Source: a virus
Virus record (IMG/VR): IMGVR_UViG_3300021077_000171
Coordinates: 1 to 24,352 of that record
Direction: 5' to 3' (one strand)
Length of the DNA stretch: 24,352 nucleotides
Below the pieces are notes generated by a model. It made no database searches and had not been told where the DNA came from. It worked only from the letters and a program-made list of their open reading frames with translations. Position numbers and translations under genes: made by a program. Below, in pieces: positions 1-24,352 of the stretch. The stretch's first letter is position 1. Each line of letters starts with the position of its first letter.

Positions 1-413
1 GATAATCCACTGTAAATGCAGAGAATGCTTAAAATAATCAATCCGATGGAAAAATGGGAAATTTGTTTAAAAATTTTCATGGTGCCAAAACCGCCCCAAT
101 AATGGATATTCAGATCATACCCCTTATCCGCCAGAATTTTTTTACCGCCCTCCCACAAATCCATGTAACGGCAAGATCGAATATCTGTCGCGCCATAAAC
201 AAAAAAATCATGGACGCCCAAATCAATCAGTTCCTTTAAAAATCCCAAATAAACCTTCAAGGGAAAACAAGCATACTCCGGCGCATTGGCCTCGCCCCAG
301 CGTAACATCCGGTCATTGATTTCCGGCAAATCAATAAACTTTTTGCCAAAATAATTAAACATGACCCGAGTGGCAATATGATGATTCAAGCCGTGATATG
401 ATGCGTATTTCAT
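1..413 (-). CDS. CoA-dehydratase activase-related protein (COG3581-like), 3'-truncated by window edge
   Basis: This reading frame opens with ATG at 413 and runs off the left edge without a stop, so only about 137 N-terminal residues are present. It contains a family-typical ACFPLKVYLG stretch followed by a segment with GATDIRSCRYMD and an ADKGYD motif. This layout matches the COG3581 proteins related to 2-hydroxyacyl-CoA dehydratase and its activator, which carry a conserved Cys in a CFP(L/F)K motif and a second Cys in CR.. as likely iron-sulfur ligands. The start lies 2 nt after the stop of the upstream DUF2229-type gene, and such gene pairs are common in anaerobes. The last 20 or so residues before the edge are hydrophobic and do not obviously fit the family, so a further join there cannot be excluded. 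The gene is not phage-like. The family call is from remembered motifs. Confidence 0.6.
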   Translation of the reverse strand, partial: MKYASYHGLNHHIATRVMFNYFGKKFIDLPEINDRMLRWGEANAPEYACFPLKVYLGFLKELIDLGVHDFFVYGATDIRSCRYMDLWEGGKKILADKGYDLNIHYWGGFGTMKIFKQISHFSIGLIILSILCIYSGL

Positions 414-415
414 AA

Positions 416-870
416 TTATTTCAAGACATCAATAAATGCTTCGATTCGAGTGGCTAAACCGGCCTCGCCGCTGGCTTCATCAATCGAGATGGTGGTGACC
501 GGCTTAAATTTTCTAATATCTTTTAAGACATAGGTTTCCATCAGAAAATCCGGTCCGCAGTTAACGGCGTCAAATAAATTATACCTTTAACACTTTTATC
601 TTGAGCCACAGCGGCCAAGGCCAAACGCTCTTCATTGGTCAGATACCAGTGGTTATGAATCTGCAAAGTTAATATCTCTGCTGCTGCCACTTTTTCTGCC
701 TCAGTAATCATCTCCATCGTTCTAATGCCAAACCCATGCTTAATCATTTTTTCGACAATATTCAAACTGACTTGAAAATCATTCGTTAAATAAGGATGAC
801 CGATAATCGCCATTTTATCTTGACTAGAATTATTGATAGACAGTGAATCAATTATTTCGATCGGCATTAA
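416..870 (-). pseudogene. DUF2229/COG3580-like activase-related protein, N-truncated and frameshifted
   Basis: Two overlapping frames together give the C-terminal part of a DUF2229-type protein. The upstream frame (about 870 to 575) carries MAIIGHPYL, the conserved GHPYN-like motif, and ends at VKGIIYL. The downstream frame (574 to 416) carries FDAVNCGPDFLMET and then SIDEASGEAGLATRIEAF, matching the family ending (F.CGPD, DEHTGEAG..TR.EAF.D). The frames differ by one base near a TTT run (572-574). One extra T would restore a continuous GIIYFDAVNCGPD reading. This is either a real frameshift mutation or a single-base sequence error. The N-terminal part of the gene is missing because the sequence changes into the phage gpJ-like gene near 850-880. 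The reading frame can be opened further upstream to 918, but that part is the phage gene in another frame. Confidence 0.6.
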
Positions 871-1279
871 TTGTTCCGACTGCATTCTCAAAATAAATTG
901 GATTGCCATCATCACCATCGCAGATCAATCGTATTGAATTTGGGGCAACAACATGACCGTCGTTGCCGGGTACATACGAAAACACAACCGTGCCGGTTCC
1001 GGCACACAGTTCCTGAATATCATAACCAAGTGTTCTGGCTCTATTCTCAACGTTCCTTCGCTCGGTAGCCGTCAGAAGATTGAACTCCCCACACCAGCGA
1101 TTGACAAGCCATAATGCCTTCTCAAGAGCATGCAGATACAGTTCCAGTACAAAAACACCAAGGTCGTTAGCACATCCAAAGACCCATGACGGGAACAATG
1201 ATGTCGCAAGCGATTGCGCGGCCGCAATCAACGAGTCATAACTTAAATCAGTTATGTTAAACTTGAAGCTGGTTGCCAT
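848..1279 (-). CDS. Baseplate wedge protein, gpJ/gp6-like, C-terminally truncated
   Basis: The 143-residue frame begins at ATG 1279 and overlaps the gp25-like gene by 28 nt. The N-terminal 130 residues have the look of baseplate J / T4 gp6-type wedge proteins. There is a helical start with AQSLATSLFP, then ELYLHALEKALWLVNRWCGEFNLLT, then a TERRNVENRARTLGY segment equivalent to the family's (R)xxLxxLaxxLGY region, and then a beta-rich GTGTVVFSY segment. Wedge proteins of this family normally exceed 300 residues. Here the fold stops at about NPIYFENAVGTI and a stop follows at 848, exactly where the sequence becomes an unrelated bacterial gene in another frame. The truncation is therefore caused by a sequence join near 850-880. 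It is the last recognisable phage gene and lies directly after gp25, as in P2 (W then J). Confidence 0.65.
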   Translation of the reverse strand: MATSFKFNITDLSYDSLIAAAQSLATSLFPSWVFGCANDLGVFVLELYLHALEKALWLVNRWCGEFNLLTATERRNVENRARTLGYDIQELCAGTGTVVFSYVPGNDGHVVAPNSIRLICDGDDGNPIYFENAVGTINADRNN

Positions 1280-1614
1280 ACGTAATCCTCTTGATTTCCC
1301 TGATAGATATAATTGATCGTGACGTTGATATCGCTTTCACTATCACCTTGAGCAAACGACATACCCGACAACAAGATCGATGGAATGTATTTTGCCATCT
1401 TCTGCGTTACCGCAACTGCGAACAGCGTTCGCTCGGGACTTTGGCCTGAATACATAAGTTCCTGTTCAAGCCCCATCACACTAACACCATAGTCCGAATA
1501 GAATATGCGCGTGCCCGGTTGCGTGTTGAACAACATCGCAAGCTGCGAACCCACACCATCGTCTGTTGCAGCCATTCCCGTAGGGCCAATATTAAACGGA
1601 TACGCAAGAATCAT
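1252..1614 (-). CDS. Baseplate wedge protein, gp25/gpW-like
   Basis: This 120-residue protein has the size and pattern of the gp25-like/IraD-fold wedge proteins. There is an N-terminal YPFNIGPTGMAATDDG segment, a helix containing LAMLFNTQPGTRIFYSDYGV (family pattern: I..iL.T..GeR.m.p.fG), and a second helix with TQKMAKYIPSILLSGM. The C-terminus is a strand with DINVTINYIYQGNQE. In phages with contractile tails it joins the hub to the wedges and nucleates sheath assembly. The start at 1614 overlaps the stop of the preceding gene as ATGA, and the 3' end overlaps the gpJ-like start by 28 nt, implying coupled translation. Family assignment is by motif and by position between spike and J genes. 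Confidence 0.75.
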   Translation of the reverse strand: MILAYPFNIGPTGMAATDDGVGSQLAMLFNTQPGTRIFYSDYGVSVMGLEQELMYSGQSPERTLFAVAVTQKMAKYIPSILLSGMSFAQGDSESDINVTINYIYQGNQEDYVWQPASSLT

Positions 1615-1937
1615 GATATTTTTCCCGACACAGTTGAAGGCAATGCCGAAACAATCGATGCCTTTAACGCAGTTCCACCATCCATAGCAACTGGCACACC
1701 ACCCTGAATTGCAGAGACGATGCTATTGACGGCATCGGTCACATTGGTCACTCCATTCGCCGTGATCTCTCCAATCAGAGCTGAACAAATTGCCGAGATC
1801 AAGTTGTTCACATCGGTTCGCATCTCCGCAATCTTATTAGTCGGAACACCCGCTGCAATCAGATTCAGTTTGATGCCATTGTCAAAAAAAGTCGTAAGCG
1901 CAGTATTCGTCGGTCGAGTCGCATCCAATGCCATCAT
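1611..1937 (-). CDS. Small baseplate-operon protein of unknown function
   Basis: This is a 108-residue acidic-neutral protein rich in Ala, Val, Ile, Thr and Ser, without Cys, Trp or Tyr. It is predicted mostly helical, with repeated short hydrophobic helices such as VNNLISAICSALIGEIT and AVNSIVSAIQGGVPV. It starts at ATG 1937 (a second ATG follows at once) with an ATGA overlap on the spike-like gene, and ends in an ATGA overlap with the gp25-like gene, so it is translated as part of the baseplate block. I do not recognise the family. By position it could be a spike-associated or wedge-associated structural protein. It shows no PAAR-like sequence. Confidence 0.6.
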   Translation of the reverse strand: MMALDATRPTNTALTTFFDNGIKLNLIAAGVPTNKIAEMRTDVNNLISAICSALIGEITANGVTNVTDAVNSIVSAIQGGVPVAMDGGTALKASIVSALPSTVSGKIS

Positions 1938-2638
1938 TCACCTACAATGTTCGAAACAAAATCGTTGCTCTGTTCCATGCCAGTATTCGCCAGCTCAACA
2001 ACGTTGGGAAGAATCGGAGCCGGCACTCCCAGATTCCCCATAACAAAAGCCGCAGCATTATTCAATATCCAATCCAGTGTCGGTTTCAACACCACATACT
2101 GACCATTTATTTTCACACCAATCTTATCGGTCGTGATGGCATTACCAAAACAATCTTTCCAGGACATTCCGGACTTTGACCATGACTGACTATTGCCGAC
2201 TTTGCTGTCAGTTATAATTACATTCTCAGAGCCAACAGTTCGATCGATTACAATAGATGTTCCGTCTACATGAACAAGCTTAAACACATTCGCATTAACG
2301 GTGTCATCGAAACTCATCTTCCAGTTCTCGGTAAAGAACAATCGCACATACGGATAATTTGTCAACGCCTCTGCAGGAACTTTGCCTTCGAGAAAACAAA
2401 ATCCATCCCAAACCAAATACGCTTCATGTTCACGTTCATCGTGCATTTTCTGTCCAACGATCCAGACACCAAGACAGTCGCCATATTTCGTCAACCACTC
2501 CCGGGTCGGCATTTCGAATGCACCGAAACGCATCTTCGGCATCGCCCACCGCAGCTCACGCTTATACCAAACCCTGAGCCAACCGATTTTCTCGGTGTCG
2601 TCTTCAAATTCAGTGACCGCGATTTTTGCCAGATACAT
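1934..2638 (-). CDS. Baseplate/spike-like protein (possible gpV/gp5-type OB-domain protein)
   Basis: The 234-residue frame starts at ATG 2638. It follows the gpD-like hub gene after a 107-nt AT-rich gap and lacks a strong SD, so the start is less certain than its neighbours. The N-terminal half is beta-rich with aromatic residues. The middle has a run of short strands (VFKLVHVDGTSIVIDRT, then NVIITDSKVGN) ending in NAITTDKIGVKINGQYVVLKP. That is typical of spike proteins, in which an OB domain precedes a beta-helical needle with repeated D/N-G turns. The position between hub and gp25 supports a spike or spike-adapter role in membrane puncture. The C-terminal 50 residues are hydrophobic and Pro-containing. 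I do not see the lysozyme domain of T4 gp5. The spike call is inferred mainly from order and beta pattern. Confidence 0.55.
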   Translation of the reverse strand: MYLAKIAVTEFEDDTEKIGWLRVWYKRELRWAMPKMRFGAFEMPTREWLTKYGDCLGVWIVGQKMHDEREHEAYLVWDGFCFLEGKVPAEALTNYPYVRLFFTENWKMSFDDTVNANVFKLVHVDGTSIVIDRTVGSENVIITDSKVGNSQSWSKSGMSWKDCFGNAITTDKIGVKINGQYVVLKPTLDWILNNAAAFVMGNLGVPAPILPNVVELANTGMEQSNDFVSNIVGE

Positions 2639-2745
2639 AGGTGTTGTAGGATGTTATTTAAAGCGTTTTTAAACCGTCCTATTTACTTTGTAGAACGTTA
2701 AAACATATCGTTTGATATATTGAATATATGGAGACAAAAAAAACA
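2639..2745 (-). other. AT-rich intergenic gap with possible weak terminator or processing site
   Basis: This is the longest gap inside the tail block. Just after the hub stop codon the minus strand reads AAGGT-loop-ACCTT followed, 7 nt later, by eight Ts (about 2734-2765), a poor rho-independent terminator shape. Beyond it lie a short ATATATT/AATATAT dyad and AT-rich sequence up to the next start. I see no convincing promoter. Confidence 0.25.
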
Positions 2746-4158
2746 TTACAAGGTCAATTTCACCTTTTGTGTGTACTTGCTCCCATCGATCGAATGCGTT
2801 ACAGTCGTCGCAAACCATTTGATGTTGTCGCTTGAACTATACTTACCACCAAGATTCTCGATCAGATAAACCATTCGCGGCCTGATGTTGGTGTTGCCTT
2901 CAATCAGCGATGCCGTCATCACGATACCGGCACTGTTACTCTTTTTATACGCCCGGTTCAAAGCGCTTTGGACATTTACCCTGGCTCTGACGGGATCCTT
3001 TACATCACCCTTCGTAACCGGCACATCCGACGGCGTGGTTTTCTTGCCAGCCGGCTTTACCGCAATCACATACGTGACATATTTTTTAACCGAATCCCAG
3101 TTAAACGAACCATCGAACATCCCCAGCGCCTGACTCATAAGATTGGTCTGGGCAATGCCGGTATTACTGTCCTCATCCTTCTTAATCAAATCCGTATTAA
3201 TTGTGAACGAATCAAAGAACTCATCGAACGTCATCGGCACGGTTCCACCATTTTGAAGAACCTCATTCACCATCTCGTCGTCACCAGTAAAGGCATCAGC
3301 AGGAACTTCAATCAAAGGTTCATCAGCTTGGATGTCAGGGTTGTCGTCAATCTCAGCACTCATCAACATCTTACCAGTAGCAGCCGTTGGATCTTGGTCG
3401 ACAATGATGTCCGTGTTTTCCATCGGATACATAAGTCCAATAGCTGAAGTCTTCGCCATCAAATCAGCTTCCGGTACGAAGAAAAGAACCGGTGCGTTGT
3501 CTACGGTCTGAACATAAACAACACAATCACATCCATTGAACTTGGAGTTGTATTGCCTGTTGTCGCCATGAGCTAATCGTTTCAGAAACTTCCAGTCCGA
3601 TTCGCCTTGATTCTGTTGTATCACCTCTCCCTTGCCGTTGGATACAGCTCCAATATATTTTTCCGGTATCTTAACCACGATACTGGAAATCGACTGATCG
3701 TCAAGGTAGGGTTGACAAATCTTCTTCACGATATCGGCACGCGTCATCGGTTTTGCATTTATCCCTGCACCGAATGTTCGTGGCATCGACGGCTTGTTCT
3801 TTGTCAAAAGCCATCCCGGATCATAGACAACAACATTAAGCGACGGCCTACCATCTGCAGGAAAGTGCGGTAACAACTTTCCAATCACACCGTAAAACAT
3901 TTCATTGGAATCATTCAAGAACGTGGTGCCATCAACGTATCCAAACCAATACGAGACCCCGTCGCCCTGCGAAAGTCCGTCCATAAATCGCATGACACTC
4001 TGAGCATCCGTGCTAACCAAATTAAACGTCAACTTATCAAGCGACTCACTGTTTTCCTCAAACTCAACGTGGCCAGCAACATTATCGGTTATATCAATCC
4101 ACTTGTCGTTCTTGTCTTGAATCTCTATTCTAAACCATGCACTTCTTACACTGCTCAA
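2746..4158 (-). CDS. Baseplate hub protein, gpD (late control D)/gp27-like
   Basis: The 470-residue protein carries the core signature of the gpD/gp27/VgrG hub family: ESDWKFLKRLA followed by a Tyr-containing strand region and APVLFFVPE (family pattern: nEsDwdFL.RLa....y.....L.f). Upstream is a beta-rich domain with FEENSESLDKLTFNLVS and a MFYGVIGKL strand. The C-terminus has IEGNTNIRPRMVYLIENLGGKYSS, matching the family's R.G..v.I.G....G.Y.V....H. The start is TTG at 4158, overlapping the previous stop as TTGA, with AAGGA 7 nt upstream. No nearby in-frame ATG is better placed. The protein would form the trimeric hub ring on which the spike sits, at the end of the tail tube. Confidence 0.75.
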   Translation of the reverse strand: MSSVRSAWFRIEIQDKNDKWIDITDNVAGHVEFEENSESLDKLTFNLVSTDAQSVMRFMDGLSQGDGVSYWFGYVDGTTFLNDSNEMFYGVIGKLLPHFPADGRPSLNVVVYDPGWLLTKNKPSMPRTFGAGINAKPMTRADIVKKICQPYLDDQSISSIVVKIPEKYIGAVSNGKGEVIQQNQGESDWKFLKRLAHGDNRQYNSKFNGCDCVVYVQTVDNAPVLFFVPEADLMAKTSAIGLMYPMENTDIIVDQDPTAATGKMLMSAEIDDNPDIQADEPLIEVPADAFTGDDEMVNEVLQNGGTVPMTFDEFFDSFTINTDLIKKDEDSNTGIAQTNLMSQALGMFDGSFNWDSVKKYVTYVIAVKPAGKKTTPSDVPVTKGDVKDPVRARVNVQSALNRAYKKSNSAGIVMTASLIEGNTNIRPRMVYLIENLGGKYSSSDNIKWFATTVTHSIDGSKYTQKVKLTL

Positions 4159-4451
4159 GGTTGGTTCCTTATCAGTGTCATCGGATTTTCAAGCGGTATC
4201 AAAATCGTTTCTCCAACTTGCCATGACCCCGGATCTCGCAACTGATTCAAGTCGGCAATCACACACCAATACCGCGCATTCCCCCAAAGCTGTTGAGCCA
4301 CACATTCAAGCGGATGCTGAAACTGTAAGGTATTGACATCATCGTACGTGAGCGTGTACGGAACCGTTTTCGACGACACCAATGGCAATCGAATTCCAGG
4401 ATACTGAGTTCCGTCGTCAGCAGTCAGCGTATCAACAGGCAATATATTCAC
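4155..4451 (-). CDS. Baseplate wedge/LysM-like protein (gp53-type)
   Basis: This short protein has a C-terminal LysM-like module with the characteristic QLWGNARYWCVIADLNQL, then DPGSWQVGETILIP. It matches the (L)WG....W..Ia..N...dp..l.pG..L.iP pattern of gp53/gpX-type baseplate proteins. These sit at the tube-hub interface of contractile tails and injection systems. I prefer the GTG start at 4451, which lies 7 nt after GGAG and gives 98 aa. A TTG at 4457 overlapping the previous stop as TTGA would give 100 aa. It lies between the CIS-tube-like and gpD-like hub genes, as in many injection-system clusters. Confidence 0.65.
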   Translation of the reverse strand: MNILPVDTLTADDGTQYPGIRLPLVSSKTVPYTLTYDDVNTLQFQHPLECVAQQLWGNARYWCVIADLNQLRDPGSWQVGETILIPLENPMTLIRNQP

Positions 4452-4453
4452 AA

Positions 4454-5071
4454 TCAAACTCCACTCTTAATCGTTGACAAACCCGTCGTAATCGATGAAC
4501 CGAGAACAGCCAAGACCCGGCGTTCGGCATCTGCAACATCTGCCATCCATCCATCTTCAATAACGACCAACTTTATTTTGGTGAACATGCGCTGTGGAAT
4601 CAGTGCCCGATTGAACAGACCCTGACGCACAGGTGCACTGACGAGCTTGCATTTAGCCCACTTGAGTCCATAAACAAAATAGCAGTCAGGCGGTTGTGTA
4701 AATCGACGCATTGTCCGATTTGGAACCAAAGTCTGCAGCGACACCCCATTCTTAATCGCAGACGAAACCGAAAACGATTGCGGCAACTTAAAGGTTTCCA
4801 GTACCGCTATCACATCAAGAACTCCATAAGCTCGCACCGCATTCGCACTCCCGGAGGCCGGTGTCGAATCTGCCATCACATCAAACTCAATCGTTGACTC
4901 GCCATTATTCACATACTGCAGAATCGGTCTATCCCATCCAGCAGGAGAAAGCGAATCATACTTCACCGACTTGTCGGTACTGATTTCATGCGGATTGAAT
5001 TGAAAACGGAAGAACAAACCCGCATCCGGATTCGCAAGCATACCTCGAATCGACATCGCCGTTGTAGGCAT
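4454..5071 (-). CDS. CIS-tube/hub adapter protein with N-terminal FxFNP motif
   Basis: The 205-residue protein opens with LFFRFQFNPHEISTDKSVKY and then YVNNGESTIEFDVMAD. This resembles the N-terminal region of the contractile-injection-system tube/LysM adapter family (F.FNP..i......, then G....l.f...fD). Later segments KWAKCKLVSAPV and FNRALIPQRMFTKIKLVVIED match the repeated beta-strand layout of that family. The protein probably caps the tube and links tape measure and hub. The start overlaps the tape measure stop as TAATG, a coupling arrangement. The family usually ends in a LysM domain, but here the LysM-like piece is the next separate gene. Confidence 0.6.
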   Translation of the reverse strand: MPTTAMSIRGMLANPDAGLFFRFQFNPHEISTDKSVKYDSLSPAGWDRPILQYVNNGESTIEFDVMADSTPASGSANAVRAYGVLDVIAVLETFKLPQSFSVSSAIKNGVSLQTLVPNRTMRRFTQPPDCYFVYGLKWAKCKLVSAPVRQGLFNRALIPQRMFTKIKLVVIEDGWMADVADAERRVLAVLGSSITTGLSTIKSGV

Positions 5072-7302
5072 TAGTGCTTTTCCTTTTCTGCCAACTGTTT
5101 CGTGATTTCGTCAACGATCTTAGACGCAATTTCTTTCGGATCTCCATTCTGAGAAATAATCGTGATACCACCTGCGAAATGATACTTACCATCACCGTCG
5201 CGTTTAGCATGAGATGCAAGCATATTCGCATACGTCCGGAGAGATTCGCCAGAGCCAACCTCCTTACTGACAGAATAGGTCTTTCCACCACTCGTGGTGA
5301 CGTTATCAGAATGCGCGACTGTGTTTCCACCTTCCCACTTACCGACGCGATCGAAATCTTTTCCGGTAATACTTTGCAGATTACTTATCTGGGTGGGATT
5401 CCATTTTCCAGTGACAAGATACTCTATCCATTGACTCGGACTAAATAGAGCTGCAAGATTGTTGACGATGAGATCAATAACACCAAGGACAGAACTCAAT
5501 CCTCTTTTGAATGCATGCACAATATCATCCCAGTTCGTAGCAAGAGTATAAATAAGAGCTATAACCGCAGATACAATCAAGATAATTGGATTTGCATCCG
5601 CAGCAAGATTAAACAACCATTGCGCTGCAGTAGCAGCCTCGGTGGCAACCTTTAACGATATCCATAGCCCAGCAAGGAATCCTAGAACCTGACCTATCCC
5701 ACGCAGGTTGTCGGTTCCGCTTGGGAGAATATCAAAAAACCATCCAATCAATTTCATAAACGGTTTTGCTGCCGTCAGAGCAACATTAAAAGCATCACCA
5801 GCACCTTCCATAAAACCACCGAAAAACGCACCGGCCCTGATCTTTACCTCTTCGATAAAGACCAGAAACGGTATCAAGTGGTTCTGCATATTCGACCGTG
5901 CCTCTTCCTCTGAATCAGAGGTCAGGCCGGCGAATCTCAACACCGCATCAAACATTTTTCCTACCGCACCGGTGATACCACCAACAATACCGCCAAAGAA
6001 TTTCCATGTCGCTTCCCAACCCGCACGACTTCTGGCAAAACTCTCGTCTAATCGAGTAATAAACGCACCAATACCCTTCAACGAACCCATGAACGGTCCC
6101 TCAAGCGTTGCACCAAGACTTCGCTTAAAAGAATCCCAACGATTCTGCATGTTCGAGATCTGACCAGGGAGCGAATTCAAGTTGATCAGATTCATCGTGC
6201 TCACCTTACCCTGTGTCTTTTCAGGTGTAAAGTTCGCGGCATCAGAAAGCATCTGAGCAAGGTCTTTTGCAGACGACAACCGAACCAATAACCCGGCACT
6301 ATAACCACCGACCAATCTACTCATATCACCATAAGGAATGCCCTGCAACTTCTTCATGACGTTGAAAAATCCATGCGTCTTGATATCAAGATCGGAGAAC
6401 GTCAATCCGTATTGCTGTAACATTTTAGTATGGTATGGAAGGTTCTGAGACAACATCTGGAACAACATCCGCAATCTCGTCGCACCCTCAGCGCCATAAT
6501 ACAAATCGGTTCTGCCAAGGATTGACAACAACTCATTGAACGGAACCTTCATTGTCGATGCTTCCGTGCCCACCAACTTCAATTCCTCGGTGATTCTATT
6601 GGCCCGGATACTGGTTCGGTTCAATGCCATTGCCATCTGGTCAAACATTTGCGTAGTCTCACTGATAGGACGACCATATTGTGCAACCAATCTGAGGATG
6701 GACACACCGTTCTCTCTAACCTCTGATTGTGTTGCTTGCGAATAATTGATAACGGACTGTGTAAATCCTTTCACCTTGTCCGCAGACATCGGCAACGTTG
6801 TCGTCAAATCATAGGCAGCATCAACAATCTTTTGCATACTCACAACACCATGAGTAGACATTTCATTGAATTGGTGCAAAATCATAGACATTTCTTCGTT
6901 GGTATAACCGGTTCCAGCCTGCACATTCTTCGCCGCATACTCAACGTTCTTTGTCGTCTCAAGGATCTCGGAGATACCTCGCTTTATCATGTATATACCA
7001 CCTAGAACAGTGATATACGGAAACAATCGCACCACGCCAGCCCGGAAGTCAACCAGATGCTGACGATGGTGTTCAAGCGTATTACCAAAATTATGGACCG
7101 CATTGGTGGTTCGATTAGCATTATGCTCAGTCGTTAAAAAATCACGACCCATTTTGTCAACAGCAGAACCGGTTGTCTTTGAATTCTTAGTCAGATTCTC
7201 AGCTAAATTGATTAACTTCTCCAACGCCGAATTGATCTTGTTGGCATTGACCGAAGCACCATCAGCAATATTGATTGCCAGTCCCAGATTCAAACCATCC
7301 AT
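5071..7302 (-). CDS. Tail tape measure protein
   Basis: The 743-residue protein has the expected layout of a tape measure: a helical N-terminal region, then a TP901-type core with YAAKNVQAGTGYTNEEM, MQKIVDAAYDLTT and EVRENGVSILRLVAQYGRP (about residues 120-220). Gly/Ala-rich hydrophobic stretches follow, including ANPIILIVSAVIALIYTLATNW starting near residue 570, which has the NPI..i..aI..li.l...W signature. A charged C-terminus ends in AEKEKH. In the tail the protein sets tail length and helps DNA entry. Its modest size fits a tail of roughly 100 nm (inference at about 0.15 nm per residue). It starts at ATG 7302 after AGGA-TAAGTT, 16 nt after the frameshift product ends, in the standard chaperone-then-tape-measure order. 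Confidence 0.9.
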   Translation of the reverse strand: MDGLNLGLAINIADGASVNANKINSALEKLINLAENLTKNSKTTGSAVDKMGRDFLTTEHNANRTTNAVHNFGNTLEHHRQHLVDFRAGVVRLFPYITVLGGIYMIKRGISEILETTKNVEYAAKNVQAGTGYTNEEMSMILHQFNEMSTHGVVSMQKIVDAAYDLTTTLPMSADKVKGFTQSVINYSQATQSEVRENGVSILRLVAQYGRPISETTQMFDQMAMALNRTSIRANRITEELKLVGTEASTMKVPFNELLSILGRTDLYYGAEGATRLRMLFQMLSQNLPYHTKMLQQYGLTFSDLDIKTHGFFNVMKKLQGIPYGDMSRLVGGYSAGLLVRLSSAKDLAQMLSDAANFTPEKTQGKVSTMNLINLNSLPGQISNMQNRWDSFKRSLGATLEGPFMGSLKGIGAFITRLDESFARSRAGWEATWKFFGGIVGGITGAVGKMFDAVLRFAGLTSDSEEEARSNMQNHLIPFLVFIEEVKIRAGAFFGGFMEGAGDAFNVALTAAKPFMKLIGWFFDILPSGTDNLRGIGQVLGFLAGLWISLKVATEAATAAQWLFNLAADANPIILIVSAVIALIYTLATNWDDIVHAFKRGLSSVLGVIDLIVNNLAALFSPSQWIEYLVTGKWNPTQISNLQSITGKDFDRVGKWEGGNTVAHSDNVTTSGGKTYSVSKEVGSGESLRTYANMLASHAKRDGDGKYHFAGGITIISQNGDPKEIASKIVDEITKQLAEKEKH

Positions 7303-7318
7303 AACTTATCCTAAGCTA

Positions 7319-7603
7319 CTACCCTAATCCGTTACAATGTGCGATCGTTTCAAGGAGCACTCGTCTCCAATCGTTTTCATTTTCCATGTCCTTGACAATT
7401 CGTTCAAACATCTTTATCCGTCTCGGGCGAGTCATCATCGTTATCTCTTTTTCAGTAAATCCGGTATGCGTTGCAATCACATACTCCTGTTCATCCAACG
7501 CATACTCGAAGTCATCGTGAAACAGTAACGCTGCTAACTCACCAAGGGAAAAAAAGACGCGTAATCCAATGCAGTCTTTATCGTTGTCTGACACTCCCCG
7601 CAT
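7319..7603 (-). CDS. Frameshift extension (T part) of the tail/hub assembly chaperone
   Basis: This frame is open from 7603 to 7319, overlaps the end of the 283-residue chaperone gene by 70 nt and lies in its -1 frame. It has an ATG at 7603 but no SD there. A heptamer T_TTT_TTT lies in the correct phase at 7549-7555 (zero frame TCT TTT TTT CCC). Slippage would join residue 279 of the upstream frame (..DYASFF) directly to SLGELAALLFHDDFEYALDEQ, adding 76 residues to give a 355-aa fusion. Such -1 frameshifting between two chaperone frames before the tape measure gene is the rule in lambda (G/GT) and known in P2 (E/E'). The segment SLGELAALL to the stop is the functionally meaningful part. I regard the ATG-initiated form as unlikely. 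Confidence 0.7.
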   Translation of the reverse strand: MRGVSDNDKDCIGLRVFFSLGELAALLFHDDFEYALDEQEYVIATHTGFTEKEITMMTRPRRIKMFERIVKDMENENDWRRVLLETIAHCNGLG

Positions 7604-8385
7604 TGTGTTTCAACCAACATATCAATTTGAGGCAACCCATTCATCGCATCTCGGACCAGTATACGGTCGTCGGCAATCAGTCCACCTCGATCGGCGAAGA
7701 TCATGTTTCCCGCTATCATCGACTCGAACATATCCTGTGGAATCTGGAATCCATCTTCAAGTGTTTTGAAACTTGTGAGATTGTCGTTTACAAGCTTCAC
7801 CTGAAAATCAAGAATTCGGGTCGGTGAATACGTCTTCTCATTCCGAAGCGCATCGCCGATCGTAGGAATCTTAAAGGTCATGACCTTGAATACCTTATCT
7901 TCCCAGCCCAACTCTTTTTGTCCAGCAAGTTTTTTATCAATTCGTCTTTGCCATCCTCGATTCAAAGTGACTGTCAACGAACCAATAACGCCTTTGTTGT
8001 CCGGTATTTTCAGGGATTCAAGGTCAATATCTACGAAGTTTGTTGAATTACAACGACCGCATCGGCACTGTTGGCGCTTTAAGACCGATCCAAACGTTTC
8101 CGCGTGCCCTGCAACCAATATGGCTGCCGCATCCGGTAACGGAATATGCTTTACAATTTCAGGAATCTTTTTACCAGAGGATTCCTCGAATTCATAAGAA
8201 ACATTTTTGCTGCCAAGCGTATTCAATAAACCCGACAGCACACTCGCCGTCCAGGTCTGGGGTTTCTCGTGACGCATGGCTTCATTATGAATAATTCTTT
8301 CCATAAAACCACCAACCAAGTTCACATCAAACGATGTGATGTCTTCGTCTTGGTAGGTAAATCCAATAGGCAACACCCTTTTCAT
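7534..8385 (-). CDS. Tail/baseplate-hub assembly chaperone (G part), zinc-binding type
   Basis: The 283-residue protein lies between tail tube and tape measure, the invariant place of tail assembly chaperones, and its 3' end carries a -1 slippery site. It resembles T4 gp26-like baseplate hub assembly chaperones. It starts with LPIGFTYQDEDITSFDVNLV, has AILVAGHAETFGSV, then a Cys cluster CRCGRC (C107, C109, C112), and near the end a second pair QCGEC (C262, C265). Together these could bind one zinc. The start ATG at 8385 follows AAGGAG-CGTTT. The chaperone is thought to coat the tape measure during tail assembly and not to remain in the virion. Zero-frame termination gives 283 aa and the frameshift gives 355 aa. 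Confidence 0.7.
   Translation of the reverse strand: MKRVLPIGFTYQDEDITSFDVNLVGGFMERIIHNEAMRHEKPQTWTASVLSGLLNTLGSKNVSYEFEESSGKKIPEIVKHIPLPDAAAILVAGHAETFGSVLKRQQCRCGRCNSTNFVDIDLESLKIPDNKGVIGSLTVTLNRGWQRRIDKKLAGQKELGWEDKVFKVMTFKIPTIGDALRNEKTYSPTRILDFQVKLVNDNLTSFKTLEDGFQIPQDMFESMIAGNMIFADRGGLIADDRILVRDAMNGLPQIDMLVETQCGECQTTIKTALDYASFFPLVS
7549..7555 (-). promoter_or_regulatory. Programmed -1 frameshift slippery heptamer T_TTT_TTT
   Basis: On the minus strand seven consecutive Ts occur in the zero frame as TCT TTT TTT CCC. This is an X_XXY_YYZ site with all Ts, which allows both tRNAs to re-pair after slipping back one base. The zero frame ends 17-19 nt further on at TAG. The -1 frame stays open for 76 codons. 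Confidence 0.65.
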
Positions 8386-8453
8386 AAACGCTCCTTGTAT
8401 GTGTATGGTATGAGCATGCCGGTCAGCTCATGCCAACCGGCATCTCACTGTGA

Positions 8454-8897
8454 TTACGAGATCGCTGTGTACGTTTCTTCCCAGTGATCAACGTGGGCTT
8501 GAATCTTTTGATCAGACTTCGCACTGTCGCCTTTGGCGTTGGTATCGAAATCCGTCAACGAATAATCAGGGAAGATCATCCCAGTAAAGGCGATGCTCAA
8601 CACCTGCTTGCCATGTCGATGCTGAGTCAAGACACCATTGACCTTCTTGCCAGCAAGCGTATCGTCAAAAAATCCTGCGAAGGTTTTATCATCTGCAGAA
8701 CCATCACGGGTACGGATCATTGTAACCTGTCCGCATTCCTCGATTCCATCGCTGAAATTGAGTTGCTGATTGGTTCCGGCGTCAACCGTAGTCATAACGC
8801 CAGTTTTCTTAGACATCCCCTGCAGCTTGTGAAATGCAGGAGCTACAAGTCCGGGCAAACTCAACGTCCACCCATTGACAGGAATTAAATCATTCAT
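8454..8897 (-). CDS. Tail tube (core) protein
   Basis: This 147-residue protein follows the tail sheath and precedes the chaperone and tape measure genes, the standard tube position. It begins with LIPVNGWTLSLPGLVAPAF and ends with QAHVDHWEETYTAI, a usual pattern of gp19/gpFII-type tube proteins that form hexameric rings by pairing long beta-hairpins. A strand-rich core (KVNGVLTQHRHGKQVLSIAF) fits that fold. The start at 8897 follows AAAGGAG with a 7-nt spacer, directly after a 16-bp palindrome. As a high-copy structural protein it probably needs high expression, and both sheath and tube genes have strong SDs and clear gaps before them. Confidence 0.8.
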   Translation of the reverse strand: MNDLIPVNGWTLSLPGLVAPAFHKLQGMSKKTGVMTTVDAGTNQQLNFSDGIEECGQVTMIRTRDGSADDKTFAGFFDDTLAGKKVNGVLTQHRHGKQVLSIAFTGMIFPDYSLTDFDTNAKGDSAKSDQKIQAHVDHWEETYTAIS

Positions 8898-8912
8898 AAA
8901 TCGTTCTCCTTT

Positions 8913-8928
8913 GTCTCACCGGTGAGAC
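8913..8928 (-). promoter_or_regulatory. Perfect 16-bp palindrome before the tail tube gene
   Basis: GTCTCACCGGTGAGAC sits in the sheath-tube gap and touches the SD of the tube gene (AAAGGAG begins 2 nt downstream). In RNA it would form a 6-bp stem with a CCGG loop. No T-tract follows, so it is not a terminator. It could protect the tube mRNA or control its ribosome site. Confidence 0.4.
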
Positions 8929-8950
8929 TAATTGTTTTCAGTTAAGTTTT

Positions 8951-10465
8951 TTAGGTCGCTTCGGGCGCTGGTGCAGTCGTGGGAACTGGTTCATTTGCAC
9001 TTACTGTAAGAGCATCCCGGGTCTGGAAGATATTGATGGTTCCGGACTCGATCGCTTCCACAGGATGGAACGTAAAGTCAGCTTGCAACTCTCCATTGTC
9101 TTCCATCTGCACGGTGTTGTTTTCGTCATCGCATTTCACCTGGACGTTATTGTCATAACCACCGCGGTCATTGAACGCACCGTTTTTCCAGCAATCTTGC
9201 GCGAAGAACGTCAGGTCATCGAACACCTTTTTGCGCGTTTTCGTATTCGGCGGTTCCTGTTCAAGCCACATGAAGCTGTTCTGGAACGAAGAGATGAACC
9301 AGTTCGTCATCCTGCGGACGTGAATGGAATAATACTTCCGTAACGTCGAGAACGTGCGCGATGTCCGAACAATATTGCTCTTGCCCGGAATATACTGCAC
9401 CGGATTGAATCCAGTTGCATTTAACGCTTTCAGCTCATCCGGTCCATAGATCGGGAATTCAAGCTGATAAACGTCAACCAATGCCGTGGTTTCGCCCGCA
9501 GGAGCAACCCACGGGAAACCACCACGATCGCGACATTTCCTGACCCAGCCAGCTCCAAGAGCATGACCCATCATCGGCACCTCAACGGTTCCGCCGTTGC
9601 CATCGTCAACCTCTCCCCACGACCGATAGCCAGCCATAAAGCTCTTCACTTTTAACAACGTCTCATACGTTGTTCCCAGCGTATCGACTCCCATACCATA
9701 AGGAGACGCAATCACACCGATGATCTTTGCCTGTCCCTCGATATAGGTCTGCAGCGAAGTCGCTGCATCAACACCATGAATATCGCAGTTCATAAGCGCA
9801 GACAAAGGCAGGCCATTGAACAATGGATAGTTGGTTTCATAACCACCGAGATCAATTGCAGCCACACCATCAGCACCAGTAGCCAACTGCGTCATCGCAG
9901 ACGTTGCCGTTGGCAACGTTGCCGGAGTCGTGACCGTAACCGCAACGTAATACGAGTTTCCGTTGACGATCTGACTGACATTCGCATTCGAGAGATATAA
10001 CCATTTCTCTACCAACTGCGGAGTCGAGTCATTCGGTCCCTGATAATACACAAACAGATCACGATGACCTGTGGGATCTGCGAGCGATGCCAAGATCGAA
10101 ACCCACGTGTTGTTACCGTCTTTGCCGGGACTAAGATTTCCCTTAACCGCCGACTGGATCGTCCACGTTGTCGACACCAGCGTCGCCGTGACCGCATCGG
10201 AAGCAACAATCCTACTGCCGTAGAATTTCGCACCATATGCACCACAATTCTTGAACAAACCCCGACGAATATAACCGCCGAGATAGCTCGAATCCAAAGC
10301 TCCGAATACCTTTTGATCTTCCGTGGGGCTATACACCGGAACCGCCGCACCAACTGGGCCGCGGCGAGATGTAAACAATCCACCGAAAACAAAGATATCA
10401 CTAGGGCTAACTTGAGGCGAATCAGCCGATTCACGCTCATTTACAGAAATTCCTATGCCACTCAT
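8951..10465 (-). CDS. Contractile tail sheath protein
   Basis: The 504-residue protein has clear sheath features. The N-terminal arm contains GISVNERESADSPQVSPSDIFVFGG. After it comes an RRGPVGAAVPVYSPTEDQKVFGALD segment (family: G.....p..v.s..df...fG) and YIRRGLFKNCGAYGAKFYGSRIV (aVr.fF.NGG....vvRv). The C-terminal half carries the conserved sheath core: TLGTTYETLLKVKSFMAGY, DGPDEL-like YGPDELKALNATGFNPVQYIPG, the ARTF-like VRTSRTFST segment, FHPVEAIESGTINIFQ (lrp..pae.I.l.......), and a Pro/Ala-rich tail. The sheath contracts to drive the tube through the cell envelope. The start ATG at 10465 has AAAGGAG-AATCATT upstream. Confidence 0.92.
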   Translation of the reverse strand: MSGIGISVNERESADSPQVSPSDIFVFGGLFTSRRGPVGAAVPVYSPTEDQKVFGALDSSYLGGYIRRGLFKNCGAYGAKFYGSRIVASDAVTATLVSTTWTIQSAVKGNLSPGKDGNNTWVSILASLADPTGHRDLFVYYQGPNDSTPQLVEKWLYLSNANVSQIVNGNSYYVAVTVTTPATLPTATSAMTQLATGADGVAAIDLGGYETNYPLFNGLPLSALMNCDIHGVDAATSLQTYIEGQAKIIGVIASPYGMGVDTLGTTYETLLKVKSFMAGYRSWGEVDDGNGGTVEVPMMGHALGAGWVRKCRDRGGFPWVAPAGETTALVDVYQLEFPIYGPDELKALNATGFNPVQYIPGKSNIVRTSRTFSTLRKYYSIHVRRMTNWFISSFQNSFMWLEQEPPNTKTRKKVFDDLTFFAQDCWKNGAFNDRGGYDNNVQVKCDDENNTVQMEDNGELQADFTFHPVEAIESGTINIFQTRDALTVSANEPVPTTAPAPEAT

Positions 10466-10484
10466 AATGATTCTCCTTTATAGA

Positions 10485-10679
10485 TTATTCAGGTTTCGCC
10501 GTGATCGAGATCGCACCGGCTTTGATAAGGTCTTTGCAGTGTTGACTCGTACACACAATTTCAGCAACATGCTCGACCGTGCCAAACGGCTTTAATATCA
10601 ATGATTTCGGCTCGTTGTTTTCTTTGTAACAAATCGAAAGCAAAAAATTCTTATTATTTCTCAATACATTGTCAGTCAC
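10485..10679 (-). CDS. Small protein of unknown function upstream of tail sheath
   Basis: A 64-residue protein is read from GTG at 10679, well placed behind AGGAGG. It contains FLLSICYKENNEPKSLILKPFGTVEHV and ends in AGAISITAKPE, with three Cys and no obvious zinc pair spacing. It lies in a gap of exactly its own size between the tail-terminator-like gene and sheath, on the same strand as all neighbours, so it is likely real. I do not recognise a family. Small ORFs at this place in contractile-tail operons are usually uncharacterised. Confidence 0.6.
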   Translation of the reverse strand: MTDNVLRNNKNFLLSICYKENNEPKSLILKPFGTVEHVAEIVCTSQHCKDLIKAGAISITAKPE

Positions 10680-10687
10680 AAATCCTC

Positions 10688-11281
10688 CTAAGACTGAATC
10701 GAAATTTTAATTTCATCACCACCGTCGTCATCGTCTTCAACACCCTCAGTTGATTCAACCGTGAAATCGGTAACAGCTTTCACAGTCTTACCAGGCAACA
10801 ACGACAACGGTACAATCACTTCATACGTAAATACATCCTCGAACACACCATCGGCAATAACGGGAGTCGGAACAATGCTCTGGATGAAGACATCGAACCT
10901 CTGATCGCTAATCGTAATCCAACGCTGACCTTCTTCATTTTTGAACGCCGTCAGTCCTAATCGCATCAACTCCAATGCATCATCGTATCTATTGCTACAC
11001 ATCGTTACCTGAAACAAGAACCGGCTTCGAATCGGCGGCGGCGTCAACGTGACCGTATGGTCTGTGGCGTTATACTGTTTCTGCCTTTCGACCCAAACAA
11101 ATTCATCCGGAGTCGGCGCAATCGGTTGCACGACAATCTCAGGATAAACAGGTGCCGTCTTCTCTTTCGGTTGCGGATTAAAAAACTTCGCCTTTACCGG
11201 AACATTCGTCCGCACCATCGCGCCAGCGAATACATCCATAAACGATTGATTCACTGTGAGCATGTCGATGGGATTGCTCAT
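10688..11281 (-). CDS. Probable tail terminator / tail completion protein
   Basis: The 197-residue protein lies between the gp10-like tail completion gene and the sheath, where the tail terminator is usually encoded. It has an N-terminal helix (MLTVNQSFMDVFAGAMVR) and a central strand-helix part with SRFLFQVTMCSNRYDDALELMRLGLTAF. Further strands around QRFDVFIQSIVPTPVIADGVFEDVFTYEVIVPL follow, which fits the small alpha-beta terminator fold of T4 gp15-type proteins. The C-terminus is very acidic (EGVEDDDDGGDE). Translation is coupled to the preceding gene by an ATGA overlap, with AGGAAG upstream. The assignment rests on position and fold-like pattern, not on a strong motif. Confidence 0.5.
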   Translation of the reverse strand: MSNPIDMLTVNQSFMDVFAGAMVRTNVPVKAKFFNPQPKEKTAPVYPEIVVQPIAPTPDEFVWVERQKQYNATDHTVTLTPPPIRSRFLFQVTMCSNRYDDALELMRLGLTAFKNEEGQRWITISDQRFDVFIQSIVPTPVIADGVFEDVFTYEVIVPLSLLPGKTVKAVTDFTVESTEGVEDDDDGGDEIKISIQS

Positions 11282-11769
11282 ACGAACACTTCCTCTTTAA
11301 CCTCGGTCACAATCGATTGCAATACCGAACTCAACTTGGATTTCAGTTCCTGTAACGTCAACCGATACAGTGGTCGCGCCGGCATTCCCGTTTCAACGCT
11401 TCCATATTCATGGATAAGCGCAAGCAACGCCATATCGATTCCACCTTTATGCTGCTTTCCACCTTTTACACCCACGAACGCTTTGCCAACGGCGATATCA
11501 TAGATCTTGATGTTTTGCATTAACTCGCCGGTCGCAATCAATATTCTTGAGTCAAGTCCATGACTCTCTTTCCACTGCCGATACCATTCATTCAACGGAG
11601 CCAATGGCAGATCCTGACTTTCAAGATGTTGCAACAACGCTTCATGGTATCTGGTCGCAATGCCAGTGACAACTCGTTGCTGCAGCGTCTTCACAAATTT
11701 TGGCATCGACGACATCACCCGCTTTGTCTTCGCCCAGTCACCAGTCATTGTCACGTCAAAACTATCCAT
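11278..11769 (-). CDS. Virion morphogenesis / HK97 gp10-like tail completion protein
   Basis: The 163-residue protein shows the typical gp10/Mu gpG-type features. An N-terminal part contains an amphipathic helix. A central GLDSRILIATGELMQNIKI matches (L..tG.L..si...), and FVGVKGGKQHKGG is a beta-hairpin. Near the end comes the diagnostic ALIHEYGSVETGMPARPLY (iH.fG....iPaRPf), followed by a terminal helix. These proteins act at the head-tail joint, completing tails before head attachment. It overlaps the previous gene by 8 nt and the next by 4 nt, showing a coupled connector block. Confidence 0.75.
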   Translation of the reverse strand: MDSFDVTMTGDWAKTKRVMSSMPKFVKTLQQRVVTGIATRYHEALLQHLESQDLPLAPLNEWYRQWKESHGLDSRILIATGELMQNIKIYDIAVGKAFVGVKGGKQHKGGIDMALLALIHEYGSVETGMPARPLYRLTLQELKSKLSSVLQSIVTEVKEEVFV

Positions 11770-12193
11770 TTAACGGCCTTCGCTTATGACATCCAAGAAC
11801 CATTGCTATTGAAGACTCAAACATATCCGGCCTCGGCTTAACACTCGAAATTTCAAACTCAACGCCTCCGGAAACTATCAGAGCGCGTTCACGCTCGATC
11901 ACAATCTTTTTCTTGTCCAGTTCCCACGTCGACAACACCACAATCAGATCCACATCCTCAACAACTCCAAGCTTATCCTTCACCTTGTCTTTTGGATTCG
12001 AATACGTGACGCCATACAGAGTCGTGTTCGATATAACCGAAGGATCTGTCGGAATCTCATTGCTGACTATTCCGAATGTGCTGTTGTCCTGAGCTTTTGG
12101 TTTCAAAAGTCGATAACCAACCGTAAGCTCCCAGTCATTCGACAGGAACTCGTAAAACTCTTTCTTCGTGCTTTTGAAATCCCACACATCCAT
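11762..12193 (-). CDS. Probable head-tail connector (stopper-type) protein
   Basis: The 143-residue protein follows the adaptor-like gene with a TAATG overlap and precedes the gp10-like gene. Its sequence is beta-rich: LTVGYRLLKPKAQ, NTTLYGVTYSNPKD, DVDLIVVLSTWELDKKKIVIERERALIV and a C-terminal strand MVLGCHKRRPL. This is compatible with a head-closure or stopper fold. I see no decisive motif, so the role is inferred from gene order (adaptor, stopper, gp10-like, terminator). Confidence 0.45.
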   Translation of the reverse strand: MDVWDFKSTKKEFYEFLSNDWELTVGYRLLKPKAQDNSTFGIVSNEIPTDPSVISNTTLYGVTYSNPKDKVKDKLGVVEDVDLIVVLSTWELDKKKIVIERERALIVSGGVEFEISSVKPRPDMFESSIAMVLGCHKRRPLNG

Positions 12194-12882
12194 TATGTTG
12201 TCACACCGATATATGGTTCTTTCGCGTCATCATTGAACTTGTTAATCAGTTTCCGTCCTTCTTCGTTATATCGTCCGAACAACGACGCAACTTCAAGCCC
12301 TTCAACCTGGAATCCGCGCTGGGCCAACATCTCCGGTGTCAAATCAACCAATGCATTTCCAAGGGCATGATTCATTACGTGCCTCCGGTTGTCAGGGATA
12401 AGATCGGCTTCAACAGGTATACCAAAACCAAAGAAGTCCCACGTGCAACCAGTCGCAAGAGCTGCGAAGAACTCGATTTCCTTTCGTTCCGGATAGACTC
12501 TGAAATCACCATAGTCGCGCTTATACTCATCACCGGGATATCGCCGATCGGTAATGTCTTCGAACCACTCGAAGTAATGATCACCCGGATAAATCTCATA
12601 CGACTTGGTCGGCAAACACCGGATGGTTCGGTCGTCCTTCCACACGATTTTGAGCAAAAGGATATTCGCAGGTATCGGCACAATGTTCGTAGGAACAACA
12701 AAAGTCAAACTCGTCTTTACCCAGAACTGTCGCTTTCGTGCCAATGCATGAATACCATTGTAAACGTAACCATTCAAAATCGTACCGTCATCGTCAGCAA
12801 AATACTTTTCCAAGTTTCTCTTGCCAAGCAATCGTTTCAGTTCCGAAACCAATGTTGGGGGCGTATAGGTTTGGTCAGCCAT
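12193..12882 (-). CDS. Probable head-tail adaptor protein
   Basis: The 229-residue protein begins 1 nt after the MuF gene's stop codon. The N-terminal portion has a helix (TLVSELKRLLGK), then ILNGYVYNGIHALARKRQFWVK, resembling adaptor proteins of the T7 gp11/P22 gp4 type, which typically have D......w....l..iN.a...ia.r. A beta-rich middle with repeated Tyr/Trp (SYEIYPGDHYFEWFEDITDRRYPGD) and a C-terminal helical part containing RRHVMNHALGNALVDLTPEML follow. Such proteins form the ring below the portal. No portal gene is present in this window. The SD is weak, so translation probably depends on coupling to the MuF gene. Confidence 0.5.
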   Translation of the reverse strand: MADQTYTPPTLVSELKRLLGKRNLEKYFADDDGTILNGYVYNGIHALARKRQFWVKTSLTFVVPTNIVPIPANILLLKIVWKDDRTIRCLPTKSYEIYPGDHYFEWFEDITDRRYPGDEYKRDYGDFRVYPERKEIEFFAALATGCTWDFFGFGIPVEADLIPDNRRHVMNHALGNALVDLTPEMLAQRGFQVEGLEVASLFGRYNEEGRKLINKFNDDAKEPYIGVTT

Positions 12883-12883
12883 A

Positions 12884-14590
12884 TTATTGCGGATTCACCG
12901 GTCCAAAGTATTTATCAAATAAGGCAACGATCTTCATTACGGTATCGTCACCCAGTTCAGTTCGTATTCGCAACGCCAACTCTCTCAAATCAGCATTCCG
13001 TGTCACATACCATGACACCATTTCAGCAAAATGCTCCTTGACATTCTTCGTAGCTTGTTCGTCAATGTAGACACCCAGCGGTTTCGTCATCTTCCAGTTG
13101 CCGGCTTCAAAGATATTGCCACCGCCAACATTCTCCCACGCCAAGTCTGCAAACTCTTTAAAGAATTCCGGAGCACTGTAATGGATGCTGTGTCCGATTT
13201 CGTGAACAACCGTCCAGCCAAAGTCACCGCCTTCACTGCTCTTGGGGTCAATGAAAATCGATCGATGCTCAAGCGAATACACGGCCAATTCGTTTTCTGC
13301 CAGATCTTCACGGATGATATTGGTCAACTTCATATTCGACTTCATCTGCTCATACGGCATCACGTCCATGGTATCGGCCATGATGTTCATTTCGTCAAGC
13401 GCAAACTCATCGTCAACACTGATTCCATAGATGTCCTGCATATACTTGGCAGCATCAGCAGGATTAACAAAGGCACCAATCCGTTCCGCATTGAAATACG
13501 GTTCGGGTGCCGGCATCTTCTCGACTTCTGAGATGTAGTTTCTGATTCCGCGTTCATCCGGTTGCGTCGGTTTCAAGATCGACTGACCGGTTTCATATTC
13601 GCAGTAGCAACCACAGTTGATGACGTTGTTGGCGCTGGCCCCCGGATCGTGCGGCCTCATCATTTCCTCGCCATCTACCGTAAACCGTTCATTGAACTTT
13701 AACGTGGTTCCGGCCACTGCCTTATGCGATTTTCTTGCACTGGCACGAATCAGTTGATACCACGTCTTCAACACCTCGACACCAAACCGTTCTCGATATT
13801 CGTTGGCAAACTCATACTCACCAAAGTTGGCAGCATCCGCTACCTCGGTAATGGCGATCGTAGACGCATTGGACTTGTCACCAAGGACAGACTTGACTCG
13901 ATTGACCATTGTCGATCGATCGTCTCCATTGGCATAACCACTGGCAAGACTTGACTGCAGACGTTTCTTTAGGTTCTCAGTAATCGTTTGCGTCTTGATC
14001 TTGAAATCTTTGCCGAACAAATACTCATGCGCTTTGCGATTAAATTGACTCCACTGGGCATCAAAATTCACGTTGAACTTAATGCTAAAAGGCGGGTTCG
14101 CGCCAACCTGTTTGTATTGGATCTTTGTGGGTATGGACGCAACACTGCGCTCCGCGTACGGGAACAAGGACGTATTTGAATCAATGCCCTTGCTCTTTTT
14201 CCGGAACACCTCGTAGCGCTTGTCCGTGGCCAGACTCAGGTCTTTGTAGACCTGCTCGGTGCCGCCTCGAAGCGCAGATGTTTTTGAATTTGCGATCATA
14301 AGACCCAGCGTCAATAAAAAAGGCAAGCCATTGACTACATCCCCATTGGTCAGATTCAAGTTCTTGATAACCTCGGGATCATATTCCTGTCTTGCCTTTA
14401 TCGGAACATAGTTTATTTCAGCAACCTGTTTGTTCAAATACTGATAGACCTGGTCTCGTTCTTTAACTTCGTCTTTATCGGAGGGAACGTCCTCAATAAT
14501 GTCGTCGGTTACGTCATCATACAAACCACCCAACGACTTTTCCAACTCAGCGACATCCGGCCTAAAATCATACGAGTGATGTACTGGCAT
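12884..14590 (-). CDS. MuF-type head morphogenesis protein fused to a C-terminal HExxH metallopeptidase domain
   Basis: The first part of this 568-residue protein (about residues 200-335) has the MuF/SPP1 gp7 signature: an SLASGYANGDDRSTMVNRV helix, then AITEVADAANFGEYEFA, ASARKSHKAVAGTT with the conserved R..H, and MRPHDPGASANNVINCGC with Cys pairs (C326, C328, C330). MuF proteins sit near the portal and enter the capsid. The C-terminal part carries VVHEIGHSIHY (H463-E464-x-x-H467), followed by KEHFAEM (E519, E523), giving a zincin active site with a candidate third ligand. The middle (about 340-450) resembles a linker plus a small beta domain. The start overlaps the C2H2 gene by 23 nt and lacks an SD. 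The protease may act inside the capsid or be injected as an effector. Confidence 0.75.
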   Translation of the reverse strand: MPVHHSYDFRPDVAELEKSLGGLYDDVTDDIIEDVPSDKDEVKERDQVYQYLNKQVAEINYVPIKARQEYDPEVIKNLNLTNGDVVNGLPFLLTLGLMIANSKTSALRGGTEQVYKDLSLATDKRYEVFRKKSKGIDSNTSLFPYAERSVASIPTKIQYKQVGANPPFSIKFNVNFDAQWSQFNRKAHEYLFGKDFKIKTQTITENLKKRLQSSLASGYANGDDRSTMVNRVKSVLGDKSNASTIAITEVADAANFGEYEFANEYRERFGVEVLKTWYQLIRASARKSHKAVAGTTLKFNERFTVDGEEMMRPHDPGASANNVINCGCYCEYETGQSILKPTQPDERGIRNYISEVEKMPAPEPYFNAERIGAFVNPADAAKYMQDIYGISVDDEFALDEMNIMADTMDVMPYEQMKSNMKLTNIIREDLAENELAVYSLEHRSIFIDPKSSEGGDFGWTVVHEIGHSIHYSAPEFFKEFADLAWENVGGGNIFEAGNWKMTKPLGVYIDEQATKNVKEHFAEMVSWYVTRNADLRELALRIRTELGDDTVMKIVALFDKYFGPVNPQ

Positions 14591-15059
14591 TGGTTGTGTG
14601 TGCGCTATTCATGTGAATCTGCAGTTTACGTTTTGACGGAAACTTTAGTTCGCACTTTGTGCAGGGAAACTTTTTTGTATCAACAGATTCATCAGCCATG
14701 GCATCTGTTTCCGCTGCAGGGGATGTAGTATCAGCATTGACTACTGCATCAGTTGCCGCGGCATTTTCCAGAGGTTGTTCCGGTTGGACCGGAACATTGA
14801 GCGCAGATTCAATCGGAACAACAACGACCTGAGTATTTTCTGCTTCACCAATGTTCTCCTTGGATTGGGTTGAAACGGCTTTTGCTTTTTGATTTATCTC
14901 ATGTTCTGCTTTTTTAAGATCTACACACTCCCAGCCGCGCTCGCCATGCATAGAAACAGCATGATGTGCGGATACAAGAACCGATTGGCCTGGTGCAACA
15001 AGTTGACCAAGGTGACGTGTTGCAATCGTGCCATTGTATCGTAATTCATGGTTATCCAT
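14568..15059 (-). CDS. Phage protein with C-terminal C2H2 zinc finger, following the capsid gene
   Basis: The chosen start at ATG 15059 lies 7 nt after AGGAG and gives 163 aa. Longer versions would begin inside the intercistronic hairpin. Residues 1-45 form a small domain (GTIATRHLGQLVAPGQSVLVSA, then GERGWECVDL). A low-complexity Ala/Glu/Val/Pro linker follows. The last 30 residues contain a textbook C2H2 finger: C-x2-C-x3-F-x5-L-x2-H-x4-H, introduced by a Phe-Pro pair. The protein sits between the capsid polyprotein and the MuF protein, so it may be a head decoration or a DNA/RNA-binding protein that travels in the head. I do not recognise the N-terminal domain. Confidence 0.7.
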   Translation of the reverse strand: MDNHELRYNGTIATRHLGQLVAPGQSVLVSAHHAVSMHGERGWECVDLKKAEHEINQKAKAVSTQSKENIGEAENTQVVVVPIESALNVPVQPEQPLENAAATDAVVNADTTSPAAETDAMADESVDTKKFPCTKCELKFPSKRKLQIHMNSAHTTNASTSLV

Positions 15060-15089
15060 TGCCAAACTCCTGTTCATGATGGAATAAAG

Positions 15090-15122
15090 AGGGTGACTAG
15101 GGCCATACAACCTAGCCACCCT
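15090..15122 (-). terminator. Intercistronic hairpin after the capsid gene (attenuating terminator)
   Basis: A 12-bp stem with one mismatch (AGGGTGGCTAGG / CCTAGTCACCCT on the minus strand) lies 25 nt after the capsid stop and is followed by CTCTTTATTCC. It looks like a partial terminator or a 3'-end protector that keeps capsid mRNA more abundant than the downstream genes. The U-tract is interrupted, so termination would be incomplete. Confidence 0.5.
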
Positions 15123-15147
15123 TGGGGTTGCCTCGCGAGACACCTTC

Positions 15148-17904
15148 TTACGAAAGAACGGTAACCAGCGACATTTTTTCGTTAATAGGTGAACTCAAAG
15201 AATCTTCCTGATAGATGTAGTATTCATCGCCGCCGATAAGCTGGCCAGTCGTGCTACGAACAGGATACGGCCCTTTGAGAACGAGCGGTTCAAAGATTCG
15301 GAAGATGGTCGCATCCTTTTGAGACAACAAGATGTAAGCATCATCGAACACATCGGAACCGAAGTGCGGCAGACCGCCGGTGAAGCCATAATTTCCTTCA
15401 CCAACGGCTGTCGGTGTCTGGAAACTTTTACGTTGACCCATCGCTTCATAGGCCTTTGCCTGCGTCATATAATTTGAGGTAACCTCAGAGGCAAGCAAGA
15501 ACTCAGGTTTGTACCCGCGTTGTTGCCGTTGCAAGGCGTTTTTGTTTGTGACTGCGAAAAGAAGGCCATTCAAATATTCTTCCCATTTGGTGCCGGCAGG
15601 ACAAGCAGTCAAATCAAAACGAGTTTCATTTGTTGCTTTATTGCCACTCACAACAATTGGTGTAGCATTCGGAACGACAACCACACTACCGTTAATATCA
15701 ACAAACGTGATTGTCGCGTTTGGGCCATCAAGCACGTAGAACATATTACCGGTGGTGACCATTTCATATTCACCGATCGCAACACCGCCGACATTGACGC
15801 CAAATGGTTCACCTGTTGAAATCGATGCATTGGCTACAACTTGGAACGATGTTGTGGCGCCATTACCTACACCATTGAACGTAAACGGCAGCGAACCATA
15901 CGATAATGCTGTATCACGCATATTGTTGAAAACCATCTTTTGGAGTGAACGTTTCAAGTCCAAAATCAGGTTGGAGATACCCTGACCGACACCGGTGATA
16001 TTCGGCGTACGTTTCGACAATGTAGCGAATTCGTCTGAGAATACAGCAGAGAGCTTGCTCGATGTCGCATCAATGTCGAACCATTGTGTGATCAGTTTGC
16101 CCGTCGACATCGGCTGAAATTCGCCTTGTTTGATATCGGCGATACGTCGTTTTGAAGGATTATATGTTTTCTGTGTGGAGGCTAATCCATTTTCACGACG
16201 ATAGAGCGTAATAGGCACTTGATCGCGCTTATGCTCCATCGGTCCAAACAAAGTCAAGCTCTCGACAAATACATCGGCATAAACTTCAGCCAACACGATA
16301 CGAGAGATTGTATATGGTACCTGGAAATCCGCGGGCGTTTGCGTTGCATCAGCAAGAGCAACAATCTTCTCACGTTCTGCCATCAGTGCAGTTCCATGAA
16401 TCGTGTCATAAATTCTAAGAATGCGTTTAACCACTTCAGATCGATTTTTACCAACGAGAACATCTTCTTTCTTGGAATTTATATATCCGTAACCGGAGAT
16501 CTGGTCAACCAAGTATTCTACACCTTTGAGATGTTCCGGACCGACTGTAATATCCATGGTGGATATTCCCTTTCCACTGATACCTTCGCTACGTTTTCGT
16601 TCTTGGACTACTCCAAGATTCATTACCTTCATCAGCTCATTGACCGATGTGACGATTGCTTGTTCATCAACAAAATCACGCGATTTGAGCGTATCGGTAA
16701 TCATTGTTTTCGCGTCATCGGCAACATCCAGTTTTGAGATCAAATCAGTTAAATATGTGGCAAGAGTTTTTGCCTTTGCATCTGCCGCTAGTTGTTGTTG
16801 CTGCTGCTCAACATAACCTTTGAGCAACGCCGAAGTGTCGGTGATTGCTTTTAATGCAGCTACACCAACCTTGCCATCAACAGGCGCAGTAGCTTGAGCA
16901 GCAACTGGAGCCACTCCAGGCGTAACCGATGGAGTAGCGGGAACCGCTGCGGATATAGAAGCAGGTGTGGGAATCGCCGTTGTGTCGTTGACAGGGAGCA
17001 ACGATGCTTGCTGTGGCATTATCTTATCGACAATTGTCTTAAGATCGCTCGAAAGCGCAACAAGGTTTGCATTTTTTTTGGCCGCATCGATGGTTGTATC
17101 AGAGAGCAAGGTTTCGACGCCAGACTTCAATTGGTTGAACGAGTCAACGATTGCCTTCGGCATCTCTCCATTGTTCTTCGCCATCTGATTTTTGATGGTA
17201 TCAACCAGAGATGTTACAGCCTCAACTAATTTTTGGTTTTGTTCAATCAAAACTTTCGGATCCATAATGTCCTCCATTTGGAAAGTGTCTTCGATACGTT
17301 TTGAGTTTAGGATCGTGTCAAGTTCGACCGTATCGAGAAGTCGAAGTCTTGTCCGCTCTCCAGCGGCGGCTGAATCGAGATAGCAAAAATCATATCCTAA
17401 TATTTTTACAATCTTGTCGACGATGATGTAGTAATCGCCGTTATCATCTTCACGCACACTCTGCACACCAAGAGCACGTTGAGAAGCACCCAACTCAACG
17501 CCCTCGTCAAACAGTTGCTGGGTCTTTACGCCTTTTTCTGTTCCAAGCATTCTGATATTGACAACGGTTTCCCCTTTATCGTTGAGTTCAACGATCTCAG
17601 GAATGCCGGCGATGTCTTCCGGATTACCGCGAATGTCATCGCCCTTGCTGGGATCAGGGTGATTGATATACGAAGTCAGTTGCCATTTATTCTGCATCTG
17701 GTCTTGGACGGCATCGCGCTGAACCTGCATCGGAATAATTCTATTGTTACCATTGACAATGTTCGCAATCGAACCAATAGTTTGAAATCGATATTTCTGG
17801 TCAGTCAACTTCTCGACCCTGATCGGAACTACATCAGAGATCATCTGAATGGTCTTACCATTGAATTCCATCAACTTTTTTATTTTATCGCTTGGTAGGG
17901 TCAT
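15148..17904 (-). CDS. Prohead protease - scaffold - major capsid polyprotein
   Basis: The 918-residue protein starts at ATG 17904, with AAGGAG upstream. A TTG at 17925 would put the SD inside the gene. Residues 1-190 match T4 gp21-type (U9/S80) proteases: NGNNRIIP (51-58), YINHP with H82, and GVELGASQRALG with S141 in place of the usual SSRG. Residues 215-440 are helical, with an Ala/Pro/Thr-rich hinge (300-345) and a poly-Gln patch (368-371), as expected for scaffold. From about 450 to 918 is a capsid-like region: a helical start, a VPYTISRIVLAEVYADVFVE segment, RENGLASTQK, and a beta-rich insertion (about 690-780) before a final EYYIYQEDSLSSPINEKMS. T4 encodes these three parts separately. 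Maturation cleavage would have to separate the capsid part from the rest. Confidence 0.75.
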   Translation of the reverse strand: MTLPSDKIKKLMEFNGKTIQMISDVVPIRVEKLTDQKYRFQTIGSIANIVNGNNRIIPMQVQRDAVQDQMQNKWQLTSYINHPDPSKGDDIRGNPEDIAGIPEIVELNDKGETVVNIRMLGTEKGVKTQQLFDEGVELGASQRALGVQSVREDDNGDYYIIVDKIVKILGYDFCYLDSAAAGERTRLRLLDTVELDTILNSKRIEDTFQMEDIMDPKVLIEQNQKLVEAVTSLVDTIKNQMAKNNGEMPKAIVDSFNQLKSGVETLLSDTTIDAAKKNANLVALSSDLKTIVDKIMPQQASLLPVNDTTAIPTPASISAAVPATPSVTPGVAPVAAQATAPVDGKVGVAALKAITDTSALLKGYVEQQQQQLAADAKAKTLATYLTDLISKLDVADDAKTMITDTLKSRDFVDEQAIVTSVNELMKVMNLGVVQERKRSEGISGKGISTMDITVGPEHLKGVEYLVDQISGYGYINSKKEDVLVGKNRSEVVKRILRIYDTIHGTALMAEREKIVALADATQTPADFQVPYTISRIVLAEVYADVFVESLTLFGPMEHKRDQVPITLYRRENGLASTQKTYNPSKRRIADIKQGEFQPMSTGKLITQWFDIDATSSKLSAVFSDEFATLSKRTPNITGVGQGISNLILDLKRSLQKMVFNNMRDTALSYGSLPFTFNGVGNGATTSFQVVANASISTGEPFGVNVGGVAIGEYEMVTTGNMFYVLDGPNATITFVDINGSVVVVPNATPIVVSGNKATNETRFDLTACPAGTKWEEYLNGLLFAVTNKNALQRQQRGYKPEFLLASEVTSNYMTQAKAYEAMGQRKSFQTPTAVGEGNYGFTGGLPHFGSDVFDDAYILLSQKDATIFRIFEPLVLKGPYPVRSTTGQLIGGDEYYIYQEDSLSSPINEKMSLVTVLS

Positions 17905-18064
17905 TCTGTCTGATCTCCTTAGCAATATTTTCTCTGGTCTGAGAAGTGGGTGTAAATACTATTGCTTTTACAAAGCCAGTGTTCGGCTGAATCAAAACCT
18001 CTTGGTCGCCTACATGCGTACCACCGTTTTCCGGTTTATGCCATCCACTATTTTCATTTCCCAT
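17885..18064 (-). CDS. Small protein (59 aa) overlapping the capsid gene start
   Basis: ATG at 18064, preceded by AGGA with a 7-nt spacer, opens a frame that ends at TAA 17885-17887, overlapping the capsid polyprotein start by 20 nt. Codon choice looks like the neighbouring genes. It begins MGNENSGWHKPENGG and ends in KEIRQNDPTKR, hydrophilic with a central QPNTGFVKAIVFTPTS strand. The capsid SD lies inside it, so the two genes would be translationally coupled. The same frame stays open upstream into the terminator at 18190 without any start codon, encoding TPNYIDAGKQKAHD and TLTITGPY-like sequence, so the ORF could be the tail of a longer lost gene. I do not recognise a family. Confidence 0.5.
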   Translation of the reverse strand: MGNENSGWHKPENGGTHVGDQEVLIQPNTGFVKAIVFTPTSQTRENIAKEIRQNDPTKR

Positions 18065-18173
18065 GTAGGGTCCTGTTATCGTTAAGGTGATGCTGTGGAA
18101 CCAGTTTATTGCGTTCCTGTTTCGATCATGTGCCTTTTGTTTACCAGCATCGATATAGTTGGGTGTGACCGAA

Positions 18174-18232
18174 ACAAAAAAGCCGAATTAACCCCGACAA
18201 CCGGTTAAGGTTCTCGAAGTCGATTCGGCTTT
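18174..18232 (-). terminator. Rho-independent terminator (branched stem)
   Basis: The arms AAAGCCGAAT (18223-18232 complement) and ATTCGGCTTT (18179-18188 complement) form a perfect 10-bp stem and are followed on the minus strand by TTTTTTGTTT. The interior contains a second helix, TAACC/GGTTA, and a CTTCGAG mini-hairpin. On the plus strand no T-tract follows, so it works leftward only. Confidence 0.8.
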
Positions 18233-18290
18233 GTTCACAACTTATCGTTGTTGTTAACCACTCACTGCGTTACCAGCAACTAATTAACGA
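18174..18290 (-). ncRNA. Candidate small RNA or attenuated leader between promoter and terminator
   Basis: A strong promoter (18296-18324) would start transcription at about 18289. A rho-independent terminator ends it at about 18174, giving an RNA of about 115 nt with no ORF of note. Foldable elements in order on the minus strand are: a CGTTA/TAACG pair near the 5' end, a TTAACAAC/GTTGTGAA hairpin with loop AACGATAA, and the terminator stem with an inner TAACC/GGTTA helix. It could act as a standalone RNA, or as the leader of the capsid operon with an antitermination switch, because no other promoter is visible before the structural genes. Confidence 0.45.
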
Positions 18291-18295
18291 TGGTC

Positions 18296-18324
18296 AAGAT
18301 AATCTCCTATCATTTCATTGTCAA
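18296..18324 (-). promoter_or_regulatory. Sigma70-type promoter, leftward
   Basis: Reading the minus strand, TTGACA (18319-18324) is separated by exactly 17 bp from TATCTT (18296-18301), a near-consensus promoter. It lies 40-17 nt downstream of the 112-aa gene's stop (18341) and fires towards the terminator at 18179 and the capsid operon beyond. Confidence 0.65.
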
Positions 18325-18340
18325 GTATATATTCACGTTT

Positions 18341-18679
18341 TCATTTTAGTTTGTTATTCTGAACTGCAACGACCTCAAGAATATTGACGAAGTCGCATGA
18401 CAAATACAGACCATCCGGATGCGTATAATCCGATACCAGAAGAAGATGGACAAATGTAAAAGGTTGATACGTTTTCCTTTTGACAGTGTGTTCACCATAC
18501 TTATCAGATGCAACATATCCATTGGGAACGGACACCGGCGATTCCAATATTTTCGTTACTTCATTCAGATGCGATGTTAATTTTGAGTAATCATATTTCG
18601 CGCCATCGAACCCAACGACACCGCAGGAAAGTTCATTCGACTCGCGCTTATTTGCAGTAACAGTGATTTCTACTTTCAT
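18341..18679 (-). CDS. Hypothetical protein downstream of hipT
   Basis: The 112-residue protein is read from ATG 18679, with GGGTTGTT as a weak SD, 58 nt after the HipT stop. It starts with a strand (MKVEITVTANKRE), has VGFDGAKYDYSKLTSHLNEVTKILE as a helix, and ends with strands LYLSCDFVNILEVVAVQ. This is a small alpha-beta protein without recognisable motif. It may be co-transcribed with hipBST and lies just before a new promoter. I cannot assign a function. Confidence 0.55.
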   Translation of the reverse strand: MKVEITVTANKRESNELSCGVVGFDGAKYDYSKLTSHLNEVTKILESPVSVPNGYVASDKYGEHTVKRKTYQPFTFVHLLLVSDYTHPDGLYLSCDFVNILEVVAVQNNKLK

Positions 18680-18737
18680 AACAACCCATAATTGATAGGC
18701 GTGAATATTTTGGGATACGCCAAAAGTCTGTCGGTAT

Positions 18738-19694
18738 TCATTCTTCTGCTATTCGTTTGTGTTTATTCTTAACAAGCTCTTTATACGCGTCTTTCATTTT
18801 ATTATCAAGAAAGCTTGTATCAATGAGATCATTCCATCGAAGTATAGCCTTATCAAATTTATCGAATATGTTTCTTTGTTGTTTTTCATCCAATTTAATT
18901 ATCTTGAAAGCTGTCGTAAAATCGTTTCTTCTAATGTTGCGTTTCTTTCCGTTAAGAGTAAGTGCAAGCTCTTCCTTATCTTCCGGGTTGACCAATGTAG
19001 TAGCCAACATATCATACGCTGGTGTAAGGATATACCCAATTCCTGGTCGATTGAAGAGCGAAAAGTTTTTCAAGTGCATATCGACATTCCCCGTAAGAAA
19101 TGAGAAGAGCACTTGTTCAAAGAAATTCACCACGTCAAGGCCAGGATTAGATGAATATTTCAAAATAGCTTTGGCAATTTGTTCATAAGATCCATCGTAC
19201 TTTTGTTCGGTCAAGCGTTCAGTAAGTTGACACATATCTTCCATGTGCAATTTACCTTTCTTAGTCCGATCAATACGTTTCGTGATGTATGCCAATGTAC
19301 CGGATTGCATACGAATCAAACTATGCGGCACTGTGGGGATTTTAGACAATTCAGCAAGGTGCATAGTCAAATCTTCTACTTCCGGCATCTGAGGATATTT
19401 AGGTGTAGGTGGTTTTAAAATATAGTTGCCCCATAAACCTACGATTGTAAATCTTTCGGGTTCAATTTTTGTTCTTCCGTTAGCTATTTCCAAAGATAGT
19501 TTCGGCTGAACACCTGTAACAGTTGCTCGACTACGAACTGCTACTAAAGCCAAATCGTACATCTCCTTTTCCAAGTCAGGCAGTACGGGCGCAGCAGATG
19601 AATCAAATATTTTTTTACTGCAAGTCGGATGAAAATCCGTTTGTCCATCTTCTAAGAGTTGGTAGCAATATAAACAGCGGTTATTTTTCATCAT
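18738..19694 (-). CDS. hipT: HipT-like serine/threonine kinase toxin
   Basis: This 318-residue HipA-family kinase lacks the N-terminal subdomain-1 of HipA, which is encoded separately by hipS. It begins with a Cys/His knuckle (C7, C10, H22, C25). The Gly-rich loop reads RATVTGVQPKLSL (T58, T60, where other family members carry Ser that is autophosphorylated). The ATP-site lysine is in YILKPP (K94). The catalytic loop GNVDMHLKNFSL supplies D205 and N210, and the metal-binding Asp is D228 in TPAYDMLA, so the kinase looks intact. HipT of E. coli O127 phosphorylates tryptophanyl-tRNA synthetase, and the target here is unknown. It overlaps hipS by 14 nt. Two adjacent ATGs (19694, 19691) follow AAGGA, and the second is better spaced. 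Confidence 0.88.
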   Translation of the reverse strand: MMKNNRCLYCYQLLEDGQTDFHPTCSKKIFDSSAAPVLPDLEKEMYDLALVAVRSRATVTGVQPKLSLEIANGRTKIEPERFTIVGLWGNYILKPPTPKYPQMPEVEDLTMHLAELSKIPTVPHSLIRMQSGTLAYITKRIDRTKKGKLHMEDMCQLTERLTEQKYDGSYEQIAKAILKYSSNPGLDVVNFFEQVLFSFLTGNVDMHLKNFSLFNRPGIGYILTPAYDMLATTLVNPEDKEELALTLNGKKRNIRRNDFTTAFKIIKLDEKQQRNIFDKFDKAILRWNDLIDTSFLDNKMKDAYKELVKNKHKRIAEE

Positions 19695-20013
19695 ATCCTT
19701 CTATAGCATTTACACTCACTGCACCGATACAATCTTTGCAACACACCAGTAGTAATCCCATCCGGTCTCTTTGATCGAGCTTCCAGTTTTTTTCAGCAAC
19801 ATTGAGCAACCAACCTTCAGGAATCAATCCATCAAAAAATGGGAATAATACATTGTTATGAAATTCCTCTTTTTGCAATGGCAATGTTTTGCTTATCGGT
19901 TCAGGATTTTCCGATTGCAGATACGCAGCATCATACACATAGTGATAACCATTTTCATCCTGCGTCAACAATCCTGCCGTTTTTTCGTATATTTTAATCT
20001 CAGCTTTTCTCAT
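19681..20013 (-). CDS. hipS: HipS-like antitoxin (detached HipA N-terminal subdomain)
   Basis: The 110-residue protein corresponds to the N-terminal subdomain of HipA. It has a strand pattern KIYEKTAGLLTQDENGYHYVYDAAYL, then PISKTLPLQKEEF, the conserved FPFFDGLIPEGWLL (Trp68) and DRMGLLLVCCKDCIGAVSV. In the tripartite HipBST systems this piece is a separate gene and acts as the antitoxin that inserts a conserved Trp into the HipT active-site region. It starts directly after the hipB stop (TAA-ATG) and overlaps hipT, so all three are coupled. The CC..C cluster near the C-terminus is notable but its role is unknown. Confidence 0.85.
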   Translation of the reverse strand: MRKAEIKIYEKTAGLLTQDENGYHYVYDAAYLQSENPEPISKTLPLQKEEFHNNVLFPFFDGLIPEGWLLNVAEKNWKLDQRDRMGLLLVCCKDCIGAVSVNAIEGYDEK

Positions 20014-20229
20014 TTAAAGTGTGCTTCTATTTGATTTAACCGGTCCTAACTCATATCCGAAAAGTTTTAGAACTTGGTTTACTTTATCAAGACGAAGCGT
20101 AGTTTTTCCCTGCTCCATCTCGCGGACAAACCTCAAACCTACTCCAGCTTTTTCTGCTAATTCAGGTTGAGTAAGATTTGAAATCTTGCGCTTTGTTTTT
20201 ATAAAATCCTGCAAATCTGATTTATTCAT
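20014..20229 (-). CDS. hipB: HipB-like HTH antitoxin/repressor
   Basis: The 71-residue protein is an XRE-type helix-turn-helix regulator: LTQPELAEKAGVGLRFVREMEQGK is the HTH (residues about 19-42), then LRLDKVNQVLKLFGYELGP, as in HipB and Y4mF-type antitoxins. It is first in the hipBST operon and its promoter contains three palindromic operators, so it should autorepress the operon. The start at 20229 has no classical SD apart from the AAAGGG in operator 1, about 9 nt upstream. The C-terminal tail is short (KSNRSTL). Confidence 0.88.
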   Translation of the reverse strand: MNKSDLQDFIKTKRKISNLTQPELAEKAGVGLRFVREMEQGKTTLRLDKVNQVLKLFGYELGPVKSNRSTL

Positions 20230-20236
20230 TATTTAT

Positions 20237-20328
20237 ACCCTTTAGGGTGTTTATAGCATCGTAACTTTCATATTATACCCTTTTGGGTGTAAATATGCAA
20301 GTAATATTTATAATATACCCTTTAGGGT
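20237..20328 (-). promoter_or_regulatory. hipBST operator array: three palindromes spaced 40 bp
   Basis: Near-identical copies of TATACCCTTTAGGGTGT occur at 20237-20248, 20277-20288 and 20317-20328 (core ACCCTTTwGGGT). Start-to-start spacing is exactly 40 bp in both intervals. Copy 1 lies in the 5' UTR and its minus-strand AAAGGGT serves as the likely SD of hipB. Copy 2 fills the promoter spacer. Copy 3 is upstream of the -35. This arrangement fits cooperative HipB binding on nearly one DNA face. Confidence 0.8.
20272..20300 (-). promoter_or_regulatory. hipBST promoter
   Basis: On the minus strand TTGCAT (20295-20300), 17 bp, then a perfect TATAAT (20272-20277). Operator 2 overlaps the spacer and the first base of the -10, so repressor binding would block RNA polymerase. 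Transcription would begin near 20265, giving a 35-nt UTR with operator 1. Confidence 0.75.
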
Positions 20329-20402
20329 GCAATATATTGTTTAATGACCACACTATATAATAAGTCCTTTGCTGTTCCATGCATTGTTTTTTCAGCAATA
20401 TT

Positions 20403-20449
20403 CGGCTTATTCACGGAATAGCCGCACTTAATAAAGAGCGACGCTCCTT
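20403..20449 (-). terminator. Paired hairpins at the end of the zinc-ribbon operon
   Basis: Immediately at the stop of the 111-aa gene, the minus strand folds AAGGAGC-GTC-GCTCTTT (20433-20449) followed by ATTAAG, then a second hairpin CGGCTATTC-cgt-GAATAAGCCG with one bulge (20403-20424). The U-tracts are short, so termination may be partial. Together they separate this gene from hipBST. Confidence 0.45.
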
Positions 20450-20783
20450 AAAAATCCCAGGTACTGTTGCAGTTAGTACAATGCGCTTGCGTTGCCTGTT
20501 CTTTTCTCGATAGCCCTGTGACCAATAGCGACGTGCCAAGCGTAAACAATCCACCCATCACCTTGCCGCCGCTGATACCATGTTTTCGTTTAACTGATTT
20601 CGTATGTACAGACCCTTTGGTCTGGCAATGAGGACAAATATAAGCGGGGTTCAGACTTCCCCACCTATAGTCATATTGTTTCGATACACCGGTTGTCGCT
20701 GTCAGCTTTCGATTTGCATTCACGATTCGATTGATAAACAATACAAAAATCGCGATAAGAACAAGAGCCAATATTCCTTCCAT
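20448..20783 (-). CDS. Membrane-anchored zinc-ribbon protein
   Basis: Start at ATG 20783, behind GGGAG with a 5-nt spacer, gives 111 aa. An ATG 15 nt upstream is less well placed. An N-terminal hydrophobic segment (ILALVLIAIFVLFINRIV) forms one transmembrane helix or signal anchor. The C-terminal part is a split zinc ribbon: CPHC (near residue 50) and CTNC near the end, with an inserted Gly-rich hydrophobic stretch (GISGGKVMGGLFTLGTSLLVTGL) between the pairs that could be a second membrane hairpin. It lies 49 nt after the preceding gene's end on the same strand. Similar small proteins with a split Cys ribbon and this Gly insertion exist in bacteria and phages, but their function is not known to me. 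A membrane role such as superinfection exclusion is only a guess. Confidence 0.65.
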   Translation of the reverse strand: MEGILALVLIAIFVLFINRIVNANRKLTATTGVSKQYDYRWGSLNPAYICPHCQTKGSVHTKSVKRKHGISGGKVMGGLFTLGTSLLVTGLSRKEQATQAHCTNCNSTWDF

Positions 20784-20847
20784 GACTACTCCCTGCATAA
20801 GTTTGTATGCCCTAACATATTATTTAGTTTCGGAATTAACAATCAAC

Positions 20848-21351
20848 CTATAGTAATGGAATACAGGTTACAGCTCGTTCCTTGCCGTGGCAAAGACAAC
20901 ATTCACCTGCAGGAACCGTGCCTGTTTTAAGCCAGAACGCATAATCATCTTTATCTGCAGCTTCCAGCTCGCACAGATTCTGGCATTCCATACATTCAAG
21001 TAAGATCAGACCATGACGGTTTGCGTTTTTCACACGCCACTCCGCGTTCGTCAGGTTCTGCAGTCGCCGACTCTTCCGCTTATAGCTGGCAATCTGTTTT
21101 GCGTCGAACGCTTGAGTATTGAAAAACTTCTGCGTCGCCGCCGTTGCCTCTGCCTCGTACTTCTGTCGCCGTATGTTCTCAAGTTTCAGAAGACTCAGGT
21201 AGATATGATGTTCACGTTCGTGCTCGGACTCGCATTCCTCAAAATGCTTCTGCTCGTCGGGCATGAACATGTTCAAAACGTTTTCAAGCGCATATTCATA
21301 TACCGGCAACCGATATATCTTGACAATTTTCTTTGCAACTTTCTTTGCCAT
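20848..21351 (-). CDS. Hypothetical Cys-containing protein, last gene of the JAB operon
   Basis: The real start is ATG 21351, with AAAGGAG 7 nt upstream and immediately after the LPD29 gene's stop. The longer version of the frame is only an antiframe of that gene. The 167-residue product has a basic helical start (MAKKVAKKIVKIYRLP) and a Glu/His-rich segment (EQKHFEECESEHEREHHIYL). A long helical part follows, then a C-terminal Cys cluster CMECQNLCE...GECCLCHG that could bind zinc. I do not recognise a family. Confidence 0.65.
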   Translation of the reverse strand: MAKKVAKKIVKIYRLPVYEYALENVLNMFMPDEQKHFEECESEHEREHHIYLSLLKLENIRRQKYEAEATAATQKFFNTQAFDAKQIASYKRKSRRLQNLTNAEWRVKNANRHGLILLECMECQNLCELEAADKDDYAFWLKTGTVPAGECCLCHGKERAVTCIPLL

Positions 21352-21352
21352 A

Positions 21353-22402
21353 TCATGCTCCTTTAGGAATAAATGATTGTGCGAACGCCCATTTTTCCTC
21401 CGTGAACTTAGCCCACCAGATCTTGCCGTTGTGGAAACTGAATCTGAATCCATGATCGCGCACAGCATCCAATACCTCATCAGAAGGTTTTGTCCCGAAC
21501 AAGATTTCGATTCCGTTCTTCTCCTCGTTCTTACGAACCACAACACCTTCAACCACGACATCGGTTTCGACAACCGGATGTTCAGGCCGCACATAGAAAC
21601 TCTTGTTGTCCACCGCGTCACCAACTCGCCTGATGATGTCGCGTTCAATTTCAGCTCCCGTTACCGCGTCAATCATTCGATAGTCATCATACCGAACATT
21701 GAGACCAAACTCCGATTTCGCAATCTCAACGTGTCGTTCAAATCCAACCCGTCGCTGTGCAAAGACATATTTCGAGCCGCCAAACACATCCGGAAACGGG
21801 CTGTCGCTGTATTCGTAGATGTCTTCCATGCCGTTGAAGTAACCTTCTTCATATTTGCTGACGATCACTTCAACCTCTACCTTGGTTGGACCATCATCCC
21901 AACTCACATCGATCGAGTTGCCACCGCTATACGATCGGGATTTAACCGAGAACTTCTGGCCCGGGAACGCATGCGCCAGTTCCTTCTTGATATTCCGCGA
22001 CGCCAACACCCTGGACTTCTCACCGCCAGCCGTGGTTTCTAGATACGGATACTGTGCCGGCAACTGCTCGCGCAGCTCCTTCAGCTTCCGCTCTTCCTCG
22101 ACCTTTTCTAACCTCGCCTTCTCCAATGCGGTTTCGGCAACGATGACTGCCTCAACAATCTCAGCTTCCGTCGCCACGTCCTCAAGGATTGTCCAATGCC
22201 GCACCACAGATTCCGGCAACATCTTGCAATAGAAGTGACCGAACACAATATCCAAAACGGCGCCGCCACCGGTTAGCATCACCCCGCCAAGAAGTGTTTT
22301 TACCGTTTCCGGATGCTGTTCGCCATGAACGGCCATAACGATTCCGGCATTTCCAGAACGGTCTCTTACGTGTTGCCCTCGCCCAATTTTTCCAGTATAC
22401 AT
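21353..22402 (-). CDS. LPD29-domain polyvalent-type protein
   Basis: The 349-residue protein starts at ATG 22402 behind AAGGAGAGAGG. Residues 1-75 form an SH3-like or small beta domain (KIGRGQHVRDRSGNAGIVMAVHG), followed by a charged coiled coil (about 80-115). At about 130-200 comes an LPD29-like domain: ASRNIKKELAHAFPGQKFSVKSRSYSGGNSIDVSWDDGPTKVEVEVIVSKY, the known N.kkeLk.aFPg.kFsV.s..ysggssi.V.W.dGPt pattern. The last 50 residues contain NGIEILFGTKPSDEVLDAVRDHGFRFS and WWAKFTEEKWAFAQ, a motif shared by many plasmid and phage polyvalent proteins. Such domains occur in large proteins injected with mobile DNA, but here they stand in a mid-size protein. Its biochemical role is not established. 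Confidence 0.7.
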   Translation of the reverse strand: MYTGKIGRGQHVRDRSGNAGIVMAVHGEQHPETVKTLLGGVMLTGGGAVLDIVFGHFYCKMLPESVVRHWTILEDVATEAEIVEAVIVAETALEKARLEKVEEERKLKELREQLPAQYPYLETTAGGEKSRVLASRNIKKELAHAFPGQKFSVKSRSYSGGNSIDVSWDDGPTKVEVEVIVSKYEEGYFNGMEDIYEYSDSPFPDVFGGSKYVFAQRRVGFERHVEIAKSEFGLNVRYDDYRMIDAVTGAEIERDIIRRVGDAVDNKSFYVRPEHPVVETDVVVEGVVVRKNEEKNGIEILFGTKPSDEVLDAVRDHGFRFSFHNGKIWWAKFTEEKWAFAQSFIPKGA

Positions 22403-22412
22403 ACCTCTCTCC

Positions 22413-22757
22413 TTATGCTGCTTTAGTTTTTATTTTCTGCAATTCCTGACTCCTTGGATCTTCCCAAGACCAACCACATTTGAGACAAGTTCTTATATCT
22501 TCAATGCGATGAACAAAACTATCGGTGCAATAACAACGCGGACACGCGATGTCATCACACATCTCATTGAATGCCTCATCATAATACTGGTCCATGATTT
22601 CGTCGTTTTCTACACATACGCCGCACAAATCAAATGATTCATTTTCGTAAGCACTAAAATGTTTTTCACATCGGTCACATCGGCAAACAATCTCAACAAA
22701 ATCGCCGAGGCTGTTGCCGCATCCGTATGTATCACTCCGTATACGTCGCAGTTCCAT
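22413..22757 (-). CDS. Double zinc-ribbon protein
   Basis: The start is ATG 22757, fused to the preceding stop as TAATG. Upstream in-frame residues are antiframe. The 114-residue acidic protein has four Cys pairs: CRCDRC, LCGVC, CPRCYC and CLKCGW, giving two zinc ribbons separated by an acidic helix (ENDEIMDQYYDEAFNEMCDD). Nothing else in it is recognisable. It may be a nucleic-acid or protein-interaction adaptor within the operon. Confidence 0.65.
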   Translation of the reverse strand: MELRRIRSDTYGCGNSLGDFVEIVCRCDRCEKHFSAYENESFDLCGVCVENDEIMDQYYDEAFNEMCDDIACPRCYCTDSFVHRIEDIRTCLKCGWSWEDPRSQELQKIKTKAA

Positions 22758-23194
22758 TACCGTCCCTTTCTGGTTTCTTTGCAATCAGGATATTTTATAC
22801 AACCGTAGAACTTTCCAAACTTGCCTTCACGTAGCACCATCCATTCGCCGCATCGACATTTAATAAGACCGTGATTAACTTGTTCGTTTATCGACAGCAG
22901 CCGCGTTTCAAGATTGTTACGCCATCCCTGCACTCGATACACCTTTGCATCGCTGCCGACACCTCGACTATGTTTGGTAGAGTAAATTACAAGACGAATT
23001 GCGTCTTCTCCGACACCTCTTGACATTCCTCCCAAGGTTACGGAGGAATACATCCGAATTTCGAGATCCGATTTATCGGTCACAGCCTTAACAAAGACCA
23101 ATTCATGAGTCCCTGGAACGACGATTTGCTTAAAACTGCGAGCCTCCATAAACTCATTCATTTCCTCGATCGATATTCTCTGGTACGAGCTCAT
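22757..23194 (-). CDS. Protein with C-terminal topoisomerase-type zinc ribbon
   Basis: The 145-residue protein overlaps the RadC-like gene by 4 nt (ATGA) and the next by one base. Residues 1-108 form an unrecognised alpha-beta domain (EEMNEFMEARSFKQIVVPGTHELVFVKAV, later YRVQGWRNNLETRLLSI). The C-terminus has CRCGEWMVLREGKFGKFYGC, then KYPDC, which is the type IA topoisomerase C-terminal zinc-ribbon pattern (C.C...M..R.g..G.F.gCs.yP.C). This module binds single-stranded nucleic acid in topoisomerases and is found alone in some phage and restriction-associated proteins. Confidence 0.7.
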   Translation of the reverse strand: MSSYQRISIEEMNEFMEARSFKQIVVPGTHELVFVKAVTDKSDLEIRMYSSVTLGGMSRGVGEDAIRLVIYSTKHSRGVGSDAKVYRVQGWRNNLETRLLSINEQVNHGLIKCRCGEWMVLREGKFGKFYGCIKYPDCKETRKGR

Positions 23195-23682
23195 AGAAGT
23201 CCTCTTTCAGCGAATGATGTAAAAAATCCCCCCTCGCCAAAAATGATATGATCCTGCACAGGAATACCCAGTATCTTTCCGGATTCAACCAACTGTTTTG
23301 TGATCGATATATCCTCTTGGCTTGGTTCTAAATTTCCACTCGGATGATTGTGTGCAAACATAACGGCAGATCCACAGCACGTAATCGCAGCACGAAACGC
23401 CTCACGTGGATGCACTAATGATGAATTGACAATGCCAATACTTACCGTGTCAATCGCTACACATACCATTCTGGCGTTCATGACGAACACCATGAATTTC
23501 TCGGTCGGTGCCTCGTGGAATAGAAATCCATAATTACTCGCAAGGTCCGATGGCTGATTAATAGATTCTCGCTTAAATCCGCTCGGCATTCCCTCTACAT
23601 CACGCAATCGCCATACCATCTCTTTCAAGCGATATGATTCATACGTGGGAACGACACACCTATGATACTCTTGCTTCCTCAT
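23191..23682 (-). CDS. RadC-like JAB domain protein
   Basis: The 163-residue protein is a stand-alone JAB/MPN domain of the RadC type. It has the N-terminal Glu in EKFMVFVMNA (E61), the HNHPSGNLEPSQED metal motif (H111, H113, S115, D124), then the DHIIFGEGG ending. It lacks the N-terminal helix-hairpin-helix of chromosomal RadC, as mobile-element versions often do. All zinc-binding residues are intact, so a metallo-hydrolase activity is possible but the natural substrate of RadC-like proteins is not established. It starts at ATG 23682 behind AGAGGAAAAGCAG and leads the operon transcribed from the promoter at 23745-23774. Confidence 0.8.
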   Translation of the reverse strand: MRKQEYHRCVVPTYESYRLKEMVWRLRDVEGMPSGFKRESINQPSDLASNYGFLFHEAPTEKFMVFVMNARMVCVAIDTVSIGIVNSSLVHPREAFRAAITCCGSAVMFAHNHPSGNLEPSQEDISITKQLVESGKILGIPVQDHIIFGEGGFFTSFAERGLL

Positions 23683-23885
23683 CTGCTTTTCCTCTACTGT
23701 TTATTATATATGTTCATTATTTATTAAGTAATGTTATAATGAATAATGTAACTTGTGAGTGACCGTGGTGTCAATATTATGGCCTTTCTAAAAACTTGAT
23801 TGTTTAATGGTATAGGTTATGAGATAAGAAGCCGCTATAAAACATTTGGGATCGATTGTTACCGCATTGGGAATGAATTGAGTGT
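23683..23885. other. Intergenic region between the ATPase end and the JAB operon
   Basis: This 203-nt AT-rich stretch has the -35/-10 pair for the operon and no plausible ORF. I see no strong terminator after the ATPase stop. There are no long direct or inverted repeats. Confidence 0.5.
23745..23774 (-). promoter_or_regulatory. Promoter of the JAB/zinc-ribbon operon
   Basis: Minus strand TTGACA (23769-23774), an 18-bp spacer, then TACATT (23745-23750), in a strongly AT-rich tract. Transcription would start near 23738, giving a UTR of about 56 nt before the RadC-like start at 23682. Confidence 0.6.
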
Positions 23886-24126
23886 TCATCTGGATTGTTT
23901 TTTTAGCTCTTCCATCTTGACCATTCCGTCTTCAATTGTTATGCCGTTGCCCCGACTCCCCACCTGAGTCGTAAAGAATTGAAAGTCCTTATCCGTCTCC
24001 GCTGCCTTGATGAACAAAGCATATGCATCATCGTCCAACTTTTCGATTCCATCAACGCATACGATCTTGAGCTTACCAGCCATTGCCTTGGCGATGCCGA
24101 TAGCAATATCAAGCAGGCGCAATCTT
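23886..24126 (-). CDS. C-terminal part of a phage AAA/SMC-type ATPase
   Basis: The downstream part of the frame reads LDIAIGIAKAMAGKLKIVCVDGIEKLDDD, resembling the end of phage RecF/SbcC-type ATPases, where a signature helix is followed by a Walker B strand and a post-Walker acidic residue (here VCVDGIEKLD). A short strand (FQFFTTQV) and a charged tail follow before the stop at 23886. Everything N-terminal is missing: upstream the frame runs into unrelated GC-rich sequence and then a UvrA piece. Codon use of this part matches the phage. The gene would sit directly before the JAB operon and may be part of the phage's replication or repair block. Confidence 0.55.
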
Positions 24127-24185
24127 ACGAGCAGCAAGCTTGGCAGGCCCAGCAGGCCGGCGATCAGGCCACCGACGGCGCCACC

Positions 24186-24352
24186 CAGATGGTCGTTCAA
24201 TTCCGTCATCGTGCCGACGGTGGAGCGCGAGGTTTTGACGGGATTGGTCTGGTCGATGGCGATGGCGGGCGGGATGCCGTCGATGCGGTCGGCTTTCGGC
24301 TTGTCCATGCGGTCGAGGAACTGGCGGGCGTAGGGCGAAAGCGTCTCGACGT
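24186..24352 (-). CDS. uvrA: UvrA (excinuclease subunit A) internal fragment
   Basis: Fifty-five codons at the right edge read as a UvrA-family segment: VETLSPYARQFLDRMDKP, then RIDGIPPAIAIDQTNPVK and TSRSTVGTMTELNDHL. The family then normally continues K/R-LLFARxG, but after NDHL the sequence becomes GGAVGGLIAGLLG, which does not fit. The fragment is markedly more GC-rich than the phage. It is open at the window edge. It is a bacterial gene fragment joined to phage sequence, and not a functional gene here. Confidence 0.8.

Follow-up and report, generated by a model that had tools for sequence, protein, structure and literature searches.

A phage head gene joining an S77-type protease, a scaffold-like region and a probable capsid protein carries a conserved candidate start at the protease/scaffold junction

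A single gene on the minus strand, at positions 15148-17904 of the window (the whole analysed stretch of 24,352 bases, an IMG/VR virus record that is itself a fragment), joins a prohead protease of the T4 gp21 type, a scaffold-like region and what is most likely a major capsid protein. At the boundary between protease and scaffold it holds an in-frame start codon with a strong Shine-Dalgarno (SD) sequence, and such a start recurs at this boundary in divergent relatives. We consider it likely, with a probability of about 0.7, that this tripartite head gene belongs to a contractile-tailed phage and has a nested start, which would give a minor full-length protein and a major product of 705 aa.

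The reading frame runs from an ATG at 17904-17902 to a stop at 15148 and encodes 918 aa; read on the plus strand, the same interval is interrupted by numerous stops. The initial annotation had described a 918-aa gene here and left the strand unstated: the frame exists, and its strand is minus, as for all features of the window given below. The main start is preceded by the SD sequence AAGGAG at 17915-17920 (−9.1 kcal/mol). Neighbouring genes on the same strand encode a Mu-F-like head protein, an SU10-type adaptor (weak match), a neck protein, a tail sheath and a tape measure, which points to a head-to-tail operon of a contractile-tailed phage. The small protein directly 3' of the gene (14568-15143) ends in a stretch that matches C2H2 zinc fingers below the threshold (E 3e-4), and the product of 12884-14590 combines a Mu-F-like head morphogenesis domain with a C-terminal stretch weakly like zinc metallopeptidases (PF15890, E 4.6e-4; TIGR04549, E 5e-4). 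A HipA-like kinase gene lies two genes upstream (18738-19694; HipA_C, E 6e-46), and the 'large polyvalent protein' domains LPD29 and LPD30 occur in the product of 21353-22402.

That protease, scaffold-like region and capsid-like half share one gene, as had been proposed, agrees with the profile matches and with the uninterrupted frame; the scaffold role is assigned solely by position and helical content. The fusion is genuine and occurs repeatedly. Two close relatives, L003 (889 aa, 61% identity) and L004 (896 aa, 59%), have the same single-frame layout, and it was found intact in Virus Rctr41k and its relatives, in Aneurinibacillus pAT1 and its relatives, and in Brevibacillus phage Emery together with eleven IMG/VR contigs; in a twelfth contig of the Emery search the match spans the protease only. 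The Rctr41k protein is about 24% identical to that of the window, and the four groups stand at about 20-25% identity. Intact frames at 59-61% and at about 24% identity rule out an assembly or sequencing artefact as the source of the fusion. Genome scans gave no match with the alignment of the window's group and one short match with Rctr41k. PHROG 22848 (991 positions, unknown function) corresponds to this fused head protein, and its Emery member, gp6 (5358-8378 of that record), was deposited as hypothetical. In Microcystis phage yong1 (QNL13339, 4774-7320 of its record) the same capsid family is fused with a protease of the Mu-I type (PF10123, E 1.2e-10), so that the protease part has been swapped.

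By its sequence, the stretch of residues ~35-180 (17365-17802) is a Peptidase S77, T4 gp21-like prohead protease domain. A gp21-type protease had been suggested for the N-terminal part, and the HMM search did find protease similarity there: this stretch matched the head maturation protease family phrog_207 with E 2.5e-9. Its Pfam S77 match (E 1.5e-4, 21.8 bits) falls under the 27-bit cut-off, and the Rctr41k protein scores above it. A profile that combined the three closest proteins matched three T4-like gp21 proteins with E 3e-8, and the alignment brought their His and Ser motifs together. His82 (17661-17659) and Ser141 (17484-17482) align with the HP and VSSRG motifs of gp21 and are invariant in five divergent proteins, which makes them candidate catalytic residues.

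The C-terminal half, residues 441-918 (15151-16584, boundary approximate), aligns over almost its entire length with that of Rctr41k gene 30 (profile E 2.5e-22). This homology, together with weak gp23 matches, speaks for the capsid-like half that the initial annotation had postulated. The individual matches are the Gp23 Pfam family in L004 (E 0.003), a gp23 profile (E 0.0013, at a probability of only 19%), and the major head protein family phrog_267 for L028, a member of the Rctr41k group (E 0.0058); the sole PDB sequence match, at E 0.21, is to a phage major head protein. An HK97 fold, which the initial annotation had named as a test of this half, is only weakly indicated by modelling. The capsid-half model from 15 sequences reached a pLDDT of 53; in Foldseek searches with it, the PDB matches (capsid chains of phages S6 and T4) were not significant and matches in the viral library had low TM-scores. 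The full-length AlphaFold model from three sequences, with a pLDDT of 33, was useless. The capsid-half model contains a probable beta-rich insert at residues ~672-762. The capsid halves of L006, L025 and L026 contain a sequence that is similar to the Ig-like part of major tail proteins (phrog_807, best E 9e-13) and is inserted elsewhere than the modelled beta-rich insert of the window protein.

We regard the identity of the C-terminal half as major capsid protein as moderately supported. It might instead be another head or decoration protein, with the true capsid gene outside the window; the record is a fragment, and none of the HK97-fold matches was confident. We nevertheless hold this to be very improbable in view of the Gp23 and major-head matches, of the annotation of the Rctr41k product as capsid plus protease, and of the position of the gene in pAT1 and Emery, where it lies downstream of terminase and portal-region genes with no other capsid gene annotated nearby.

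Residues 214-440 (16585-17265) between the two parts were predicted, in a low-confidence model, to form helices around a Pro/Ala linker, and they are the least conserved stretch of the alignment. At their end lies Glu440-Gly441 (16582-16587), which is invariant in the window protein, L003 and L004. In T4, gp21 cleaves after Glu (PMC9026906). Glu440-Gly441 lacks the L or I two residues earlier that an (L/I)-X-E motif would have, and it is not conserved in the other groups, among which no shared cleavage motif was found. As a maturation cleavage site of the window's group it may be proposed on a speculative basis.

The junction start is ATG214 (17263-17265), with the SD sequence GGAGG at 17271-17275. 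All in-frame start codons were scored by pairing with the anti-Shine-Dalgarno sequence, and values at or below −8 kcal/mol were taken as strong. ATG214, at −9.3 kcal/mol, had the best SD of the gene, on a par with the main start, and was its only in-frame ATG or GTG with a strong SD beyond codon 60. Each of the 20 S77-type fusions examined, from four divergent groups, had an ATG or GTG of this strength where protease and scaffold meet (Met343 in Emery gp6), and in 15 of them it was the only one in frame, the first 60 codons (40 in the truncated L028) being left out of the count. Out of frame, 10 of 1061 ATG and GTG codons in the same genes reached this threshold (totals summed by hand). Since genes within a group are related and not independent, the evidence amounts to four groups; in one of these, Aneurinibacillus, the start lies ~150 residues further downstream and its homology is uncertain.

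The codon itself varies. Six genes of the Emery group have ATG as junction start and four have GTG; L028 also has GTG, while adjacent residues change and short indels occur around it among relatives. Where Met is replaced at other places in Emery-group genes, the codon is GTG in only 4 of 132 cases. Switching between ATG and GTG amid varying neighbours is the pattern expected from selection for initiation and not for the amino acid. Tests of synonymous codon choice in single genes were mostly not significant (p 0.04-0.36). In predicted RNA structure the internal start of the window gene was no more accessible than average, though most of the relatives' starts were. Fusions with other proteases served as controls and had no clear SD-start at the junction: in MD8 (ClpP-type) the best internal SD-ATG lies inside the protease, and in yong1 none reached −8 kcal/mol. 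On these comparisons, S77 fusions probably use a conserved nested start at the junction.

The initial annotation had reasoned that either an internal start or maturation cleavage must supply the capsid protein, and we agree that one or both are needed. The gene might be a pure polyprotein: every chain would start at the ATG at 17904, protease and capsid would be produced in equal numbers, and capsid protein would be released by cleavage alone; the SD-start at the junction would then be a relic of once separate genes. The intact fusion, the cleavage to be expected in any case and the unremarkable codon choice in single genes all fit such a scheme. A relic would decay, however, yet SD and ATG or GTG are kept over four groups at ~20-25% identity, including switches between the two codons, and we consider this scheme unlikely. 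The second start suggested originally was a different one, ATG450, which had been placed correctly at about 16557 (16555-16557). It would supply nearly mature capsid protein without scaffold. Met450 is common to the window, L003 and L004, with AAGG or AAGGA upstream. When the SD in front of it was checked, as had been advised, it proved weak: −5.3 kcal/mol in the window, −5.3 to about −6 kcal/mol over the three genes, and fifth in rank in each. The other groups have no start at that place, and most capsid protein would be made without a scaffold. ATG450 was thus rejected as the internal start, and its use is very improbable. The product of ATG214 would be a scaffold-capsid protein and not free capsid protein, so that cleavage would still be needed.

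The fused reading frame, the protease homology and the conserved SD-start at the junction can be read directly from the genes; from these we infer how the nested start is used, in which ratio the products are made, how they co-assemble and where they are cut. Initiation at the ATG at 17904 would give the minor 918-aa protease-scaffold-capsid protein, and initiation at ATG214 (17265) a protease-free scaffold-capsid protein of 705 aa, the bulk subunit of the shell. Both would co-assemble through their common scaffold and capsid parts, and each procapsid would thereby receive a few copies of the protease. An unequal supply is what the T4 prohead would lead one to expect, with its 72 proteases to 930 capsid proteins (PMC9026906). 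The protease, brought in by its own scaffold-capsid tail, would then cut off itself and the scaffold, probably on the C-terminal side of a Glu around residue 440, and removal of the scaffold would leave the mature capsid protein. On balance we also favour the view that the S77 protease-scaffold-capsid genes form a widespread and so far unrecognised class, with a conserved nested start and with minor protease-bearing and major protease-free precursors that co-assemble. Use of the nested start would account for an unequal supply of parts from one fused protease-capsid gene, an issue for any tripartite capsid gene. The same layout and start in the cultured Brevibacillus phage Emery make the proposal directly testable. 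The proposal also points to a possible role for PHROG 22848.

The fusion as such is known already. The contrast that the initial annotation drew with T4-like phages holds, since T4 keeps genes 21, 22 and 23 apart; it was incomplete in that precedents for a single gene exist. A 'tripartite capsid gene' is named for Gifsy-2 in the title of a 2010 paper (cited in PMC8814770), and gp5 of Pseudomonas phage MD8 was proposed to hold protease, scaffold and capsid in one gene (PMC8508860); in both, the parts stand in the same order as in the window. Protease-capsid fusions were also proposed for PAJU2 and Nocturne116 (PMC8306868). The MD8 protease is, from its sequence, ClpP-like, whereas that of the window is S77-like, and MD8 lacks the clear SD-start at the protease/scaffold junction that the window gene has. 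The protease of the Gifsy-2 gene is ClpP-like too. Our literature search, which covered a minority of the subscription papers and of the Gifsy-2 paper only its title, brought up no tripartite capsid gene with an internal start and no description of the S77-type tripartite gene as a class or of its conserved nested start. Gene 30 of Virus Rctr41k (KX853513, 'putative phage capsid protein and protease') and gp6 of phage Emery (KC595516) share the architecture of the window gene, homologous protease and capsid halves and the junction start; the inserts in their capsid halves differ from that of the window. With yong1 included, one and the same capsid family is fused to proteases of two types, S77 and Mu-I.

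T4 gp21 is a protease of the same type as that of the window, and in T4 protease, scaffold and capsid protein come from three genes. Gene 21 has a second start of its own, Met45, which is needed for head assembly (PMC9026906). Met45 precedes the catalytic residues and lies within the protease part, whereas ATG214 follows the protease. In HK97 gp5, a delta-domain scaffold is attached to the capsid protein and removed in maturation (PMC10275583), and the protease is a separate gene (PMC8508860). Scaffold and capsid are thus joined there as in the proposed 705-aa product, whereas in the window gene the protease is fused as well. In lambda C/Nu3 and herpesvirus UL26/UL26.5, excess scaffold free of protease is made from a nested start in the same frame. 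Their nested product is scaffold only, whereas the one proposed here also carries the capsid protein. If our reading is correct, the window gene would combine a nested gene of the lambda C/Nu3 kind with a scaffold-capsid fusion of the HK97 type.

Follow-up and report, generated by a model that had tools for sequence, protein, structure and literature searches.

We found that a phage-borne hipBST toxin-antitoxin operon is preceded by an array of three operators set at a fixed pitch, and that phages without hip genes carry the same operators as isolated pairs. The window that we analyzed (24,352 nucleotides) is the entire virus record IMGVR_UViG_3300021077_000171, and its tail tape-measure, tail-sheath and head genes identify it as a contractile-tail phage. 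Taken as a whole, it is very likely that these sequences form a phage-borne hipBST operator array whose pitch is set by contacts between bound complexes and which represses the operon cooperatively, a reading that would also account for the free pairs of other phages, with Hip proteins as their likely readers. The surprising part of the finding is the presence of free operator pairs once per phage genome; no report of phage-borne Hip operators was found by title or abstract start in the open-access literature searched.

The motif TATACCCTTTwGGGTG occurs three times upstream of hipB: TATACCCTTTAGGGTG at positions 20234–20249 (copy 1), TATACCCTTTTGGGTG at 20274–20289 (copy 2) and TATACCCTTTAGGGTG again at 20314–20329 (copy 3), all read on the plus strand. 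The starts (20234, 20274 and 20314) are separated by exactly 40 and 40 bp, and base 17 is T, T and C in copies 1 to 3. When up to three mismatches were allowed, only these three copies were found in the window; shuffled windows (n = 100) contained 0.21 copies on average and none reached three. The identical 40-bp pitch described in the initial annotation is therefore confirmed. A second virus record (37,258 bases) encodes the same hipT; the part compared (locus L004, 10.4 kb) is 99.8% identical to positions 13741–24112 of the window and contains exactly the same three copies at up to three mismatches. It had been proposed that additional copies of the palindrome could define a larger phage regulon, but neither record contains any copy beyond the three, which indicates that there is no larger regulon in this phage.

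The operon lies on the minus strand and is composed of hipB (20014–20229; 71 aa; Xre-type HTH; NCBIfam couple_hipB, Y4mF family), hipS (19681–20013; 110 aa; a separate HipA N-terminal domain; Couple_hipA) and hipT (18738–19694; 318 aa; a HipA_C kinase without the N-terminal domain). These are the components of HipBST systems in the same order: an HTH HipB, a lone HipS and a short HipT kinase. Among solved structures, the best relative of the window HipB is HipB(Lp) (8ezt; E = 4.3e-6) and the best relative of HipT is HipT(Lp) (8ezr; E = 7.8e-50), with the catalytic GNvDMHLKNFSL and PAYDmL motifs aligned and retained. The other solved kinases are far behind: the HipA_C protein 7ab3, which we take to be E. 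coli HipT (6.7e-16), and HipA (2.6e-9). A hipBA operon with a fused HipA was ruled out, since two separate ORFs encode the N- and C-terminal domains of HipA, and so were operators of the HipBA type (TATCC-N8-GGATA at 27/28 bp), since the window presents the TATACC type at 40 bp. Judging from its sequence, the operon is a tripartite hipBST (split HipA) toxin-antitoxin system and not hipBA. In HipBST systems, HipT phosphorylates tryptophanyl-tRNA synthetase and is neutralised by HipS.

We then compared the array to those of related operons. When each species was represented by a single genome, the scan yielded 201 relatives of hipT and the best 80 were kept; these are mutually related and the loci are not independent. 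hipB adjoins hipT in 79 of the 80 relatives, which are mostly from Bacteroidota and Chlorobi; in the last one (L055) the contig ends at the locus and hipS is partial. Sites were scored on the 12 arm bases of TATACC-N6-GGTATA with a threshold of 9. At least two such sites were found upstream of hipB in 79/79 loci (from the best 80 of 201 relatives), which supports the proposal that hipB, located downstream, is controlled by the copies as its operators. In this family the unit is the 18-bp palindrome TATACC-N6-GGTATA, and this refines the motif originally described. The window copies depart from this family consensus (10–11 of 12 arm bases): operator O1 spans 20234–20251 (10/12; site at −22 from the ATG), O2 20274–20291 (11/12; 40 bp from O1) and O3 20314–20331 (10/12; 40 bp from O2), all on the minus strand.

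Distances between neighbouring sites are 40 or 41 bp in 167 of 186 cases (79 loci, L004 excluded). With L004 included, the 188 distances comprise 86 at 40, 83 at 41 and one at 42 bp, and those at other values than 40/41 are mostly due to stray low-scoring matches. The number of operators linked at 39–42 bp is two in 6 loci, three in 56, four in 16 and seven in one, across the 79 loci; this last locus (L073) presents seven operators in a row upstream of hipB, all 41 bp apart. Outside the arrays, 326 matches at threshold 9 were found in 737 kb of loci and these were taken as chance background. We also searched 395 genomes of the same phylum for the exact two-site pattern with pitches of 23–53 bp allowed: 14 genomes were carriers, all exact pairs were at 39–41 bp and the reversed control gave none. 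When leaving out the second pair of genome G252, the exact pairs adjoin hipB in 13 of 14 carriers, 12 of them also with hipS and hipT and one (L202) with hipB only, the remaining locus (L208) presenting none of these genes. Among 40 hand-chosen genomes of the 80 with hipBST, an exact pair was found in 22 (control: 0). A Pontibacter genome (locus L169, genome G009) presents a second pair before a hipB-like gene, with no hipS or hipT within the 3 kb examined. The 40/41-bp pitch is found in Bacteroidota and as far away as contigs classified as Melainabacteria and Cyanobacteria.

The mean pairwise identity between loci is 0.81 for O1 vs 0.47 for the adjoining spacer. The pitch is thus kept while the spacers diverge, which suggests that the pitch itself is functional. 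Pitches of 40 and 41 bp correspond to 3.81 and 3.90 helical turns at 10.5 bp per turn, and neighbouring sites are turned by about 35–70 degrees relative to each other. This favors contacts between complexes bound at adjacent sites over looping; the regular phase emphasized in the initial annotation is likely meaningful, whereas the looping that it suggested is disfavored. We infer that the fixed pitch reflects a single, invariant contact between the proteins of adjacent complexes. The window array is of an ordinary kind, operators by which a toxin-antitoxin system regulates itself, and its variant feature is the strict conservation of the 40/41-bp pitch.

In 2015, Schumacher reportedly described a contact between HipA molecules across adjacent operators that occludes the kinase. 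By analogy with HipBA, contact between neighbours would make repression of the operon cooperative and keep HipT DNA-bound and silent. The conservation of the palindrome suggests that each TATACC-N6-GGTATA site would be read by a HipB dimer, alone or in a HipB-HipS-HipT complex, and the pitch suggests that complexes on neighbouring sites would touch in one fixed geometry at 40/41 bp. Occupancy of O1, which is on the promoter/start region, would block transcription.

The position of O1 relative to the promoter was assessed in the relatives. Bacteroidota promoters contain the box TAnnTTT(G), and the end of this box coincides with the beginning of O1 in 59 of the 79 relatives, against 10/79 at O2 and 5/73 at O3 (shuffle maxima of 7, 8 and 5, respectively). 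This suggests that O1 lies on the promoter in this family and that transcription should begin within O1 or downstream of it, so that control at the RNA level is unsupported. In the window, the TAnnTTTG box of the relatives is absent at O1, and a sigma-70 scan of positions 20180–20460 scored no site. A weak candidate promoter, TTGCAT-17-TATAAT, can be seen by eye around O2 (20272–20300, minus strand), its TATAAT being mostly the right arm of O2, but it was missed by the scan. The promoter positions initially assigned to the copies are less well supported than the copies themselves, and a sigma-70 promoter with O2 in its spacer was rejected as the scan scored no site. O1 does overlap the purine stretch AAAGGG, located 8 bases upstream of the hipB start codon, in agreement with the overlap between copy 1 and the probable Shine-Dalgarno sequence reported earlier. 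The combined DNA and RNA control deduced from this overlap did not hold: the hipB leader RNA folds at −5 kcal/mol (z = −0.41), which is no better than shuffled sequences, and RNA control of hipB by an O1 hairpin was rejected on this basis along with the promoter box found at O1 in the relatives. No terminator-like site was scored in the window array. In the interval between O2 and O1 (20251–20271, minus strand), a possible short leader ORF can be read by eye (ATG-AAA-GTT-ACG-ATG-CTA-TAA).

Similar arrays are known from two systems. The hipBST operon of Legionella pneumophila also encodes a split HipA and is preceded by three evenly spaced 18-base inverted repeats with 6-base arms as in the window, which are known in Legionella to be bound by HipB (PMC10653801). 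The same report describes an intermediate occupancy by HipB for which cooperativity was not clear. The Legionella operators differ by their sequence and by their gaps (53 bp vs 22/23 bp here), and this report mentions them only upstream of hip operons. In E. coli, hipBST is reported to be repressed by HipB alone (PMC10627512). The hipBA array of E. coli K-12 resembles that of the window by its 18-bp palindromes with TAT...ATA ends in multiple copies at fixed spacing, which are read by HipB (PMC3376134). It differs by its fused HipA, by its pitch (28, 39 and 28 bp vs 40/41 bp) and by the CC of its operators, which is one base nearer the end than in the TATACC type.

We extended the search to viral contigs using the exact TATACC operator pair with pitches of 38–43 bp allowed. 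This yielded 68 loci, 49 with a pitch of 41 bp, 18 of 40 and one of 42, and none of 38, 39 or 43. A single locus (L124) presents hipB/hipS/hipT next to the pair and 67 of the 68 are without hipBST. The reversed pattern gave no match in the same viral collection, and chance was rejected as the origin of these pairs. When the pitch was widened to 23–53 bp, 91 viral stretches were found, the same 68 and 23 others, 16 of them at 27 bp. The loci L178–L200 include a second pitch class of TATACC-type pairs, 16 of them spaced by 27 bp and 2 by 28 bp, which is the pitch of hipBA operons, with no hip genes beside them. With L124 excluded, the viral pairs form 45 nucleotide families, 34 at 40/41 bp and 5 at 27/28 bp. 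The core bases of 136 viral sites and 111 host sites are nearly equal in composition (viral and host, respectively): C 0.56 and 0.57 and T 0.39 and 0.35 at the first base, G 0.37 and 0.36 and T 0.43 and 0.48 at the second, and A 0.59 and 0.71 at the third. This suggests that the same protein family should read viral and host sites. Extra sites of at least 9/12 within 260 bases were found in 18 of the 68 loci, and at the array pitch in L124 only, plus loosely in L099 (a 9/12 site 42 bases away). The spacers of the viral TATACC pairs are slightly palindromic (35 family representatives, L085–L152; 7 of 2000 shuffles reach the observed value), and no such palindromy was found in host spacers or in the spacers of the TATCC pairs described below.

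A second operator system gave comparable results. The TATCC-N8-GGATA sites of E. coli K-12 hipBA are at distances of 28, 39 and 28 bp, and seven other hipBA loci (Klebsiella, Enterobacter, two Pantoea, Aeromonas, Rahnella and an E. coli plasmid) present distances of 27 or 28 bp only, some of their sites being 8/10 matches; overall, 18 of 19 distances are 27/28 bp and one is 39 bp. Viral contigs contain at least 120 loci with a pair of this type, and 80 were examined. Among the matches listed, 62 pairs are at 28 bp and 16 at 27 bp (78/83), the five others being at 30, 31, 39 and, twice, 51 bp. The pair at 39 bp belongs to L251, the only hipA-bearing locus among the matches listed, and 79 of these 80 loci are without hipA/hipB. 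Because the 79 loci without hipA form 15 families, one of them of 55 members, they are less independent than their number suggests. Named carriers include Klebsiella phage Kpn74 (pitch 27), phage ST846-OXA48phi9.1 (pitch 28), Klebsiella phage ST13-OXA48phi12.1 (one arm mismatch) and E. coli prophages with pairs near lysis and terminase genes.

The carriers can be linked to hosts to some extent. Among the 12 phage records matching at least 80% of the L096 terminase (some of them duplicates), 10 are phages of Flavobacterium, Cellulophaga, Bacteroides or Polaribacter. Shine-Dalgarno sequences are about as frequent in viral TATACC loci (52/592 genes) as in the genome loci with hipBST (49/607), and less frequent than in the viral TATCC loci (200/725), which was counted toward this host link. 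Outside the terminase family, no useful named-phage match to the TATACC loci was obtained. For the second system, TATCC-type pairs occur in phages of Klebsiella and of Enterobacter, and hipBA with matching sites is present in one record from each of these two genera, a correspondence by genus and not by strain. We searched for HipB in whole carrier records: a homologue of the window HipB is absent in 27 of 28 TATACC records, one 321-kb record presenting a 30% match, and in 21 of 23 TATCC records, the other two presenting weak matches (30–33% identity). HipB encoded elsewhere by the carriers was rejected on these results. The free viral pairs agree with the cognate operon both in pitch and in site consensus, and HipB is not encoded by the phages themselves; their likely reader is therefore a host Hip complex. 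An incoming phage pair at this spacing would stabilise antitoxin and toxin in a silent assembly.

We further analyzed the distribution of the TATACC pairs using two sets of homologous phage loci collected regardless of the presence of a pair. Behind the L096 terminase gene (76 of 80 loci readable), the pair is at 41 bp in 23 loci, at 40 bp in 2 and at 53 bp in 3, and there is none in 48 (shuffles: 0/76). Upstream of the gene for the 197-aa protein of L086 (77 of 80 readable), it is at 40 bp in 3 loci and absent from 74 (shuffles: 0). In L431, the pair separates the stop codon from the sequence by which this stop is directly followed in L436. Just past the terminase stop (L351–L430), sister phages present other palindromes, namely repeats of GGTTACAATCTGTAACC, GGGACAAATTGTCCC and TTTCTGTAGAATTCTACAGAAA, as though this spot were a place of exchange for operator-like cassettes of several kinds. 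The TATACC pairs are therefore presence/absence cassettes near gene ends: with 24 of 67 loci set aside (ORF overlap or edge), they are nearer the stop of the upstream gene in 26 of 34 codirectional cases, at a median of 5 bases after the stop and 41.5 bases before the next ATG.

The leading reading, to which we give close to an even chance, is that the free pairs are decoys: many copies on replicating phage DNA would hold host HipB-HipS-HipT or HipBA inhibited, the labile antitoxin being protected and the kinase kept from aborting infection, with both binding and benefit hypothetical. Several observations are consistent with it. An operator unit with neither toxin-antitoxin genes nor HipB beside it was found at 67/68 TATACC loci and at 79/80 of the TATCC loci listed, at a pitch matched in two operator systems. 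Exactly two single sites, i.e., the pair, were counted in 28/28 whole TATACC records (hand-chosen among the 68, mostly larger contigs, some related, 19–366 kb; control: 0), and one pair was found in each of 23/23 TATCC records among the 80, with two single sites in 21 and a third one in 2 (reversed control: 0 per record). The absence of HipB from most of these records, the presence or absence of the pair at one spot and the position of TATACC pairs close to upstream gene ends also point in this direction. HipB of hipBA binds an O1O2 oligonucleotide with a Kd of 0.6 nM, and operator DNA is reported to extend its half-life against Lon in vitro from 74 to over 200 min (PMC3376134). In addition, HipAD, a HipA-family kinase system, is reported to protect against phage (PMC13092281). 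In contrast, none of the nine named Bacteroidota-type phages scanned carries the pair, and a single pair in a lysogen would titrate little. Titration by free pairs may instead derepress the operon.

Phages are known to produce RNA antitoxin mimics against ToxIN. The free pairs would be similar in that the phage supplies an antitoxin-side ligand of a host toxin-antitoxin system, but those mimics are RNA and the hypothetical ligand here is a DNA operator pair. We tentatively propose, at somewhat under an even chance, that one two-operator cassette of 45–60 bp per phage genome acts as a stand-alone 'DNA antitoxin' against kinase-mediated abortive infection, with motif and helical pitch copied from the host Hip promoter (40/41 bp for HipBST, 27/28 bp for HipBA), and that the window array represents the parent form, in which three operators still precede their operon.

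Alternatively, the free pairs could be ordinary operators that place a neighbouring phage gene under host HipB and sense the toxin-antitoxin state. In Klebsiella phage ST13-OXA48phi12.1 and in E. coli prophages, for example, a start codon follows immediately after the pair, and no bias toward gene ends was seen for the TATCC pairs (14/24, with 33 of 79 set aside). We nevertheless consider this unlikely: unrelated TATACC loci share no gene family, and promoters of a common phage gene were rejected for this reason; gene orientations around the TATACC pairs are much like background; and these pairs follow stop codons more closely than they precede the next ATG. It is improbable that the pairs are sites of recombination, packaging or segregation read by another host protein sharing the motif. 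They do occur once per genome in varied places, several of them lie between lysis genes and terminase, and 6 of 60 viral loci scanned (L094, L097, L109, L120, L125 and L139) present the pair within 10 bases of a tRNA gene, but each of the two motifs matches the pitch of its own toxin-antitoxin promoters, the TATACC sites also match the core preference, and many homologous phages are without the site. Finally, any palindrome folds as RNA, and the spot occupied by the pair holds other palindromes in sister phages. Hairpins acting in RNA, as terminators or to stabilise it, are nevertheless a very improbable explanation for the palindromes of the hipB leader and of phage gene ends, given that they need no pitch of 40/41 or 27/28 bp, that the window array has no terminator-like site and that its leader folds like shuffles.

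The fixed 40/41-bp pitch suggests that HipBST complexes bound to adjacent operators have to make contact in a single geometry, and this contact can be tested by a structure. Phages without hip genes keep one operator pair at the pitch of toxin-antitoxin promoters, and this was observed for two separate operator systems. If these pairs are decoys, a DNA site would constitute a counter-defence element and Hip kinases would be phage-facing in nature; such elements could then be found by pattern searches where protein annotation is blind.
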